The position numbers and the translations under genes were made by a program. This document shows positions 1 to 64,000 of a DNA stretch of 64,000 nucleotides, piece by piece (the first letter of the stretch is position 1; each line of letters begins with the position of its first letter). Source of the stretch: Mycoplasmatota bacterium (lineage in GTDB: Bacteria; Bacillota_I; Bacilli_A; MAG-NZ); the NCBI GenBank assembly GCA_018394315.1, contig CP074575.1, positions 2,031,501-2,095,500 of the forward strand, in the 5' to 3' direction. Under the pieces are notes generated by a model that was not told where the DNA came from, did no database searches, and was given only the letters and a program-made list of their open reading frames with translations.

Positions 1-608
1 CTGTAATACATTCTCAAAAAGTGACTTTTTATTGGCTTACAACTATAATTTTCTACCTTGGTAGAGATCACTAATACTTTATCGCAGTTATCATAAAATG
101 CTCTTTTTAATGGAATGGACTCTGAAATACCCCCGTCCAAATAAAAACTCTTCATAATTTTTACAGGACTAGTTATTACTGGTATTGCATGAGATGCCTT
201 ATAGATTTTCTCAAAGTTTTCATTACTGTTTAGCTTATAAAACTCGCTTAATCCAGTTTCACAATTTGTTATATTTGCAATCATTTCAACATCAGATTTA
301 TGAAACTTTTCATAATCAAACTCATCAAGTTTTAACTGTAAATCATTAAAAATCCAATCCCATCCGAAATAATCTCCTGTTTTAAGATAATTACGTAATG
401 ACATATATCTATGATCATTGACAAAATTGTTTAAAACTCTATACCCTCTCCCTCTTTGTTTAGTGATATAATTACAACCATTCGTTACTCCGACTGATAC
501 ACCTAAGACATAATCAAACTCGATAGAATTATCCATAAATGCATCTAAAACACCAGTTGTAAATACGCCTCTTATTCCTCCACCCTCTAAAATCAATCCT
601 TTTTTCAT
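1..608 (-). CDS. patatin-like phospholipase, C-terminus cut by window edge
   Basis: Reading left from the ATG at 608-606 gives at least 202 codons without a stop, running off the window. The start MKKGLILEGGGIRGVF holds the glycine-rich oxyanion motif (GGGIRG), GVSVG near residue 42 is the nucleophile elbow GxSxG with its serine, and DGGIS near residue 168 supplies the Asp of the Ser-Asp dyad. These are the hallmarks of bacterial patatin-family lipid acyl hydrolases such as the YjjU/RssA type. No signal peptide or membrane segment is visible, so it is probably cytoplasmic or peripheral. It is divergent from yidD with about 125 bp between them. The physiological lipid substrate cannot be inferred. 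Confidence 0.88.
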   Translation of the reverse strand, partial: MKKGLILEGGGIRGVFTTGVLDAFMDNSIEFDYVLGVSVGVTNGCNYITKQRGRGYRVLNNFVNDHRYMSLRNYLKTGDYFGWDWIFNDLQLKLDEFDYEKFHKSDVEMIANITNCETGLSEFYKLNSNENFEKIYKASHAIPVITSPVKIMKSFYLDGGISESIPLKRAFYDNCDKVLVISTKVENYSCKPIKSHFLRMYY

Positions 609-733
609 TCAGTCTCCCTCAAATCAATACATACTATGATACTGAGACAGAAAATATAAAAATTATAGATAATATTCCAAATACTTGTGTAAATCTTTCG
701 AAATTGATATGATTATCATAAGAGAGTGATAAA

Positions 734-964
734 ATGTCGAAAATTAATAAAATAATTATAAAAATAATAGATAAATATAGATTCCATACAAGGTATAAAC
801 AAAAAACATGTAGATATCATCCAACATGTAGCGAGTACGCTAAAGAAGCATTTGAAAACAAAAACTTCTTTTATGCCCTAGTTTTAAGTATATGGCGAAT
901 TCTAAGATGTAATCCATTTAGTAAAGGTGGATATGACCCTATACCTGGAAAACATAAAGAATAG
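734..964 (+). CDS. yidD: YidD, membrane protein insertion efficiency factor
   Basis: A 76-residue protein with the family signature [11 protein letters not shown] (around residues 26-36) and [17 protein letters not shown] (around 56-72). The length matches the usual 70-90 residues. YidD proteins are small, basic and amphipathic; they sit at the inner face of the membrane and assist YidC/Sec insertion. The start ATG follows AGAGAGTGATAAA. In many genomes yidD lies beside rnpA and yidC, but here it is detached and is followed 31 bp later by a cyclase-like gene on the same strand. Identification is secure from the conserved cysteine/proline motif. Confidence 0.95.
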
Positions 965-995
965 GAATAATCTACACTAAGTGAGGTGAAATTAG

Positions 996-1730
996 ATGTC
1001 TTACGATTACAAGTATGCAAAATCTAGACTACTAGAAATACTTGATGACAATTCTAAAATTAAGAATATTGATATGTTATCTCAAGATGAAAGTGAATTC
1101 GAGACAAGTGGAGTAGAAACTTGGGTTAGTGTCATCTATATAGATATCAAAAATCAAGCTGAAATAATTACACAAGACAGCAGGAAAAATATTTCGAAAG
1201 TAATCAAGTCTTTCACTTCAGAAATAGTAAATATATTAAATTCTAAATTAGTAAAAGAAATTAAAATTAATAAGGGTTATATCTATGCTGTTTACAATTC
1301 ACCAACAAGAAATAACATCTATGAAATAGCCGATAAAACATACTATGTTAATACATGGATAAAAATGGTAAATATACTCTTAAATAATAGAAATCTTCCA
1401 ACATACAAAATCGGTATTGGTATGAGTACTAATAAAGAATTTGTCATTAAGACATGTTCTGAGATGACTGAAGTGAACAACAAGTTATGGATGGGAAGAA
1501 CTATAGATGAAGCAATGAACTTAGCTAAAATATCAAATAGCGTAAGCGAAGATAAAATCGCGTTTGGAGAAACTTCATATATGAACTTTATTGAATCTCT
1601 AATACTTGAGAGTGAAGAATCAAAAAGTTGGTTTACTGAACATAAGCATCCAGAGTACAATAAATACTACACTGCCAGTATCTCCATTACTGAATTTGAC
1701 AACTGGATTAAAAATGGAATGAAAGAATAA
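996..1730 (+). CDS. class III nucleotidyl cyclase-like protein with degenerate active site
   Basis: A 244-residue soluble protein with the layout of small stand-alone adenylate/guanylate cyclase-like proteins. WVSVIYIDIKN (about 42-52) aligns with the first metal-binding Asp strand of class III cyclases. KIGIGMSTN (about 139-147) and LWMGRTIDEAMNLAKIS (about 165-181) align with the later core strands and the G-x-A-V-N-x-A region. The strand that normally reads GD with the second metal Asp instead reads INKGYIYAVYN (about 88-98), so that Asp appears lost; the Asp usual after WxG is Arg. It may therefore be a nucleotide-binding sensor rather than an active cyclase. The start has an upstream AGTGAGGTG. 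There is no effector gene beside it; the next gene is convergent. Family assignment is by eye. Confidence 0.6.
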   Translation: MSYDYKYAKSRLLEILDDNSKIKNIDMLSQDESEFETSGVETWVSVIYIDIKNQAEIITQDSRKNISKVIKSFTSEIVNILNSKLVKEIKINKGYIYAVYNSPTRNNIYEIADKTYYVNTWIKMVNILLNNRNLPTYKIGIGMSTNKEFVIKTCSEMTEVNNKLWMGRTIDEAMNLAKISNSVSEDKIAFGETSYMNFIESLILESEESKSWFTEHKHPEYNKYYTASISITEFDNWIKNGMKE

Positions 1731-1757
1731 AGGAAATCCAATGGATTTCCTTATTTT
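1730..1757. terminator. bidirectional intrinsic terminator
   Basis: Stem AAGGAAATCC / GGATTTCCTT with a 3-nt loop, followed by T-rich sequence on the plus strand and preceded by A-rich sequence. It lies between the convergent cyclase-like gene and the M20 amidohydrolase gene and can serve both. Confidence 0.8.
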
Positions 1758-2851
1758 ATTAATTCCTTCATTAATTTATACATTACATCAACACCCACAA
1801 CTAGCGAGTCTGTATCAACATCAAAAGTATCGGAATGTAAATGAGTAATAAGCCCATTATCTTTATTAGACGTTCCTAAAGAGAACATACAACCAGGAGC
1901 TTTTTCCAAAAAGAATCCAAAATCCTCCCCACCAAGAGATGGATAATCAATAATTACTACTTTATCGTGTACTTTCTTTAAAGTATCTAATACAAAATCA
2001 TCATTAAATAAAAGACCATACATTTCAAGGATTTCCACTTCGATTTTACATTTATATAAGACTTCTAGACCATTAACAATATTCTTTAATTCATCAATAA
2101 CTTTAGCTTTCACGTCTTTATCTAATGTTCTTAATGTTCCATTTAAAGTTAAATCTTTACATATAACATTTCTAGCTACTCCACCGTTAATTTTCCCGAA
2201 CTGCAATACAACATTGTCAAAAGGCTTTATCATTTTGCTTAATAAATGATTAACGTTATTAATAAAAGTACTAGCTATAATTATTGCGTCTACTCCATCA
2301 TGAGGCTTGGCGGCATGTGCACTTACACCTGTGATTTTAATATTTATTTCATCCGCAATAGCGTTTCTAACACCATAATTTATACCTATTTCACCTACAT
2401 TAAATCTTGGATCTGTATGCAATGAAAGTGCATATTCAATATTTTCTGCTGCCCCTCGCTCTATCATCATTACAGCACCACCAGGACCTTCTTCTGCAGG
2501 TTGAAAAACTACTCTTAATTTACAGTCTAAGGGAGTTTCTAAATATTTCTTAATAACACCTAATGCAACTGTCATGTGTACATCATGTCCACATGCATGC
2601 ATATTTTTATTAGTTGATTTATAAGGTACATTGTTTTTCTCAAGTATAGGTAATCCGTCAATATCTGCTCTTACCAAAATTGTTTTATCACCTGTCCCAA
2701 TATCTACAACTAATCCTGTTTCCATCTTCTTATAAGTTACACCTAACTCATCCAAATAACCAATTAAAATCTTCTGAGTTTCAAACTCTTGGTATCCTAA
2801 TTCAGGATATTTATGTAAATGTTCTCTTACATTAACTAACCAATCTTTCAT
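1751..2851 (-). CDS. dapL: M20D amidohydrolase, probable N-acetyldiaminopimelate deacetylase
   Basis: A 366-residue M20-family metallohydrolase. Visible motifs are MHACGHDVHM (about 84-93, metal ligands), QPAEEGPGGA (about 117-126, catalytic Glu pair), SLHTDP (about 143-148), the HAAKPHDGVDA dimerisation/active-site region (about 179-189) and GEDFGFF near the C-terminus. GEDFGxFLEKxPGCMFxLG resembles Bacillus YkuR-type N-acetyl-L,L-diaminopimelate deacetylases, which release acetate in lysine and peptidoglycan-precursor synthesis; hippurate-hydrolase or IAA-amino-acid hydrolase-like activity is the alternative. The ATG follows AGGAGGATAT and starts 8 bp after the uppP stop, so the two genes are probably one operon, consistent with a cell-wall precursor role. 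Confidence 0.75.
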   Translation of the reverse strand: MKDWLVNVREHLHKYPELGYQEFETQKILIGYLDELGVTYKKMETGLVVDIGTGDKTILVRADIDGLPILEKNNVPYKSTNKNMHACGHDVHMTVALGVIKKYLETPLDCKLRVVFQPAEEGPGGAVMMIERGAAENIEYALSLHTDPRFNVGEIGINYGVRNAIADEINIKITGVSAHAAKPHDGVDAIIIASTFINNVNHLLSKMIKPFDNVVLQFGKINGGVARNVICKDLTLNGTLRTLDKDVKAKVIDELKNIVNGLEVLYKCKIEVEILEMYGLLFNDDFVLDTLKKVHDKVVIIDYPSLGGEDFGFFLEKAPGCMFSLGTSNKDNGLITHLHSDTFDVDTDSLVVGVDVMYKLMKELIK

Positions 2852-2859
2852 ATATCCTC

Positions 2860-3654
2860 CTACTTTATTACTAAATATGTTAACACACTAAATCCAACTA
2901 TAAAACAGTATGTCGCAAAATAATACAACTTGCTGTTTTTCACAACTTTTATCAACCACTTAATTGAGTGATATGTAGTCATTAAAGCTACTAAAAAACA
3001 AATAACATAGATAAAACTAAATCCGACTGACTCATTCAAATTATAGATGCCATATATTCCTGATAATAAGCTAATTGGTATATACATCATAAACGAGAAT
3101 TTAAGAGCTTCTTCTATTTTTAATCCTCTTGATAACCCTGTAACGGTGGTAGCACCGGACCTAGATACTCCTGGTATTAAGGCTATTATTTGAGATATAC
3201 CAATTAATATAGAGTCAAAAAATGAAACACAATCTTTCCTCTTAACTTCTACTTTTTCAATACTAATTAACATCAAACCAGTTAAGATTAAGAATACAGA
3301 AACTGTCATTATATTCTTTAGATAAACCTCAATAAAATCTGAAAATAGAAATCCTATTATCCCAGCAGGGATGGTTGCGATAACTACTAACATCAAATAC
3401 TTAAATTCATCAAAACCTTCTTTTCTACTCACTAAGTACTTAGTGCTTTTTGTAACTAAAACGAATATGTCTTTATAATAAAAAATAACAATCGCAAATA
3501 GTGATCCAAAATTCACTAAAGTCTCAAAATACAGTCCTGGTAAATTTACCGAGAATAACTCCTCAAATAAAACCATATGCCCACTAGAAGATATAGGTAG
3601 AGGCTCAGTTATTCCTTGAATTAGCGATAAAATAATCAATTTAAGATATTCCAT
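2860..3654 (-). CDS. uppP: undecaprenyl-diphosphatase UppP/BacA
   Basis: A 264-residue polytopic membrane protein with the two BacA signature segments: QGITEPLPISSSGH (about 14-27) with the catalytic glutamate and serine loop, and ALIPGVSRSGAT (about 158-169) with the essential arginine. It dephosphorylates undecaprenyl pyrophosphate to recycle the lipid carrier for peptidoglycan and other envelope polymers. I chose the ATG at 3654 because AGGTGGGTGAGAAA lies just upstream; a GTG four codons earlier (3666) overlaps that ribosome binding site. The downstream dapL-like gene begins 8 bp after the stop, suggesting co-transcription. Confidence 0.95.
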   Translation of the reverse strand: MEYLKLIILSLIQGITEPLPISSSGHMVLFEELFSVNLPGLYFETLVNFGSLFAIVIFYYKDIFVLVTKSTKYLVSRKEGFDEFKYLMLVVIATIPAGIIGFLFSDFIEVYLKNIMTVSVFLILTGLMLISIEKVEVKRKDCVSFFDSILIGISQIIALIPGVSRSGATTVTGLSRGLKIEEALKFSFMMYIPISLLSGIYGIYNLNESVGFSFIYVICFLVALMTTYHSIKWLIKVVKNSKLYYFATYCFIVGFSVLTYLVIK

Positions 3655-3709
3655 TTTCTCACCCACCTAATTATATTAAATTATATTTAATTATAAACTA
3701 TAATAGTCA

Positions 3710-3737
3710 AAATAAAAAGAATGGAAATTATCCATTC
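3710..3737 (-). terminator. intrinsic terminator after the Wzz-like gene
   Basis: On the minus strand, a GGAATGGA / TCCATTC stem with a short A/T loop is followed by TTTTTATTTT. It lies directly after the Wzz-like stop codon and before uppP, separating the two transcription units. Confidence 0.8.
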
Positions 3738-3738
3738 C

Positions 3739-4893
3739 TTACTCCATCCAATACTTCTTTATAAATACTACCATAACTCCTATAAAACCACCTAGAACTA
3801 CTGATACTGCAGAATTAAGTATTTTATTGGGACTAACTGCATTTTCGGCAAAAGAAACATCATTTAATAAAACAATATTCATTCCTTCATCATTCATCAC
3901 TTCAAAAGATTCACTTAGATCATTCTGACTAGAAGAATAGTTATTTTCAGCAAGTGATAAGTTTGAAAGAGCAGTTTGATAATCCAATTTCTTTAAAGTA
4001 ATACTACTATCAAGTTCTAACAAACGCTCCGTTAAACTCTCTAATTCACCTTCAAAAACTTCTAACTTATTGATTTCACTTGTCAATGCGACTACTATCT
4101 CGGCAGCACTAGTCTTAATTGTTTCTTCAGTTAATTCTTCTATCTTAATTTCTTTAGTAAAATTACCGCTAGAAAGAATATCAGCAATTTCACTAGTCAA
4201 GACACTAGATAAATCAAAATTCTTTCTCAATGTAGCTAATGTATGTAACTTAACATCAATACTTGGCTCTAAAGTAATCAATTCATTATTATAAAACTTA
4301 ATTCTAGAAAGTACATTATCTCTTTCAATTTGAAGAAGGAGATAATTATCACTAGATGATATATTACTTAAATATATGTTTTGTGTCTCTTCTAGATCAT
4401 TTGATTGCTCTTCTATCCTATTCTCAATTAAACTATGAACCTCAGTAGCTTTTGCTTTTATGTTAGTTTCAACATACTCATCAAAGATAATTGCTAACTC
4501 AGAAGCTACACTATTTGCTTCTTCTTTTGAAGTTGATACTATCTTTATCGTTATTACATTATTTTTCTTAGATACGTTGCTGATAAGTCCCTGAAGACTT
4601 TTACCTTCAATACCTAATTCTTCAAAGACCTTTATTCCAAAATCAGTTGAAGATAAGATATCTTCTGGGCTCAAAGCATTATACGTAGGATAATAATTCT
4701 CACTATTTGGAGTAAAATATACATCGTTAACAGTTACTGTTGTAGTTGCTTCATACTTTTCATCTACATAAAATTGAGTATACAGTAAACCCGCCACTAA
4801 AAAGACTAATGTAACTCCAACTATAACAAATTTACCTCTCCATATCACTTCAAATAATTCCTTCAAACTGATTTCTTCATATTGATTTTCCAT
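3739..4893 (-). CDS. Wzz/YveK-type polysaccharide chain-length or co-polymerase protein
   Basis: A 384-residue protein with the topology of polysaccharide co-polymerases: a short cytoplasmic N-terminus (EISLKELFEVIWRGK), a first membrane helix (about 24-44), a large outside domain of about 300 residues with predicted coiled-coil segments, and a second membrane helix near the C-terminus (about 355-377) ending KKYWME. The Wzz signature ATTTVTV follows the first helix. Such proteins set the length of exported polysaccharides or regulate a BY-kinase, but no kinase, flippase or polymerase gene is adjacent. The ATG at 4893 is preceded by GGGGAGG; a TTG at 4920 would extend it by nine codons across that site. 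Confidence 0.75.
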   Translation of the reverse strand: MENQYEEISLKELFEVIWRGKFVIVGVTLVFLVAGLLYTQFYVDEKYEATTTVTVNDVYFTPNSENYYPTYNALSPEDILSSTDFGIKVFEELGIEGKSLQGLISNVSKKNNVITIKIVSTSKEEANSVASELAIIFDEYVETNIKAKATEVHSLIENRIEEQSNDLEETQNIYLSNISSSDNYLLLQIERDNVLSRIKFYNNELITLEPSIDVKLHTLATLRKNFDLSSVLTSEIADILSSGNFTKEIKIEELTEETIKTSAAEIVVALTSEINKLEVFEGELESLTERLLELDSSITLKKLDYQTALSNLSLAENNYSSSQNDLSESFEVMNDEGMNIVLLNDVSFAENAVSPNKILNSAVSVVLGGFIGVMVVFIKKYWME

Positions 4894-4950
4894 ACTAATC
4901 CTCCCCGCAATCTCACTCAATTATACAATATATGCCAAAATATGTCTAAC

Positions 4951-4982
4951 AAAAAAAAGAATCAACATTTAACAGTTGATTC
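4951..4982 (-). terminator. intrinsic terminator after the antiporter gene
   Basis: On the minus strand, stem GAATCAAC / GTTGATTC with an ATTTAAC-type loop is followed by eight T. It lies immediately beyond the stop of the antiporter gene. Confidence 0.85.
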
Positions 4983-4989
4983 AAAGTAA

Positions 4990-6270
4990 CTATAGTGTAC
5001 TGCTATCAATTTCACCTGATTTTTGTAATGCAACTTTTACACCAAATGGTCCGAACAATTCATAAACTACTGTAGCAGCTAAAACAATTGTTATTACAGT
5101 TGTCCCAGCTTCTCCATGTAACGTAGTGTTTGCTGCATTTGCCATACCAATCGCTACACCTGCTTGAGGTAATAAAGTGATACCTAACCATTTTCTTACA
5201 TTAGGATGTGCTTTAGTAACAACTGCTCCAAACCATGATCCAAATAACTTACCAACAATACGAGTAATAATATAAATAACACAAAGAACTGCTACACTTA
5301 CACCAACAACACCAGTTCCTTCTCCAATATTAGTTAATACTGATAAATCTAAATGTGCACCTGCTAAAGTGAAGAAGGCAATTAATATAACTGGGTTAAA
5401 TGAGTCGACCACTGATACTGTATGGTGTAACTCACTATTTTTAATAGTATTTGCAAAAGTCATTCCAGCTACCATCGGAGTTAAGATAATTGATAAATGT
5501 TGTCCGAAAATCCCTATTTGAGCAACAGCCACTGAAATAATTATCGCAACTACCGATATAACCAATAAGTACTCATGCGAATGATGTTTCTCAAATTTAA
5601 GCGCTATTTTAATTAATAATCCAATAATTAAACCTACTACCACAGATAAAAGAATCTCCATTAGTGGTGCCTTTATCAACTCTGAAAAATTATCACTATG
5701 ACCTGTATATAATGATGCTCCAACTGATAATAAAATACCGAATACAACAATACCAATAGCATCATCTAATCCTACTAAAGGTAACATTGTACTAGTTACA
5801 GGACCTTTTGCCTTATATTTCTTTGTTAACATCATGATTGGCCCAGGAGCTGTTGCAGTTGCTATTGCTCCTAAAATAAGTGCTAACCATAAAGGTGCTC
5901 CTACTACTAATATTGCTACTAAAACGAATACCACGGCGAACAAAGCTTGTAAAATAGTAATGATTACAACTTGGACTCCTGTTTCCTTAAGGTTTCTAAA
6001 TAGGATTTCAGACCCAATGCCAAATGCAATAAATCCTAATGCTATATTTGTAATTATACTTAACCCTTCCATACTCTCATGAGATACTAATCCTAGGACA
6101 CTAGGTCCTATAACGATCCCAGCTACTAAGTATCCAGTTATATGAGGGATTTTTATCTTTTCAAATAATCTTCCTGCATACATCCCAATAACAATAACTA
6201 ATCCTAAACTTAAAAGTGTTGTGTAAATACTTCCCTCTGCTCCTGCTGAAGCACTTAATAAATAATTCAT
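4990..6270 (-). CDS. CPA2-type cation:proton antiporter
   Basis: A 426-residue protein of about 12 hydrophobic segments, typical of the Na+/H+ exchanger domain of the CPA2 (KefB/NapA-like) family. HITGYLVAGIVIGPSVLG (about 43-60) is the usual first conserved block, and GLDDAIGIVVFG (about 167-178) contains the two adjacent acidic residues that carry protons and cations in this family. There is no C-terminal TrkA-N/RCK domain, so the KefB/C glutathione-gated type is unlikely. Sodium or potassium extrusion and pH homeostasis are the probable roles. The ATG at 6270 follows AGAGGGAAAACACG; an in-frame TTG six codons upstream overlaps that site. A consensus promoter and a leader hairpin precede it. 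Confidence 0.85.
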   Translation of the reverse strand: MNYLLSASAGAEGSIYTTLLSLGLVIVIGMYAGRLFEKIKIPHITGYLVAGIVIGPSVLGLVSHESMEGLSIITNIALGFIAFGIGSEILFRNLKETGVQVVIITILQALFAVVFVLVAILVVGAPLWLALILGAIATATAPGPIMMLTKKYKAKGPVTSTMLPLVGLDDAIGIVVFGILLSVGASLYTGHSDNFSELIKAPLMEILLSVVVGLIIGLLIKIALKFEKHHSHEYLLVISVVAIIISVAVAQIGIFGQHLSIILTPMVAGMTFANTIKNSELHHTVSVVDSFNPVILIAFFTLAGAHLDLSVLTNIGEGTGVVGVSVAVLCVIYIITRIVGKLFGSWFGAVVTKAHPNVRKWLGITLLPQAGVAIGMANAANTTLHGEAGTTVITIVLAATVVYELFGPFGVKVALQKSGEIDSSTL

Positions 6271-6306
6271 CGTGTTTTCCCTCTTCAATCTGATTTTAGT
6301 TTACGT

Positions 6307-6329
6307 GGTTTGTATACGCACTACAAACC
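6307..6329 (-). promoter_or_regulatory. hairpin in the antiporter 5' leader
   Basis: GGTTTGTA (6307-6314) and TACAAACC (6322-6329) form a perfect 8-bp inverted repeat with a 7-nt loop. It lies about 35-60 nt upstream of the antiporter ATG and just after the predicted transcription start. It has no T-run, so it is not a terminator; it may be an operator or an mRNA-stability hairpin. Confidence 0.45.
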
Positions 6330-6341
6330 TACTCGTGTATT

Positions 6342-6370
6342 ATTATACTACCCAAGGACTGAGATTTCAA
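6342..6370 (-). promoter_or_regulatory. sigma-70-type promoter for the antiporter gene
   Basis: On the minus strand, TTGAAA (6370-6365) and TATAAT (6347-6342) are separated by exactly 17 bp. The predicted transcription start near 6335 gives a leader of about 65 nt ahead of the antiporter ATG. Confidence 0.75.
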
Positions 6371-6419
6371 CAACCTTTTGTCGTTTTTGATTCTTCTCTG
6401 TCAAATACTTCTAGCTAAA

Positions 6420-6443
6420 AGAAAAACTCAAGTTTTACTTGAG
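6420..6443 (-). terminator. intrinsic terminator after ilvE
   Basis: Minus-strand stem CTCAAGT / ACTTGAG with a TAAA-type loop, followed by TTTTTC. It begins a few bases after the ilvE stop. Confidence 0.85.
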
Positions 6444-6445
6444 CC

Positions 6446-7450
6446 TTATTTATCTATAACAGTAATCCACCCCTCTGGAGCATCTATATCTCCAAACTGG
6501 ATACCAACAAGTGTATCATATAATTTTTGTGTTACTTCACCAACAATTTCTCCACTCTCAAATTGATGTACCCAATCTTCATGAGCAATAGCATTTATTG
6601 GAGTTATAATAGCAGCAGTACCACAAGCACCTGCTTCCTTAAATTCTTTCAAGTTATTAATGAAACAGTCTCTTTCCTCAGCTTCTAAACCTAAATAATT
6701 CTTAGCTAAATAAAGTAATGAATATTTAGTTATACTCGGCAGAATAGAATTAGAAGTCGGTGTAACAAACTTATTATCATGAGTAATTCCGAAGAAATTA
6801 GCTGCACCTACTTCTTCTATTTTTGTATGTGTTTTAGGATCTAAATAAATACAATCAGCATATCCATTTTTAACTGCTTCCTTCTTAGGTAAGAAACTTG
6901 CAGAATAGTTCCCTCCAACTTTTACACTTCCTGTACCATTTGGAGCAGCTCTATCAAAATCAGATGTTTTAAAAGAAACTGGACTTAATCCATCTGAGAA
7001 GTATGTTCCTACTGGTAATCCAAAGACAACAAACAAAAATTCAGTAGCAGATTTAACTCCAATATTCTCACCTACGCCTATAACAAAAGGTCTTAAGTAA
7101 AACGTTTCACCAATTCCATACTTTGGTATAACGTCTAAATTAGCTAAAGCTACTTGTTTGCAAGCATCTATGAACATACTCTCTGGTATCTCAGGCATTA
7201 ACAATCTTCGACAACTCGTGTTAAGTCTCTTAGCATTATCTTGTGCTCTAAATAATTGTAGTTTTCCATCTTTTGTAGGGTAAACTTTAAGACCCTCAAA
7301 GCATTGTTGACCATAATGTAATGCAGGGGAAGACTCATTTATATGTAAAATATTATCTTCAGTTAAAACCCCCTCACTCCACTCTCCATCTTTCCATCTA
7401 GAAATATATCTAAATGGAGTTTTTTGATAATTAAAACCAATATTTCCCAT
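6446..7450 (-). CDS. ilvE: branched-chain amino acid aminotransferase
   Basis: A 334-residue class IV PLP-dependent aminotransferase of the longer BCAT type. HYGQQCFEGLKVYP (about 41-54) is the family N-terminal signature, GSVKVGGNYSASF (about 174-186) contains the PLP lysine (SVKVGGNY), and EVGAANFFG (about 212-220) is the conserved cofactor-binding block. It interconverts leucine, isoleucine and valine with their 2-oxo acids, using glutamate/2-oxoglutarate. That couples it to the glutamate dehydrogenase gene immediately upstream on the same strand. The ATG follows TTAGGAGAAGAAG. A terminator closes the transcript. Confidence 0.95.
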   Translation of the reverse strand: MGNIGFNYQKTPFRYISRWKDGEWSEGVLTEDNILHINESSPALHYGQQCFEGLKVYPTKDGKLQLFRAQDNAKRLNTSCRRLLMPEIPESMFIDACKQVALANLDVIPKYGIGETFYLRPFVIGVGENIGVKSATEFLFVVFGLPVGTYFSDGLSPVSFKTSDFDRAAPNGTGSVKVGGNYSASFLPKKEAVKNGYADCIYLDPKTHTKIEEVGAANFFGITHDNKFVTPTSNSILPSITKYSLLYLAKNYLGLEAEERDCFINNLKEFKEAGACGTAAIITPINAIAHEDWVHQFESGEIVGEVTQKLYDTLVGIQFGDIDAPEGWITVIDK

Positions 7451-7552
7451 CTTCTTCTCCTAAAATTTTATATTTTCACTTTAGTAAAAATTAACCACTA
7501 ATACTATAACATTATATTACGACAAACTCAATGAAATCGCTTACTTTTTTAT

Positions 7553-7586
7553 AAGAAAGAAAAGGAAGAAATTAACTTCTTCCTTT
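7553..7586 (-). terminator. probable terminator after glutamate dehydrogenase
   Basis: Minus-strand stem AAAGGAAGAA / TTCTTCCTTT around a 6-nt loop, followed by TCTTTCTTAT. The U-tract is imperfect, so the call is moderate. It lies just past the gdh stop, separating gdh from ilvE. Confidence 0.6.
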
Positions 7587-7591
7587 AGTAT

Positions 7592-8830
7592 CTAATACCA
7601 ACCTCTTAATTTCATTACAGAAGCAATTTTTTTGATTGAATGCATGAACGCTGCTTGTCTCATATCTTTAATGTTTTCTTTTTCCATTAAATTCACGATT
7701 TCATCAAACGCTCTAACCATTATTTGTTCTTCTTCTTCAAGTACCATTTCTTTTGACCAGTAATGTCCATATAAGTTTTGACTCCACTCGAAGTATGATA
7801 CTGTAACCCCACCAGCATTTGCTAGTACATCAGGGATAACAAAGATTCCATTATCTAATAAGATTTTATCTGCTTCAGGTGTTGTTGGTCCATTTGCACC
7901 TTCAGAAATTATTTTACAATCAATAACATGTGCATTTTCTTTTGTAATTGAATTTTCTAATGCACATGGTAAGAAGATATCACATTTTGTAGTAAATACT
8001 GCATCTCTATCTTTAACTTCTACACCAGGAAAATCTGATACTTTGTTTCCTTTTGCTACAAATTCCATTAATGCTGGAATATCAATTCCATCTTCTTTAT
8101 ATATACTTCCGTATACATCAGAAACTGCAATTACTTTTGATCCCCAACTTTGTAATAATTCTGCAGCATAACTACCAACGTTACCAAATCCTTGTACTAC
8201 TGTCGTACTTCCTTTTAGGTTTAAGTTGATTTTTTCTGCAGCTTTTCTTACCATGAATGATACACCATATCCAGTTGCTTCAGTTCTACCTAGTGAACCA
8301 CCTAATTCAACTGGTTTACCTGTTAAATGTCCACCTTGATTTTTACTAGTAATTGTATTAGCTTCATCAATCATCCAAGCCATTACTTGAGGATTAGTGT
8401 TAACGTCTGGCGCGGGTATATCTTTAAATTGTCCAATTTCATTATGGAATGCTCTCATCCACCCTCTTGAAACTTTTTCAAGTTCTCTTCTTGACAAATC
8501 ACGTGGGTCAACAACAACTCCACCTTTACCTCCACCATAAGGTAATCCAACTACACTACACTTAAAAGTCATCCATGCACTTAACGCTTTAACTTCATCA
8601 GCTGTTACGTCTTGATGGAAACGTAATCCACCTTTGTTTGGTCCTAATGCATCATTGTGTTGAGATCTGAAACCTTTAAAAATTTTGATACTTCCATCGT
8701 CCATTCTCACCGGGAACGTGTACTCATAAAATCTTTTTGGCTCTTTCAATAAATGATAAACAATTGGATCTAAGTCCATCTTTTCTAGAGCGCTTTTAAT
8801 TTGTGATTGTACCATTTCTAATGGATTCAT
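7592..8830 (-). CDS. gdhA: glutamate dehydrogenase (Glu/Leu/Phe/Val family)
   Basis: A 412-residue enzyme. PYGGGKGGVVVDPR (about 99-112) carries the catalytic lysine, KDIPAPDVNTNPQVMAWM (about 138-155) holds the catalytic Asp, and VVQGFGNVGSYAAELL (about 212-227) is the dinucleotide-binding fold with GFGNVG. It resembles the NAD-preferring RocG/GudB-type enzymes of Bacillota and interconverts glutamate with 2-oxoglutarate and ammonium. The start at 8830 follows a strong AGGAGGAATATT; an upstream in-frame start would add 16 residues not typical of the family. It lies just upstream of ilvE with its own terminator. Confidence 0.95.
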   Translation of the reverse strand: MNPLEMVQSQIKSALEKMDLDPIVYHLLKEPKRFYEYTFPVRMDDGSIKIFKGFRSQHNDALGPNKGGLRFHQDVTADEVKALSAWMTFKCSVVGLPYGGGKGGVVVDPRDLSRRELEKVSRGWMRAFHNEIGQFKDIPAPDVNTNPQVMAWMIDEANTITSKNQGGHLTGKPVELGGSLGRTEATGYGVSFMVRKAAEKINLNLKGSTTVVQGFGNVGSYAAELLQSWGSKVIAVSDVYGSIYKEDGIDIPALMEFVAKGNKVSDFPGVEVKDRDAVFTTKCDIFLPCALENSITKENAHVIDCKIISEGANGPTTPEADKILLDNGIFVIPDVLANAGGVTVSYFEWSQNLYGHYWSKEMVLEEEEQIMVRAFDEIVNLMEKENIKDMRQAAFMHSIKKIASVMKLRGWY

Positions 8831-8991
8831 AATATTCCTCCTACTTATGAATTGTTTTTTTACAACTAAATATAACATTTTAAAACCGTATTTACAACAC
8901 TTTTTTTGAAATGTTTTTTACATAATTTTACCGCAAAAATTCATTGAGTGATTTTTTAGAGCTATCAGTCGTAAAATGGCATAGTAATGCG

Positions 8992-9024
8992 AAAAAAAGA
9001 ACTTGTAAATGTCTACAAGTTCTT
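8992..9024. terminator. strong terminator after the DUF1015 gene
   Basis: AGAACTTGTA / TACAAGTTCT is a perfect 10-bp inverted repeat with a 6-nt loop. On the minus strand it is followed by seven T. It lies about 25 nt beyond the stop of the DUF1015 gene and closes the serine operon. Confidence 0.85.
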
Positions 9025-9049
9025 AAAAATTTATGTTCATAATTTCATA

Positions 9050-10291
9050 TTAAATTAGTTTGTGTACGAATAAACCGCTTCTTAATTTAGGTTCAAACCA
9101 TGTAGACTTAGCTGGCATTGTCTCTCCACTATCAGAAACATCCATAATATCAGTCATTTTAACAGGATATAAAGCAATTGCTACTTCGTACTCTTTTGAG
9201 TCAACTAAACTTTCTAACTCTTCCAATCCCCTAATTCCACCGACAAAATGAATTCTACTAGACTTTCTTGGATCCTCTATTCCTAATATAGGTTGAAGTA
9301 AATTATTCTGTACTATAGCTGCATCTAATGAATTAACAGGATGATTCTTATCATAGGAATCTTCTTTCGCAGTTAACTTATACCAAACATTATCTAAATA
9401 TAGTCCATATTTATGTTTACTCTCAGGACGATAAACAGTACCAACTTCCTCAAGCAAGAAACTCTTTTTAACTTCAGTTAGAAATTCTTCCTTAGACTTA
9501 CCATTTAAATCTTTTACTACTCTATTATAATCCATAATATATAAATGACTCTCAGGGAAAATAACGCTCATGAAGAAGTTAAATTCTTCATCGCCTTTAT
9601 ACTCTGGATTTTCTTCTCGTCTTTTTAATCCCACTTTAGCACTTGAAGCACTTCTATGGTGACCATCAGCTATATAAAGATTATCGATATTAGCAAATAA
9701 GCTACTAATTCTTTCATTTACGCTTTCATCCGAAACAACCCAAACAATATGACTTATTCCATCTTCAGAAACAAAATCATAAACTGGCTTGTTGCTAGTA
9801 GTCCATACATCTAAAATGTTTTGTAACTCTTCATCATCACGGTATGTTAAAAAGATTGGAGCAGTATTCGCATCACAATAATCAAAATTATTAATGCGGT
9901 CAATTTCTTTCTTCGGTAAAGTAAATTCATGTTTCTTAATTACATCATTCAAATAATCATCTATAGAAGTACAAGCAACAAATCCAGTCTGCTCTCTAGT
10001 GTCCATTATTTGACGGTAAATGTAAAACAGTGGTTTTTCATCTTGAACAAGTGTTCCCTCTTTCTGGAAACGATCTAAATTCTCTTTTGCTTTCAAATAA
10101 ACATCTTCATCATATTGGTTTACGTTAGGTAAGTCAATTTCACTTCTTACAATATGAAGAAAGCTAAACGGATTACTTTCAGCCATTTTAGCTGCTTCTT
10201 CTCTATTCATTACATCATAAGGTAGTGATGCAATTTTTTCGACTAAATCAGGATTAGGTCTGATAGCCTTAAACGGTTTTACAATAGCCAT
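9050..10291 (-). CDS. DUF1015 family protein, third gene of serine operon
   Basis: A 413-residue soluble protein. The start AIVKPFKAIRPNPDLV and PYDVMNREEA are the family N-terminal blocks, and the conserved DGHHRSASSAK motif is near residues 206-216. The molecular activity of DUF1015 is not established to my knowledge. DGHHR recalls the DGxHR motif of ParB/Srx-fold proteins, including free-serine kinases, which is only suggestive. It follows serA by 10 bp and starts after ATAGGAGAAATTTT, so it is the last gene of serC-serA-DUF1015. No serB is in this window, making a role in the phosphoserine/serine step an obvious hypothesis. Confidence 0.85.
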   Translation of the reverse strand: MAIVKPFKAIRPNPDLVEKIASLPYDVMNREEAAKMAESNPFSFLHIVRSEIDLPNVNQYDEDVYLKAKENLDRFQKEGTLVQDEKPLFYIYRQIMDTREQTGFVACTSIDDYLNDVIKKHEFTLPKKEIDRINNFDYCDANTAPIFLTYRDDEELQNILDVWTTSNKPVYDFVSEDGISHIVWVVSDESVNERISSLFANIDNLYIADGHHRSASSAKVGLKRREENPEYKGDEEFNFFMSVIFPESHLYIMDYNRVVKDLNGKSKEEFLTEVKKSFLLEEVGTVYRPESKHKYGLYLDNVWYKLTAKEDSYDKNHPVNSLDAAIVQNNLLQPILGIEDPRKSSRIHFVGGIRGLEELESLVDSKEYEVAIALYPVKMTDIMDVSDSGETMPAKSTWFEPKLRSGLFVHKLI

Positions 10292-10301
10292 AAAATTTCT
10301 C

Positions 10302-11210
10302 CTATAAAATTTCTTTTATTATATTAATAGTTTCAATCCCAATTCTATCCTGAGCTTCGCTAGTTGAAGCCCCAATATGTGGAGTAAGTGAGATTTTAGG
10401 ATGAGTATAAATCGCTTCGTTTCTAGTTGGTTCTTCTTCAAATACGTCTAAAGCAGCCGCAGCAACTTTTCCGCTATCAAGTGCTCTAATTAATGCATCT
10501 TCAGATACCACTTTACCTCTTGCGGTATCAACTAAATAAACTCCATCCTTCATCTTCTGAAATTCATTATCTCCTATTACAGTTCCTACTTCTTTAATGA
10601 AAGGAATATGTAAAGATATAAAATCTGAATTAGCATATAATTCATCTAAATCTACAAATTTACACTCAGGGACTAATGAACTTTCACCCGATATATCAAA
10701 GTAAATAACATCCATTCCTAAAGCAAGTGCTCTTTTAGCTACTTCTCTAGAAATTCTACCAAAGCCAACTAAACCTAAAGTTTTACCAGCCAATTCAATT
10801 CCCTTATAGGCTTTCTTATTCCATTCTCCATTTCTCATAGTCACGTTAGAAATATAGATATATCTTGCTAAACTAAACATATGCCCAATCGCTAATTCAG
10901 CAACTGCAGCACTTGAAGCACTTGGAGTATTTCTTACAATGAAACCTTTACTTTCAGCATACTTAACATCAATATTATCTAACCCAACACCAGCACGGAT
11001 CATTAATCTTAGTTTACTACCTACAGCTTTATCAATTAAACTCTCTCTTATTTTAGTCGCACTTCTTATAATAATACACTCTACTTCTTGTATTCGTTTC
11101 TCTAACTCTTCTCCCTCATAATGATTAGTATCAACAACATAACCTAACTTTTCTAGTTCAAGTTTAGCGTTAGCTGCAATACCATCATTAGCTAAAATTA
11201 TTCTACTCAT
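10302..11210 (-). CDS. serA: D-3-phosphoglycerate dehydrogenase, short form
   Basis: A 302-residue D-2-hydroxyacid dehydrogenase. GKTLGLVGFGRISREVAKRA (about 141-160) is the NAD Rossmann motif, and DTARGKVVSEDALIRAL plus PHIGASTSEAQ (about 278-288, catalytic His) are the family C-terminal blocks. It has no ACT or allosteric domain, so it is probably not feedback-inhibited by serine in the usual way. It oxidises 3-phosphoglycerate to 3-phosphohydroxypyruvate. Its ATG (11210-11208) overlaps the serC stop as TAATG and is preceded by GGGGGCTATA; an ATG four codons earlier (11222) is also possible. The overlap indicates translational coupling with serC. Confidence 0.88.
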   Translation of the reverse strand: MSRIILANDGIAANAKLELEKLGYVVDTNHYEGEELEKRIQEVECIIIRSATKIRESLIDKAVGSKLRLMIRAGVGLDNIDVKYAESKGFIVRNTPSASSAAVAELAIGHMFSLARYIYISNVTMRNGEWNKKAYKGIELAGKTLGLVGFGRISREVAKRALALGMDVIYFDISGESSLVPECKFVDLDELYANSDFISLHIPFIKEVGTVIGDNEFQKMKDGVYLVDTARGKVVSEDALIRALDSGKVAAAALDVFEEEPTRNEAIYTHPKISLTPHIGASTSEAQDRIGIETINIIKEIL

Positions 11211-12280
11211 TATAGCCCCCATATATCCTCAATTTCTTTTAATAGTGATAATAAATCTTCAGTTTTTCTATCTGCCATATGAGCTATACGGAACGCTTTT
11301 TCTTTTAAAGCTCCATATCCATTAGAAATCATATATCCTCGCTTAGCTAATTCTTTATTCAACTCCGCAATGCCATTTCCTTTAGTGTTTAAAATACAGC
11401 TTACTGTATTAGATAAATAATTTTCATTAGCATATAAAGCAAAATGTTTCTTAGCCCAAGCTCTTACAATTTCAGCTTGCTCAATATGACGATTAAATCT
11501 ATTCTCTAATCCTTCTTCATTAAGAATTCTATCTAATTGGTAATCTAATGCAAACATATGTGGTGTTGTTGGTGTAGATGGATATTGATAAGCAGATTTC
11601 GCCTTATCATAAACTGATACTAAATTAAAGTACCATCCTCTATTTTCAACAGTTTGCGCTCTTTCATATGCTTTGTCAGATACACTCGCAACCGCTAATC
11701 CTGGAGGTAATCCTAAACATTTTTGCGTAGATGCAACGCAGAAATCAATGTTACATTTATCTACTTCTACTTTTGCTCCACCTAAACTCGAAACAGTATC
11801 AACACAGAAAATAACATCAGGATATTTGCTTACTACTTGCCCAATTTCGTATACTGGATTCATAATTCCAGAAGAAGTTTCATTATGAGTTACTGTAACT
11901 AAATCATACTTCCCAGTTTTAAGAGCTTCTTCTACCATCTCAGGAGTAGTTGGCTCTCCATCTTCAGACTTAAAATGGTCAGCTGGAATATTATTGCTAG
12001 TAGCCATTTTATACCAACGATCTCCAAACGCACCAACGCTGAACACTGCAGCACGCTTTTTAGTACAACTTCTAATTGCCATCTCCATTAATCCACTACC
12101 AGAACTTGTACTTAATATAATTGTGTTTTTAGTGTACATTAACTTTTGTAGATTCTCACTTATAGATCTTTGTAACTCAGTTGCTTCCTTAGCTCTATGA
12201 CCAATCTGTGGAGTTGCTAATTTCTCCAAAACTTTAGGATCCACGTCAACTGGACCAGGTATAAACAGTTTTTTATACAT
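11210..12280 (-). CDS. serC: class V aminotransferase, probable phosphoserine aminotransferase
   Basis: A 356-residue PLP enzyme of the alanine-glyoxylate/serine-pyruvate/phosphoserine aminotransferase group. The start LFIPGPVDVDPKVL and IGHRAKE are the family N-terminus, and CVDTVSSLGG (about 155-164) binds PLP. CVASTQKCLGLPPG (about 179-192) has the Schiff-base lysine. Sequence alone would allow alanine-glyoxylate or serine-pyruvate transaminase. Direct overlap with serA argues for the phosphohydroxypyruvate to phosphoserine step, as in similar clostridial operons. The start follows AGGAGGATAAA. Confidence 0.82.
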   Translation of the reverse strand: MYKKLFIPGPVDVDPKVLEKLATPQIGHRAKEATELQRSISENLQKLMYTKNTIILSTSSGSGLMEMAIRSCTKKRAAVFSVGAFGDRWYKMATSNNIPADHFKSEDGEPTTPEMVEEALKTGKYDLVTVTHNETSSGIMNPVYEIGQVVSKYPDVIFCVDTVSSLGGAKVEVDKCNIDFCVASTQKCLGLPPGLAVASVSDKAYERAQTVENRGWYFNLVSVYDKAKSAYQYPSTPTTPHMFALDYQLDRILNEEGLENRFNRHIEQAEIVRAWAKKHFALYANENYLSNTVSCILNTKGNGIAELNKELAKRGYMISNGYGALKEKAFRIAHMADRKTEDLLSLLKEIEDIWGL

Positions 12281-12350
12281 TTTATCCTCCTATTTAATTG
12301 ATTTCACTTGTATTATACATTAATTAGGTTGCTTATCATAGTATTATTAT

Positions 12351-12381
12351 AAAAAAAAAATTAGAGAACTTTCTCTAATTT
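12351..12381 (-). terminator. terminator after the PspC gene
   Basis: Minus-strand stem AATTAGAGAA / TTCTCTAATT with a 2-4 nt loop, followed by ten T. It overlaps the stop codon of the PspC gene. Confidence 0.85.
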
Positions 12382-12577
12382 ATAGTGTACTAGATTCTTT
12401 TACAGGAAGAACCAAGGCAAAAATAATATAAAGTAATATTCCTGTACCTGCTCCAAATACCGCGACTAACCAAAGTATTCTAACTAAAGTAACATCAATA
12501 TCAAAATACTCAGCAAATCCCGCACATACGCCAGCTAATTTAGCTTCACTCCTATTTCTATATAACCTCTTCTCCAT
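12380..12577 (-). CDS. PspC domain small membrane protein
   Basis: A 65-residue protein with the compact PspC domain: RLYRNRSEAKLAGVCAGFAEYF (two segments around residues 4-25) followed by DVTLVRILWLVAVFG and a hydrophobic helix ending ALVLPVKE. PspC-domain proteins are single-helix inner-membrane proteins linked to envelope stress. I chose the ATG at 12577, preceded by GAGGTGAGCGAT, over a GTG three codons upstream. It is single-gene, with its own terminator, between serC and the EamA transporter. Confidence 0.9.
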   Translation of the reverse strand: MEKRLYRNRSEAKLAGVCAGFAEYFDIDVTLVRILWLVAVFGAGTGILLYIIFALVLPVKESSTL

Positions 12578-12627
12578 ATCGCTCACCTCATTAAAATTAT
12601 ATCATATCAATTAGGAAATTTGTAATA

Positions 12628-13476
12628 TTATATTCTTAGGTTATTCTTAAAATTATATATACCACTTAAAATTATAATAATCCCACCTAAGATCGAAAAC
12701 ATATCTGGAATATCATCAAAAAACGTATAGGTCATAATTAAAGCAAATATTATACTTGAATAATTATAGATAGATATTCTTGAGGCTTCAGCATACTTAT
12801 ATGCACTCGTCATTAGGACTTGAGCAGCTGTAGCTGATAGTCCCATAAGAATCAGACCTAGTGCCTGTCTAAAATCAGGAATTACTATTTCATTACCAAG
12901 TAATATAATGAATGTCATGACTGAAGTAAATAATGAAAAGTAAAAAACAATTATACTTGGCGAGACTTTACCACTTATGCTTCTTATAGCCGTATACGCC
13001 CCTCCTGCAAAAACTGCAGAAACTAATGCTGCCAAAGCAGGTAGCATAGAAAAATCAAAAGTAGGTTTAATTACAAACAATGCTCCAAGAAATGCAAATA
13101 TAATTGAAATAACTTGGTACTCCTTCAACTTTTCTTTTAGTAATAACACTGAAAATAATATAACGAAGAATGGATTAAGTTTATTAAGAATAGCCGCATC
13201 TGAAAGAATCATATTATCAATCGCATAATAATAGGCTATAATCCCCAAGAATCCTAGAAGACACCTAAATAATAAATTAGACCTATGTTCCTTCTCTATA
13301 AATAAACTAACGTCACCTTTGATTATAATGGGCAAGATAAAAATCACACCTAAAATATTACGTACGAATACCTTTTCATATAATGGAATATCAACCAGTA
13401 ACTTAACTAGTGTTGCATTCATTGTAAAAAATAAAGATGATAATATTATCAATGTTACTCCTTTAATATAGTTCAT
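12628..13476 (-). CDS. EamA/DMT-family transporter
   Basis: A 282-residue protein made almost entirely of ten predicted membrane helices in two EamA halves, the usual drug/metabolite transporter size. The first half contains RNILGVIFILP and the short loop ILNKLNPFFVILFSVLLLKEKL, the classic EamA helix 4-5 junction; the second has YAEASRISIYNYSSIIFAL. The substrate is unknown: amino-acid or metabolite export is common in the family. It is a single gene, upstream of pspC on the same strand. Confidence 0.88.
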   Translation of the reverse strand: MNYIKGVTLIILSSLFFTMNATLVKLLVDIPLYEKVFVRNILGVIFILPIIIKGDVSLFIEKEHRSNLLFRCLLGFLGIIAYYYAIDNMILSDAAILNKLNPFFVILFSVLLLKEKLKEYQVISIIFAFLGALFVIKPTFDFSMLPALAALVSAVFAGGAYTAIRSISGKVSPSIIVFYFSLFTSVMTFIILLGNEIVIPDFRQALGLILMGLSATAAQVLMTSAYKYAEASRISIYNYSSIIFALIMTYTFFDDIPDMFSILGGIIIILSGIYNFKNNLRI

Positions 13477-13507
13477 ATGTACCTCATTTTTTATTCTGAT
13501 TTATAAA

Positions 13508-13536
13508 ATAAAAGCTACACAAGTAGTATAGCTCTT
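13508..13536 (-). terminator. probable terminator after glsB/yeaQ
   Basis: Minus-strand AAGAGCTA / TAGCTTTT stem with a longer loop, followed by TTTATTTT. The loop is larger than ideal, hence moderate confidence. Confidence 0.55.
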
Positions 13537-13546
13537 ATTCTCAAAG

Positions 13547-13789
13547 TTATCGGATTTTTTTAATAAGCCATAAAAGAATTAATGCACCTAATACAGCACC
13601 AATAATACTTCCGATTAAACCGCTGAAAGAAATACCAATCATACCAAACAACCAGCTACCAAGAAAACTACCTATTAGCCCTACTCCAACATTTTCCCAA
13701 AACTTCTTCTTTCTAGAGTTTGATATTTCACCGGCAATCCACCCTGCAACAAAACCAATGACTATTTTAGTTATTATATATGTAAACAT
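13547..13789 (-). CDS. GlsB/YeaQ/YmgE-family stress membrane protein
   Basis: An 80-residue protein of three short glycine-rich helices: GFVAGWIAGEIS, NVGVGLIGSFLGSWLFGMIG and LIGSIIGAVLGALILLWLI, ending KKIR. This is the transglycosylase-associated/GlsB family, associated with general and acid stress in other bacteria; the biochemical activity is unknown. Its ATG follows AGGAGAATAAA only 15 bp after the stop of the aminomutase gene, so the two are likely co-transcribed. That pairing would fit an osmotic or stress response. Confidence 0.88.
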   Translation of the reverse strand: MFTYIITKIVIGFVAGWIAGEISNSRKKKFWENVGVGLIGSFLGSWLFGMIGISFSGLIGSIIGAVLGALILLWLIKKIR

Positions 13790-13804
13790 TTTATTCTCCT
13801 CTTA

Positions 13805-15112
13805 CTAAATTTTCTTGCTGTTCGCGATATCTTTAAACAGTGTTATACTTTCATTATCTTTAATAATATCTTTCAACGGAACAGTAGGCTTGTTATCATA
13901 TTCCATAACCTTGCCTTCCCAAGTTCTAATCACAATATAATCTTTACCCCTAGAAACAACATAATTCGGTAAAATAGGAGTTTTTCCTAATCCCCCTGGA
14001 GCGTTTACTATATAGTAAGGAATTCCTAATCCAGATGTGTAACCTCTTAGATACTCCATAATTTCTAATCCATCATCAATAGATGTGTTAAAATGAGAAA
14101 TTCCTTTTACATGTTTATTATGAAATATATAATAGGGTCTTACTCTAATCTTCAAAAGTTCTTGATTTAATAATCTCATGACAAATTTATCATTATTAAT
14201 CCCATTAAGGAGTACCGCTTGATTTCCTAAAACAATCCCTGCGTCAGCAAGTTTTAAGCAAGCCAATTTAGATTCTGGAGTAACTTCTTTAGGATGATTA
14301 AAATGTGTATTTAAATAAATAGGATGATATTTTTTAAGCATATCAATCAAATCATCTGTAATTCTCTGTGGAAGAGTAACAGGCGTTCGTGTTCCTATTC
14401 TTATTATTTCCACATGTGGAATCTTTCTCAATTCACTAATAATAAATTCGAGATATTTATCACTTAACATTAATGCGTCCCCACCTGTAAGTAAAACATC
14501 TCTAATCTCTTTATTCTCTTTTACATAATTAATAGATTCGATTATCTCATCTCGACTAGTATTATTTTCAATATAGTCTATATTTCTTTTTCTTTGACAA
14601 TGTCTACAATACATCGCACATATATTAGTTACGTTAATTATAAGCCTATCTGGATATCTTCTTGTAATTGCACCTGCTGGATTTGTATATTCCTCATTCA
14701 TTGGATCTAAATCACCTTGAACATCAATTATTTCATTTACTAAAGGTATTGACATTAATCTTAATGGATCATAAATATTCGTACTATTCATTAAAGCAGC
14801 ATAATAAGGTGAAACTGCCCATCTTGACTCACTTCCAATTTTTATCAAATCTTTTTTTTCAGCATCAGACAAACTTAAGATAAGACTTAATACTTCGGGA
14901 TCCTCAATTCTATTCTTAAGATGCCACTTATAATCATTCCAATCATTCTCAGTAGCATTATAATATTTTAAAATGTTTTGCTTTTTTTCTTTGTAACTTT
15001 TTTGTACTTTCTCTTCATAACCCTTTGGTATAGAATCAATAACTTTTAAGTAATCTTCAATCCTTCCTTTCAGTTCACTTGCTCTCTTGAGTGATACAAG
15101 TTTTTTATTCAA
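13805..15112 (-). CDS. eam: radical SAM glutamate 2,3-aminomutase (KamA family)
   Basis: A 436-residue KamA-family radical SAM/PLP enzyme. CAMYCRHC (around residue 170) is the CxxxCxxC cluster motif, LLTGGDALML is the conserved GGD block, and LNTHFNHPKEV and NAPGGLGKTP are family blocks. In lysine 2,3-aminomutase two aspartates bind the substrate side-chain amine (in YxxDxxxG and VDAPGG). Here the matching positions are Lys (FHNKHVKG) and Asn (IVNAPGG), the substitutions described for glutamate 2,3-aminomutase, which makes beta-glutamate. The TTG at 15112 follows AAAGGGGAGATTAT; a GTG at 15142 is the alternative start. No ablB-like acetyltransferase is adjacent. Confidence 0.78.
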   Translation of the reverse strand: MNKKLVSLKRASELKGRIEDYLKVIDSIPKGYEEKVQKSYKEKKQNILKYYNATENDWNDYKWHLKNRIEDPEVLSLILSLSDAEKKDLIKIGSESRWAVSPYYAALMNSTNIYDPLRLMSIPLVNEIIDVQGDLDPMNEEYTNPAGAITRRYPDRLIINVTNICAMYCRHCQRKRNIDYIENNTSRDEIIESINYVKENKEIRDVLLTGGDALMLSDKYLEFIISELRKIPHVEIIRIGTRTPVTLPQRITDDLIDMLKKYHPIYLNTHFNHPKEVTPESKLACLKLADAGIVLGNQAVLLNGINNDKFVMRLLNQELLKIRVRPYYIFHNKHVKGISHFNTSIDDGLEIMEYLRGYTSGLGIPYYIVNAPGGLGKTPILPNYVVSRGKDYIVIRTWEGKVMEYDNKPTVPLKDIIKDNESITLFKDIANSKKI

Positions 15113-15223
15113 ATAATCTCCCCTTTCAAAAAAAGGTCCCACTTTATTATAACATAGTGAACTAAATATCTTGTCAATATTCCTAGATACCGCTTTTTCA
15201 GATGATTTATCAAAAAACTTACG

Positions 15224-15247
15224 AAAAAAAAGAACCTTTTGGTTCTT
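15224..15247 (-). terminator. terminator downstream of the tRNA-Pro remnant
   Basis: AAGAACC / GGTTCTT stem with a TTTT loop; on the minus strand it is followed by seven T. It can terminate transcripts coming from the lipoprotein gene to its right. Confidence 0.8.
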
Positions 15248-15260
15248 CGACTCTATATTA

Positions 15261-15284
15261 TGCCCGGGAAGACAGGATTTGAAC
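15261..15284 (-). repeat. copy of the tRNA-Pro 3' end (tRNA scar)
   Basis: CGGGAAGACAGGATTTGAAC at 15265-15284 is identical over 20 nt to 16690-16709, the T-arm/acceptor 3' end of the intact tRNA-Pro. The bases in front (TGCC versus TGGT) still resemble the CCA end. The rest of a tRNA is absent. It has the same orientation as the intact gene and lies about 1.4 kb beyond its 3' end. That is where the second att copy of a tRNA-integrated element would be, though a decayed tRNA duplicate is also possible. Confidence 0.75.
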
Positions 15285-15495
15285 TATCGCTTGTATAATT
15301 ACCTACTTCAATATTCATTATTTCTAAGATAAATTAAGCATTATTTAGTGATTGATGATAATTAAGTATTGAGATTATATTATTCACCTACATACATTAT
15401 AAGATTTATACGGAACGATATGTTCTGTTCGACAAATAAATATTTATATTCTAATTACAAAACAAAGTCAATTGAAATTCAATAGCCTATAGATA

Positions 15496-16473
15496 TTATC
15501 GAATTTCAAAGTAACCATATACTTGATACTGAGGGTAGTTACCTGGACCGTAATCTTGACCATCTAGAGTTTCTCTTAAAATAGTGGTAGCTATCCTATA
15601 CTCTCCTGCATTCAGTCCATAAGAGTATATGCCAAGATTATATGTTACTTCTACTGTCTCAATTTCTAGGAGTGTAAATCCAATCAGATTAAATGCAGCC
15701 CCTTCAAAATTAATGTCTTTTACGACAGTCTTCCACACTCCATCAACTTTTTTCTCTAATGCGAAATAAAGACCATAAGTGAATTTATCATCTATGTTAT
15801 TTACCAGTTTAGCCGATATTTTTGTAAATTCATTATAGAGTTCCTCTTCTATTTCCATTGTTAATCCATCAATATCGTCATATCTTTGTTCTGAGGTATA
15901 CCAATATTTTTGTTGATTATCTAGACTTATATCGACTTCCCCTTGATCGTTTATACTAAAAGGGATTTTCATATCCTGACTACCCATTCCAAGGTAATCA
16001 GTTAGAATTCTATACTCTCCTTCAGCAATCTCATCGGTGTACTCGAATAAGGAATATCTATAAATTTCTGATTCTCCAGGCTCAATAAAACTAATTACAC
16101 CTGTACTTCCCTTAAAAGTTTCATCTTCTAATGTTCTCCAGGTACCAGTTTCTTTCTTTTGCAATGTGTAATCATCTCCAGGTCCAAGATCACTACTACT
16201 GTTGTTGATCCACATTACATCTATCGCCAATACTCCTTGGTCGTATATGCTATATTCAGAGAATGCACACACAAATATTCCACATTCATTATCGAAGTTA
16301 TATTCTGAAACCTTCTCATCCTTATTCTCCGTGGTGTCTACATTTGATTGTTCATCTGCTTCTCCATTCAATTGGTTGCTTGACTCATCATTATATTGAT
16401 AAGAGTCTTCTTTACATCCAAATAGTATGATACTCGATATCATTACTATAATTACTAAGAATATTTTTTTCAT
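15496..16473 (-). CDS. lipoprotein with two Big_14-type Ig-like domains
   Basis: A 325-residue protein with a type II signal peptide: KKIFLVIIVMISSIILFGC, lipobox LFGC with Cys20. An acidic, Asn/Asp/Glu-rich linker follows, then two related domains of about 120 residues. Each has a tryptophan-containing strand (YTLQKKETGTWRTL; FALEKKVDGVWKTV), a hydrophobic segment and a closing GEYRI motif (EIAEGEYRI; GLNAGEYRI). This resembles the Ig-like domain found in many clostridial and bacillar lipoproteins. It is presumed anchored outside the membrane; binding partner unknown. It is the only gene between tRNA-Pro and the tRNA-Pro 3'-end copy, so it could be the cargo of a small insertion. Confidence 0.75.
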   Translation of the reverse strand: MKKIFLVIIVMISSIILFGCKEDSYQYNDESSNQLNGEADEQSNVDTTENKDEKVSEYNFDNECGIFVCAFSEYSIYDQGVLAIDVMWINNSSSDLGPGDDYTLQKKETGTWRTLEDETFKGSTGVISFIEPGESEIYRYSLFEYTDEIAEGEYRILTDYLGMGSQDMKIPFSINDQGEVDISLDNQQKYWYTSEQRYDDIDGLTMEIEEELYNEFTKISAKLVNNIDDKFTYGLYFALEKKVDGVWKTVVKDINFEGAAFNLIGFTLLEIETVEVTYNLGIYSYGLNAGEYRIATTILRETLDGQDYGPGNYPQYQVYGYFEIR

Positions 16474-16653
16474 AAAAACCTCCTAATAAATGATAGTTAT
16501 TATATGGCTAATTTTACCATTTTTTCTTAACCAATATCTCTAAAAACACATACTTTACATATATTACACATTGAACTGCATTGAATTTCTATCTTTTCGA
16601 TAGCTTTTTACATAATTCGAGCGATAATTTTTGATTCTTTATTACTAAAAAAG

Positions 16654-16677
16654 AAAAAATCGCCCATTAGACGATTA
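16654..16677 (-). terminator. terminator of the tRNA cluster
   Basis: Minus-strand AATCGTC / GGCGATT stem (one mismatch), followed by TTTTTC, lying about 10 nt beyond the 3' end of tRNA-Pro. Confidence 0.65.
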
Positions 16678-16685
16678 TATTTTTA

Positions 16686-16762
16686 TGGTCGGGAAGACAG
16701 GATTTGAACCTGCGACCCCCTGGTCCCAAACCAGGTGCTCTACCAAGCTGAGCCACTTCCCG
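16686..16762 (-). tRNA. tRNA-Pro (UGG)
   Basis: A 7-bp acceptor CGGGAAG / CTTCCCG, discriminator A and encoded CCA; anticodon stem CCTGG / CCAGG with loop TTTGGGA gives anticodon TGG. The T arm has GGTTCAAATCC. It is the last gene of a minus-strand Asp-Arg-Pro cluster. Confidence 0.97.
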
Positions 16763-16777
16763 ATGTAATTATTGTTA

Positions 16778-16854
16778 TGGCGCGCCCAATAGGAGTCGAA
16801 CCCATAACCTCTTGATCCGTAGTCAAGCACTCTATCCAATTGAGCTATGGGCGC
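16778..16854 (-). tRNA. tRNA-Arg (ACG)
   Basis: Acceptor GCGCCCA / TGGGCGC, then G and CCA. Anticodon stem CTTGA / TCAAG with loop CTACGGA gives ACG, the wobble-inosine arginine tRNA. T arm GGTTCGACTCC. Confidence 0.97.
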
Positions 16855-16863
16855 ACTAATTAA

Positions 16864-16939
16864 TGGCGGTCCAGACGGGAATTGAACCCGCGATCTTCGG
16901 TGTGACAGACCGACATGTTAACCGCTACACTACTGGACC
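16864..16939 (-). tRNA. tRNA-Asp (GUC)
   Basis: Acceptor GGTCCAG / CTGGACC, discriminator G and CCA. Anticodon stem TCGGT / ACCGA with loop CTGTCAC gives GTC. First gene of the three-tRNA cluster. Confidence 0.97.
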
Positions 16940-17095
16940 TCATTGCCTTAAAATTATAGCACACGTATATTTCTAATGCAAGAGAAATTTCAACATTTTT
17001 TTAATAGATAAATCAGCGTCATTATTTGGCTCATTTATGAACAATTTAGAGTGAATACCCAAGTTAATAAAACTATAGTTTAGAGATAGAAAAGT

Positions 17096-17125
17096 AAAAA
17101 GGACTTTAGATCAAAAGTCCTTTTT
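17096..17125 (-). terminator. terminator after the giant surface protein gene
   Basis: AAAAAGGACTTT / AAAGTCCTTTTT, a 12-bp stem with a 6-nt loop and a T-run on the minus strand. It lies about 45 nt past the stop of the giant gene. Confidence 0.85.
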
Positions 17126-17167
17126 ATGGTTTACCCTGCGCAAAATCCATTGATTTTGATTCTATTT

Positions 17168-20100
17168 TTAAAACTTACGCTTTTCTTTTATTCTTATTAC
17201 AAATAATTCAATAACTAATACTACTAAAACAATTGGGATCGTCCAGATAATATATCTCTTGAAGTCTATCTTTGAATTATCCTCAAACGGAGTAACATCT
17301 ACGATAATTTCACCATCACTATTAATAACAACGAAATCATCTTTACTCTCCTCTACAATGCCCCCACTCTCAATCTTATAAACTAGTTCCGTTGTAAACT
17401 CATAGTCTTTGCCATCAGGAACTATTACATAGTCAACAGAGAGTTCATTTATTACTAGAGTTTTCTCTTCATAAGCATTGACTGGAATAATTAATGGCAT
17501 AGATTCAGTTTCATGCTTTTCACGGTAATGAACAGTCATTTCCTTTACGTCTGGTCTATCTCTTAAATCAAATATAACTAAAACTACTTCTTCTTCCTCA
17601 TGGACTTCCTTTTGGAACTTGACAATGTCAGTTTTAAGTACTTTATTTTCCTCGATAGCTCTATCTCTTTCTATCTCTTCTTTTAGAATATCATCATTAG
17701 AAACAATAGTAACTTCTTCTTCTTGGACGTTGATTAAGTCTTCTAAGAAATCATCACATGGAAGTTCTTCTGAAGTAAATATCCCATATTCTTGTGTTGA
17801 ATTAATCAGCATTACATGTACATACATATCTGGAGAATCAATTGATAGATATAGCTCTTTATCAAATTCGGACCAATTAGAGTTAAAATGATCTGCAAAC
17901 TTGCTATTTGAGATTGAATATTTCATTACGGTACTTTGATCATTCAGTAGCCCAGATTCAATTTCTAATTCAATCGGATCAAAATCTTCAACATAGATCA
18001 TAATCGTTCTATTAGGTGACTCAATTACATTAATAATTCTCTCAGCAGTTGCCGTATTACCTGATGAATCCGAGATTGTATAAGTTAAAACGTGTCTACC
18101 TACGTTCTTTGTATCAGCTGTCTCAGATATCCTTAAACTTTCATACAAGAATAGGTCATCGTAGTTATCACTTAATACATAACCAGGTTCATTATAAATA
18201 GAATTCACATAGAGATCAATTTCCGTACTTCCTAGAAGTGTAATTTCAGGAGAAGTAGAATCTACCACTTCTATAGTTCTAGTTGCTTCAACTTTTCCAA
18301 ATACACCTGCATAAGAATACACTAATTCATAAAATCCTATTTTGTTAGTATTTACTGAACCAATAATGTCTACTTGACTTGTTAGAATGGTACTTCCATA
18401 GCTTGCGGTATAACCAATTTCCTCATAGTTATTACCAACTTCAACCATTACTACAGATTCTCCAAGTAAATCCAGCTCCAGTTTCTTTTTAGAGCTTGAT
18501 GAACTACTTGATGATCCTGATTCTTCAACTGGTGGGTTCTCAGGAACTGATTCAACAATGAAGTTAGCTTTCAAAGTTACATCATGACTACTCATTAAGA
18601 AGTCACTTAAGTCTTGCAGATAAGTACTTCTTCCAGAGTCATAACTCCATCCAGAGAATATATATCCGGGTTTTTCTACAAGTGGAATTAATCCTGAATC
18701 TACATATGTGTTATAGACAACTAATCCGCTACTAATGAATGCATCATCATAATCAATAAATGTTAGCGTAAGTTCCATAATTTCATATTCTGCAGTCAAA
18801 GTAACATCATAATTTGGCATTATAAAGTCGCTTAGGTCAGGTAAATATGTTAGTCCACTATTTATCCATCCAGTTAAGCTGTACCCGACTCTCGTAGGAT
18901 TCTCAGGTGTTGGTGTAGTATTATAAGCTACTAAACCGCTACTTACAAACGTATCATCAAAGTCATTATATGTTAGTGTATTTGTATTAGCTGTATACAC
19001 TGCTACCATATCCACATCTGTTGTTGCCATTGTATAGTCATTCAAATCAGTTGCGTATACTGTTGTTCCACCATCAGGTGTCCATCCTGTATGAGTATAA
19101 CCAGCGATACTTGCTGATGCAGGTGGTGTTAATGTTGTTCCTAATGTATCTGTATCTACTAAACCTGATGAAATAAAAGTCGTTCCATCTTGTTCATAAT
19201 GAGTTAGTGTATTTGTATTAGCTGTATATACTGCTACCATATCTACATCTGTTGTAGCCATTGTATAGTCATTCAAGTTAACCGCATATACAGTAGTTCC
19301 ACCATCAGGTGTCCATCCTGTATGAGTATAACCTGCGATACTTGTTGGTACAGGTGGTGTTAACGTTGTTCCTAATGTATCCGTATCTACTAAACTTGAT
19401 GAAACAGAAGTTGTTCCATCTTGTTCATAATAAGTTAGTGTATTTGTATTAGCTGTATACACTGCTACCATATCTACATCTGTTGTAGCCATTGTATAGT
19501 CATTTAAGTTAACCGCATATACAGTAGTCCCACCATCAGGTGTCCATCCTGTTTGTGTATAACCTGCGATACTTGCTGGTACAGGTGGTGTTAACGTTGT
19601 TCCTAATGTGTCCGTATCTACTAAACTTGATGAAACAAAAGTTGTTCCATCTTGTTCATAATAAGTTAGTGTATTTGTATTAGCTGTATACACTGCTACC
19701 ATATCTACATCTGTTGTAGCCATTGTATAATCATTTAAATCAGTTAAATATACAGTAGTCCCACCATCCGGTGTCCATCCTGTATGTGTATAACCTGCGA
19801 TTGAAGCGGGTACAGGTGGTGTTAATGTTGTTCCTAAAGTATCTGTATCTACTGAACTAGATGAAATAAAAGTTGTTCCATCTTGTTCATAATAAGTTAG
19901 TGTATTTGTATTAACTGTATACACTGCTACCATATCCACATCTGTTGTAGCCATTGTATAATCATTTAAGTTAACCGCATATACAGTAGTCCCACCATCA
20001 GGTGTCCATCCTGTTTGTGTATAACCTGCGATACTTGCTGGTACAGGTGGTGTTAACGTTGTTCCTAAAGTATCTGTATCTACTAAACCTGATGAAATAA

Positions 20101-23100
20101 AAGTTGTTCCATCTTGTTCATAATAAGTTAGTGTATTTGTATTAGCTGTATACACTGCTACCATATCTACATCTGTTGTAGCCATTGTATAGTCATTTAA
20201 GTTAACCGCATATACAGTTGTTCCACCATCAGGTGTCCATCCTGTATGTGTATAACCTGCTATTGAAGCTGGTGCAGGTGGTGTTAACGTTGTTCCTAAT
20301 GTATCTGTATCTACTGAACTAGATGAAATAAAAGTTGTTCCATCTTGTTCATAATAAGTTAATGTATATGTATTAGCTGTATATACCGCTACCATATCTA
20401 CATCTGTTGTAGCCATTGTATAGTCATTTAAGTTAACCGCATATACAGTAGTCCCACCATCCGGTGTCCATCCTGTATGTGTATAACCTGCGATTGAAGC
20501 GGGTGCAGGTGGTGTTAACGTTGTTCCTAATGTATCTGTATCAACTAAACCTGATGAAACAAAAGTCGTTCCATCTTGTTCATAATAAGTTAATGTATTT
20601 GTATTTGCTGTATATATCGCAGTTAAGTTTACATTATTTGGTGCCATTGTATAGTCATTCAAATCAGTAGAATATACAGTTGATCCACCATCAGGTGTCC
20701 ATCCTGTATGTGTATAACCTGCTATTGAAGCTGGTGCAGGTGGTGTTAACGTTGTTCCTAATGTATCCGTATCTACTAAACCTGATGAAACGAATGTTAT
20801 TCCGTCTTGTTCATAATAAGTTAAAGTGTACGTATTAGCTGTATATACCGCAGTTAAGTTTACATTATTTGGTGGCATCACAAAATCATTAAGATCAGAT
20901 GCGTAAACTGTAGTTCCTCCATCTGGTGTCCATCCCGTATGTGTGTAACCGGTAATAATTGCAGGAGTTGCTGGTATTAAACTACTTCCTAATATGTCTG
21001 TTGCGACTGATTTACTTGATATTATTGTTGTTCCATCTTGTTCATAGTAAGTTAATGTATATGTATTTGCTGTATATATCGCAGTTAAGTTTACATTATT
21101 TGGTGCCATTGTATAATCATTAAGATCAGATGCGTAAACTGTAGTCCCACCATCCGGTGTCCATCCTGTATGTGTATAACCTGCGATTGAAGCGGGTGCA
21201 GGTGGTGTTAACGTTGTTCCTAATGTATCTGTATCAACTAAACCTGATGAAACAAAAGTCGTTCCATCTTGTTCATAGTAAGTTAATGTATTTGTATTTG
21301 CTGTATATATCGCAGTTAAGTTTACATTATTTGGTGCCATTGTATAGTCATTCAAATCAGTTGAATATACAGTAGTTCCACCATCCGGTGTCCACCCTGT
21401 ATGTGTGTAACCTGCTATTGAAGCTGGTGCAGGTGGTGTTAATGTTGTTCCTAAAGTATCTGTATCTACTAAACCTGATGAAACGAATGTTGTTCCATCT
21501 TGTTCATAATAACTTAAAGTGTACGTATTAGCTGTATATACCGCAGTTAAGTTTACATTGTTTGGTGCCATAGTAAAACCATTAAGATCAGATGCGTAAA
21601 CAGTAGTTCCTCCATCTGGTGTCCATCCTGTATGAGTATAACCTGTAATAATTGCAGGAGTTGCAGGTATTAAACTACTTCCTAATGTGTCTGTTGCGAC
21701 TGATTTACTTGATATTATTGTTGTTCCATCTTCTTCATAATAAGTTAATGTATTTGCATTCGCTGTATACACTGCTACCATATCTACATCTGTTGTAGCC
21801 ATTGTATAGTCATTTAAGTTAACCGCATATACAGTTGTTCCACCATCAGGTGTCCATCCTGTATGTGTATAACCTGCTATTGAAGCTGGAACAGGTGGTG
21901 TTAATGTTGTTCCTAATGTATCTGTAACTACTAAACCTGATGAAACGAATGTTGTTCCATCTTGTTCATAGTAAGTTAATGTATATGTATTTGCTGTATA
22001 TATCGCAGTTAAGTTTACATTATTTGGTGCCATTGTATAGTCATTCAAATCAGTAGAATATACAGTTGATCCACCATCAGGTGTCCATCCTGTATGAGTA
22101 TATCCTGCAATTGAAGCTGGTACAGGTGGTGCTAATGTTGTTCCTAATGTATCTGTATCTACTAAACTTGATGAAACGAAGGTTATTCCGTCTTGTTCAT
22201 AATAACTTAAAGTGTACGTATTAGCTGTATATACCGCAGTTAAGTTTACATTATTTGGTGCCATAGTAAAATCACTAAGATCAGATGCGTAAACTGTAGT
22301 TCCTCCATCTGGTGTCCATCCTGTATGTGTGTAACCTGTAATAATTGCAGGAGTTGCAGGTATTAAACTACTTCCTGATGTGTCTGTTGCGACTAAGCTA
22401 AATGAGAATGCTGTTATTCCGTCTTGCTGATAGTAAGTTAATGTATATGTATTAGCTGTATATACCGCTACCATATCTACATCTGTTGTAGCCATTGTAT
22501 AATCATTCAAATCAGTTGAATATACAGTAGTCCCACCATCCGGTGTCCATCCTGTATGTGTATAACCTGCGATTGAAGCGGGTGCAGGTGGTGTTAACGT
22601 TGTTCCTAATGTATCTGTATCAACTAAACCTGATGAAATAAAAGTCGTTCCATCTTGTTCATAATAAGTTAATGTATTTGTATTTGCTGTATATATCGAA
22701 GTTAAGTTTACATTATTTGGTGCCATTGTATAATCATTCAAATCAGTAGAATATACAGTTGATCCACCATCAGGTGTCCATCCTGTATGTGTATAACCCG
22801 CTATTGAAGCGGGTGCAGGTGGTGTTAATGTTGTTCCTGCTGTATCTGTATCTACTAAACCTGATGAAACGAAGGTTATTCCGTCTTGTTCATAATAAGT
22901 TAAAGTGTACGTATTAGCTGTATATACCGCAGTTAAGTTTACATTATTTGGTGCCATAGTAAAATCATTAAGATCAGATGCGTAAACTGTAGTTCCTCCA
23001 TCTGGTGTCCATCCCGTATGTGTGTAACCGGTAATAATTGCAGGAGTTGCAGGTATTAAACTACTTCCTGATGTGTCTGTTGCGACTAAGCTAAATGAGA

Positions 23101-26100
23101 ATGCTGTTATTCCATCTTGCTGATAGTAAGTCAATGTATATGTATTTGCTGTATATACCGCTACCATATCCACATCTGTTGTAGCCATTGTGTAATCATT
23201 TAAGTTAACCGCATATACAGTAGACCCACCATCAGGTGTCCATCCTGTATGTGTATAACCTGCTATTGAAGCTGGTACAGGTGGTGTTAATGCTGTTCCT
23301 AATGTATCTGTATCTACTAAACCTGATGAAACAAAAGTCGTTCCATCTTGTTCATAGTAAGTTAATGTATTTGTATTTGCTGTATACACTGCTACCATAT
23401 CTACATCTGTTGTAGCCATTGTATAATCATTCAAATCAGTTGCGTATACAGTACTTCCACCATCAGGTGTCCATCCTGTATGTGTATAACCTGCTATTGA
23501 AGCTGGAACAGGTGGTGTTAATGTTGTTCCTAATGTATCTGTATCTACTAAACCTGATGAAACGAATGTTGTTCCATCTTGTTCATAATAACTTAATGTG
23601 TACGTATTAGCTGTATATACCGCAGTTAAGTTTACATTATTTGGTGCCATAGTAAAATCATTAAGATCAGATGCATAAACTGTAGTTCCTCCATCTGGTG
23701 TCCATCCTGTATGAGTATATCCTGCAATACTTGCTGGTGCAGGTGGTGTTAATGTTGTTCCTAATGTATCTGTTGCGACTAAGCTAAATGAGAATGCTGT
23801 TATTCCGTCTTGCTGATAGTAAGTTAATGTATATGTATTAGCTGTATACACTGCTACCATATCCACATCTGTTGTTGCCATTGTATAATCATTCAAATCA
23901 GTTGCGTATACTGTTGTTCCACCATCAGGTGTCCATCCTGTATGTGTATAACCTGCTATTGAAGCTGGTGCAGGTGGTGTTAACGTTGTTCCTAATGTAT
24001 CCGTATCTACTAAACTTGATGAAACAAAAGTTGTTCCATCTTGTTCATAGTAAGTTAATGTATTTGTATTAGCTGTATACACTGCTACCATATCTACATC
24101 TGTTGTAGCCATTGTATAGTCATTCAAGTTAACCGCATATACAGTAGTCCCACCATCAGGTGTCCACCCTGTATGTGTATAACCAGCGATTAAAGCTGGT
24201 ACAGGTGGTGTTAATGTTGTTCCTAAAGTATCTGTATCTACTAAACCTGATGAAATAAAAGTTGTTCCATCTTGTTCATAGTAAGTTAATGTATTTGTAT
24301 TAGCTGTATACACTGCTACCATATCTACATCTGTTGTAGCCATTGTATAGTCATTCAAGTTAACCGCATATACAGTAGTCCCACCATCAGGTGTCCACCC
24401 TGTATGTGTATAACCAGCGATTAAAGCTGGTACAGGTGGTGTTAATGTTGTTCCTAAAGTATCTGTATCTACTGGAATAGATGAAATAAAAGTTGTTCCA
24501 TCTTGTTCATAGTAAGTTAATGTATTTGTATTAGCTGTATACACTGCTACCATATCCACATCTGTTGTTGCCATTGTATAGTCATTCAAATCAGTTGCGT
24601 ATACTGTTGTTCCACCATCAGGTGTCCATCCTGTATGTGTATAACCTGCTATTGAAGCTGGTGCAGGTGGTGTTAACGTTGTTCCTAAAGTATCTGTATC
24701 TACTGGAATAGATGAAATAAAAGTTGTTCCATCTTGTTCATAATAAGTTAGTGTATTTGTATTAGCTGTATACACTGCTACCATATCTACATCTGTTGTA
24801 GCCATTGTATAGTCATTTAAGTTAACCGCATATACAGTAGTCCCACCATCAGGTGTCCATCCTGTATGAGTATAACCAGCGATTAAAGCTGGTACAGGTG
24901 GTGTTAATGTTGTTCCTAATGTATCCGTATCAACTAAACCTGATGAAACAAAAGTTGTTCCATCTTGTTCATAGTAAGTTAATGTATTTGTATTAGCTGT
25001 ATACACTGCTACCATATCCACATCTGTTGTAGCCATTGTATAATCATTTAAGTTAACCGCATATACAGTTGTTCCACCATCAGGTGTCCATCCCGTATGT
25101 GTATAACCTGCTATTGAAGCTGGTACAGGTGGTGTTAACGTTGTTCCTAATGTGTCCGTATCTACTAAACTTGATGAAACAAAAGTTGTTCCATCTTGTT
25201 CATAATAAGTTAGTGTATTTGTATTCGCTGTATATACTGCTACCATATCTACATCTGTTGTAGCCATTGTATAGTCATTCAAATCAGTTGCGTATACTGT
25301 TGTTCCACCATCAGGTGTCCATCCTGTATGAGTATAACCAGCGATACTTGCTGATGCAGGTGGTGTTAATGTTGTTCCTAATGTATCTGTATCTACTAAA
25401 CCTGATGAAATAAAAGTTGTTCCATCTTGTTCATAATAAGTTAATGTATATGTATTTGCTGTATATATCGCAGTTAAGTTTACATTATTTGGTGCCATTG
25501 TATAGTCATTTAAGTTAACCGCATATACAGTTGTTCCACCATCAGGTGTCCATCCTGTATGTGTATAACCTGCTATTGAAGCTGGTACAGGTGGTGTTAA
25601 TGCTGTTCCTAATGTATCTGTATCTACTAAACCTGATGAAACGAATGTTGTTCCATCTTGTTCATAGTAAGTTAATGTATTTGTATTTGCTGTATACACT
25701 GCTACCATATCTACATCTGTTGTAGCCATTGTATAATCATTCAAATCAGTTGCGTATACAGTACTTCCACCATCAGGTCTCCATCCTGTATGTGTATAAC
25801 CTGCTATTGAAGCTGGTGCAGGTGGTGTTAACGTTGTTCCTAATGTATCCGTATCAACTAAACCTGATGAAACGAATGTTGTTCCATCTTGTTCATAATA
25901 AGTTAATGTATTTGTATTAGCTGTATACACTGCTACCATATCTACATCTGTTGTAGCCATTGTATAGTCATTCAAGTTAACCGCATATACAGTAGTTCCA
26001 CCATCAGGTGTCCATCCTGTATGTGTATAACCTGCTATTGAAGCTGGTGCAGGTGGTGTTAATGTTGTTCCTAATGTATCCGTATCAACTAAACCTGATG

Positions 26101-29100
26101 AAACGAATGTTGTTCCATCTTGTTCATAATAAGTTAATGTATTTGTATTAGCTGTATACACTGCTACCATATCTACATCTGTTGTTGCCATTGTATAGTC
26201 ATTCAAATCAGTTGCGTATACTGTTGTTCCACCATCAGGTGTCCATCCTGTATGAGTATAACCAGCGATACTTGCTGATGCAGGTGGTGTTAATGTTGTT
26301 CCTAATGTATCTGTATCTACTAAACCTGATGAAATAAAAGTCGTTCCATCTTGTTCATAATGAGTTAGTGTATTTGTATTAGCTGTATATACTGCTACCA
26401 TATCTACATCTGTTGTAGCCATTGTATAGTCATTCAAGTTAACCGCATATACAGTAGTTCCACCATCAGGTGTCCATCCTGTATGTGTATAACCTGCTAT
26501 TGAAGCTGGTGCAGGTGGTGTTAACGTTGTTCCTAATGTATCCGTATCTACTAAACCTGATGAAACGAATGTTGTTCCATCTTGTTCATAATAAGTTAAT
26601 GTATTTGTATTAGCTGTATACACTGCTACCATATCTACATCTGTTGTAGCCATTGTATAATCATTTAAGTTAACCGCATATACAGTTGTTCCACCATCAG
26701 GTGTCCATCCTGTATGAGTATAACCAGCGATACTTGCTGGTACAGGTGGTGTTAACGTTGTTCCTAAAGTATCCGTATCAACTAAACCTGATGAAACAAA
26801 AGTCGTTCCATCTTGTTCATAATAAGTTAATGTATTTGTATTTGCTGTATACACTGCTACCATATCTACATCTGTTGTAGCCATTGTATAGTCATTCAAG
26901 TTAACCGCATATACAGTTGTTCCGCCATCAGGTGTCCATCCTGTATGTGTATAACCTGCTATTGAAGCTGGTACAGGTGGTGTTAACGTTGTTCCTAATG
27001 TATCCGTATCAACTAGACCTGATGAAACGAATGTTGTTCCATCTTGTTCATAATAAGTTAATGTATTTGTATTTGCTGTATATACCGCAGTTAATGTAAC
27101 ATTATTTGATGGCATCACAAAATCATTCAAATCTACTGCATAACTTATTGAGCCATCTGTCCATCCTGTAAACGTGTGCCCTTCCTTTGTAGGATTGCTT
27201 GGAAGAAGACTTGGATTACTAAGAAATGTAAAACCTGGTTCAATATATTTAACACTGTTAATTACCTGATCAGATTCAGTATTGTAAGTAATATTATACC
27301 GAGTTGTCGTTCCGAACCATTCAACCTTTTCACCATAATAACTTCCGGTTATGATATCCAAATCTCCATCACTATCAATGTCGGCCGCATATACTGCCAA
27401 TGTTCCACCTGAGTTTGTTGATATCATATTTTGTTCATCTTTTGTGAAAAAACCACCTTTATTTTCATACCATGCGACTTCCTCGTCTTCGAAACTACCA
27501 CCTATTACATCCATATCTCCATCATTATCAACATCGGCTGCATGTACACTCCAAGCTCCATCTGCACCACCAATTGAGTCTATTATAATATGCTCCGTAA
27601 ATAATTGATTACTATTTTCATACCATGCAATCGTATCATCAAGATAACTCGCGCTTAATACATCCATATCTCCATCATTATCGATGTCTACTGCATAGAC
27701 TTCTTGTGCAGAATCAGCAGTATTTGTTATTATTTTCTTTGTAAAGACAAGATTATTATTTTCATACCATGCAATCGTATCATCGTTCTGACCCGCAGAC
27801 AATACATCCATATCACCATCTGAATCTATATCTGCTGCGTATACCGATCGTACTGCGATCGCTGAACTATCTATTACATTTTTTGAATTTAAAATAAAAA
27901 ATCCATTTAAATTCTCATACCAAGCGACTGTGTTATCACCCTGACTGGCGGACAATACATCCATGTCGCCATCATTATCCATATCTGCTGCATATACTGA
28001 GTATGTTTCCAATGCTGTTGATGATATTATATTTCTTGAAGAAAATTCAATATATCCTAACGTTTGATTGAATCCAAGGTTTTCGTACCACGAAATTCTG
28101 TTGTCATTCCTACCACCGCTTAATACGTCAATATCACCATCATTATCTATATCTGCTGTATAGACTGAGGTTGCTCCATCAGATAAACCAACTACATGTT
28201 CTGTTAAATTACCTGAACCATCATTTTCATACCATGAGATTGCATCATCACTACCACTCGCGCTTAATACATCAATATCTCCATCATTATCTATATCTGC
28301 CGCGTGTACATCTCGTGTTGACATACCTGATGTAGTTGTAATTTGATGTTTAGTGTAAGATCCTACTTGTACCTCAGCTTTTACTCTAAATTCTGTAACA
28401 TAAGAAAATACTGAACTGGTATCAGCTTTTTTCACTTGATCAGTCACGTATACTCTAATTACTTCTCCTGGTAAAAAATTATTAGTTGGATTTATTGTTA
28501 GAAGTTTATTAAGAGCATCATAGCTACTTGAATAAGTATATTCACTGCTATTTTCGCCTACAATCTTTAATGTTGATTCATTAATAGTGCTTGGATCTAT
28601 TGCCCATGGAAAAGTGATTGATATATCTGCATCATATAAAACACCAATTTCATTTACATCTGGTACAGTTTTATAGGTTGCTGCTCCAAACCAAGCAATC
28701 GTGTTATCAGTCTGCATTGCAGATATTATATCTATATCCCCATCTGAATCCATATCTGATGTATGGATAGATATTGCACCACCTGCAGATGTTGTAATCA
28801 CATTCTGTTCGTCCTGAGTGAAATACCCACCTTTGTTTTCATACCATGCTATCGTATTATCTAAAATACTAGCGCTTATTACATCCATATCGCCATCGGA
28901 ATCAAAATCTACAGCTCGAATGTCCCATGCACCATCAGCACCACCATCTACATCGATGATTATATTTTTTTCATCCTGAGTAAAATATCCACCTTTATTT
29001 TCATACCAAAGGATTGAATCGTCGCCTTTACTTGCACTTAGTACATCCATATCACCATCATTGTCTAAATCGGCTGCGTAGACAGATCTTGCACTAATCA

Positions 29101-31543
29101 ATCCTGTCATTATCAAGTTTGGCGATGAAAATTCAGCATAACCCAAAGTATCATTATAACCAAGGTTTTCATGCCATGCGATAGCTTGATCATCATCACT
29201 AGCACTAAGAACATCCATGTCTCCATCGTTGTCTAGATCTGCTGCATAGACATCCCAACGTCCATTTACTGCAGCTGTATCAATAATTATATGTTTCTCA
29301 TCTTTTATAAAATTTCCACCAAGATTCTCATACCAAGCGATTGTATCGTCTTCTCTACTTGCACTTAATACATCCATATCTCCATCATTATCTAAATCCG
29401 CTATATGGATTGATCGCATCCCAAGTGCTCCACCACCTATATCAGTGATTATATGCTCTGTAAATACTTGATTATTATTTTCAAACCAAATTATTGCATC
29501 GTCATATATACTAGAACTTATTACGTCCATATCTCCATCATTATCTAAATCCGCTGCATTTACAGATGTTGGACCATCTGCCCCACCGGCTACATCAGTA
29601 ATTATATGTTCTGTTAAATTTCCTACCCCATCATTTTCATACCATGCTACTGTGTCGTCATCTACACTTGCGCTCAAAACATCCATATCTCCATCGCCAT
29701 CAATATCTACTGTGTATACTGAATAAGCACTCATAGCTGATGAATTTATATTATGTTGAACTAATGGCCCTTCTAATACTTCATTCTTTACAACAAATTC
29801 AGTTGAATATGGAAATACTGAAGTAGTGTCAGCCTTTTTAACTTGATCTGTCACATATACTCTAACTATTTCACCAAATTTATAATCGTTTGTAGGATCT
29901 ATTGTAAGTTCCTTTGTAGAAGCATTATAACTACTTGAATAAGTATATTTACCACTATTTTCTCCAACTATGACTATTGTCGACTCAGTTACTGTTGCGG
30001 GATCTATCGCCCAAGGAAAGGTGATTACTATATCTGTATCGTAATCAACACCGATTTCATTTACATCTGGCGTTGTTTTATAAGTTGTTACTCCATACCA
30101 CGCAATTGTACTGTCTACTGAACTCGCACTTATTACATCTAAATCTCCATCGTCGTCCATATCTGCAGTACAGACAGACATCGCTCCATCCGCTCCACCT
30201 ACTACATCGATGATTACATTTTCTTGAAATACTTGATTATCATTTTCATACCATGCGATTTTATCATCGTAGTTACTCGCACTAATTACATCCATATCTC
30301 CATCATTATCTAAATCTGCTGCATAAACAGAAACAGCACCATCAGCAGTATTTGATATTATATTTTGTTCATCCAGTGTGAATGTTCCACCCTTGTTCTC
30401 ATACCAAGCAACTGTATCATTATTTAAACTCGCGCTTAATATATCCATATCACCATCATTATCTAAATCCGCTGCATACACTGAATAAGGTCCACTTGCT
30501 AAGGTTGTTATTACATTTTGTGCATCCTTTGTAAACGATCCACCGTTGTTTTCATACCACGCTATTGTATTGTCTAGCTCACTCGCACTTATGACATCTA
30601 AATATCCATCATTGTTAATGTCCGTTGCATAGACTGCCCTTACCCCATCTGCTCCACCAGGGATATCTATAATTATATGTTCTATAAATACTTGATTATT
30701 GTTTTCATACCAGACTATTTTATCCTCACTAAGACTCGCACTAAGAACATCCATATCTCCATCATTATCCATATCCGCTGCGTGTACTGTTCTTACTCCA
30801 GTTAAAGAACTAGTTATTACATTTTGCTCATCCTTTGTAAAAAAGCCACCTTTGTTTTCATACCAGGCGACTGTATTATCGACAGAGCTTGCACTAAGTA
30901 CATCCATATCCCCATCATTATCTATATCAGCAGAATATACTGAACGTGGGCCATCTACTCCACCAACTATATCGATAATTATATGTTCTACTACATTTCC
31001 GGAACCATCATTTTCATACCAAGATATCTTATCGCCTGAAAAACTTGCACTAACTACATCAATATCGTTATCATTATCTATATCCACAGCAAATGCTGAA
31101 TATGCTCCATCTGCAGTAGTTGATATTTCGTGTTGTATGAACGTCCCATTTACCGCTTCCGCTTTAACTCTAAACTCAGATACATATGGTATAACTGGTT
31201 CACCACCAGTTTTTTTAACTCTTTCAGTAATGAGAACTTGTATTTTTTCACCAAACTTGAAGTTGTTTACGGGATCAATAGTAAGACTCTTAGTCGGAGC
31301 ATCGTAACTCAAAGTCGTAGAATATTCTCCACTACTTTCTCCTACTATTTTGATATTAGTACTTGTTAATGTAACTTCATCAATATCATAAAGAAATGTT
31401 ACTGTAATATTTGCATTACGCTCAATTCCAATTGTATTTGATCCAGGTGTTATAACATAACCTCCTGAAGCATTCAATACTGTAATCTGAATACCTATAA
31501 CAACTGCTATAGATAATAGTAAGCCTAATATTATTTTTCTCAT
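17168..31543 (-). CDS. giant (4,791 aa) surface protein: FG-GAP propellers plus InlB-type repeat stalk
   Basis: The Sec signal peptide spans about 1-26. The N-terminal third holds three modules, each an Ig-like Big_5-type domain (about 30-127, 484-590, 956-1060) followed by seven FG-GAP/VCBS units of the form DxDNDGDMDVLSAS...IAWYEN (21 units in all). Seven units fit one seven-bladed beta-propeller with Ca2+-binding loops. Then one diverged InlB B-type repeat, 35 near-identical 77-residue units (about 1490-4186) and two more diverged units. A Ser-rich linker, two DUF5011-like Ig domains (about 4360-4515), an acidic region, a C-terminal membrane helix (about 4764-4785) and a KEKRKF tail complete it. 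There is no LPxTG motif, so anchoring is probably by the helix. The start has AAGGGG upstream. Likely an adhesin or long stalk; ligand unknown. Confidence 0.9.
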   Translation of the reverse strand: MRKIILGLLLSIAVVIGIQITVLNASGGYVITPGSNTIGIERNANITVTFLYDIDEVTLTSTNIKIVGESSGEYSTTLSYDAPTKSLTIDPVNNFKFGEKIQVLITERVKKTGGEPVIPYVSEFRVKAEAVNGTFIQHEISTTADGAYSAFAVDIDNDNDIDVVSASFSGDKISWYENDGSGNVVEHIIIDIVGGVDGPRSVYSADIDNDGDMDVLSASSVDNTVAWYENKGGFFTKDEQNVITSSLTGVRTVHAADMDNDGDMDVLSASLSEDKIVWYENNNQVFIEHIIIDIPGGADGVRAVYATDINNDGYLDVISASELDNTIAWYENNGGSFTKDAQNVITTLASGPYSVYAADLDNDGDMDILSASLNNDTVAWYENKGGTFTLDEQNIISNTADGAVSVYAADLDNDGDMDVISASNYDDKIAWYENDNQVFQENVIIDVVGGADGAMSVCTADMDDDGDLDVISASSVDSTIAWYGVTTYKTTPDVNEIGVDYDTDIVITFPWAIDPATVTESTIVIVGENSGKYTYSSSYNASTKELTIDPTNDYKFGEIVRVYVTDQVKKADTTSVFPYSTEFVVKNEVLEGPLVQHNINSSAMSAYSVYTVDIDGDGDMDVLSASVDDDTVAWYENDGVGNLTEHIITDVAGGADGPTSVNAADLDNDGDMDVISSSIYDDAIIWFENNNQVFTEHIITDIGGGALGMRSIHIADLDNDGDMDVLSASREDDTIAWYENLGGNFIKDEKHIIIDTAAVNGRWDVYAADLDNDGDMDVLSASDDDQAIAWHENLGYNDTLGYAEFSSPNLIMTGLISARSVYAADLDNDGDMDVLSASKGDDSILWYENKGGYFTQDEKNIIIDVDGGADGAWDIRAVDFDSDGDMDVISASILDNTIAWYENKGGYFTQDEQNVITTSAGGAISIHTSDMDSDGDIDIISAMQTDNTIAWFGAATYKTVPDVNEIGVLYDADISITFPWAIDPSTINESTLKIVGENSSEYTYSSSYDALNKLLTINPTNNFLPGEVIRVYVTDQVKKADTSSVFSYVTEFRVKAEVQVGSYTKHQITTTSGMSTRDVHAADIDNDGDIDVLSASGSDDAISWYENDGSGNLTEHVVGLSDGATSVYTADIDNDGDIDVLSGGRNDNRISWYENLGFNQTLGYIEFSSRNIISSTALETYSVYAADMDNDGDMDVLSASQGDNTVAWYENLNGFFILNSKNVIDSSAIAVRSVYAADIDSDGDMDVLSAGQNDDTIAWYENNNLVFTKKIITNTADSAQEVYAVDIDNDGDMDVLSASYLDDTIAWYENSNQLFTEHIIIDSIGGADGAWSVHAADVDNDGDMDVIGGSFEDEEVAWYENKGGFFTKDEQNMISTNSGGTLAVYAADIDSDGDLDIITGSYYGEKVEWFGTTTRYNITYNTESDQVINSVKYIEPGFTFLSNPSLLPSNPTKEGHTFTGWTDGSISYAVDLNDFVMPSNNVTLTAVYTANTNTLTYYEQDGTTFVSSGLVDTDTLGTTLTPPVPASIAGYTHTGWTPDGGTTVYAVNLNDYTMATTDVDMVAVYTANTNTLTYYEQDGTTFVSSGLVDTDTLGTTLTPPVPASIAGYTHTGWTPDGGTTVYAVNLNDYTMATTDVDMVAVYTANTNTLTYYEQDGTTFVSSGLVDTDTLGTTLTPPAPASIAGYTHTGWTPDGGTTVYAVNLNDYTMATTDVDMVAVYTANTNTLTHYEQDGTTFISSGLVDTDTLGTTLTPPASASIAGYTHTGWTPDGGTTVYATDLNDYTMATTDVDMVAVYTANTNTLTYYEQDGTTFVSSGLVDTDTLGTTLTPPAPASIAGYTHTGWTPDGGTTVYAVNLNDYTMATTDVDMVAVYTANTNTLTYYEQDGTTFVSSGLVDTDTLGTTLTPPAPASIAGYTHTGWRPDGGSTVYATDLNDYTMATTDVDMVAVYTANTNTLTYYEQDGTTFVSSGLVDTDTLGTALTPPVPASIAGYTHTGWTPDGGTTVYAVNLNDYTMAPNNVNLTAIYTANTYTLTYYEQDGTTFISSGLVDTDTLGTTLTPPASASIAGYTHTGWTPDGGTTVYATDLNDYTMATTDVDMVAVYTANTNTLTYYEQDGTTFVSSSLVDTDTLGTTLTPPVPASIAGYTHTGWTPDGGTTVYAVNLNDYTMATTDVDMVAVYTANTNTLTYYEQDGTTFVSSGLVDTDTLGTTLTPPVPALIAGYTHTGWTPDGGTTVYAVNLNDYTMATTDVDMVAVYTANTNTLTYYEQDGTTFISSIPVDTDTLGTTLTPPAPASIAGYTHTGWTPDGGTTVYATDLNDYTMATTDVDMVAVYTANTNTLTYYEQDGTTFISSIPVDTDTLGTTLTPPVPALIAGYTHTGWTPDGGTTVYAVNLNDYTMATTDVDMVAVYTANTNTLTYYEQDGTTFISSGLVDTDTLGTTLTPPVPALIAGYTHTGWTPDGGTTVYAVNLNDYTMATTDVDMVAVYTANTNTLTYYEQDGTTFVSSSLVDTDTLGTTLTPPAPASIAGYTHTGWTPDGGTTVYATDLNDYTMATTDVDMVAVYTANTYTLTYYQQDGITAFSFSLVATDTLGTTLTPPAPASIAGYTHTGWTPDGGTTVYASDLNDFTMAPNNVNLTAVYTANTYTLSYYEQDGTTFVSSGLVDTDTLGTTLTPPVPASIAGYTHTGWTPDGGSTVYATDLNDYTMATTDVDMVAVYTANTNTLTYYEQDGTTFVSSGLVDTDTLGTALTPPVPASIAGYTHTGWTPDGGSTVYAVNLNDYTMATTDVDMVAVYTANTYTLTYYQQDGITAFSFSLVATDTSGSSLIPATPAIITGYTHTGWTPDGGTTVYASDLNDFTMAPNNVNLTAVYTANTYTLTYYEQDGITFVSSGLVDTDTAGTTLTPPAPASIAGYTHTGWTPDGGSTVYSTDLNDYTMAPNNVNLTSIYTANTNTLTYYEQDGTTFISSGLVDTDTLGTTLTPPAPASIAGYTHTGWTPDGGTTVYSTDLNDYTMATTDVDMVAVYTANTYTLTYYQQDGITAFSFSLVATDTSGSSLIPATPAIITGYTHTGWTPDGGTTVYASDLSDFTMAPNNVNLTAVYTANTYTLSYYEQDGITFVSSSLVDTDTLGTTLAPPVPASIAGYTHTGWTPDGGSTVYSTDLNDYTMAPNNVNLTAIYTANTYTLTYYEQDGTTFVSSGLVVTDTLGTTLTPPVPASIAGYTHTGWTPDGGTTVYAVNLNDYTMATTDVDMVAVYTANANTLTYYEEDGTTIISSKSVATDTLGSSLIPATPAIITGYTHTGWTPDGGTTVYASDLNGFTMAPNNVNLTAVYTANTYTLSYYEQDGTTFVSSGLVDTDTLGTTLTPPAPASIAGYTHTGWTPDGGTTVYSTDLNDYTMAPNNVNLTAIYTANTNTLTYYEQDGTTFVSSGLVDTDTLGTTLTPPAPASIAGYTHTGWTPDGGTTVYASDLNDYTMAPNNVNLTAIYTANTYTLTYYEQDGTTIISSKSVATDILGSSLIPATPAIITGYTHTGWTPDGGTTVYASDLNDFVMPPNNVNLTAVYTANTYTLTYYEQDGITFVSSGLVDTDTLGTTLTPPAPASIAGYTHTGWTPDGGSTVYSTDLNDYTMAPNNVNLTAIYTANTNTLTYYEQDGTTFVSSGLVDTDTLGTTLTPPAPASIAGYTHTGWTPDGGTTVYAVNLNDYTMATTDVDMVAVYTANTYTLTYYEQDGTTFISSSSVDTDTLGTTLTPPAPASIAGYTHTGWTPDGGTTVYAVNLNDYTMATTDVDMVAVYTANTNTLTYYEQDGTTFISSGLVDTDTLGTTLTPPVPASIAGYTQTGWTPDGGTTVYAVNLNDYTMATTDVDMVAVYTVNTNTLTYYEQDGTTFISSSSVDTDTLGTTLTPPVPASIAGYTHTGWTPDGGTTVYLTDLNDYTMATTDVDMVAVYTANTNTLTYYEQDGTTFVSSSLVDTDTLGTTLTPPVPASIAGYTQTGWTPDGGTTVYAVNLNDYTMATTDVDMVAVYTANTNTLTYYEQDGTTSVSSSLVDTDTLGTTLTPPVPTSIAGYTHTGWTPDGGTTVYAVNLNDYTMATTDVDMVAVYTANTNTLTHYEQDGTTFISSGLVDTDTLGTTLTPPASASIAGYTHTGWTPDGGTTVYATDLNDYTMATTDVDMVAVYTANTNTLTYNDFDDTFVSSGLVAYNTTPTPENPTRVGYSLTGWINSGLTYLPDLSDFIMPNYDVTLTAEYEIMELTLTFIDYDDAFISSGLVVYNTYVDSGLIPLVEKPGYIFSGWSYDSGRSTYLQDLSDFLMSSHDVTLKANFIVESVPENPPVEESGSSSSSSSSKKKLELDLLGESVVMVEVGNNYEEIGYTASYGSTILTSQVDIIGSVNTNKIGFYELVYSYAGVFGKVEATRTIEVVDSTSPEITLLGSTEIDLYVNSIYNEPGYVLSDNYDDLFLYESLRISETADTKNVGRHVLTYTISDSSGNTATAERIINVIESPNRTIMIYVEDFDPIELEIESGLLNDQSTVMKYSISNSKFADHFNSNWSEFDKELYLSIDSPDMYVHVMLINSTQEYGIFTSEELPCDDFLEDLINVQEEEVTIVSNDDILKEEIERDRAIEENKVLKTDIVKFQKEVHEEEEVVLVIFDLRDRPDVKEMTVHYREKHETESMPLIIPVNAYEEKTLVINELSVDYVIVPDGKDYEFTTELVYKIESGGIVEESKDDFVVINSDGEIIVDVTPFEDNSKIDFKRYIIWTIPIVLVVLVIELFVIRIKEKRKF
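18984..27070 (-). repeat. 35 x 231-bp tandem coding repeat array
   Basis: Thirty-five in-frame units of 231 bp (77 codons) encode a Listeria-Bacteroides (InlB B-type) repeat. Typical segments are TLTYYEQDGTTFVSSGLVDT, SIAGYTHTGWTPDGGTTVYA and a tail of either ATTDVDMVAVYTAN or APNNVNLTAVYTAN. Units differ at a limited set of positions, both at DNA and protein level, which points to recent duplication and gene conversion. Units 18, 21, 24 and 27 share the SSLIPATPAIITGY variant, giving a 693-bp higher-order period. The array is a likely place for length variation and misassembly. Confidence 0.93.
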
Positions 31544-31957
31544 ATTGAAAACCCCTTTACTTCGTCATCTATTCTAATTATCTACTTAATCTCCACTAAC
31601 GTTATTGTTTCATTTATATATAGTAATTAGTTGTTTCCCCATTCCAATCTACCTTATTTCTTCTTAGGAAATTGCGTTATTTGTCAAAATTTGTCATTAC
31701 ATTATCTCAAAAAAAATACTGATGGTCAATATCTTTCATACTTTTAGAGTGCAATACGACATCGAAATAATTTTTCCGAAGAGAATTAAAGAAAAACTAA
31801 TTTAGAAATAGTATAGTATATAGATATTGTTATCATAGCCATAAGCTTTTACTTCTATCTAAAAATTGATGGTATTAACGATGTAATCTTATTAAGATTA
31901 TTAATATTTTTTTCAGGCAATTAATTCTTCATAACTTAGTATTCTAAAGTTAGATTC
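31544..31957. other. intergenic region upstream of the giant gene
   Basis: About 410 bp without a convincing coding frame. It is very AT-rich with only an AAGGGG ribosome binding site next to the giant gene start. I see no clear promoter pair, repeat or RNA gene. Confidence 0.5.
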
Positions 31958-31984
31958 AAAAAAAAGCAGTTACCAACTGCTTTT
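31958..31984 (-). terminator. terminator after the small lipoprotein gene
   Basis: Minus-strand AAAGCAGTT / AACTGCTTT stem with a 3-nt loop followed by T8, directly beyond the lipoprotein stop. Confidence 0.85.
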
Positions 31985-31994
31985 AATCTTCACC

Positions 31995-32531
31995 TCACGT
32001 AGGTATAAAATTTTCAACATATGTTACATTATCACTAAAACTAATTAATTCTAATTTCTCTACAGCACAACTAGTAAGAGAATCATTTTTAATTGCTAAC
32101 CATCCTTTTGTATATTCTCCACCTAAAGAAATCTCAAGTGGATCAATATTACTATCCAAAAATGATATTCTTACTATCTTAGATTCAATAAACAATTCTT
32201 TATCTAAAATTACAACTCCAAAGTATGCATTTTCGTCATTTCCTAGATGAAGTAATTGAACAGGATTGTCTAAGTTTTTTTTATCCACATCGTTACTGTC
32301 AATGTCTAGATCATTTTTAGAAACACTAAAATGAATTATTCCAATTTCATTAACTGTCTCATAAATGATTTGCTCATCTTCTTTTGAAGTATTATGATAT
32401 AAAACTGTTAAATTATTATCAATTATATATTCATTTACTTCGTTCCTCAAATCGTCAGTTGTCATAGTATAACTATTACAACCAGATAAAACAAGCATAA
32501 AAACCATAATTAAAGATAAAATTCTTTTCAT
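31995..32531 (-). CDS. small lipoprotein of unknown function
   Basis: A 178-residue protein starting KRILSLIMVFMLVLSGCN: a type II signal peptide with lipobox LSGC, lipidated Cys18. The mature part has about 160 residues, is rich in Asp/Asn, and ends in a segment with predicted beta strands (LGGEYTKGWLAIKNDSLTS). I do not recognise a family. It is a single gene with its own terminator, between the giant gene and the VWA lipoprotein and on the same strand. This places it in a cluster of exported proteins but proves no interaction. Confidence 0.75.
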   Translation of the reverse strand: MKRILSLIMVFMLVLSGCNSYTMTTDDLRNEVNEYIIDNNLTVLYHNTSKEDEQIIYETVNEIGIIHFSVSKNDLDIDSNDVDKKNLDNPVQLLHLGNDENAYFGVVILDKELFIESKIVRISFLDSNIDPLEISLGGEYTKGWLAIKNDSLTSCAVEKLELISFSDNVTYVENFIPT

Positions 32532-32628
32532 ATTTACCTCCTAGATTTCTCAGTTAATATATTATAACACCATTTTCCCTTAAACATTGTCTAAATATTC
32601 TAAATAGAATTGTCTAGTGTTATCAAGC

Positions 32629-32672
32629 AAAAAAAACCAAGATAAATTCTATTAGAATATCTCTTGGTTTCC
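32629..32672 (-). terminator. terminator after the VWA lipoprotein gene
   Basis: Minus-strand AAACCAAGA..ATA / TAT..CTTGGTTT stem (with internal mismatches) followed by T8. It lies just beyond the stop of the VWA gene. Confidence 0.75.
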
Positions 32673-32678
32673 ATATTT

Positions 32679-33962
32679 TTATTGGTCCTGTTCAAAGTAA
32701 GGTACTACTTCTCCCTTAATACCTGTATGATATTCGCTAATCAGTCTAACCAATAACCCATTTAAATACTCAACTACTGTTTCACCAACTGTAGCTTCAA
32801 GATGATCTTCACCAATTCCAGAATGGTTTGTCAAGAATACATAAGTGCCTCCTGTCATCATTGCTTCGTTTCTAAGCAAATATTCAGTATGCTTATCAAT
32901 GCCACTAGATGCTACTGGTATTAGTCTGATACCCATTGATGCAGCTTTATATATTGAACTATAATATCTGCTCATGTCCTCTTGAGTTTCATGTGGGGGT
33001 GCATCCAAAACATGGAATAAGAGTTTTGTTGTGTTTTCTTCACTCCAAGCTTTCATCATCGCTTCATCAAGAGCAATATCAACAGCTTCTTCAAAATCTC
33101 CTCCTCCTTGAGAAGATTGTGCACGCAGATTTTTCTTTTGATCTAAAATATCTGTTGTAAAATCAAAATATCTAGTCAGGTAACTATCACCAACGTCACG
33201 GTAGAATAGAAGTGCTAATTTAATCGTTAAGTTAGGATTGTCGTCTGTATGAGAAGTAATAACAGAGTCAATTTCAGTTTTTAAATACTCTAATTCATCA
33301 CTCATCGATCCAGTAGTGTCAATCACGAACATAATCTCGATAACGTCTTTGTGGGAGTCATCTTCACTTATCTCGAATGTTAGATGATTATTCTCAATAG
33401 AATATCTATACTCTTCATTTAAGATTACATCATTGTACGATATTGAAATAGAAGCGATATCTGCCAATTGATCACTCTTTGGGAAAAGGTATGCATTACC
33501 AAAAGCATCACTCTGTGCTGTATAGATTACATTTTGACTCTCATCATGTAGTTCGACAGTAGCGCCATATAGATTTTCCTCAGTATTCGAAATTTGCACA
33601 CTAATCATATTGGTTGTATCAAAATATCCCTTATTTAAAAACTTACTGAAGATACCATCTTGACTTTCTTGCGAACTCTCGAAGAGTGATAAGTAAAAAT
33701 CATAATTTGATATGTCACTCCACTCGCTTGCTGTTAGTTGTCCTGCCTGAGGTGTAACATTAATGCTTCCCTCTTCACCATCCTTACTAGTGAGAACAGC
33801 GTCATCAGTCGACGTATATTCTCCCGATACTGGAACTTCAACTATTTTTTCAACTGCAACTTCTTTTTCAACTTCTACTTCTTTTTCAACTTCTACTTCT
33901 TTAGAACAAGCTGAAAATATAAATGACATCATAATTAACATAATAAATAAAAGTCTTTTCAT
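32679..33962 (-). CDS. lipoprotein with von Willebrand factor A domain
   Basis: A 427-residue protein. KRLLFIMLIMMSFIFSAC is a type II signal peptide with lipobox FSAC (Cys19). It is followed by a charged alternating stretch of KEVEVE-type repeats ending VEVPVSGEYT, which may form a rigid stem. A small beta domain (about 110-190) resembles carboxypeptidase-regulatory folds. The VWA domain starts near 205 with MFVIDTTGSMSDE, the intact MIDAS motif DxTGSMS, so metal-dependent ligand binding is expected. The C-terminal part contains HVLDAPPHETQED and YVFLTNHSGIGEDHLEAT, familiar from VWA proteins of Bacillota. Ligand unknown; it may act with the neighbouring surface proteins. Confidence 0.85.
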   Translation of the reverse strand: MKRLLFIMLIMMSFIFSACSKEVEVEKEVEVEKEVAVEKIVEVPVSGEYTSTDDAVLTSKDGEEGSINVTPQAGQLTASEWSDISNYDFYLSLFESSQESQDGIFSKFLNKGYFDTTNMISVQISNTEENLYGATVELHDESQNVIYTAQSDAFGNAYLFPKSDQLADIASISISYNDVILNEEYRYSIENNHLTFEISEDDSHKDVIEIMFVIDTTGSMSDELEYLKTEIDSVITSHTDDNPNLTIKLALLFYRDVGDSYLTRYFDFTTDILDQKKNLRAQSSQGGGDFEEAVDIALDEAMMKAWSEENTTKLLFHVLDAPPHETQEDMSRYYSSIYKAASMGIRLIPVASSGIDKHTEYLLRNEAMMTGGTYVFLTNHSGIGEDHLEATVGETVVEYLNGLLVRLISEYHTGIKGEVVPYFEQDQ

Positions 33963-34340
33963 TCAAAATCCTCCTTATAATCGCTGTTTACTTATGATTA
34001 ATTTTACCAAACAAATTCAGTGAAGATGCTAGATGGTCTATAACTTACATAATATCCAATGTAAAATACACTGTATCTAAGTACATTCGATTATACGCTT
34101 AATATTATTTATAATTACTAATCAAGTGTTTTCTCTTAATCAATGATCGTGACTAAATTTGAAAACAGTTATGGAGTAAAAAAAGGATACCAAACATAAG
34201 ATGATTATGATAATCATCATTTTACTAAATAGGTGGGTTAAAAGAGAAGTGAAAGTTTCATATCTTTCATAAATCATGCACTGTATAACACCATTTATAA
34301 GTAAGGATTTATCTTGCATTGCAACTAAACATTGTTAATC
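33963..34340. other. intergenic region with a 17-bp palindrome
   Basis: About 380 bp without a convincing coding frame. ATGATTATGATAATCAT at 34201-34217 is a perfect 8-1-8 inverted repeat, a plausible dyad operator. Its half-site TGATTAT differs from the usual Fur half-site TGATAAT, so I do not assign a regulator. It lies 240 bp upstream of the VWA gene and about 125 bp downstream of the stop of the next gene. Confidence 0.4.
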
Positions 34341-35003
34341 TTACTTGAAAACGGAATCTTTAAAATGAAGAGCGAGCCTAATACATGCCTCAGAGTTAGG
34401 AACAAATAAATCTGAAGTACTTAGTAAAAGGTTGATATAGTCCTCATCAAATTGGAACTCCTCATATTTAGTACCTTCGTGGTCTTTTTTTTCTTTATTA
34501 TAATCCATATATTTATCGATGATTCTGTCAAAGTCTTCCTTCTTCCAAATTGCACAAGAAAGCATTGTAGGTTTAAAACTCAATGGACAAAATGCTATAC
34601 CAAAAACCCTAAGAGTTACCTCGTTTTCGATCAATTCATAGATCGAATCATACGATTCTTTATTTGTTTCTGCCAAAGGATTATCAATTCCGAGAACTTC
34701 TTCCATAAACTCTTTGGTATATGTGTTAATGTAATTACTGCCATTCAATCCCTCCCAATTTGTAATATCACGTGGCTGATGTTCACCAGAAGGAATTGTT
34801 TGATAATAATCAACAAAACTAATAGTTTTCTTTCTTTTAAATCCCAAAAATGATTTCTTATTGTCATGTTTATCACCATAATCAACTATTGTGATACATT
34901 CTGTACCTAAATTTGCTGATCTTCTATCAAAATCAGGTAGTTGAACTTGATTACTCCCAAATAGTTTCTTACGACGACTTATGTTTTTTCTATCAGCTTT
35001 CAA
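34341..35003 (-). CDS. uncharacterised protein, possibly 5'-truncated
   Basis: About 220 residues, soluble, basic N-terminus (KNISRRKKLFG) and mixed alpha/beta composition; no signal peptide. FGIAFCPLSFKPTMLSCAIWKKEDFDRI is the longest conserved-looking segment (in two parts). I do not recognise a family. The only start before residue 90 is a TTG at 35003 with no good ribosome binding site, and the frame stays open another 13 codons upstream to a TAG. The gene may have lost its true 5' end. It borders the tRNA-Leu 3'-end copy at 35.14-35.19 kb, which is consistent with disruption at a rearrangement boundary. Confidence 0.5.
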   Translation of the reverse strand: MKADRKNISRRKKLFGSNQVQLPDFDRRSANLGTECITIVDYGDKHDNKKSFLGFKRKKTISFVDYYQTIPSGEHQPRDITNWEGLNGSNYINTYTKEFMEEVLGIDNPLAETNKESYDSIYELIENEVTLRVFGIAFCPLSFKPTMLSCAIWKKEDFDRIIDKYMDYNKEKKDHEGTKYEEFQFDEDYINLLLSTSDLFVPNSEACIRLALHFKDSVFK

Positions 35004-35134
35004 AAAGTATTTTTGTCGACAGAAATGTATAACAATTAGCCATTGCTAAGTCTCATGCAATATTAATTGCAATATAGTTATTATACAAATCATTTCATCA
35101 TATTCTACACTGAACCTATAGAGGACTATAATAG

Positions 35135-35188
35135 AACAAAAAAACTAGGACTTTCACATCCTAGCTTGCATATTTAATGGTGAGGGTA
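35135..35188 (-). repeat. degenerate copy of the tRNA-Leu 3' end plus its terminator
   Basis: The segment aligns with 44853-44906. AACAAAAAAACTAGGA, a hairpin (CTAGGA / TCCTAG), TTGCATATTTAATGG and TGAGGGTA match the tRNA-Leu terminator, spacer and acceptor end; TGGTGAGGGTA at 35178-35188 matches TGGTGCGGGTA in 10 of 11. The rest of the tRNA is missing. The remainder of the 35004-35417 gap shows no convincing gene. Same orientation as the intact tRNA-Leu 9.7 kb away, and on its 3' side. Confidence 0.65.
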
Positions 35189-35417
35189 TTGCCACTAATT
35201 CAATTGCGATAAAAGCTCAAGACCCTATAAGCTGTGAGCCTCATAAAAATTCTTACTGTAAATTAATCAAAGTATTACTACAATAATTTTATTTATATTT
35301 CAATCACAGCTGAAACTATTAATAAGTACGCCTTAGTTAATACTTTATTAGTGTACACGATTCTCTCCGCTTATTCTTTAATTTTAATTCCATCCATAGA
35401 TAATAATTCAATAATAC

Positions 35418-36164
35418 TTAAAATACCTGTTTTCCAAGCCATTGAGTCAATTTATTCTCTCTTTCAGAAAAAGCTTTTTCTTCATATTTTCCCAGAACAA
35501 TTTCATCAGTAATATTTCCATCTGATAGAAAAATCACTCGATCTGCTCTGGCTGCAACTTTTGCATCATGTGTAACTAGCATTAGTGTGGTTCCTTCAGC
35601 ATTTATCTCATTAATAATATCCATAATTTCCTTTGATGCGCTAGAATTAAGAGCTCCTGTAGGTTCATCACCAAATATAATATCCGGATGGTTTATTAAT
35701 GCACGGCATATTGCCGCACGCTGAAGCTGTCCTCCGGAAACCTTCTTGATGTCATGATCCGCGATCTGATCAATCCCTGTTCTTTTCATGAGTTCTGCTG
35801 CATATGCATTTACATTTTCCCTACTATCACTCTTCGCCTTAAATCCTGGAAGTACAATATTGTCACGTATTGATAATGTCTTAAGTAAATGTGACTGTTG
35901 GAATATAAATCCCATCTTTTTAAGCCGTATGTTACTCATCTTCTCATCATCAATGCTTGAGGTATCTTCTCCATCAAAGCTTATTTCACCATTGGTTGCC
36001 CTGTCCATGCCGCTTATGTTATATAAAAGCGTTGATTTTCCTGAACCTGACTGTCCCATGATTGCCACGAACTCTCCTTCGTTAACTGATACGTCAATTC
36101 CTTTTAAAATCTTTGTTCCGTCAAATTCCTTCCATAATCCTTTTGCCTGTAAAATAGTCTTCAT
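35418..36164 (-). CDS. ABC transporter ATP-binding protein (MacB/LolD type)
   Basis: A 248-residue ATPase. GQSGSGKST (Walker A, about 37-45), VSGGQLQR (signature, about 142-149), IIFGDEPTGAL (Walker B with catalytic Glu) and THDAKVAARAD (H-loop) are all intact. It belongs to the group that pairs with FtsX/MacB-type permeases and drives mechanotransmission or export of peptides, lipids or drugs. It follows the permease gene by 11 bp with GGAGATGTAATT before the ATG. Codon use has more G/C in third positions than the flanking genes, as in the whole TetR cassette, suggesting transfer from a higher-GC donor. Confidence 0.93.
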   Translation of the reverse strand: MKTILQAKGLWKEFDGTKILKGIDVSVNEGEFVAIMGQSGSGKSTLLYNISGMDRATNGEISFDGEDTSSIDDEKMSNIRLKKMGFIFQQSHLLKTLSIRDNIVLPGFKAKSDSRENVNAYAAELMKRTGIDQIADHDIKKVSGGQLQRAAICRALINHPDIIFGDEPTGALNSSASKEIMDIINEINAEGTTLMLVTHDAKVAARADRVIFLSDGNITDEIVLGKYEEKAFSERENKLTQWLGKQVF

Positions 36165-36175
36165 AATTACATCTC

Positions 36176-38530
36176 CTATTCATTAATCAGTGAAACGATA
36201 TTGTATTCTCGTATCTGTCTGGTACTAATCCATGTCATTCCTGTTGCCACTGCAAGAAGCACTAGGGGTAATATTACAAATGCTGTCCATGGATTTATGA
36301 TAAACGTTATTCTAGATATACCAAATCCCAACATACTTAAAGCCCCGCTTACGATGCTTTCACCAAGAATATTTGAAATAAGTGTTCCTACAATTATTCC
36401 TGCAATTGAAACCATTCCAATCTTATAAAGATACTGTTTTCTCACATTAGAATTTGTAAAACCAATTGCCTTCATTGCTGCAATTTGTGCAACATCCTTG
36501 GCAAGTCTTAACTTCATAAATAAAACTACTATCAATGCTTCGAGCAGTATTCCTATCACCACTACTGCAGTTGTGGCAACTTCTACTTGTTTTGTAACAC
36601 CGCCCAATGTCTGGTTTATGAATTCCTCCATTGGTTCTATGTCATAACCTCCACCTATCTTGTCACTCCACTGTGAAGCTTTTTCTCCCGCATCTACTCC
36701 ATCAATAAGATTGATTGTAAATTGGTATTTTTCCGCATCTACTCCTGCAAAGGTGTATATAGCCTTTGCCGTGTATCCTCCACTTGTCACATCCTGATAA
36801 ATTCCAGAGATAACGAATTTCTCCTGCACGTCGTTAACCCTTAGTATTATCCAGTCGCCTGTGGTTTTGCCCATCTCATCTGTATTAAGTTTTGAAAGTG
36901 CGATTTCATTTTCCATAGAAGGTGCCTTACCATCAAGATACTTAAGTTCTTTTCCTGCAGAATTTCCACTGTCAACGTGAAGATTCATCCATTCATCCTC
37001 GCTATCAATTGTCTCAACTCGTACTCTTCTAAACTCCTTATATTCTTTAATTTCAGCATCCTCATTAAGAATATTTTTAATAACTTCGTGCCTATTCTCG
37101 AGATTTTCTCCTGAATCAATCTCAATCAATATGTCATCCATAGAACTTCCCATATAGGAAATGAATTCCTTGGATTCCATAGTATTTATAAGGTTCATAG
37201 GAACAATCATTATCCCTAAGACGATGAACATTACCATAAAAATTATTGTAAATCCACCAAAATTATGAAGTGTTTCCCTTACACTCATAAGTAGATTAAC
37301 TGACATCTTCTTTGACTTATAAAGTCCGTCCTTAACACGTTCCTTTTTACCAAAACCTTTTCCAGTTACCAGTGCATCCACAACAGTTACTTTCTTAAGT
37401 TTCTTAAGAATCTTCTTACAGTAATGGTTAGTTACGAAATACACAAGTATGCATCCTACAACAGGAAGACCAATGGTAAGAATTGAAACTGGCTGTTTGC
37501 CAAATGTGTTACTTACATGTCCAGTAAACACGTTTGCCATTATAAGAGCAAGCACATAACCTATGACTATTCCTGCTACCACCATCATCTTATACTTTAC
37601 AAGATACAGATTTCTTATATCCTTATATGACATTCCTATGGCTTTCATGGTACCAATTTCGCCGATTTCTTCTTCTAAGGTAGCCATCACAGTGTATTTA
37701 ATACACATCAGGGCAACCATAACAAGTAACATACTTACAAGAATTAAAACCATTGCCATCGCAATATCCCTAAAAGCACTTAAAAGAAAGATAACTGAGT
37801 AAGTAACTGCCTGCCCATCCTGTGGCAGACCTGCTTTTTCATAAGCTGTCTTGAAATCTGAAGCCATGGATGAATCCGTAAAATATGATTCGATGAGATA
37901 CTCAATTTCTCCCACATTTCCAAATAGTTCATCGAAATCCTCATCGCTTATAAGTATTCTTGTTGAAGAACAGAGTGTGGAATTCATCTGTGCATCACGC
38001 ACAAAAGCTGTTACTTTGAATTCCTTGGTTACACCTTTACTTGATAACACAACTGTATCTCCAAGGTTTATGTCATAGGAATCCAGAAGAATTACAGGAA
38101 TACCAATTTCACCTTTATTAATATTTATTACATTTCTGTCTTCATCAAGTAAAAGATCATATTCCTCATTCTGCTTAACAAGACTTATATCCAGTCTCAA
38201 GTCTGATAAACTAAATACATCATCCCCATAAACCTTAAGGTCATCTCCGTAAACATTTATCATTGAAAGAGTCTGCCAGGCTGTAACGCCATCATAGGAT
38301 GAATTAAATTCATCAATTAACTCCTGATTTATCTCTCCCTTATGCATCTGGAGAAAATGTGGTGGCTTTGCTGTACTGTACATTCCCATCATAGAAATTA
38401 TAAGCTGCGTCACTACAATGGTTGCTACCACCACAAGACCTGATACAAGTGTCATAAACAAAAGCAATGATACATTGCCTGCACGGTTTCTATTAAAATC
38501 ATTCTTTAACATTTTTAAATTCATGTTCAT
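36176..38530 (-). CDS. FtsX-family ABC transporter permease
   Basis: A 784-residue permease with an N-terminal helix (about 20-45), a periplasmic MacB-like domain, three helices (about 248-380), another helix near 430, a second outside domain, and three C-terminal helices (about 660-780). Two FtsX domains are visible, each with the MKAIG motif (TMKAIGMSYKDIRN and AMKAIGFTNSNVRK). It pairs with the ATPase immediately downstream. The ATG at 38530 follows GAGGTGGTTAATT; an in-frame TTG five codons earlier is less likely. Regulated probably by the upstream TetR protein. Substrate unknown; antimicrobial or lipid export is usual for such cassettes. Confidence 0.92.
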   Translation of the reverse strand: MNMNLKMLKNDFNRNRAGNVSLLLFMTLVSGLVVVATIVVTQLIISMMGMYSTAKPPHFLQMHKGEINQELIDEFNSSYDGVTAWQTLSMINVYGDDLKVYGDDVFSLSDLRLDISLVKQNEEYDLLLDEDRNVININKGEIGIPVILLDSYDINLGDTVVLSSKGVTKEFKVTAFVRDAQMNSTLCSSTRILISDEDFDELFGNVGEIEYLIESYFTDSSMASDFKTAYEKAGLPQDGQAVTYSVIFLLSAFRDIAMAMVLILVSMLLVMVALMCIKYTVMATLEEEIGEIGTMKAIGMSYKDIRNLYLVKYKMMVVAGIVIGYVLALIMANVFTGHVSNTFGKQPVSILTIGLPVVGCILVYFVTNHYCKKILKKLKKVTVVDALVTGKGFGKKERVKDGLYKSKKMSVNLLMSVRETLHNFGGFTIIFMVMFIVLGIMIVPMNLINTMESKEFISYMGSSMDDILIEIDSGENLENRHEVIKNILNEDAEIKEYKEFRRVRVETIDSEDEWMNLHVDSGNSAGKELKYLDGKAPSMENEIALSKLNTDEMGKTTGDWIILRVNDVQEKFVISGIYQDVTSGGYTAKAIYTFAGVDAEKYQFTINLIDGVDAGEKASQWSDKIGGGYDIEPMEEFINQTLGGVTKQVEVATTAVVVIGILLEALIVVLFMKLRLAKDVAQIAAMKAIGFTNSNVRKQYLYKIGMVSIAGIIVGTLISNILGESIVSGALSMLGFGISRITFIINPWTAFVILPLVLLAVATGMTWISTRQIREYNIVSLINE

Positions 38531-38594
38531 AATTAACCACCTCAATTTCTCTTATACTTTTTCTACTTGTAAGAACCAATTCAACTACTACCAT
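38499..38594 (-). CDS. possible 31-codon leader ORF before the permease
   Basis: An ATG at 38594 is preceded by a near-perfect AGGAGGAGTATTA and opens a 31-codon frame (MVVVELVLTSRKSIREIEVV...) ending at TGA after overlapping the first 32 nt of the permease gene in another frame. Its strong ribosome binding site and overlap would allow translational coupling to the permease. It could equally be a chance frame; there is no homologue I recognise. Confidence 0.3.
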   Translation of the reverse strand: MVVVELVLTSRKSIREIEVVNYEHEFKNVKE

Positions 38595-38710
38595 TAATAC
38601 TCCTCCTATATCGTCTTATATTCTTTCATAATCATAATCTCCTATCACAAATACTATATCTTAACTGTTTTTGATTACTTTTTGATCATATGTATTCCTA
38701 ACCTAAAGTG

Positions 38711-39337
38711 TTATCCCCAGTACTGCTTTGCCAGGTTCCAAAAAGTCTCATCTGCAACTCCAAGCATTTTCTCAAGTAGTGCCACCAGCGCTCTAATAGT
38801 CATCTGCTGTTCTTCCGGATTAACCTGAAAAATTCCATCATCTAAGAGTGTGATTGATGATGTTAATAAAATCTGCATGTACTGTGTAGGAAAATCCGAT
38901 TTAAATATTCCTTGACTGATACCCTCATCCACAACTTTGGTAAGAACCGGAGTAACCCTTGTTACCAATGAACTCAAGGATTTTTGATGCATTAGTGCAT
39001 TTCGTGGTTTGTGTAGTTCTTCCATAAGGTCATTATCTACTTCGCTTTCAACCCTCATGGAAAGGATTGTATTAAGCATCTTCACTACAGGTGAAAGTTC
39101 TGGATTAGATGCCACCTCCTCAGCCCTTGCAACAACTATTTCAGTAACGCTGTCAATGATTGCATCAAGCACTTCTTCTTTGGACTTAAAATAATAATAA
39201 AATGTTCCCTTTGCTATTCCTGCGGCATTAACAATGTCATTTACCGAACATTTGTCATAACCTTTGGTTGAAATTAATCTTCCTGCCCTATCAAGTATCT
39301 CGTTTCTTCTTTCATTAAATTCCTTACTAACCTTCAA
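38711..39337 (-). CDS. TetR-family transcriptional regulator
   Basis: A 208-residue repressor. The N-terminal helix-turn-helix reads GYDKCSVNDIVNAAGIAKGTFYYYFKSKEEVLDA (in parts, about 24-57), a textbook TetR DNA-binding domain; the remaining 150 residues form the ligand-binding helical domain. The TTG start at 39337 is preceded by AGAGGTAAGACAG. A TTGACA-17-TATAAA promoter with an adjoining dyad lies 60-108 bp upstream, so the gene is probably autorepressed. It lies upstream of the ABC exporter genes on the same strand, 165 bp away, and probably controls them. Confidence 0.93.
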   Translation of the reverse strand: MKVSKEFNERRNEILDRAGRLISTKGYDKCSVNDIVNAAGIAKGTFYYYFKSKEEVLDAIIDSVTEIVVARAEEVASNPELSPVVKMLNTILSMRVESEVDNDLMEELHKPRNALMHQKSLSSLVTRVTPVLTKVVDEGISQGIFKSDFPTQYMQILLTSSITLLDDGIFQVNPEEQQMTIRALVALLEKMLGVADETFWNLAKQYWG

Positions 39338-39396
39338 ACTGTCTTACCTCTTAAACTATAGAATCAAAAATACACTAAATACTGGTAATTTTTCCC

Positions 39397-39445
39397 TAGA
39401 CCGTCGGTCTACGGTCTTTATACAATACATTTTTATTTTTGTCAA
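39397..39445 (-). promoter_or_regulatory. promoter with TetR operator
   Basis: On the minus strand, TTGACA (39445-39440), a 17-bp spacer and TATAAA (39422-39417) form a near-consensus promoter. Directly after the -10, TAGACCG-N-CGGTCTA (39397-39411) is a 15-bp dyad, and a third CGGTCT half-site (39412-39417) abuts the -10. A repressor bound there would block initiation. The dyad with GACCG/CGGTC half-sites is typical of TetR-family operators. Confidence 0.8.
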
Positions 39446-39486
39446 GACAATTTTCGAAAATTTTTCCCATATATCTACAAAATATA

Positions 39487-39523
39487 GAAAAAACACCCAA
39501 CTTCTGTCTTGAGTGAGTGTTTT
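39487..39523. terminator. possible terminator
   Basis: AAAACACTCACTC ... GTTGGGTGTTTT forms an imperfect stem with a T-run on the minus strand. It lies between the 147-residue gene and the TetR promoter and would insulate the two. Mismatches make it uncertain. Confidence 0.4.
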
Positions 39524-39617
39524 GGGAATACTATTTAATTGTAATAACTATGTTTAATATCACCCTTTATACTTTCTTCCAATTTGATTATGTCGGTAAC
39601 AGTGTGTGCTTTTTTAA

Positions 39618-40061
39618 CTACTTTACTACAAAATCTCCCACATCCCCCTCTAACATCACATAAAGTATATAAGTCTCATTATCTATACTAGGATATAGTA
39701 TTATACTGTCATTCTCATCTTTGGCGATACTATGGAAGAATTCATACTTTATTTGAGCTAATATGTACTCAACGAATATTTTTGCAGCATCTGAAAATGT
39801 GTTGATTATTGCCTTTCTCTGTAAATCATCACGCAAATCAATATCTGAGCTTAGATGATGTGTAAACTCTCCACAGGTGCCAATTTTGGGCAATACGTTG
39901 CTTTTTTTAAGGTCAGTAACAGCACAAACCGAATCACCTGCATTTAGTGCATCTCTTCCTAAGTAAAGATTCCCACTAAAACTAATAATAATTCTACCAT
40001 TACTACCAGTACTTTCAAGATACTTAGCAACAACTTCTTTCAACTCCATTTTCACATCCAT
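39618..40061 (-). CDS. uncharacterised 147-residue protein
   Basis: A small soluble protein with no signal peptide or membrane helix. Residues 20-60 (GRIIISFSGNLYLGRDALNAGDSV) look like beta strands, and the middle has a helical stretch (FSDAAKIFVEYILAQIKYEFF). I do not recognise a family. The first ATG (40061) has AAGGA very close to it; an ATG four codons in (40049), preceded by GGATGTGAAA, may be the true start. It lies between the TetR cassette and an IS3-type fragment in an accessory region. Confidence 0.5.
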   Translation of the reverse strand: MDVKMELKEVVAKYLESTGSNGRIIISFSGNLYLGRDALNAGDSVCAVTDLKKSNVLPKIGTCGEFTHHLSSDIDLRDDLQRKAIINTFSDAAKIFVEYILAQIKYEFFHSIAKDENDSIILYPSIDNETYILYVMLEGDVGDFVVK

Positions 40062-40070
40062 TTCCTTGAG

Positions 40071-40175
40071 TTACTTGCTGTAGTTTCCATTTCTTTCTGA
40101 TACATGTGACAATGACTTATGTTCTTCTACATGTTCAATACACATTTTTAACTTCTCTTTTAATGTATAACGCAT
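40071..40175 (-). pseudogene. IS3-family orfA fragment
   Basis: From the ATG at 40175 the frame reads MRYTLKEKLKMCIEHVEEHK and then SLSHVSERNGNYSK before a TAA. This resembles the first 30 residues of IS3-family OrfA, which begin the helix-turn-helix. The rest of orfA and all of orfB are missing. The upstream 40180-40245 stretch holds TATAAT and GGCTTCCAAAAGTTGGAG on the minus strand, resembling an IS3-type left end with its promoter. So this is the 5' stub of a decayed insertion sequence, oriented right to left. Confidence 0.5.
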
Positions 40176-40252
40176 AAAAAAGGCTCCCTTCATCAGAGTA
40201 GGTAGTTAATTATACCACCTCTCCAACTTTTGGAAGCCATTTCAAATTAAAT

Positions 40253-40264
40253 TGGTGCGGGTAA
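40253..40264 (-). repeat. second copy of the tRNA-Leu 3' terminus
   Basis: TGGTGCGGGTAA is identical to 44896-44907, the reverse complement of the tRNA-Leu acceptor end including CCA. It is short, so chance or selection cannot be excluded, but it lies in the same orientation between the other tRNA-Leu copy (35.18 kb) and the intact gene (44.9 kb). It directly abuts the IS3-type left end, and a GC-rich patch (GCGCGCC) follows within 25 bp. The rest of the 40265-40493 stretch shows no gene. Confidence 0.45.
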
Positions 40265-40493
40265 TCGCGCCTATTGATATGCGCGCCTTTGACTTACCAC
40301 TAAATTTGTAAATAATATCTCTACAATTCACATAATGACAAATTAAACCTTTTTGTATATCTAGTAAGTTCTCGGTCATATTTTCATTTCCTCTCTCCTT
40401 TTATCTATTTTTTTAATCCCATAATAAATTTCGTTTGATATTAAAAAAAGAAAAAGAAGTTTAAACCAAAATTAAAACTTACATATTAGTTAT

Positions 40494-40613
40494 TTAAATT
40501 GGATTACCATCTTTATCAAAGTAAGTTATTTCAGATGAAAATTCATTAATTCTATTATCTAATACATCATTAATATATTCATCATAATTAAGTATTATGT
40601 AAGTATCAAACAC
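40494..40613 (-). CDS. possible 39-codon ORF or gene remnant
   Basis: A GTG at 40613 opens a frame with the peptide VFDTYIILNYDEYINDV and ends YFDKDGNPI. The amino-acid composition looks coding and DKDGNPI resembles the end of a real protein, but the ribosome binding site is weak and the frame has a stop a few codons upstream of the GTG. It may be the 3' end of a lost gene. Confidence 0.25.
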   Translation of the reverse strand: MFDTYIILNYDEYINDVLDNRINEFSSEITYFDKDGNPI

Positions 40614-40660
40614 TTCATAACAAAACCTTTAATAATGCCTGTATGACTTTATTATAGTGT

Positions 40661-41122
40661 TCACTCTTTGGTACTCGCTTCATTATTTACTTCTCTTCTC
40701 AGTTTTTTTACTTTCATCTTAGTAGATGGTCTAAAATCACATATATCTTTTAGATCTAGTATTAAAGCTTCTGATGAAATCTTCACTTCATATAATGATA
40801 AAGCTAATGATATACCAAGCATTATTAAAGAAATTAAGAATATGATTTGTCCTAAAATATTATGTTTCAAATATAAAGTAATCATTGAAAGAACACACAA
40901 AAAAAAACTAAAAGCACCAATAAATTGCATTCTTCTTATCAAAAAAATTCTTTTCTTAAAATTTTCTATCTGATGATAAACTAATTTATCAGGACTCTCC
41001 TTGTATTCTTTAATTTTAGCTGATATAACGTCATTTAAAGAAATATATCTTCCATTGTAAGCAACTAATAAAAGTGATATAGCAGGAAATAAAATCGCTG
41101 GAGTTGTAATCTCTAACTGCAT
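40661..41122 (-). CDS. DUF2721 family membrane protein
   Basis: A 153-residue protein. TPAILFPAISLLLVAYNGRYISL (about 6-28, in parts) is the first helix and family signature, followed by a charged cytoplasmic stretch (QIENFKKRIFLIRRMQFIG) and two more helices (about 66-88, 90-112). The C-terminal 40 residues are basic and cytoplasmic. This matches DUF2721, a family of unknown function. The ATG follows GAAAGGAGGATAATT. It is a single gene between the IS3 fragment and the alcohol dehydrogenase. Confidence 0.85.
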   Translation of the reverse strand: MQLEITTPAILFPAISLLLVAYNGRYISLNDVISAKIKEYKESPDKLVYHQIENFKKRIFLIRRMQFIGAFSFFLCVLSMITLYLKHNILGQIIFLISLIMLGISLALSLYEVKISSEALILDLKDICDFRPSTKMKVKKLRREVNNEASTKE

Positions 41123-41287
41123 AATTATCCTCCTTTCTCTTCTTAATTACACATTATTTTAGTATTATAATACCTCGTTCTTGTCTTATTTTTATAATAC
41201 TAGATTAAAATTATTGTAATTGAAAATTAATATAGAAATCTATAATTTCCTCGTCTTAACTAAACATTTCGCATTTCGTGCTAATAT

Positions 41288-41313
41288 TAGAAAGCCTCTA
41301 AGTAGAGGCTTTT
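41288..41313 (-). terminator. terminator downstream of the alcohol dehydrogenase
   Basis: AAAGCCTCTA / TAGAGGCTTT stem with a 2-nt-type loop and T-rich flank on the minus strand, about 70 nt past the alcohol dehydrogenase stop. Confidence 0.75.
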
Positions 41314-41381
41314 AATATATAATTATTTAATTAGTATTCTCAGTCATAAATAATCAATTCTTTAAGGTAAATAATTTTAAA

Positions 41382-42548
41382 TTAAAACTCTACGTTTTCA
41401 CCATAATAAGTACAAGCAAATATTTTTTTCATTTCTGTAACTGAAATTTCTCTTGGGTTTGTACCAGTACATGGATCTGATACTGCAGTTGTAGAAATCT
41501 CATCTAGTTTATCGTTAAAGTCTTGTTCGCTTATTCCAAATTCTCTTAATGTAAGTGGAATATTCATTTTCTTATTGAAGTCAATAACCATTTCCACTAA
41601 TGAGTTTACTAATTCATCTTGAGTGTTCCCTGCTAATCCTAATCTTCTTGCTATATCAGCATAAATATTACCAGCAGTTTTTTTGTTAAATTGAATTACA
41701 TATGGTAAATAAATAGCATTTGCACATCCGTGAGGGATATTAAATACTCTTCCTGTTTTGTGTGCCATACTATGCACAATTCCTAGTATTGCATTTGAAA
41801 ATGACATTCCTGCTAGACATTGAGCTGTATGCATTTTACTTCTAGCTTCTTTATCTCCATTATAAGATTCAACTAAGTTTTCTACTGTCATTTCAATAGA
41901 TTTCATTGCTAAAGCATCTGTAAATTCGTTACTTACTGTTGAAACATAAGCTTCAAAAGCATGAGTTAATGCATCCATTCCAGTGTGTGACACTAATTTT
42001 TGTGGCATTGTTTGTGCTAAGTCATTATCTACTATTGCTATATCTGGTGTGATATTAAAATCTGCTATTGGATATTTAACTCCAGTTTTATTGTCTGTAA
42101 TCACCGCAAAAGAAGTTACTTCTGTCCCCGTACCACTTGTAGTAGATATTGCAACAAATTTTGCTTTTTGTCTTAACTCAGGTAAGTTAAACGGTTTTGC
42201 AGCTTCTTCAAATGTAAATTCTGGGTATTCATAGAAAATCCACATAGCCTTAGCAGCATCAATCGGTGAACCTCCTCCTATACCAATAATCCAATCTGGT
42301 TCAAAATCATTCATTACTTTTACGCCATTCATTACTGTATCAACTGATGGATCTGACTCTATCCCCTCAATAACAACAGTTTCAATTCCAGCTTCTTTTA
42401 AATAACCTTCAGCTTTATCTAAAATTCCTAATTCTCTTAATGGACCATCACCTATTACTAGAACAGCCCTTTTACCTTTTAAATTCTTTAATTCTCCAAT
42501 TGCACCTTCTCCAAAGTACACATCTCTTGGTATTGTAAACCTTGCCAA
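41382..42548 (-). CDS. iron-containing alcohol dehydrogenase
   Basis: A 388-residue group III (Fe-ADH) enzyme. GIGGGSPIDAAKAM (about 92-105) binds the nucleotide; TSGTGTEVT is the conserved loop. Metal ligands are visible in GMDALTHAFEAY (Asp and His), HSMAHK and IPHGCANA (His). It resembles NAD(P)H-dependent butanol/1,3-propanediol-type dehydrogenases of anaerobes and would reduce aldehydes to alcohols in fermentation. It is divergent from an HxlR regulator, with a promoter and dyad between them. Cofactor preference and exact substrate cannot be read from the sequence. Confidence 0.93.
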   Translation of the reverse strand: MARFTIPRDVYFGEGAIGELKNLKGKRAVLVIGDGPLRELGILDKAEGYLKEAGIETVVIEGIESDPSVDTVMNGVKVMNDFEPDWIIGIGGGSPIDAAKAMWIFYEYPEFTFEEAAKPFNLPELRQKAKFVAISTTSGTGTEVTSFAVITDNKTGVKYPIADFNITPDIAIVDNDLAQTMPQKLVSHTGMDALTHAFEAYVSTVSNEFTDALAMKSIEMTVENLVESYNGDKEARSKMHTAQCLAGMSFSNAILGIVHSMAHKTGRVFNIPHGCANAIYLPYVIQFNKKTAGNIYADIARRLGLAGNTQDELVNSLVEMVIDFNKKMNIPLTLREFGISEQDFNDKLDEISTTAVSDPCTGTNPREISVTEMKKIFACTYYGENVEF

Positions 42549-42629
42549 ATTAATTCCTCCTAATATTTTTAATTTCTCTAATTTACTTTAGAGTATTTTG
42601 TTTGCTTGTTGCTCTTTTAGCACATGATT

Positions 42630-42690
42630 ATTATATAAATTTGATAATTCATTGTGAAGAAGGCACTTTTTAGTAAGGTAGTTACCAAAA
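42630..42690. promoter_or_regulatory. alcohol dehydrogenase promoter and candidate HxlR operator
   Basis: On the minus strand TTCACA (42658-42653), 17 bp and TATAAT (42635-42630) form the dehydrogenase promoter. Just upstream of its -35, TTTTAGTAA (42668-42676) and TTACCAAAA (42682-42690) are an 8-of-9 inverted repeat around a 5-bp centre. Dyads of this form are typical winged-helix (HxlR/MarR) sites; the position suits activation of the dehydrogenase gene. A TATAAT at 42736-42741 could serve the HxlR gene. Confidence 0.55.
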
Positions 42691-42813
42691 GGAAAAGTGA
42701 AACTCATGAAGTGTTTAAATTAGAAAGATTACTGATATAATAATAGCGAACTTTCTCTTGTAATAAGACTAGAGAATTTCTAAAAAATATGTTTACAAGG
42801 ATAGTGCTTAAGT

Positions 42814-43164
42814 ATGCCAAAAGATAGAAATAATAAAGTAAGTTGTAGTAATTATAGGTGTGAAATTGAGGTAACTTTAGAGTTAATAGGTGGAAAGTGG
42901 AAATCCCTTCTTCTTTGGAATTTAGGAAATCATGAAGTCATACGATTCAATGAATTTAGAAGAATCATTCCTGAAATCACACAAAAGATGTTAACACAAC
43001 AATTAAGAACATTAGAGGAAGACAGATTAATAAATAGAAAGATTTATAACCAAATACCTCCAATGGTAGAATATTCATTATCGGAAGAAGGAAAGAAATT
43101 AATGCCCATACTAGACCAAATGGATCAATGGGGGAAAAATTACGTAGACCATCACAAAGATTAA
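42814..43164 (+). CDS. HxlR-family transcriptional regulator
   Basis: A 116-residue winged-helix protein. CEIEVTLELIGGKWKSLLLW (about 14-33) is the HxlR signature start with conserved Cys and GGKWK; FNEFRRIIPEITQKMLTQQL (about 48-67) is the recognition helix region, and the wing ends VEYSLSEEGKKL. The conserved N-terminal cysteine is redox- or aldehyde-sensing in several family members. It is divergent from the alcohol dehydrogenase gene, so aldehyde- or redox-responsive control of that gene is the natural inference. Its own terminator has been split by an ISL3-type insertion. Confidence 0.92.
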   Translation: MPKDRNNKVSCSNYRCEIEVTLELIGGKWKSLLLWNLGNHEVIRFNEFRRIIPEITQKMLTQQLRTLEEDRLINRKIYNQIPPMVEYSLSEEGKKLMPILDQMDQWGKNYVDHHKD

Positions 43165-43206
43165 ATAATTTAAAAAGGAGAAAGTCAAATATATTTTCTA
43201 ATATAA

Positions 43207-43226
43207 ATGGATAAGGTTATCCTTAT
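43207..43226 (+). terminator. HxlR terminator, split by the IS insertion (left half)
   Basis: Left half of a terminator: ATGGATAAGG (43207-43216) followed by TT and the target duplication ATCCTTAT. The matching arm CCTTATCCAT plus TTTCTTCTT lies at 44736-44754, beyond the insertion sequence. Joined, the two halves give a perfect 10-bp stem with a TTAT loop. Because the duplication retains CCTTAT on the left, a shorter ATAAGG / CCTTAT hairpin without a T-tract persists here. Confidence 0.7.
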
Positions 43227-44733
43227 GGCTGTAAAATTAAGTTTGGGGTAAGAGAGTTATTCTCTTATTTCAAACTTTTTTAATGGAAACAAAAAAAGTG
43301 CATAATAATCCGATATAATTTAAGCGCTCAAACCTAATTAGAAAGGAAATTATTATGCACTCAAATTCTATCACATTTAATAATGATATAAAATCTATTT
43401 TCAATATCCACGATAAATCTATAGTCCTAGATAACTATGAAATTATCGATGACTCAATAATCATTCATCTTTCAAGGAATCGCCAATTAGTCAAATGTTC
43501 AGTCTGTGGAGAATTAACTGATAAGGTCCACGACTATTATATTCGCACTATTAATCATGGTGTTTTCAATAACCGTAAGTGTTTTATTAAATACAAGCAA
43601 CGTAGATATCGTTGTGATTGTGGTAAGAGATTCTCTTTACCTAATCAATTTGTTGAGAAGTACAATAAGATTAGTTCTAACTCTAAATGGAGTATCATTA
43701 ACGAGGCTATACTTGTTTCTTCTTTCAAAGACATGGGGAAAAGACTTAATATGTCTTCTACCACTGTAAGAAGAATATTTAATATGCATTGTAAACAATC
43801 TAGAAAGTCTTTACCTAGAGTATTAAGCATTGATGAATTCAAAGGTAATAGTGGTGGATACAAATACAATCTAAGTATTTGTGATCCTTCTAATAGACAA
43901 ATAATAGATATATTACCTTGTAGATATAAGGATTACTTACACCACTACTTTAGTACGTTTTCTTCTGAAGAACTAAGTAATGTAGAGGTTATTACTATGG
44001 ATATGTATCATACTTACCACGATATTTGTAAGGAATTCTTTCCTAACGCTACTATAGTAATCGATACTTTCCACTTTGTTAGACTAGTTACCAATGCAGC
44101 TAATAATGTAAGGATTAGAATTATGAAGAAGTTTAATCGAATTGATAAGCAATACAAAGTCCTCAAATCTAGATGGAGATTATTTAATACTAAACCAGAT
44201 TGCATCTCGGATAAATGGATATTTGATAAAAGGAGTAAGCAATGGACAAGTGATTCATCATTACTTGATTACATGAGAAACATTCATCCAGAGTTAGGTA
44301 AGACCAGAGAGTTACTAGAATCGTTTTATGAGATTGTTCATAACTCAAGCTATCCTACCGTTTATCATGAGCTCAATAATTGGATCATTGAAGCGAAGAA
44401 AACTAACATTGGTGAAGTTAGAGAAGCAGCATTATCTATAGAAAGGTGGTTACCTGAGATAGTTAATTCGTTTATGATTAATCCTGATACTGAAACTAAA
44501 TACACCTCAGCCTTTATTGAAGGTAGTAATAACTATATCAAAGTGATAAAACGTACTTCATATGGATTTAGATGTTTCAATACTTTTAGAAACAAAATAC
44601 TTTATCATCACAATAATTCAAGACATATTATATCTGCATAGTTATGCACAAAAAAAGGACATAGATTTTTTCAATCTATATCCTTAAACTCTTACTCATT
44701 TATTGAGTTTACCCCAATCCTTGACTTAGAGCC
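43227..44733 (+). mobile_element. complete ISL3-family insertion sequence (1,507 bp)
   Basis: The element starts GGCTGTAAAATTAAGTTTGG and ends with the reverse complement of GGCTCTAAGTCAAGGATTGG, imperfect terminal inverted repeats each continuing into GGGTAA. It is flanked by perfect 8-bp direct repeats ATCCTTAT (43219-43226 and 44734-44741), the target duplication expected for ISL3. It encodes one intact transposase. The exact flanking duplication and intact gene indicate a recent insertion. Confidence 0.92.
43355..44641 (+). CDS. ISL3-family transposase
   Basis: A 428-residue transposase. An N-terminal zinc-finger-like region (CSVCGE ... RCDCGKRF, about 48-90) precedes a helix-turn-helix (STTVRRIF). 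The DDE domain (DUF4368-free ISL3 type) has LSIDEFKGNSGGYKY (first Asp, about 153), VITMDMYHTYHD (second Asp, about 213) with VIDTFHFVRLV downstream, and FIEGSNNYIKVIKR near the C-terminus with the catalytic Glu. The length is normal for ISL3 and the frame is uninterrupted, so it may be active. The start follows AGAAAGGAAATTATT. Confidence 0.95.
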   Translation: MHSNSITFNNDIKSIFNIHDKSIVLDNYEIIDDSIIIHLSRNRQLVKCSVCGELTDKVHDYYIRTINHGVFNNRKCFIKYKQRRYRCDCGKRFSLPNQFVEKYNKISSNSKWSIINEAILVSSFKDMGKRLNMSSTTVRRIFNMHCKQSRKSLPRVLSIDEFKGNSGGYKYNLSICDPSNRQIIDILPCRYKDYLHHYFSTFSSEELSNVEVITMDMYHTYHDICKEFFPNATIVIDTFHFVRLVTNAANNVRIRIMKKFNRIDKQYKVLKSRWRLFNTKPDCISDKWIFDKRSKQWTSDSSLLDYMRNIHPELGKTRELLESFYEIVHNSSYPTVYHELNNWIIEAKKTNIGEVREAALSIERWLPEIVNSFMINPDTETKYTSAFIEGSNNYIKVIKRTSYGFRCFNTFRNKILYHHNNSRHIISA

Positions 44734-44754
44734 ATCCTTATCCATTTCTTCTTA
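44734..44754 (+). terminator. HxlR terminator, split by the IS insertion (right half)
   Basis: Right arm CCTTATCCAT (44736-44745) followed by TTTCTTCTT, the displaced half of the hairpin described at 43207. The target duplication copy is 44734-44741. Confidence 0.7.
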
Positions 44755-44855
44755 ATATTTTAATTTACCTAGTAATTAATGATAATCATATAATTAATAA
44801 TAAACAATGGGCGAGTGAGAGTAATCAAAACTAAGGTCCACTATATAAATTATAC

Positions 44856-44883
44856 AAAAAAACTGGATGATTTCTCATCCAGT
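44856..44883 (-). terminator. terminator of tRNA-Leu
   Basis: ACTGGATGA / TCATCCAGT stem; on the minus strand it is followed by seven T and lies 13 nt after the CCA end of the tRNA. Confidence 0.85.
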
Positions 44884-44895
44884 ATGCGTACTTAA

Positions 44896-44978
44896 TGGTG
44901 CGGGTAACAGGAGTCGAACCTGCACTCCGAAGAACTAGAGCCTAAATCTAGCGCGTCTGCCAGTTCCGCCATACCCGC
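44896..44978 (-). tRNA. tRNA-Leu (UAG)
   Basis: Acceptor GCGGGTA / TACCCGC, discriminator A and encoded CCA, a long variable arm (TTCTTCGGAG-type) as expected for a class II tRNA, anticodon stem CTAGA / TCTAG with loop TTTAGGC giving anticodon TAG. Partial copies of its 3' end occur at 35.18 and 40.25 kb. Confidence 0.97.
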
Positions 44979-45032
44979 ATATACTTGCTTTATTAGTATA
45001 TATATTTGTTATTTAAATGTCAACATCATAAG

Positions 45033-45056
45033 AAAAAAAGTGCTAATTTAGCACTC
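45033..45056 (-). terminator. terminator after the small secreted protein gene
   Basis: AGTGCTAA / TTAGCACT stem followed by seven T on the minus strand, a few bases beyond the stop of the secreted helical protein gene. Confidence 0.85.
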
Positions 45057-45064
45057 TTTAACAA

Positions 45065-45700
45065 TTATAGGGACTCACCACTTGTTTCTTCAGCGTTCTC
45101 TTGATCCATTCTTTCATGTAATCTATTATGGAATTTTGTTACTCTATTTCTAAATCTTCTTCTTGCTTGAACTCTTTGAGCTACATCAGGTAATTCAACT
45201 CCTAGCTCTTCTGCTTTTTCTTGAACTAATTGATGAATTTCTTCTCTAGCAGCAGCAACTTCTTCATCTGTCATGTTCTCAAAATCATAGTTTGCTCTAA
45301 CTTCATTATAGTATTCTCTTAGAGCTACCATTTCATCAGTAAGCTCAAATCGTTGACCAAATCCGCCTTTTTGATTTCCTTCACCACAATATCCATTATT
45401 ATAACCATATCCTTCGAATAATGGTAATTCAATTCCAAGTTCCTCAGCCTTTGCTTCTACTAAAGCGTGAATTTCCTCTCTAGCAGTGATAACTTCCTCT
45501 TCTGTCATATTTTCCCAGTCATACTCTTGATATAAATCAATTCTATAATTTAATAATTCTTGCATCTCTTCAGTAATGTTCATTACTTCAACGTGTCTTC
45601 CTTGTCCTTGAAACGCACCTTGAACATAATCTTGCACATCCTCATTAGTTGCAGTAAATGCCCCACCTGCAAGAGATAATGCTAATAATAAACCTTTCAT
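45065..45700 (-). CDS. small secreted protein with two helical repeats
   Basis: A 211-residue protein with a short hydrophobic N-terminus (KGLLLALSLAGGAFTATN) that looks like a signal peptide. It holds two repeats of about 48 residues: YQEYDWENMTEEEVITAREE and ANYDFENMTDEEVAAAREEI, each followed by IHxLVxxKAEELGxELP. The repeats are predicted helical and acidic; a Gly/Asn-rich linker with one Cys separates them, and the C-terminus is Arg-rich. I know no firm family; the repeats resemble Bacillota DUF2680-like secreted proteins. It is divergent from a two-component system, with phased repeats between, so it is a likely regulatory target or signal-related partner. Confidence 0.7.
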   Translation of the reverse strand: MKGLLLALSLAGGAFTATNEDVQDYVQGAFQGQGRHVEVMNITEEMQELLNYRIDLYQEYDWENMTEEEVITAREEIHALVEAKAEELGIELPLFEGYGYNNGYCGEGNQKGGFGQRFELTDEMVALREYYNEVRANYDFENMTDEEVAAAREEIHQLVQEKAEELGVELPDVAQRVQARRRFRNRVTKFHNRLHERMDQENAEETSGESL

Positions 45701-45764
45701 TTGTTCCTCCTTCGCCTAATGGCTCTTTTTTATACCTCTAGTATATAGACTCATTACGTAAGTA

Positions 45765-45885
45765 TTATGAAGTAGTTATGAAGTTTATATGAAGATTTTC
45801 ATCTTTAACTCAAACTAATCATACATTATTATACTACATTCATCTTTGTAATATTTGATAATCCTGTGAAGATTTTGTGAAGATT
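45765..45885. promoter_or_regulatory. 11-bp-phased direct repeats, likely response-regulator sites
   Basis: ATGAAG recurs at 45767, 45778 and 45789 (11-bp steps; the first two within TTATGAAG). GTGAAGATT recurs at 45866 and 45877 (again 11 bp). Direct repeats one helical turn apart are the standard binding pattern of OmpR/PhoB-type regulators such as the one encoded next door. The three-copy cluster lies near the secreted protein gene and the two-copy cluster just upstream of the response regulator gene. Confidence 0.7.
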
Positions 45886-45941
45886 GATTTATTAATTGTT
45901 TTACTGTGTTATTATTAAAAAAAGTATTTAAGGAGTCAATT

Positions 45942-46622
45942 ATGGAAAAGAATATATTAATTGTAGAAGACGAGTTATCTTTACAAAACATCCTAGAAGT
46001 TTACTTCAAAAAAGAAGGTTTTACAGTTATCAAAGCCTCTGACGGACTAAAAGCTTTAGAACAATTCGAATTATATAGCATTGATATTGCGTGTGTCGAC
46101 GTTATGATTCCACATATCAATGGTTTTGAAGTTGTTAAGTCAATTAGACAAAAATCCGATATTCCTATATTGATGATGACTGCACTTTCTAGTGAAGAAA
46201 ACCAACTTAAAGGGTATGGATTAGACATTGATGATTATGTTACAAAACCTTTTAGTCCTACAATTCTAGTTGCTAAGGTAAAATCAATTCTCAAAAGATA
46301 TAGTGATAAACAAATCAAGAGTATTATTCAGAATCACCAATTAGGACTACTTGAAATAAATTTCCAAAGTAGAGTAGTTGCAGTTGAGAACAATGAGATT
46401 GAGTTATCTAAAACTGAGTTTGACATACTTGCTTACTTCATCAAAAATAAAGGGATTGTTATTGACAGGGTAACTTTTCTAGATGAAATATGGGGAATGG
46501 ATGTATATGTCGAAGACCGAATTGTGGACACTTTCATAAAAACACTTAGAAAAAAACTTGGACCAGCTAGTAAGTATATTAAAACTGTATTTGGTGTTGG
46601 ATATAAATTTGAGGTAGACTAA
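45942..46622 (+). CDS. OmpR/PhoB-family response regulator
   Basis: A 226-residue regulator with an N-terminal receiver domain (acidic pair ED at 10-11, phosphorylated Asp53 in CVDVMIP, Lys in TKPFSP) and a C-terminal winged helix (ELSKTEFDILAYFIKNKG; VYVEDRIVDTFIKTLRKKLG). The start at 45942 has AAGGAGTCAATT; the frame is open upstream but adds no conserved sequence. Its stop overlaps the kinase start as TAATG, so both are translated together. Phased repeats in front suggest autoregulation and control of the divergent secreted protein gene. Confidence 0.96.
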   Translation: MEKNILIVEDELSLQNILEVYFKKEGFTVIKASDGLKALEQFELYSIDIACVDVMIPHINGFEVVKSIRQKSDIPILMMTALSSEENQLKGYGLDIDDYVTKPFSPTILVAKVKSILKRYSDKQIKSIIQNHQLGLLEINFQSRVVAVENNEIELSKTEFDILAYFIKNKGIVIDRVTFLDEIWGMDVYVEDRIVDTFIKTLRKKLGPASKYIKTVFGVGYKFEVD

Positions 46623-48355
46623 TGAAAAAATCGTTTGTAAAGAAAATATTTTCTGGTGTATTCTTACTTTTATTCATTGTTTTTTTAGTACAATTATTAT
46701 TTCAAAGAGTGATTTTCCCTGTCTACTATTTAAAAGAGGTACAACAAAACATTAAAGATGAACTTTCTATCTTGGTTGATTCTTCAACAGAGGAACAATT
46801 TCTAAATAACTTGGATAAATTTTCACAATACACTCAAACAACAACCCATATTATGAATATAAACTCTACATCAGAAGAAAGTAGAGATATCTATCCTATC
46901 ACCGTAATCAAAAACGAGATGAATGAATATTTCAGTATCTTTATACCTAAATTCACTAACTTCTCACTACAAAATGATGATCTTATTTCAGGAAGGTTTT
47001 ATCTCAACACAAGAAATAACACCTATATCCCAAAAGTGCTTTTAGTTAATGATGTAAGAATTTATGGTGAATCTAGAATGATGAGTGGTATGCATTCTAA
47101 AAAATATATGAATTGGCTTTCAGATAATCACATTGACTTTTCTAATACTTATGATTTACAAGGTAGAATAATTGAGATGACTGATCAATTAGTAGAACAG
47201 TCCAAGGACATAAATGTTTCCAGAGAAATACTTAATTTATCTTCAGGTAACATCACTAACTTAAAAGAAACGTCTTTCGGATTATCTTATATATCAAACA
47301 TTGAGAATAAACCTACAAATCTTGTTTATACATCTAGATTAATACTAGATGGAAAGGAACATTTAGCGATTACAATATATCCTTTAAGTAATATATCACT
47401 AATTGCTAAAAAGCTAACATCATTTAATATTTTAATGTACTTAATAGCATTCCTTATTCTTCTTGGTCTTTCAGTCCTTTACATTAAAAAAGTAAGCGTT
47501 CCTTTAATAAAGATTAATGAAACTACTAAAAGATTAGCAAAATTAGACTTTACGCAAATTGATGAGGTGAATTCTGAGGATGAAATTGGAGAGTTATCAA
47601 AAAGTATTAACCTGTTGTCAGCAAATTTAAAAACCGCTCTTTCTGAACTTAATGATAAGAATGAACATTTATCTCTTTCAATTCAACAAGAAACAAAGCA
47701 TGAACAATTAAGGCAAGATTTTGTTGCAGGTCTTTCCCATGAACTTAAAACTCCACTAGCAGTTATTCAAGCTAGCAGTGAAGGGTTGTCACTAAAACTT
47801 TTTGATAAAAAACAAACTGAAGAACAGTATAAACTAATTCAAAGTGAAATTAACAAAAGTAAAAAAATAATTCAAGATATGATGCAAGTCTATAAAATCG
47901 AACAGAGTAATTTTAAAACTAACTGGAGAGAATTCAAACTAAAAGATGTAATCAAAAATGCTTCAGAAAGTTTAAACTTACTAGCTGAAGCAAAAGGTAT
48001 AAAAACAATAATCAATCTTGACGATACAACTATTTTTGGTGATGAAAATAAATTTGAACTAGTAATTAGTAATCTGTTTTCAAATGCAATAAAATACACT
48101 AATGAATTCGAGGAAATCGTTATTAATTTAAAGAAAGGCTTCTTTGAAATAATAAATACAGGTATAACAATTCCAAAGGAAAGCATTAATGATATATTTG
48201 AACCTTTTTATAGAGTCGATAAAGGACGTTCTAGAAAAACTGGATCCACTGGATTAGGTTTATATATTGTAAAACAAATACTAGAACAACACGAACTTAA
48301 TTATGGAGCTGAAAATTTAGATAATGCAGTTAGGTTCTTTTTTAGAGTAAAATAA
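46622..48355 (+). CDS. membrane sensor histidine kinase
   Basis: A 577-residue kinase: first membrane helix (about 10-30), a sensor domain of about 230 residues outside the membrane, second helix (about 265-285), HAMP (about 287-340), dimerisation domain with His373 in LSHELKTPLA, and an ATPase domain with N-box NLFSNAIKYT and GSTGLGLYIVKQ. The sensor domain shows no family I recognise, so the stimulus is unknown. It overlaps the response regulator gene by one base. Confidence 0.95.
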   Translation: MKKSFVKKIFSGVFLLLFIVFLVQLLFQRVIFPVYYLKEVQQNIKDELSILVDSSTEEQFLNNLDKFSQYTQTTTHIMNINSTSEESRDIYPITVIKNEMNEYFSIFIPKFTNFSLQNDDLISGRFYLNTRNNTYIPKVLLVNDVRIYGESRMMSGMHSKKYMNWLSDNHIDFSNTYDLQGRIIEMTDQLVEQSKDINVSREILNLSSGNITNLKETSFGLSYISNIENKPTNLVYTSRLILDGKEHLAITIYPLSNISLIAKKLTSFNILMYLIAFLILLGLSVLYIKKVSVPLIKINETTKRLAKLDFTQIDEVNSEDEIGELSKSINLLSANLKTALSELNDKNEHLSLSIQQETKHEQLRQDFVAGLSHELKTPLAVIQASSEGLSLKLFDKKQTEEQYKLIQSEINKSKKIIQDMMQVYKIEQSNFKTNWREFKLKDVIKNASESLNLLAEAKGIKTIINLDDTTIFGDENKFELVISNLFSNAIKYTNEFEEIVINLKKGFFEIINTGITIPKESINDIFEPFYRVDKGRSRKTGSTGLGLYIVKQILEQHELNYGAENLDNAVRFFFRVK

Positions 48356-48384
48356 AAAGATTAATTATTTATTAATCTTTAAAT
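48356..48384. terminator. bidirectional terminator between convergent genes
   Basis: AAAGATTAAT (48356-48365) and ATTAATCTTT (48371-48380), a perfect 10-bp stem with a 5-nt loop and A/T runs on both sides. It overlaps the stop of the cysteine-rich gene. Confidence 0.85.
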
Positions 48385-48598
48385 TTTCTAGTAGAATTTT
48401 CATAACATGATCATAACCACGTTCTGAATGAGGGATCAAACAATTACTACAATCCTTAATACCCTCATCAGTATAATTTCCCTTACAATCATAATGATAC
48501 AAAGGACAATAACAAAATAAGCAATTAAAAAACTCATGATCCATATCATGACAAGGAAAATATTCACATTTATCATTCTTAAAATATCGATAACTCAT
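48365..48598 (-). CDS. cysteine-rich small domain protein (PF04071-like)
   Basis: A 77-residue protein with ten cysteines in the pattern CEYFPCH ... FNCLFCYCPLYHYDC ... IKDCSNCLIPH. This matches the small cysteine-rich domain often found alone or fused near cobalamin genes in anaerobes. Metal or cluster binding is likely, function unknown. It is divergent from a Crp/Fnr-type regulator (102 bp between starts), so a redox or metal-related link is possible. Confidence 0.88.
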   Translation of the reverse strand: MSYRYFKNDKCEYFPCHDMDHEFFNCLFCYCPLYHYDCKGNYTDEGIKDCSNCLIPHSERGYDHVMKILLENLKINK

Positions 48599-48700
48599 TC
48601 TAACAGATCCTCTCTTTTAAAGTTATTATACAGTTTTGCAACATTTTTTTCAACTTTACATAAATTTAATATCGTGATAACATTTGTTATAGGTGATAGT

Positions 48701-49354
48701 ATGAATAGAATATTTAAATGTAAATTATTTAAGAGCTTTACACTTCAAGAAATTAACCACTTTTTAAGAAAGTATAGAACAATTACAAGAAATTATCAAA
48801 AGAATGATATTGTATTTTTCGAGTGTGAAGAGTGTGACAAAATAGGAATAGTAATTTCAGGTAGTATTGAGATTCAAAATGTCTCAGGTGATGGAAAAAT
48901 GGCCAATTTCACTACAATAGAGTCCGGAAATATCTTTGGAGAGGTATTACTTTATAGTGAAAAAAAATCATATCCAGCAACACTAATAGCTTCTGACGAT
49001 ACTACGGTTTTATATATTGAAAAAGAAGTTTTACTAAAGGCTTTAGGAGAACATAAAAAACTTTTAGTAAATTTCTTAGAATTGCTGGCCAATAGAACAT
49101 TAAATTTACACAATAGAGTTAAAGTAATCACAAAGCATACTTTAAAGTCTAAAATAGCATCTTATATACTTTCAAATTCTAACAATGAAAATAGAGTGCC
49201 AATAGGGATGACTAAAGAAAAGTTAGCAGAGTATCTAAGTGTTCAAAGACCTTCATTATCAAGAGAGTTAATACAACTGAAAGATGAAGGGTTAATTGAT
49301 TATGATCGTAAATATTTCTATATTTTAGATAGAAATGCCTTAGAATCAGTATAA
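48701..49354 (+). CDS. Crp/Fnr-family transcriptional regulator
   Basis: A 217-residue regulator. The N-terminal cyclic-nucleotide-binding-type beta-roll runs from about 10 to 130 (GIVISGSIEIQN; ESGNIFGEVLLY) and the C-terminal winged helix from about 150 (MTKEKLAEYLSVQRPSLSRELIQLKDEGLI). The ATG at 48701 follows AGGTGATAGT and fits the family length; the frame is open further left but that part overlaps the divergent gene. FFECEECDK carries two cysteines, but there is no Fnr-type Fe-S motif. The effector is unknown. Confidence 0.9.
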   Translation: MNRIFKCKLFKSFTLQEINHFLRKYRTITRNYQKNDIVFFECEECDKIGIVISGSIEIQNVSGDGKMANFTTIESGNIFGEVLLYSEKKSYPATLIASDDTTVLYIEKEVLLKALGEHKKLLVNFLELLANRTLNLHNRVKVITKHTLKSKIASYILSNSNNENRVPIGMTKEKLAEYLSVQRPSLSRELIQLKDEGLIDYDRKYFYILDRNALESV

Positions 49355-49388
49355 ACGGGACTCTAAAAATAGAATCCCGTTTTATTTT
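49353..49388. terminator. bidirectional terminator
   Basis: AAACGGGA (49353-49360) pairs with TCCCGTTT (49375-49382), extended inwards by CTCT / AGA; T-rich on the right. It separates the convergent Crp/Fnr and permease genes. Confidence 0.85.
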
Positions 49389-51708
49389 ACTCTTGATACA
49401 TTTTTAATGATTCTTGTAAACTAATTTTATCAATCTTTCGTTTAGCATCGATAGTACCAACGAAATACATTCCAATGACTATTAATAATCCTAGTAACGC
49501 AAAGAGTGGAGTTAATTTAAACACCATCACTAGGCCAAACAATTTAACATATATTATTTCCATTAATTTTACAGAGAAATAAATAATAGGTAAAGAAACA
49601 ATATAGGTTATTACTGCGTAAATCAAATAACTATTAATAACTAAATCATTTACTTCTAACTTATCAAATCCCATAACTTTTAATAATGAAATTTGATAGA
49701 AATTATCTTCGATAGTTAGACTCATAATTAGATAAAGAATAATGAATCCTAGTGCTGCTGCTGTAATAATAAATCCAATGAATGATACATTCATGAACTT
49801 TTGCATGGATTCTGCTTGACTAAGAACATCTTCTTTAATCGATACTCCTAAAAAATTATCACTCTCTAAAATAGAATCACTATAAATTAAGTTAGCATAA
49901 TCCTTTTCCAATCCTAAATATTCATTTAAAGTACTTCTATCAATATATACTGTACTCCCTGTAAATATATATGCAACATCTACTACTTCTACTGTAAATG
50001 ATTTATTATTTACGTTTACTCTAATATCATCACCAACAGATACACCTTCCATTCTCTTCATGTACTCTGATATAACTACACCCTCATCTAATGAACTAGT
50101 AATTTCATCACCCTTAGAGTTATATAGCTTATGAAGAGTATTGTCTGGTTCTAATCCATATAGTGAGATTACTGAATCTTCATATGAAGCACTTGGCATG
50201 ATTACAGCATACTCACCATCAATATCAATTGGGCACCCGGTATACTCGCAATATCCTTCTGATACATATTCAACATTATTATAATAATCATAGATTAAAG
50301 CATCAAATATATCTAAAGACATAAAGCTAAATATCAACATATAGGAAGCTGAAACAATTCCTATAATAAACACAAAGAACTTCCCTGTACTTTGAAATAC
50401 CATTGAGAACTTGAATCTTTTCTTGATGTCAAATCTTTTTAAATACTTATTAACTCGAAGAATATATTTGTTAGTTTTTTGTTGTTTCGGTAACATCATT
50501 TCTAGTGGAGTGGCCCTTAATAAGAAATTAATCAATCCGTAAGATAATAGTAATATAAATGTGAATGGAACAATTATAGCTACTAATATTACCCCTACAG
50601 AATGTTTAATCGCTAAATCGGGAAGTAAGTAGAATTCTAAGAAAACCGATTTGGCTGGGCTTGCTAAGACGTAACCTAAGTAATATCCTAAAGTTAATAA
50701 CGGTAAGGAGATGATAGCTAGTAATAACACATATGGGACCGTAATCTCAGAATTTGTAAAACCTAACCCTTTTAAGAGTCCTATTTGATTTCTTTCTTTT
50801 TGAATTATCCTACTTACTACCATACCTATTACGAAAATAGAAATTGTTGCAATAAACAGACCTAGTACAATGGCCATCCCTTTTCCACCCTTCATCTCTA
50901 ATTCAAAAGTACCAGATCTCAATTGTTTAATTGTAGGTGTAACTTGTGCAAAAAATTCTAAGTCACTATCTTCTAAAGATTTCCTTAATTCCTTAACATC
51001 CTTAGCATCAATACCAGAAAAATAAAATCCATGACTTTCATTATATTGTAAATCATTAAAGTCCTGGTCACTTAATAATCCTAATGTAATCTTTGCGGTA
51101 TCTATAATAAAAGAACTGTCAAATAGTGGTAAAACATAGTCATAATAAAAGAACTGTCAAATAGTGGTGTAATCTTTTTCCAAAATGGTAACTGTATCCC
51201 CTATTTCGTATCCATTTTTCTCTGCAAAGACTTTAATTAGAGCAATTTCTCCTTCTTTTGGATGCTCACCTTCTTCTATTAAACTTAGATTTACATAATT
51301 CATACTTTTCATTAATCGGTACTTATTACCTTGATCAGTAACATTCTTATACTCCCTTAACTCTAAAGTCATAGGATATTCGTTTTCGAGAGCTTCCTCA
51401 CGATTCTTCATAACCCTTAAATAACAATCTCTATCAAGTTGATTCAAGGTAGCCAAATCAACTTGGGTTGATAAATTACACTCTTCTATTACGTACTGGA
51501 ATTCATCTTCCATTAAAAACGGATAAATATCTATTGAAAACTCTTCTTGGACATTATCTATAAAATATTCTTCAGTTGGAACTTTAATTCCTTCAATAGA
51601 ATAATTCATAGCAGTATAAAATAACGAACTAAGTAAAACTAATACTCCAATCGCTGCAAGTTGCAAAAAGCGCGATCTAAATGTTCTTGCTATACTCTTA
51701 AATAACAT
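49387..51708 (-). pseudogene. FtsX-family ABC permease interrupted by an in-frame TGA
   Basis: Two same-frame segments (51708-51157 and onward to 49387) together make 774 codons, the usual size of two-FtsX-domain permeases. The first begins LFKSIARTFRSRFLQLAAIG with a membrane helix. The second carries three helices plus GLLKGLGFTNSEITV and, at the end, LLKVMGFDKLEVND and further helices. The frame stops at TGA (51159-51157) after EKDYTTI, then continues YVLPLFDSSFIIDTAKITLG without frameshift. The stop lies in one of two 27-bp identical copies 38 bp apart. So it is a recent inactivation, a read-through gene or an assembly error. Confidence 0.75.
51104..51168. repeat. 27-bp direct duplication inside the permease gene
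   Basis: 51104-51130 and 51142-51168 are identical over 27 bp (ATAATAAAAGAACTGTCAAA and onward), 38 bp apart start to start. The copy at 51142-51168 is read in another frame and supplies the TGA. If the ancestral sequence ran from GAT straight to TAT GTT TTA, the net insertion would be 33 bp, keeping the frame. Confidence 0.85.
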
Positions 51709-51709
51709 T

Positions 51710-52408
51710 TTATGTCCAAGCTATTTCTTTCGCAGATTTCTTAGTTTCGTTAACTTTTATTTCTACTATTCTACCTGAGTTAAGTTTTACAATTCTATCA
51801 GACATCTCGCCTATATTGGGGTTATGAGAAATCACAATCATTGTCGTCTTATACTCTTTGTTTAACATCTCAAGAACTCCTAATACCTCTTTAGCAGTAC
51901 TTTCATCTAAGGCGCCAGTTGGTTCATCACAGAACATTATCTTAGGATTCTTAATTACCGCTCTTGCGATTGATACACGTTGTTGCTCTCCACCACTTAA
52001 CTGAGATGGAAACTTATCCTTTTGTTCCAAAATACCTATCTTAGCTAAAACGTCATCAAGTTCTAATGGGTTTTCACTAATCTTTGCGGCTAGTTCTATA
52101 TTTTCTCCTACAGTTAAAGTTTGAAATAAGTTGTAGCTTTGGAATATAAAACTGAGATAATCCCTTCTAAACTTCGTTAATTCTTTACTTGAATAATTAC
52201 TGATTGTCATACCGTCAACTTCAATTTTCCCGGATGTTGGGGTATCTAATCCACTTATAACATTAAGCATTGTAGACTTCCCGCTCCCAGATGGACCCAA
52301 GACGCATACAAACTCACCGTTCCTAACTTCTAAGTCAACACCTTTTAATGCCTCAGTTTTAATTTCGCCCATATCATAAACTTTAGAAACATCATTTAAT
52401 CTGATCAT
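51710..52408 (-). CDS. ABC transporter ATP-binding protein (MacB/LolD type)
   Basis: A 232-residue ATPase: GPSGSGKST (Walker A, about 36-44), LSGGEQQR (signature), IMFCDEPTGALD (Walker B) and ISHNPNIGEMSD (H-loop). The ATG at 52408 follows AGGAGGATAAAT; an in-frame TTG upstream is ignored. It ends one base before the permease start, so the two are one operon. The ATPase itself looks intact although its permease is interrupted. Confidence 0.93.
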   Translation of the reverse strand: MIRLNDVSKVYDMGEIKTEALKGVDLEVRNGEFVCVLGPSGSGKSTMLNVISGLDTPTSGKIEVDGMTISNYSSKELTKFRRDYLSFIFQSYNLFQTLTVGENIELAAKISENPLELDDVLAKIGILEQKDKFPSQLSGGEQQRVSIARAVIKNPKIMFCDEPTGALDESTAKEVLGVLEMLNKEYKTTMIVISHNPNIGEMSDRIVKLNSGRIVEIKVNETKKSAKEIAWT

Positions 52409-52462
52409 ATTTATCCTCCTACCCAATAATTTATGCTATTATATCATATTGATAGATATTAA

Positions 52463-52491
52463 TTGACAATTCTTGTGGTATAGGTTAATAT
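52463..52491 (+). promoter_or_regulatory. metK promoter
   Basis: TTGACA (52463-52468), a 17-bp spacer and TAATAT (52486-52491). Initiation near 52498 would put the riboswitch at the very 5' end of the transcript. Confidence 0.65.
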
Positions 52492-52507
52492 GTAAATGCA
52501 AAAAAAT

Positions 52508-52603
52508 ACTCATTAAGAGTTGCAGAGGAAGCTAGCCGAGGAAGCAACAGCAACCTATTAAATTAGGTGCTACTAGTAGGGGTAATATTACCTATCAATG
52601 AGA
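52508..52603 (+). ncRNA. SAM-I (S-box) riboswitch for metK
   Basis: P1 is CTCATT (52509-52514) with AATGAG (52597-52602). Conserved S-box blocks follow in order: AAGAG, GAGGAA, GCC, GAAGC, GCAACC and AGGTGCTA. GAGAAAAG (52600-52607) can instead pair with CTTTTCTC (52613-52620), an antiterminator that excludes both P1 and the terminator stem. SAM binding should stabilise P1, release the terminator and cut metK expression. Confidence 0.88.
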
Positions 52604-52610
52604 AAAGGAC

Positions 52611-52638
52611 TACTTTTCTCAATTTGAAAAGTATTTTT
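52611..52638 (+). terminator. riboswitch-controlled terminator before metK
   Basis: TACTTTTC (52611-52618) pairs with GAAAAGTA (52626-52633), followed by a T-run. It ends about 20 nt before the metK start and competes with the antiterminator. Confidence 0.85.
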
Positions 52639-52658
52639 ATTTTAGGAGGAAAGTTAAA

Positions 52659-53822
52659 ATGGAAAAAAAATTATTTACGTCTGAATCAGTTACAGAGGGT
52701 CATCCGGATAAAGTATGCGATCAAATAAGCGATGCTATACTTGATGCAATATTAACATTAGATCCAGAAGCAAGAGTAGCTTGCGAAACAACAGTAACAA
52801 CAGGATTAGTACTTGTTACAGGAGAAATCACAACTACTTCATACGTACCTATTCAAGATATAGTTCGTAAAACACTTACAGAAATCGGTTATACTAGATC
52901 AAAATATGGATTTGATGCAGAAAATGTATCAGTTTTGGTTTCACTAGATTCGCAAAGCCCTGATATCGCCCAAGGTGTTAATGAGAATGAAGGAGCTTAT
53001 TCTCAACAAGGTGCAGGAGATCAAGGTCTTATGTTTGGATATGCATGTGATGAAACAGAGGAGTATATGCCCTTATCTTTAGTTTTATCACATAAACTAA
53101 CTAAACAATTAGCTAAGATTAGAAAAGAAAAAACCCTAGATTATCTAAGACCAGACGGTAAGAGTCAAGTCACTATTGAATTTGATGAATCAGGAAAACC
53201 AAAACGAGTACATACAATAGTAGTTTCAACTCAACATTCAGAAGCAGTAACATATAAACAAATTCAAGAGGACATAAATAAACATGTCATACTTCCTATA
53301 GTTCCAAATCATTTAATTGATAGTGATACAAAACTATACATTAATCCAACTGGTAAATTCGTAATTGGTGGACCTAAAGGTGATGCTGGTCTAACTGGGA
53401 GAAAAATTATAGTTGATACTTACGGAGGAGTAGCTAGACATGGTGGCGGAGCCTTCAGTGGAAAAGACCCATCAAAAGTTGATAGAAGTGCTGCTTATGC
53501 TGCTAGATACATCTCTAAAAATGTCGTAGCTGCCGGCTTAGCTAGTAAATGTGAAATCCAGTTATCATACGCTATTGGTGTTGCAGATCCTATTAGTATT
53601 GGTATAGATACATTCAATACTAATAAAGTTAGTGAAGAAGTTATTATAAAAGCAATAAGAGAAAATTTCGGATTAAAACCGAAAGAAATAATAGACTCAC
53701 TTCAGTTAAAGAGACCTATCTATAGACAAACCGCTGCATACGGACACTTTGGTAGAAATGATTTAGATCTACCTTGGGAAAAACTAGATAAAGTGAAAAA
53801 ACTTAAGGAGTACTTATGTTAG
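52659..53822 (+). CDS. metK: S-adenosylmethionine synthetase
   Basis: A 387-residue enzyme: [21 protein letters not shown] (about 6-26, in parts) opens the protein, [12 protein letters not shown] (about 117-128) is the family hexapeptide region, and [19 protein letters not shown] (about 264-282) holds the phosphate loop with catalytic lysines. It makes SAM from methionine and ATP; a direct supplier for the radical SAM enzyme near 14 kb. The start follows TTTAGGAGGAAAGTTAAA. Regulation by the S-box upstream is clear. Its end overlaps the next gene by 7 nt. Confidence 0.98.
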
Positions 53823-54130
53823 ATAGTATAAGTGTAAATGAGTTAAAGAGTGTTAATAAAAAATCGATCAATCTTATCGATGTTAGAGAGCCGAGTGAAT
53901 TTGAAGCAGCTCATATTCCGAATTCAAAAAACATTCCTTTAAAAACATTATTAAAATCACCTGAAGAATTCATTAAAGGGAAAACTTATATAGTTTGTGC
54001 ATCAGGATCCAGAAGTAAAAAAGTTTGCAAGAAGTTATCTAAAAAATATGATGTTGTGAATGTACTAGGCGGCACAGCCATGTATAGTAGACATTATTCA
54101 CTTATAAGATATGTAAAAGCAGGAAAATAA
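53816..54130 (+). CDS. single-domain rhodanese-like protein
   Basis: A 104-residue rhodanese: [20 protein letters not shown] (about 18-37) is the N-terminal signature, and [12 protein letters not shown] (about 60-71) the active-site loop with the catalytic Cys. It would carry sulfane sulfur (thiosulfate:cyanide sulfurtransferase-type). It overlaps metK by 7 nt, so the two are co-translated and share the SAM riboswitch. Confidence 0.92.
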
Positions 54131-54143
54131 ATCCTGCTTTTTA
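54118..54143. terminator. terminator after the metK-rhodanese operon
   Basis: AGCAGGA (54118-54124) pairs with TCCTGCT (54132-54138) and is followed by TTTT. It overlaps the rhodanese stop and lies between convergent genes. Confidence 0.85.
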
Positions 54144-55319
54144 TATACTATAACCAGCCGTATAACCAGTAGATAAAGCTATTGTTAAATTATATCCACC
54201 AGTTTTTCCATCTAAATCAAGTACTTCGCCTACAAAATATAAATTATATACGGACTTTGACTCCATTGTCTTAGGATCTATATCAGTTAAAGATACTCCG
54301 CCACCTGTAACAATTGCATTTTCATATCCTTTTAAAGAATTAATACTAATCTCAAAATTCTTAACCATTTCTAATAGTTTATTCATTCGATCTTTACTTA
54401 TCTCAGAAATATTTTGAGTCGTATTAGTTTTATTTACGATGAATTCAACTAACCTTTTTGGAAGTAATTCCTTAAGCGCAAGAGAAACCGAACTCAATTC
54501 CTTTATTTTATCTAATAATTCTTCTCTTTTAACATCCGGAAGCAAATCTATTTTTAGTATAACTGGCCCATTTTTAAGACCAAAATATACATTCTTAGAG
54601 ATATTAAGAACAGTGGGACCACTTATTCCAAAGTGAGTAAAAATCATCGGACCTCTATAAGATGTCTTATATTTGATTGTTACATCTTTTAGTGAAATTC
54701 CTTGCAATGTCTTATTCTTAATAAACTCATCATCCGATATCAAGGGAGTATTATTTGGATAAAGCTCAGTAACTACATGGTTATATTTCTTAGCTATTTG
54801 ATAACCAGTTTCAGTTGATCCTAGCTGGGGATAAGTTAAACCTCCAGTAGCAACAACTACATACTTACTATTATAAGTAGTTTTATCAGTTGTGATATGA
54901 AAATCATATTTAACTTTGTCCACCTGAATTACTTCTTCATGATGAACATCAACACCAAACTTTTGCAAATCTTTTATTAGTGCATTCAAAATATCCCTAG
55001 CTTGATTACTTATTGGAAATACTTTATTATCCTCTTCTTCTTTAAGTTCAACACCTAAATCTTCAAAATACTGAAAAATTTCATTTGGACCAAAATTGTT
55101 TAGAGTTTTATATGGAAAACGGTCGTTTACATAAAGCATAAAATTAGAAATGCTTTTAAGATTTGTAATATTACACCTTCCACCTCCAGAGACAAGTAAC
55201 TTACGTCCTAGCTCTTTGTTTTTTTCAATCAACAGAACTTTTCTATTATTAAATTTTGCGGCAGTAATTGCGGCCATAATGCCACTTGGACCACCACCTA
55301 TAACAATAACATCATACAT
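54141..55319 (-). CDS. HI0933/YhiN-type flavoprotein
   Basis: A 392-residue FAD protein. VIVIGGGPSGIMAAITAA (about 4-21) is the FAD-binding fold; RKLLVSGGGRCNITN (about 39-53) and VATGGLTYPQLGSTETGY are family hallmarks; GGVSLTDIDPKTMESK and LDLDGKTGGYNLTIALSTG at the C-terminus complete the HI0933 pattern. Its physiological reaction is unknown; the family is often linked to tRNA or BaiN-like reductions, unproven here. The gene is convergent with the rhodanese and has no operon partner. Confidence 0.92.
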   Translation of the reverse strand: MYDVIVIGGGPSGIMAAITAAKFNNRKVLLIEKNKELGRKLLVSGGGRCNITNLKSISNFMLYVNDRFPYKTLNNFGPNEIFQYFEDLGVELKEEEDNKVFPISNQARDILNALIKDLQKFGVDVHHEEVIQVDKVKYDFHITTDKTTYNSKYVVVATGGLTYPQLGSTETGYQIAKKYNHVVTELYPNNTPLISDDEFIKNKTLQGISLKDVTIKYKTSYRGPMIFTHFGISGPTVLNISKNVYFGLKNGPVILKIDLLPDVKREELLDKIKELSSVSLALKELLPKRLVEFIVNKTNTTQNISEISKDRMNKLLEMVKNFEISINSLKGYENAIVTGGGVSLTDIDPKTMESKSVYNLYFVGEVLDLDGKTGGYNLTIALSTGYTAGYSI

Positions 55320-55340
55320 TAAATCACTCCAAATTTAGAC

Positions 55341-55976
55341 TTACTTCTTCTCTTCCTTATATACCTTATAAGAATAGTAAAAAGTATAAATAATACTTAT
55401 TGATATAAAAGCCGAACCTACTTTAGATAAAATGGGATAATTCAATACTCCTAATAAAATCATGATGATTCCATCAATTACGAATATATATCCACCTAAT
55501 CTATGTGTCTTATTCCAAACGTATTCACTAGATAAAGTCCAAGGTGTTTTAATACCTATGAAAAACGATTGTCTAATTCTAGACATATAATTCCCAAGTA
55601 TCATTAATAATACACCGATAATAATTGGTATTACTCTACTGACATCAATACTACCATCAGCAGCTAAAATACTCAATAAATAAGTACATACAAAAACTAG
55701 TGTAATCGAGTATCTTATTATTTCATACTCCTTTTTAAATCTTTTATAATTTTTAGTCTTTGGATCTAATCTTTTAAACACAGGGAACAGCAAATATATT
55801 AATGGGGGTACACAGAATAAAATGAACAAATTCTCTTTACCGGCATATCTGTTGACATCGCCATGGATATTCCAGTGTATTGGAACTTGACTAGGTAAAT
55901 CAGGATAAATAATTACTGTATATACTAATGAAAAAATGATAGCTGACCATAAAGAATATTTAAAAAATCTATTCAT
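55341..55976 (-). CDS. SdpI-family membrane protein (DUF1648)
   Basis: A 211-residue protein with six predicted helices. DLPSQVPIHWNIHGDVNRY (about 27-45) is the DUF1648 signature, and the later part (GNYMSRIRQSFFIGIKTPWT; NKTHRLGGYIF) is the SdpI domain. In Bacillus subtilis SdpI confers immunity to the SdpC toxin and sequesters the repressor SdpR. The ATG at 55976 lies 8 nt inside the end of the ArsR gene, after AAAGGAGGTAATAAAC, so the pair is translationally coupled. No sdpABC-like toxin genes are in the window. Confidence 0.88.
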   Translation of the reverse strand: MNRFFKYSLWSAIIFSLVYTVIIYPDLPSQVPIHWNIHGDVNRYAGKENLFILFCVPPLIYLLFPVFKRLDPKTKNYKRFKKEYEIIRYSITLVFVCTYLLSILAADGSIDVSRVIPIIIGVLLMILGNYMSRIRQSFFIGIKTPWTLSSEYVWNKTHRLGGYIFVIDGIIMILLGVLNYPILSKVGSAFISISIIYTFYYSYKVYKEEKK

Positions 55977-56238
55977 GTTTATTACCTCCTTTAACATCAA
56001 AAAACCACTTAACAACATCTTGAAAGACAGTTACGTTAAGCATATAAATAATACTTTGACCTTTCCTTTCACTTTGAATTAAGCCACTTGACTTTAGTAA
56101 TGATAAGTGATGTGAAATGGATGGTTTCGAAATATTAAATTTATCAGAAATATCACCAGCACTTAAATCTTTTTCTCGAAGTAATTCTATAATTTTTCTT
56201 CTTGTTGGATCACTCAGTGCTTTAAAGATACTATTCAT
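55969..56238 (-). CDS. ArsR-family repressor, SdpR-like
   Basis: An 89-residue ArsR winged helix: LSDPTRRKIIELLREKDLS and AGDISDKFNISKPSISHHLS (about 8-46) form the recognition region, followed by the wing SERKGQSIIY. No metal-binding cysteines are present, as in the SdpR group. It precedes the SdpI gene with an 8-nt overlap. By analogy it represses its own operon and is titrated by SdpI at the membrane. Confidence 0.9.
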   Translation of the reverse strand: MNSIFKALSDPTRRKIIELLREKDLSAGDISDKFNISKPSISHHLSLLKSSGLIQSERKGQSIIYMLNVTVFQDVVKWFFDVKGGNKHE

Positions 56239-56325
56239 ATATACACCTCCATAACTATTAGATATTTACCTAATTATCTAATGAATTATATAATCAATTG
56301 CCCATAAAGTCAAATAGAAAGGACT

Positions 56326-56892
56326 CTATTTTTGAGCCCTCACGATAGATTTTCTTACTAGAATGTAATATATAATTCCAGGGAATAATATTAATCCAAG
56401 ATATCTAAATACTGATGTAATAAGTTGATTAACATCTTCTAATCTTTCATAAAAGTAAGAATTTATAGATACACTCACTGCTACAAATCCTGAAATCATC
56501 ATTGAAAGTAAGATTATGTCTAAAATCAATACTCCTATTTTACTGCTTCGTCTTTCGTATTTATTGGTTAAGTATAAAAAGATTCCCGGGAATAGAATGA
56601 AAGCAATTGAATCTATAATGGTATTTACTGCTTCACTTTTTGATGACTGATACCTCTCATCTTTATACTCATCATATCTTTCGATGCACTCACTTTCTGT
56701 TAGTTCTTCTCCATCTTTCTGATCATATCCTATACCGCAGCTCCACCCCTTAAAATCATCATATGATTCCCTATAAACAGGACCACTTATAAGAGTAATA
56801 ACATTGAAATAAATTACAATCAAACTTACTAACATTGTTACAATCAAAGCAATATTAAATAATTGTTGCCATATTGTTTTATTAGTAAACAT
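56326..56892 (-). CDS. uncharacterised four-helix membrane protein
   Basis: A 188-residue protein with helices at about 10-35, 88-106, 118-140 and 152-178. A loop outside (about 36-85) holds two cysteines (WSCGIGYDQKDG; ESECIERYDEY) that could form a disulfide. I do not recognise a family. It is a single gene; the start follows AAGGAGGTAAAT. It lies between the sdpRI-like pair and the azoreductase, with no obvious link. Confidence 0.7.
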   Translation of the reverse strand: MFTNKTIWQQLFNIALIVTMLVSLIVIYFNVITLISGPVYRESYDDFKGWSCGIGYDQKDGEELTESECIERYDEYKDERYQSSKSEAVNTIIDSIAFILFPGIFLYLTNKYERRSSKIGVLILDIILLSMMISGFVAVSVSINSYFYERLEDVNQLITSVFRYLGLILFPGIIYYILVRKSIVRAQK

Positions 56893-56969
56893 ATTTACCT
56901 CCTTAGATTTACTGCATTATAACATAAATAATTAATAGATATCTACTAATAATATTTATAGGAGGTCAT

Positions 56970-57605
56970 ATGAAAAAGATACTATATATAACTGCAAACA
57001 CTAAACCTGAGAAATTGTCAACTTCTAAAACAGTTAGTCGAATATTTATAGATAAGATCAAAGATATGGGTATATTAACAGAGCTTGATTTATATGATAT
57101 GTATATTCCCGAAATCAACTACAAGTATTTTCAGTCAAGGGCAACTCTGGTTAAAGGTAATGAATACTTAAATTTAACTGAAGATGAACAAAAAGATGTC
57201 GCTGTTATTGATTTACTCGCTGACCAGTTTATCACTCATGATACATATGTAATTGCTGCTCCAATGTGGGGATTATCATTTCCATCAAAGCTTAAACAAT
57301 ATTTCGATTGTGTTTTAATAAATGGAAAGACACTTTCCATTACTGATGAATCAGTTGAAGGACTATTAACTGATGAAGAACGTCATGCTGTTTATATTCA
57401 GTCAAGTGGTGGCGATTATCCTCAAATTATGTCTAGACAAGTCAACCATGGGCTAACATATTTAAAAGACATACTAAAATTTTTAGGTGTTAAAGGATTT
57501 CATCCAATACTAATCGAAGGAACAGAAATGAAAGGTATCGGAAAAGAAAAAGCAATGGAAAAAGCAATATCACAAATGGATAAGATCATTAAAAAGATAA
57601 CTTGA
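56970..57605 (+). CDS. azoR: FMN-dependent NADH-azoreductase
   Basis: A 211-residue flavodoxin-like oxidoreductase. MKKILYITANTKPEKLSTSK (about 1-20) gives the phosphate-binding loop with the SxS pattern, AAPMWGLSFPSKLKQYFD (about 92-109) is the FMN-contacting MWN/G motif region, and QSSGGDYP (about 143-150) the second flavin loop. It reduces quinones and azo compounds with NADH. The start follows ATAGGAGGTCAT. Its TGA stop lies in the terminator loop. Confidence 0.9.
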   Translation: MKKILYITANTKPEKLSTSKTVSRIFIDKIKDMGILTELDLYDMYIPEINYKYFQSRATLVKGNEYLNLTEDEQKDVAVIDLLADQFITHDTYVIAAPMWGLSFPSKLKQYFDCVLINGKTLSITDESVEGLLTDEERHAVYIQSSGGDYPQIMSRQVNHGLTYLKDILKFLGVKGFHPILIEGTEMKGIGKEKAMEKAISQMDKIIKKIT

Positions 57606-57620
57606 AGAGTTATCTTTTTA
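57594..57620. terminator. terminator overlapping the azoreductase stop
   Basis: AAGATAACT (57594-57602) pairs with AGTTATCTT (57608-57616), loop TGAAG holding the TGA stop, followed by T-rich sequence. Can also serve the convergent repeat-protein gene. Confidence 0.88.
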
Positions 57621-60600
57621 ATTAAATAAACCCTTTAACCATAAAACAAGCTTATTGAACATAGATAATTCTAAGCTTGATGTTAAAGGTACATCGCTAA
57701 ACAAGTTATTAACAAGTGATTTATTTTCGTATTGGAAGTCAAATGAATATTCTTTACCATCCTTCATAAAAACAATCTTTTGTAAATCTACATTTTGTTC
57801 CTTTATTATGATTTCAATCCAATTCGGTGAAAAATCAAAGATTGTCTTCTTATCATAAGTAATATCAATGTTATCAGCTGAATAGAAACTATCATTCACA
57901 TAGATATAATCTAACTCATAATCAAAATCTCCCGTGAATCTAATCTTAACTTTGGTCTTATCATCCATTGAGACAATAGTATACTTCTTTAGTTGAGGCA
58001 AATCAAACTTAAGTTTTTCATAATCTTCTATGATTTCAAATACTGGTTTAACAATCAAGTCACTATTGATACTGGATAAGTCTTTATCCCATCCAAAAAT
58101 CTTATAACCAGCTCTTTCAATTATTGGAGGATTAATTAAGTTAGAAGATGTAACAGTATCTGTTCTAATAACTTTATTATTGATGTCTAAAAATTTGACT
58201 GTATAACTATGTGAATCAAATATTGCATAAATGCTTAAGTCACTTGTTATATCTACTAAAGATTCACTCCATCCTAAAAAATTATGTCCCTCTTTACTAA
58301 CATTAGGAGCAATAATAGTCTCACCATGATTAACTACTTTTTCACTGATTATAGTGTCATCCAAATAAAATGAAACATGATAACACATTCTTTCATATAT
58401 GGGATTCACAACCAAATTTGAGGAAATGTCAGTAAGTGATTGATCCCAACCTATAAAGTTATAACCTATAACTACGGGAGCATCGTATTGAATATCACTT
58501 GATTCAGTAACTTGAAAACGTTCAAGTAGATTTCCATGTATATCAAAGAAAAGAACATTATAGATGATATCATCGTTAATTTCTTCATCTATTACTATAT
58601 CAACTACAACTTCATCAACTACAACTTCAGAATCATCTTCTGATGGTTCATCGTTACTATTAGTAGGATCACTTATTTTTTTATAAACAGCATAAATTTG
58701 TCGATCCTCTAGCACTTCTAAATAATCACCATCCCACTTAACAAATTCATAACCATTAACTGTAGGTGGTATAGGTGGGATAGCATCACCATTATCATTC
58801 ACAATAAATTCATCTATAATTTTTCCTTCAAACCCATAAAAAATAACTGTATGTATTTTCTCATCGAATTGAGCAATAATTGTCACATCGGACGTAATGT
58901 TATCGTAAGTATCACTCCAAGAAGTAAAACTTGCATCCTCTTTTCTTGCTATTGGTGGAGAGGCACTTTCTCCATAATAAACCTCTTCAACTTTTAATAT
59001 CTTAAAATCATAGTTCATAAAGGTGACAGTATATTTATTTTTCTCATAAACTGCATGAACATCTGTATCATTTACAATATTTTGATAGTTACTACTCCAA
59101 TTCAAAAAGATATAACCTTCAACATTTATCGTTTCTGGTAATAAAGCATCCTTATTGTAATCAACAGTCACCGTTGATACAAGTTCCTCAAAGCAGTAAA
59201 AATTGACACTAAACTCTTTTATCTCATATGTTGCGATTACTGTTATGTCAGAAACAACATTACTTATGTCACCACTCCACCCTATAAAATCATACCCTTC
59301 ACGGATAGGATCATCAATCACTAATTCATCGCCATAAGAGACTATATAGCTATCAATTGTAGTTCCATTATAATCCCTCAAATATACATTATATTCATTT
59401 ATTTCATATAATGCATGAATACTTCTATTAGAGTCTATATTTTCATAATCCTCCTCCCAACAAACAAAATGGTATCCTTCAACTATAGGAGGCGTTGGTG
59501 GATTACCACTGTATCCATAATTTATTTCTTCGGAAAGAATAATTCCATCATACCCATAGTAATCAACTGTAAAAGTATTTATACTGTATTCAGCAATTAA
59601 AGTAATATCACTTGAAATATTATTATATTCCCCACTCCACCCTATAAACGAATAGCCTTCTCTAGAAGCAACAGGTGGATTCGCATTAAATCCATGTTCA
59701 ACACTATCGGTTTTAATAGTACTCCCATCGTAGTCTTTGAATGTAACTTGGTATTTATTAATTTCATAGATTGCGTGAATATTTTTATTCCTATAGATAG
59801 AACTATATTCTGAGTCCCACCCAATAAAATGATAACCAGTAATAAGAGGTGCTTCTGGTGGCGTACAACTATACCCATATAAAACATACTCAGTCTTTAT
59901 GAGCTCATTTTCCACAAAGAAATTGACAGTATACTTATTCACAATATACTCAGCTATCAATGTCCTACTTGAATTAATATCTAAATAGCTTCCGCTCCAT
60001 CCAGTAAATGTATAACCTATCCGAGAAGCACTTGGTGGAGAAGCATCATCTCCATAATCAACTTTAACACTTTTTAAAGTAGATCCATCATAATCCTTAA
60101 AGGTAACTGTATATTCTCTAGCCTCATATCTAGCATAAATATCTAAATTTGATATTACATTAGTATAACTCTTGTCCCACCCTATGAATTTTTTACCTGT
60201 AACAACAGGGACTGCTGGAGGAGTTGCATCATAATCGTGATTGACAATCTCACTCTTTATTAAATCATTATAGTAGTCATAAAAATTAACCGTATATGTT
60301 ATCCTTTCGTATTCAGCAAATAAAGTTCTATCAGAATCTATATTGGTAAAATTATTACTCCATCCAATAAAATCATATCCTATTCTGGAAACGCTTGGAG
60401 GATTAGCATTTTCTCCGTGTACCACTGTTTCAGTTTTTAATGTTCTTCCATCATAATCTTTAAAAACTACATTATAATCTCTAACTTCAAACTTAGCATA
60501 AACGTTAAGATTTGAAGTTATATTACTATAGCTTCTATCCCATCCCGTAAATTGATATCCCACTCTACTTGGATTAGTAGGTGTTATAGCTGAATCTCCG

Positions 60601-60824
60601 TCTCTTACATAATCTTGATCATGCAAAACAACACCATTATAAAATTTTACAGTATGGTAAATAAAATGCTCAGAGTAATTATTTGGATTTTGTAAACACA
60701 ATTGATATTGATTTATCCCTAAAGTAGGTAATACAAAGTACTCACAATCACTTACATCGTATGCTCTTGTGGCTTCTTTTGGAATGATAATTAATAAAAT
60801 AATGATTAACAAAACTCTTTTCAT
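57618..60824 (-). CDS. secreted protein with 14 InlB-type repeats
   Basis: A 1,068-residue protein. KRVLLIIILLIIIPKEATRA is a Sec signal peptide. After about 55 unique residues come 14 Listeria-Bacteroides (InlB B-type) repeats of about 68 residues, each ending in a GWxxxYxNI ... YEx block: 11 in a first array, an acidic linker (SNDEPSEDDSE; VVVDEVVVD), then three more. Units 2-11 alternate between a FKDYDGSTLK subtype and an NFY-type subtype. The last 140 residues are unique and beta-rich, and end without a membrane helix or LPxTG. Function unknown; probably an exported adhesive or stalk protein, of the same repeat class as the giant protein at 17-31 kb. Confidence 0.88.
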   Translation of the reverse strand: MKRVLLIIILLIIIPKEATRAYDVSDCEYFVLPTLGINQYQLCLQNPNNYSEHFIYHTVKFYNGVVLHDQDYVRDGDSAITPTNPSRVGYQFTGWDRSYSNITSNLNVYAKFEVRDYNVVFKDYDGRTLKTETVVHGENANPPSVSRIGYDFIGWSNNFTNIDSDRTLFAEYERITYTVNFYDYYNDLIKSEIVNHDYDATPPAVPVVTGKKFIGWDKSYTNVISNLDIYARYEAREYTVTFKDYDGSTLKSVKVDYGDDASPPSASRIGYTFTGWSGSYLDINSSRTLIAEYIVNKYTVNFFVENELIKTEYVLYGYSCTPPEAPLITGYHFIGWDSEYSSIYRNKNIHAIYEINKYQVTFKDYDGSTIKTDSVEHGFNANPPVASREGYSFIGWSGEYNNISSDITLIAEYSINTFTVDYYGYDGIILSEEINYGYSGNPPTPPIVEGYHFVCWEEDYENIDSNRSIHALYEINEYNVYLRDYNGTTIDSYIVSYGDELVIDDPIREGYDFIGWSGDISNVVSDITVIATYEIKEFSVNFYCFEELVSTVTVDYNKDALLPETINVEGYIFLNWSSNYQNIVNDTDVHAVYEKNKYTVTFMNYDFKILKVEEVYYGESASPPIARKEDASFTSWSDTYDNITSDVTIIAQFDEKIHTVIFYGFEGKIIDEFIVNDNGDAIPPIPPTVNGYEFVKWDGDYLEVLEDRQIYAVYKKISDPTNSNDEPSEDDSEVVVDEVVVDIVIDEEINDDIIYNVLFFDIHGNLLERFQVTESSDIQYDAPVVIGYNFIGWDQSLTDISSNLVVNPIYERMCYHVSFYLDDTIISEKVVNHGETIIAPNVSKEGHNFLGWSESLVDITSDLSIYAIFDSHSYTVKFLDINNKVIRTDTVTSSNLINPPIIERAGYKIFGWDKDLSSINSDLIVKPVFEIIEDYEKLKFDLPQLKKYTIVSMDDKTKVKIRFTGDFDYELDYIYVNDSFYSADNIDITYDKKTIFDFSPNWIEIIIKEQNVDLQKIVFMKDGKEYSFDFQYENKSLVNNLFSDVPLTSSLELSMFNKLVLWLKGLFN

Positions 60825-60878
60825 AACTCACCTCGTTTATCTATTAAAGATATTTGTATGAATGCAGATTTTTACTAC

Positions 60879-60917
60879 AAAAAGCCTACTTTAGATGAGT
60901 CTAAAGTAGGCTTTTTT
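60879..60917. terminator. strong bidirectional terminator
   Basis: AAAAGCCTACTTTAGA and TCTAAAGTAGGCTTTT form a perfect 16-bp stem with a TGAG loop, T-run on both strands. It ends the GNAT gene transcript. Confidence 0.9.
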
Positions 60918-60923
60918 AATTCA

Positions 60924-61547
60924 TTATCTTAGATCTAATTTCATATATGTCACATTATTTTTTTTATAAACTACCTCAAAACCAACCTTAGAGTAAATTA
61001 ACTCATTTATACTTTCGCTAGTCTCAAGTAAAATCTCATCAAAATCATTATATATAACCCTTAATTTCCTAAACCATTTTGACATATACCCCTGACCTTT
61101 ATATTCTGGTTTAATACCGGCATTTAATAAATGCATTGTTTTTTCTTTGAAGTCGATATTCTTATAAGCATTCTTTAAATCATTATTAAAACAATTAAAT
61201 TTCAGCAACTCGTTGATTTTGAGACTAAATAAAAACTTTAGACAAGTAAATAAAGCATTAGATTTAATGATTTGTCCTAAGGAAAACTTAGCATCTTTAA
61301 TATCCACTAGTGTTATATATCCTATTTCAATATCATCATCACAAACAACGATAATATCACCATATTTGTTGGCTATTTTATTAAGAATATGAAATAGATG
61401 AGTCAATACTTTTCTTCTCCTTGACTCACTTAAAACTACTTTCTTCCATTTAGAATGATTCAAAAATGCTTCACCATATAACTCAGATACCACTTTTATT
61501 TGAGCCTTACTAAATCTCTCTAAGGATTTATCTTTATAATAAATCAT
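60924..61547 (-). CDS. GNAT-family N-acetyltransferase
   Basis: A 207-residue protein. AGIKPEYKGQGYMSKWFRKL (about 141-160) is the acetyl-CoA-binding motif with the R/Q-x-x-G-x pattern, and LLETSESINELIYSKVGFEVV (about 173-193, in parts) is the usual GNAT C-terminal segment. The N-terminal half is longer than in small GNATs and Lys-rich. Substrate unknown. The ATG at 61547 is preceded by GGGTGAAAAT; a GTG four codons upstream is less likely. Confidence 0.82.
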   Translation of the reverse strand: MIYYKDKSLERFSKAQIKVVSELYGEAFLNHSKWKKVVLSESRRRKVLTHLFHILNKIANKYGDIIVVCDDDIEIGYITLVDIKDAKFSLGQIIKSNALFTCLKFLFSLKINELLKFNCFNNDLKNAYKNIDFKEKTMHLLNAGIKPEYKGQGYMSKWFRKLRVIYNDFDEILLETSESINELIYSKVGFEVVYKKNNVTYMKLDLR

Positions 61548-61687
61548 ATTTTCACCCACTTAAGTAAAACAATAACTTACAATAAAATATATCTTGAATT
61601 CTAATTCAATTATACCATGTATGATTCTCTTTAAACTTTATAATGAATTCACAACTTTAAATATGTTATTATTAGATAGGTGATAAT

Positions 61688-62413
61688 ATGAAGTTATGTA
61701 CATTTAATATATGGAATTCTAATACTGATTTTAATAGTAGAATGAATTTGCTTTCTAAATTAATCAAAGAGAATGAAATCGATATTTTAGCATTACAAGA
61801 AGTGAGAGACGAGAGTATAGTCAAAAAACTAGCAGATAATTGTGGTTATAAGTTCTATAATTTTTCTAACTATACTAATTATGGACTAGCAATCTTAAGT
61901 AAATTCCCGATAAGAGACATAAAAACAAATTTTGAGTCTGCTTCAGTTCACAACAGCTTGGTCCAACGATGCATTGTTAGCATAAATGATTTTGAAGTAG
62001 GCGTGACAAACGTTCATTTAGATTATGCATCTGAAGAAAATAGACTACTAGGGTTAGACGAGGCTTTAGACTTGATTGAGAATAATACAAATATTTTCGA
62101 AGTGCTCCTTGGTGATTTTAACGTTGACTCAGAAAGTAATATTCACTTCGAACTTAGAATGGATGAGTTTGTAGATATATATCAAAGTTACTGTTTTAAA
62201 AGAAATATATTTCCAGAACCTACACTTGATTTTAACAATCCTAGATGGAAAAACGAAGAAATCAATCAGACCCCTGGGAGGTTCGACTGGATTTTTGTCC
62301 ACACTAGTAATGACTACAAAATAGTACATTCTGAGCTAATCGGGAAGGATGAAACTAATGGTATCACACCCAGTGACCATTACGGTGTAGTTGCTGAAAT
62401 AAAACTACCATAA
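61688..62413 (+). CDS. endonuclease/exonuclease/phosphatase family protein
   Basis: A 241-residue EEP-fold enzyme. TFNIWN (about 4-9), ALQEVRDES (catalytic Glu, about 36-44), GVTNVHLDYA, LLGDFNVDSES (about 138-148), GRFDWIFV and SDHYGVVAEI (catalytic Asp-His, about 229-238) are the successive active-site motifs. It should be a Mg2+-dependent phosphodiesterase or nuclease; no signal peptide, so probably intracellular. The substrate is not defined. It starts after AGGTGATAAT and is convergent with the diacylglycerol kinase-like gene. Confidence 0.92.
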   Translation: MKLCTFNIWNSNTDFNSRMNLLSKLIKENEIDILALQEVRDESIVKKLADNCGYKFYNFSNYTNYGLAILSKFPIRDIKTNFESASVHNSLVQRCIVSINDFEVGVTNVHLDYASEENRLLGLDEALDLIENNTNIFEVLLGDFNVDSESNIHFELRMDEFVDIYQSYCFKRNIFPEPTLDFNNPRWKNEEINQTPGRFDWIFVHTSNDYKIVHSELIGKDETNGITPSDHYGVVAEIKLP

Positions 62414-62431
62414 AAAAAAAATTAAAGTACC

Positions 62432-62461
62432 AAAAAAAGCATCTACTTGATGCTTTTTTTT
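62432..62461. terminator. bidirectional terminator
   Basis: AAAAAAGCATC (ending 62443) and GATGCTTTTTT (from 62449) form a stem with a TACTT loop between two convergent genes. It reaches into the stop of the kinase-like gene. Confidence 0.85.
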
Positions 62462-63347
62462 ACCTCTTCACTAACACTCTAAACGCTTTAGGAACAATCT
62501 TAAACTGAGCAGGTAACACTCCACCATACTCTCCATCGATATCTATTGAAACATCACTAACAGATTCTATATATATATCCTTAGTCTTGAAATATGATAC
62601 ATTTGGATGGTTTATGTGTTTTCCACTTAATAGGTTAAAAAAGATCGAAACTATACTTTGGATATCAGATTTCTTAATAATTAAACAATCTAATAATCCA
62701 TCTTCTATTTCAGCTAAAGGAGCTAATTTCTTAAATCCTCCAATTGAAGAACTATTTGATACTATAAAGAGCAATATTTCCTCTTCACTACTATATTCTT
62801 CACTGACAAATCTAACCTTTACTGGTTTAAACCCTTTAGGCAATTCTTTTAATCCTTCTAAATAATATGCCATTCTCCCAAATACTGTTTTAGTCTCAGA
62901 AGATACTTGGTGAGCAACATTTGTCAAGAAACCTCCAGCAGCTACATTAACAAAATAATTACTTCCTGCTACTCCTAGGTCAACATCCTTATAAAAGCCT
63001 TCTTCAATCATATTACAAAATTCATTAGGATTACTAGGAAGTCCCAAAATAGACGCAAAATCATTCACGGTTCCAGAAGAAACAATAGCGACTGGAATTT
63101 TTCGCCCACCTAAAGCAATTCCGTTAGCAACTTCATTCATTGTTCCATCACCACCACATGCAATGATGATATCCCAATTCTCTTTACAACACTTTATTGT
63201 TTCATTTTTCGCATCATTTTTCTTTTCTGTATAATACCTACTAACTAAATAACCCTTGTCTAATAAATTCAAACACATATTATCAATCTTTTTCTGGAAA
63301 GATTGTCTTCCAGACGAAGGATTAATAATCATCTTTATTTTTTTCAT
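62460..63347 (-). CDS. diacylglycerol kinase family lipid kinase
   Basis: A 295-residue DagK/YegS-type kinase. MIINPSSGRQSF (about 6-17) binds nucleotide, CGGDGTMNEVANGI (about 64-77) is the catalytic GGDGT loop, SGTVNDFA (about 92-99) follows, and DVDLGVAGSNYFVNVAAGGF is the next conserved block. It would phosphorylate diacylglycerol or a related lipid and so recycle lipids from envelope assembly. The start follows GGGGAGAGCAGT. It is a single gene. Confidence 0.92.
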   Translation of the reverse strand: MKKIKMIINPSSGRQSFQKKIDNMCLNLLDKGYLVSRYYTEKKNDAKNETIKCCKENWDIIIACGGDGTMNEVANGIALGGRKIPVAIVSSGTVNDFASILGLPSNPNEFCNMIEEGFYKDVDLGVAGSNYFVNVAAGGFLTNVAHQVSSETKTVFGRMAYYLEGLKELPKGFKPVKVRFVSEEYSSEEEILLFIVSNSSSIGGFKKLAPLAEIEDGLLDCLIIKKSDIQSIVSIFFNLLSGKHINHPNVSYFKTKDIYIESVSDVSIDIDGEYGGVLPAQFKIVPKAFRVLVKR

Positions 63348-63531
63348 ACTGCTCTCCCCTACATTTAATAAAGATACCTGTTAATCGTTTAAAGTTTCTA
63401 TTTTAAATTAGTTAAATTATCCAATATTTAGGCTTATAATACTTATACTCATTAAATCTCATTCAAAAACGAATTATAAGTAAGTGAGTGTATTTCTTTT
63501 CTTCAAAATTTAGTAGATAATCTTATTAGTC

Positions 63532-64000
63532 CTAATCTATTACCTCTTCAAATTTGTCATTTTGATTAGGTAGCATTAGTCTTGTGAACCATAGAATTAT
63601 GAGACTATTAAGAGCTAATCTTACTAAACCTCCTCCAAATGGAAGATTTGCTGTTATAAATCCAACAATAGTGATATTAAAAGCAACTCTTGTAATTGCA
63701 TTAATAATGACTAATGGTGTAACTGCATAGAATGTAAGTTTATACATATTAGAATATCCAATATTTTCTTTAAAGAATCCTTTAACCAATATTTCATTTA
63801 TTATTGTTCTTAATAAATTAAATATCAAGTGACCTATCCAAGTGAAAAATGTGATTATAACGAAAATTATAAATACAGCTGTTCCCTTAGTTTTACTGAA
63901 TAGCACTAATGCATCTTCATATTTAAAATCACTTGAATGATGATTCATCTGAGATAACCATTCTTCATATGTATAAGTGATTCCACCTACGCTTATCATA
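63532..64000 (-). CDS. membrane protein, DUF1189-like, cut by window edge
   Basis: About 155 codons are visible; the ATG at 63999-63997 touches the window edge, and the protein probably begins further right. A short extracellular stretch (GGITYTYEEWLSQM) leads into four helices (about 38-62, 84-105, 109-128, 128-146). The arrangement, a soluble part followed by C-terminal helices, recalls DUF1189 proteins, but the assignment is weak. The stop is followed by no clear terminator. Confidence 0.45.
   Translation of the reverse strand, partial: MISVGGITYTYEEWLSQMNHHSSDFKYEDALVLFSKTKGTAVFIIFVIITFFTWIGHLIFNLLRTIINEILVKGFFKENIGYSNMYKLTFYAVTPLVIINAITRVAFNITIVGFITANLPFGGGLVRLALNSLIILWFTRLMLPNQNDKFEEVID

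Follow-up and report, generated by a model that had tools for sequence, protein, structure and literature searches.

A 4,791-residue surface protein of a Mycoplasmatota bacterium probably represents a fibrillar-adhesin-like protein with a horizontally acquired propeller head

Fibrillar adhesins are the described systems that most closely resemble the protein analyzed here. Flg_new has been termed a stalk domain in this context (PMC9210967), and nearly half of the fibrillar adhesins have no known anchor (PMC8286594). FG-GAP goes unmentioned in the text of PMC9210967, as do propellers in PMC8286594. Sortase loss in Mycoplasmatales relatives has been argued to reduce surface proteins and adhesion (PMC10868615). 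Our literature search found nothing on FG-GAP joined with the InlB B-repeat, on the FG-GAP repeat in Tenericutes or on the InlB repeat structure. In the present study, we analyzed a window of 64,000 nucleotides from a Mycoplasmatota bacterium whose genome is a single contig of 2.17 Mb. We propose that a giant protein encoded in this window is probably a fibrillar-adhesin-like, membrane-anchored protein that carries a propeller head, itself probably acquired horizontally, on a repeat stalk.

The giant gene is a single uninterrupted frame of 4,791 codons that starts with ATG on the minus strand (Table 1), and the plus strand across the same interval contains many stops. The original prediction of one uninterrupted gene holds, and its coordinates were correct, although it did not state the minus strand. 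Promoter-like matches in the region around the candidate promoter are no more numerous than in shuffles. Elsewhere in the window, a SAM riboswitch (52507-52604) lies directly upstream of the S-adenosylmethionine synthetase gene.

Table 1. Features of the giant gene and its flanks, in window coordinates
Feature	Position	Strand	Evidence
Candidate promoter TTGACC-17-GATAAT, TG before second hexamer	31701..31729	-	Consensus match alone
Terminator between giant gene and upstream neighbour	31962..31984	-	
Ribosome-binding site AAAGGGG, 8 nt before ATG	31552..31558	-	Sequence
Single gene, 4,791-aa surface protein	17168..31543	-	
Signal peptide, residues 1-26	31466..31543	-	By eye
Big_5 Ig-like domain 1, residues 27-142	31118..31465	-	Big_5 5.4e-9
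FG-GAP propeller 1, 7 blades	30080..31117	-	FG-GAP profile and blade motif
Big_5 Ig-like domain 2	29741..30082	-	Big_5 1.1e-9
FG-GAP propeller 2, 7 blades	28673..29740	-	FG-GAP profile and blade motif; AF2 model
Big_5 Ig-like domain 3	28334..28675	-	Big_5 2.4e-8
FG-GAP propeller 3, 7 blades	27308..28333	-	FG-GAP profile and blade motif
Divergent first InlB/Flg_new repeat	27077..27307	-	Pfam and repeat pattern
35 tandem InlB-type repeats, 77 aa each (231-bp unit)	18992..27076	-	Repeat pattern
Two divergent InlB-type repeats	18545..18991	-	Pfam and repeat pattern
Ser/Lys-rich linker	18473..18544	-	
Two PF16403 Ig-like domains	18020..18472	-	Pfam
C-terminal region, no Pfam match	17264..18019	-	Recurs in ten proteins, two genera of family
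Transmembrane helix and short basic tail RIKEKRKF	17171..17263	-	Sequence; predicted helix core pLDDT 84-90
Intrinsic terminator downstream of giant gene	17095..17126	-	

From the N- to the C-terminus, the giant protein consists of a signal peptide, three modules that each combine a Big_5 Ig domain with seven FG-GAP blades, and 1+35+2 InlB/Flg_new repeats. The stalk is followed by two PF16403 Ig domains, a region of ~250 residues without a Pfam match and one transmembrane helix. The domain search proposed in the original prediction recovered FG-GAP (FG-GAP_3, 2.7e-141), Big_5, Flg_new/InlB (Flg_new_2, 1e-101; Flg_new, 5.7e-41) and PF16403 (5.1e-20) matches. Together with the signal peptide read by eye and the C-terminal transmembrane helix, these matches bear out every original domain assignment, from the signal peptide, Ig/FG-GAP modules, InlB-type repeats and Ig-like domains to the putative membrane anchor.

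The head contains 21 blades (3 × 7), as expected from the three seven-unit propellers originally described, and each propeller domain matches the FG-GAP/VCBS profile and has seven blades. The blade at residue 308 deviates from the search motif, yet is a blade. An Asp-rich loop pattern of the DxDxDG type occurs in 20 of the 21 blades; such loops are expected to hold calcium, and the propellers are predicted to bind it. At the sequence level, module two is 54% identical to module one and 60% identical to module three. AlphaFold2 modelled one Ig and propeller module, that of propeller 2, with a mean pLDDT of 77 and a pTM of 0.70. What kind of propeller is it? Foldseek returns many kinds, including PVL-type (fungal) lectins, integrin alpha, CRTAC1 and KICSTOR, and integrin alpha stands among them at ~10-12% identity. 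Among solved structures, phmmer with the head sequence finds no match, and a profile of the three head modules matches CRTAC1 only. The earlier suggestion that a head for ligand binding sits on a long stalk is the best-supported reading, although the likeness of the head to integrins holds at the fold level only.

The head could serve nutrition rather than attachment, as a surface receptor whose propellers hold polysaccharide or protein for degradation. Sugar lectins are on the Foldseek list too, as is an auxiliary nutrient-binding protein of Bacteroides, and a Big_5-propeller protein from another phylum (L016) bears a laminin-G-like domain as well. However, terminators on both sides leave the giant gene uncoupled from any catalytic or transport gene, and uptake does not need so long a stalk; we regard nutrient capture as improbable. 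An integrin-like pair is a far more remote prospect. Two genes upstream of the giant gene, a VWA lipoprotein gene (32679-33962) encodes a DTTGS metal-site motif, and a partnership between its VWA domain and the propellers would accord with the integrin alpha match of the head fold. However, VWA relatives with 55-65% identity occur in three genomes (G006, G020 and G031), none of which has an FG-GAP_3 match, indicating that the VWA protein is independent of the propeller protein. Because a terminator also separates the giant gene from its upstream neighbour, the VWA lipoprotein is not a likely partner. We rejected it as such, and no integrin-type pairing was found with this neighbour, the one gene examined in this respect.

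The stalk comprises 38 InlB-type repeats, of which the central 35 are each exactly 77 residues long. The InlB B-repeat profile (PF09479/PF18998) scores above its gathering threshold, and this count, together with the Flg_new_2 match, bears out the predicted 38 repeats and their 35-unit stalk. The repeats provide the tandem stalk domains of a fibrillar adhesin. Structures of internalin B (2y5p, E 0.0073) are the only solved ones that were found to be related in sequence to the stalk repeat. At the DNA level, all 35 regular units are distinct, with a mean identity of 85%, a mean dS of 0.53 and a dN/dS of ~0.19, values that indicate repeats that are old and evolve under purifying selection. The identity between units three positions apart (0.894) exceeds that in all 2,000 shuffles, whose mean is 0.847, and points to earlier duplications of three units at a time. 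Conversion across the array is suggested by units 4 and 35, which are 99.6% identical.

Could so long an array be an assembly artefact? The longest exact internal repeat of the gene, which measures 311 nt, would favour this origin. However, only 466 of the 14,227 150-mers are non-unique, all 35 units differ, their mean dS is 0.53 and the frame is unbroken over 14.4 kb. The old, selected look of the units makes an origin in assembly unlikely; we rejected it on the divergence between repeats and consider it extremely improbable. The length and repetitiveness of the stalk would also suit a structural or spacer protein that gives mechanical cover or shielding and whose head has no specific ligand, and surface masking by long repeat proteins has been discussed (PMC8201768). 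However, three conserved seven-blade propellers are kept intact at the tip, which suggests a selected binding function, and we hold the spacer reading to be unlikely, slightly more so than nutrient capture.

Related repeats and domains occur in other proteins of the same genome. The window contains a second Flg_new-repeat protein (57618-60824) of 1,068 residues with a signal peptide and no evident terminal membrane helix. In a 1,036-residue protein (L122:2921-6031), seven Flg_new repeats are nearly identical and occur together with PF16403 domains and a terminal helix. A lipoprotein-like protein of 1,606 residues (L144:1130-5947) combines FG-GAP_2, another FG-GAP type, with PF16403 domains.

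The ~250-residue C-terminal region is found in ten proteins from two genera of the host's family, namely the giant protein, a 568-residue paralogue and eight proteins of the genome G002. Elsewhere among 296 genomes, no convincing match was found, and the best of the few short, weak ones scores 5e-5. An AF2 model of the region alone is poor (pLDDT 39). One of the G002 proteins, a giant of 3,073 residues (L138:3396-12614), lacks the end of the shared region and is possibly a truncated copy. The export and anchor features read from the sequence are the signal peptide, identified by eye, and one membrane helix. No sortase match (PF04203) was found in the four genomes of the family (G000-G003), and the giant protein is not classed as sortase-anchored. 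G000 has three matches to penicillin-binding transpeptidases, so a cell wall is possible in this genome. The family thus has no detectable sortase, yet encodes several giant surface-type proteins that share one conserved, unnamed C-terminal region, which makes the region a testable candidate for a missing anchor type. We tentatively suggest, as an idea somewhat less probable than not, that the region could be a domain of a new kind for surface anchoring or display, on which interchangeable giant heads and stalks are mounted in a sortase-less family, the propeller head having come from another phylum.

The stalk is ordinary for the class, given that Flg_new_2 matches occur in 172 of 296 class genomes, and other long Flg_new_2 frames reach 4,403 residues among the matches listed. 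One locus (L147) is part of an open frame of 7,266 residues in G052 that consists largely of Ig-like repeats. The propeller head is rare in the class: of 395 genomes, 13 have an FG-GAP_3 match and five, including that of the giant protein, encode strong multi-blade proteins. Among the other four of these five, G262 combines a propeller with a helix, without InlB repeats. The search for similar architectures that the original prediction called for found propellers, InlB repeats and a membrane helix together in smaller proteins of three other class genomes (G042, G138 and G221). The combination is therefore not unique, and the claim that it resembles no described system is not sustained, since the giant protein also fits the published concept of fibrillar adhesins (PMC8286594, PMC9210967). 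In G042 (L118:6244-7629), and partly in G138, the propeller is seemingly nested in an InlB repeat, between the first strand and the rest.

Where did the head come from? We compared it with 80 loci obtained by a pattern search, which may favour some groups. Among the matches listed, the top-scoring loci belong to Bacteroidota and other phyla, mostly at 44-53% identity, compared with 27-39% for class members, and the Big_5 domains of the head match loci outside the class only. Alternating Big_5-propeller arrays are present in Cryomorphaceae and Ignavibacteriae. These matches of the Big_5-propeller cassette to Bacteroidota, Ignavibacteria and others suggest that the head was likely gained horizontally. 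The genomes sampled from within this genus and family have no propeller head, which for the genus is weak evidence because the one sampled is only 55% complete. Plasmid matches to the head are partial and below 60% identity. A phage origin was rejected, with no match in 50,697 phage records.

The reading as a fibrillar-adhesin-like protein is favoured by a domain order that runs from signal peptide to putative membrane anchor and by the purifying selection on the stalk repeats. Against it counts the use of FG-GAP propellers elsewhere as scaffolds or as parts of enzymes. As an adhesin, the giant protein would be exported by its signal peptide, and its C-terminal helix, not a sortase, would hold it in the cell membrane. 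The C-terminal region and the two Ig domains would probably form a base that crosses the envelope, and the 38 repeats, judging from their fold family and repetition, would make up a long rod, with the N-terminal head held beyond the envelope at its tip. Binding is presumed to lie with the three Big_5-propeller modules of the head; three copies would permit multivalent attachment, for which the most likely targets are glycans or proteins carried by particles, polymers or other cells. The head probably entered the lineage horizontally and then joined a stalk and an anchor already used there; it is likely to be a case in which another phylum supplied a binding head.

Compared with known systems, the giant protein shares with fibrillar adhesins (PMC8286594, PMC9210967) a presumed adhesive N-terminus, tandem stalk domains and a putative C-terminal anchor, but this anchor would consist of a membrane helix and an unnamed C-terminal region, with no sortase. 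Its stalk belongs to the InlB B-repeat family of Listeria internalin B, as the 2y5p match indicates, whereas it has no leucine-rich repeats by Pfam, has 38 repeats and differs in head and anchor. Periscope proteins (PMC8201768) similarly bear an N-terminal head on tandem, highly similar folded repeats. This likeness is one of anatomy; the giant's repeats are 85% identical and old, so rapid length change of its stalk is not indicated. The Big_5-FG-GAP arrays of Bacteroidota and Ignavibacteria (L010 and L016) also alternate Ig and propeller modules, but they have no InlB repeats, and L016 ends in a Por_Secre_tail sorting domain. The proteins of G042, G138 and G221 share an initial signal peptide, one or more propellers, InlB repeats and a membrane helix with the giant protein. 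However, they are only ~460-1,120 residues per frame, that of G042 being broken by a stretch of Ns in the assembled sequence, and have one or two propellers, few repeats, no Big_5 and no shared C-terminal region. The giant protein most likely belongs to a known general type of adhesin, for which it is unusually large, with a head that is uncommon and an anchor region that has no name and is confined to its lineage.

Follow-up and report, generated by a model that had tools for sequence, protein, structure and literature searches.

A giant Mycoplasmatota surface protein with three predicted seven-bladed calcium-blade propellers ahead of a long acidic repeat stalk

Tandem calcium-blade propellers have been reported since 2011. 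Npun_R4253 of Nostoc punctiforme apparently contains three tandem seven-bladed propellers, built largely from Dx[DN]xDG "calcium blades" (Rigden 2011, PMC3123361). The bacterial integrin-type propellers described in the same year have seven repeats with one Ca2+ motif per repeat, sometimes as two tandem sets of seven, and the sequences retrieved in that study are without a membrane segment (Chouhan 2011, PMC3192720). Secreted prokaryotic VCBS proteins that combine a signal sequence with several propellers and Ig-like domains are also described (Pereira and Lupas, PMC8023676). Here we describe a well-formed further example of this general kind. It is encoded in a 64,000-nucleotide stretch of DNA from a Mycoplasmatota bacterium, referred to below as the window.

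The window protein likewise has three tandem propellers with a predicted seven blades each. Its likeness to Npun_R4253 is drawn from the published description, whose available text mentions neither a B-repeat stalk nor an alternation with Ig-like domains (PMC3123361). The protein shares PF13517 and the DxDxDG motif in loop AB with the VCBS supercluster, and we found no feature that departs from the available account of that group, apart from the addition of a long acidic B-repeat stalk (PMC8023676). It differs from the sequences of Chouhan 2011 in its C-terminal hydrophobic segment and in having three separate sets of blades (PMC3192720). The integrin alpha head is seven-bladed too, and superposes with a Z of about 34 at an identity of about 11%. 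However, the Ca2+ motif is present in 20 of 21 blades of the window protein and in 3 or 4 of 7 in integrin alpha, and no integrin leg domain was among the Pfam matches of the window protein. Open-licence PMC papers, searched for the exact words "InlB B-repeat" with "FG-GAP" and "Listeria-Bacteroides repeat" with "propeller", yielded none on a propeller paired with a B-repeat stalk. This pairing may perhaps be new.

The gene and its parts, in the order of the protein, are as follows (window positions):
17168..31543, minus strand: ORF of the giant surface protein, 4791 aa, ATG start, stop included
31463..31543, minus strand: signal-peptide-like N terminus, residues 1 to 27, judged by eye on the translation
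31148..31462, minus strand: Ig-like domain 1 (Ig1; Big_5, PF13205, 37.6 bits, cut-off 23.6)
30083..31153, minus strand: propeller 1 (P1), seven blades by motif count and AlphaFold2 model
29765..30091, minus strand: Ig-like domain 2 (Ig2; Big_5, PF13205, 38.7 bits, cut-off 23.6)
28676..29776, minus strand: propeller 2 (P2), seven blades by motif count and AlphaFold2 model
28355..28684, minus strand: Ig-like domain 3 (Ig3; Big_5, PF13205, 34.9 bits, cut-off 23.6; poor AlphaFold2 model)
27305..28366, minus strand: propeller 3 (P3), seven blades by motif count and AlphaFold2 model
18599..27298, minus strand: stalk of 38 InlB B-type / List_Bact repeats (PF18998, PF09479; outer limits by eye)
18014..18496, minus strand: two Bact_surface_Ig-like domains (PF16403, 90.6 bits, two stretches; outer limits by eye)
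17189..17254, minus strand: transmembrane-like segment, then a short basic tail at the C terminus, judged by eye on the translation

The three modules thus alternate as Ig-P-Ig-P-Ig-P, and a short Ser/Lys linker separates the 38 B-type repeats from the two Bact_surface_Ig-like domains. An earlier note, made from the letters of the DNA, had placed the modules at 27310-31460. That interval covers them. With the gene on the minus strand, however, each Ig-like domain precedes its seven blades in the protein. A plus-strand ORF of 202 aa (30699-31307) was set aside as a shadow of the blade repeats, and a CHASE4 match (PF05228, 72.5 bits, no single stretch passing) as a repeat artefact. Upstream of the giant gene lies a lipoprotein-like VWA protein gene (32679-33962) with an 18-bp tandem repeat near its start that codes for KEVEVE-type residues. 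Beyond a three-tRNA cluster on the opposite side lies the gene of a protein of 325 aa (15496-16473) that has two Big_14 Ig-like stretches, and the window encodes another protein with List_Bact repeats, 1068 aa long (57618-60824; PF09479, 187.4 bits).

A motif search of the 4791-aa ORF found 21 Asp-rich motifs, seven per block, at residues 154 to 461, 613 to 930 and 1083 to 1388. They are spaced 48 to 56 residues apart within the groups and 152 to 153 between groups. A blade HMM built from the 21 blades gave seven, seven and seven as well, and the DNA repeat finder returned a 103-nt unit 21 times in three groups of seven. The earlier count of 7, 7 and 7 was therefore correct by all three approaches. 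The exact DxDNDGDMD occurs in 11 of 21 blades, and Dx[DN]xDG fits all except DIDNDN in blade 1 of module 1. The blades match PF13517 (VCBS / FG-GAP_3) at 460.7 bits, against a cut-off of 26.9, in 18 stretches. This score and the Big_5 match on each Ig-like domain indicate that the 7/7/7 pattern is not due to chance. FG-GAP (PF01839) reached 31.6 bits for the entire protein against 22.1, with zero single stretches passing alone.

We then consider the fold. The AlphaFold2 model of Ig1-P1 had a mean pLDDT of 86.0 on a shallow alignment of 33 rows. The P2-Ig3-P3 model had a pLDDT of 81.8 on 14 rows. Its pTM of 0.49 makes the placement of P2 and P3 relative to each other unreliable, and Ig3 is poorly modelled. 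After the Ig-like domain, the P1 model has one strand and then seven a-b-c sets separated by six d strands, for a total of 28, and the first strand is positioned to complete the last blade, blade 7. P2 and P3 are also modelled with 28 blade strands each, some of them split in two, and here too blade 7 would be completed by the strand at the N terminus (strand counts made by hand from the DSSP list). The Dx[DN]xDG motif is placed in the A-B loop in 20 of 21 blades. In the Ig1-P1 model, for example, the motif at residues 127 to 135 is flanked by strands 120 to 126 and 135 to 140. Up to seven Ca2+ sites per propeller are predicted, which is consistent with this position.

Superposition with VIA-align placed P1 end to end on aldos-2-ulose dehydratase (Z 35.9, rmsd 2.7, 338 residues aligned) and also on integrin alpha IIb (Z 34.5, rmsd 2.6, 330 aligned). 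P2, over model residues 1 to 368, matched integrin alpha IIb (Z 33.6, rmsd 2.8, 340 aligned). P3, over model residues 472 to 824, matched the EPTP propeller of LGI1, which is seven-bladed (Z 33.8, rmsd 2.4, 316 of 328 aligned), and integrin alpha V (8vs6; Z 33.3, rmsd 2.7, 327 aligned). The dehydratase and integrin propellers are named seven-bladed in the literature (PMC8023676, PMC3192720). A phmmer search of the P1 sequence against PDB sequences gave no significant match (best E 0.062), so the fold rests on the models.

Blade number is described as variable in highly repetitive VCBS propellers (PMC9218822), and blocks of seven repeats might be open solenoids or propellers of another blade number. 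However, each of the three modelled blocks could be laid over a seven-bladed disc along its full length, and close relatives mostly have 7 or 14 blades, which makes such arrangements extremely improbable here. The earlier note had expected three closed seven-bladed discs from structure prediction. A seven-bladed disc was predicted for each block, and the models, their superposition and the 7-or-14 rule in close relatives all agree with closed propellers. A simple motif count from raw DNA had foretold fold and blade number well.

The rule itself comes from one scan of genome contigs, which gave 80 related loci, mostly from Bacteroidota and also from Planctomycetota, Electryoneota, Ignavibacteria and others. 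In the best 25 loci (L011-L035), 41 ORFs had at least three detected blades. When single missed blades were bridged and three arrays cut by a contig end were dropped, 31 of 38 arrays had 7 or 14 blades: 20 had 14, 11 had 7, and the other seven had 3, 5, 5, 8, 9, 9 and 13. The raw arrays of these loci, with no gap filling, gave 27 of 48. Over the entire set (L011-L090), arrays of 7 or 14 blades made up 50 of 128 after gap filling and 37 of 179 in the raw count. This wider census counts for little here: the blade HMM derives from the 21 blades of the window protein and misses blades in remoter relatives. Of the Bacteroidota relatives, five were scanned; the protein ends in a Por_Secre_tail in four and in a CHU_C domain in one, both of which are secretion tails. 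A more distant relative from Litorilinea (L040:5228-11419) has four separate seven-blade sets in one ORF, with spacers between them.

In the host's own class, homologues at E 1e-20 or better were found in 3 of 394 other genomes. One class relative, of 422 aa, has a single propeller of seven blades and, at its C terminus, a hydrophobic segment but no stalk. Another, of 1118 aa, has 14 blades in two sets of seven, B-repeats, a surface Ig-like domain and a C-terminal hydrophobic segment. In two class relatives (L101:1095-4451 and L102:1306-5129), the propeller appears by eye to be inserted within a single B-type repeat, with an FDTNGG-like first strand before the blades and the GYxFxGWY half after them.

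We next turn to the origin of the three modules. A quick tree of 52 rows, made from 52 of 61 propellers without the 9 of lowest HMM score, groups P1, P2 and P3 in one clade (SH-aLRT 99). They also form one clade in a careful 19-row tree of the window's three propellers and the 16 nearest of 49 relatives (bootstrap 100 / SH-aLRT 99). Therefore, the propellers multiplied within this lineage. The earlier note had proposed triplication of the whole module on the ground that the Ig-like domains are much alike. This is the case for Ig2 and Ig3, which are 70.6% identical in amino acids and 72.8% in DNA, but Ig1 is only 46.7 to 47.6% identical to the other two in amino acids. The propellers, by contrast, are equally distant in all pairs (53.8 to 54.2% in amino acids, 62 to 63% in DNA).

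A history of two duplications of the entire Ig-plus-propeller unit would account for the single clade and for a slight register among the blades. Blades at the same position in different modules are slightly more alike than blades at different positions (0.549 vs 0.510, permutation p=0.0045), and each of the three module pairs has its best cyclic register at shift 0. However, this register is not clear for the inner blades 2 to 6 (0.574 same-position vs 0.558, p=0.11), and it is not significant at the DNA level on blade cores (p=0.15). The distances also disagree, because P2 and P3 are no closer to each other than either is to P1, even though Ig2 and Ig3 are. The careful tree pairs P1 with P2 (95/85) rather than P2 with P3, though the AU test does not reject a P2+P3 constraint (p=0.10). 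True propeller copies elsewhere retain a sharp register: as a control, two near-copy pairs in L026 and L021 scored 0.72 (L026, at shift 0) and 0.65, against 0.34 to 0.41. The pairs tried from L011, L028 and L040 had no sharp register, like the window's propellers. We therefore consider two whole-unit duplications unlikely, and the proposed triplication is not upheld.

The sequence does not show a single clean triplication, and the blades would appear also to have been exchanged, homogenised or amplified singly. Internal blade amplification is described as possible in highly repetitive VCBS propellers (PMC9218822). Against the 49 relative propellers, shift 0 was best in 22 of 147 pairs, which is the chance share and would fit blade turnover one or a few at a time. 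It seems that blades were replaced individually or several together and not copied as one fixed module. We tentatively raise the possibility that this turnover, together with the mostly 7 or 14 blades to which close relatives return, is a record of disc-closure selection repeatedly resetting blade number.

The stalk is highly regular. It matches PF18998 at 333.4 bits and PF09479 at 138.9 bits, and it contains 38 Trp-containing repeat motifs, spaced exactly 77 aa apart in 34 of 37 intervals. TRF reports a 231-bp period over 18963-27085 in 35.2 copies, and 35 of the 38 repeats have a mean pairwise identity of 0.85. The stretch of 2887 residues is very acidic, with 290 Asp and Glu, 8 Lys and Arg, and 668 Thr. 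We weighed sortase-dependent cell-wall anchoring for the C terminus. Although three transpeptidase domains were matched in the genome, no sortase was, so anchoring by a membrane helix is plausible.

We suggest the following working model. Each VCBS/FG-GAP_3 propeller would be introduced by a Big_5 Ig-like spacer, and the strand ahead of blade 1 would complete blade 7 as a velcro closure. The Dx[DN]xDG loop of nearly every blade is predicted to bind Ca2+ and to stiffen the disc. The discs would stand at the outer end, ahead of the long acidic stalk, with the two Ig-like domains and a putative C-terminal membrane helix after it. In this position the propellers are predicted to bind their ligand, a glycan or a protein, at a distance from the cell. 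Carbohydrate recognition is the role typically tied to VCBS-like propellers, which are linked to protein-protein interactions as well (PMC9218822). The number seven would find its best explanation in the geometry of a closing disc.

The propellers might instead be stiff, Ca2+-locked spacers that lengthen the stalk and are not ligand-binding heads; their blades are all much alike and acidic-rich, and the protein otherwise consists of a long repeat stalk. However, the propellers sit at the far N terminus, the 422-aa class relative has its propeller without any stalk, and lectins are among the solved VCBS-family propellers (PMC8023676). A spacer role is therefore quite improbable. We favor, with good confidence, a type I membrane-anchored giant surface protein that carries three Ca2+-stiffened propellers on an acidic stalk and most likely serves as a multivalent adhesin or receptor.

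The protein is otherwise ordinary among VCBS surface proteins. Its clean, highly symmetric tandem calcium-blade propellers occur in a class where they are rare, and it is useful for studying how blade number is held at seven during blade exchange. If the tentative reading of blade turnover is true, this lineage would be a natural record of disc-closure selection, on an unusually long and acidic stalk.
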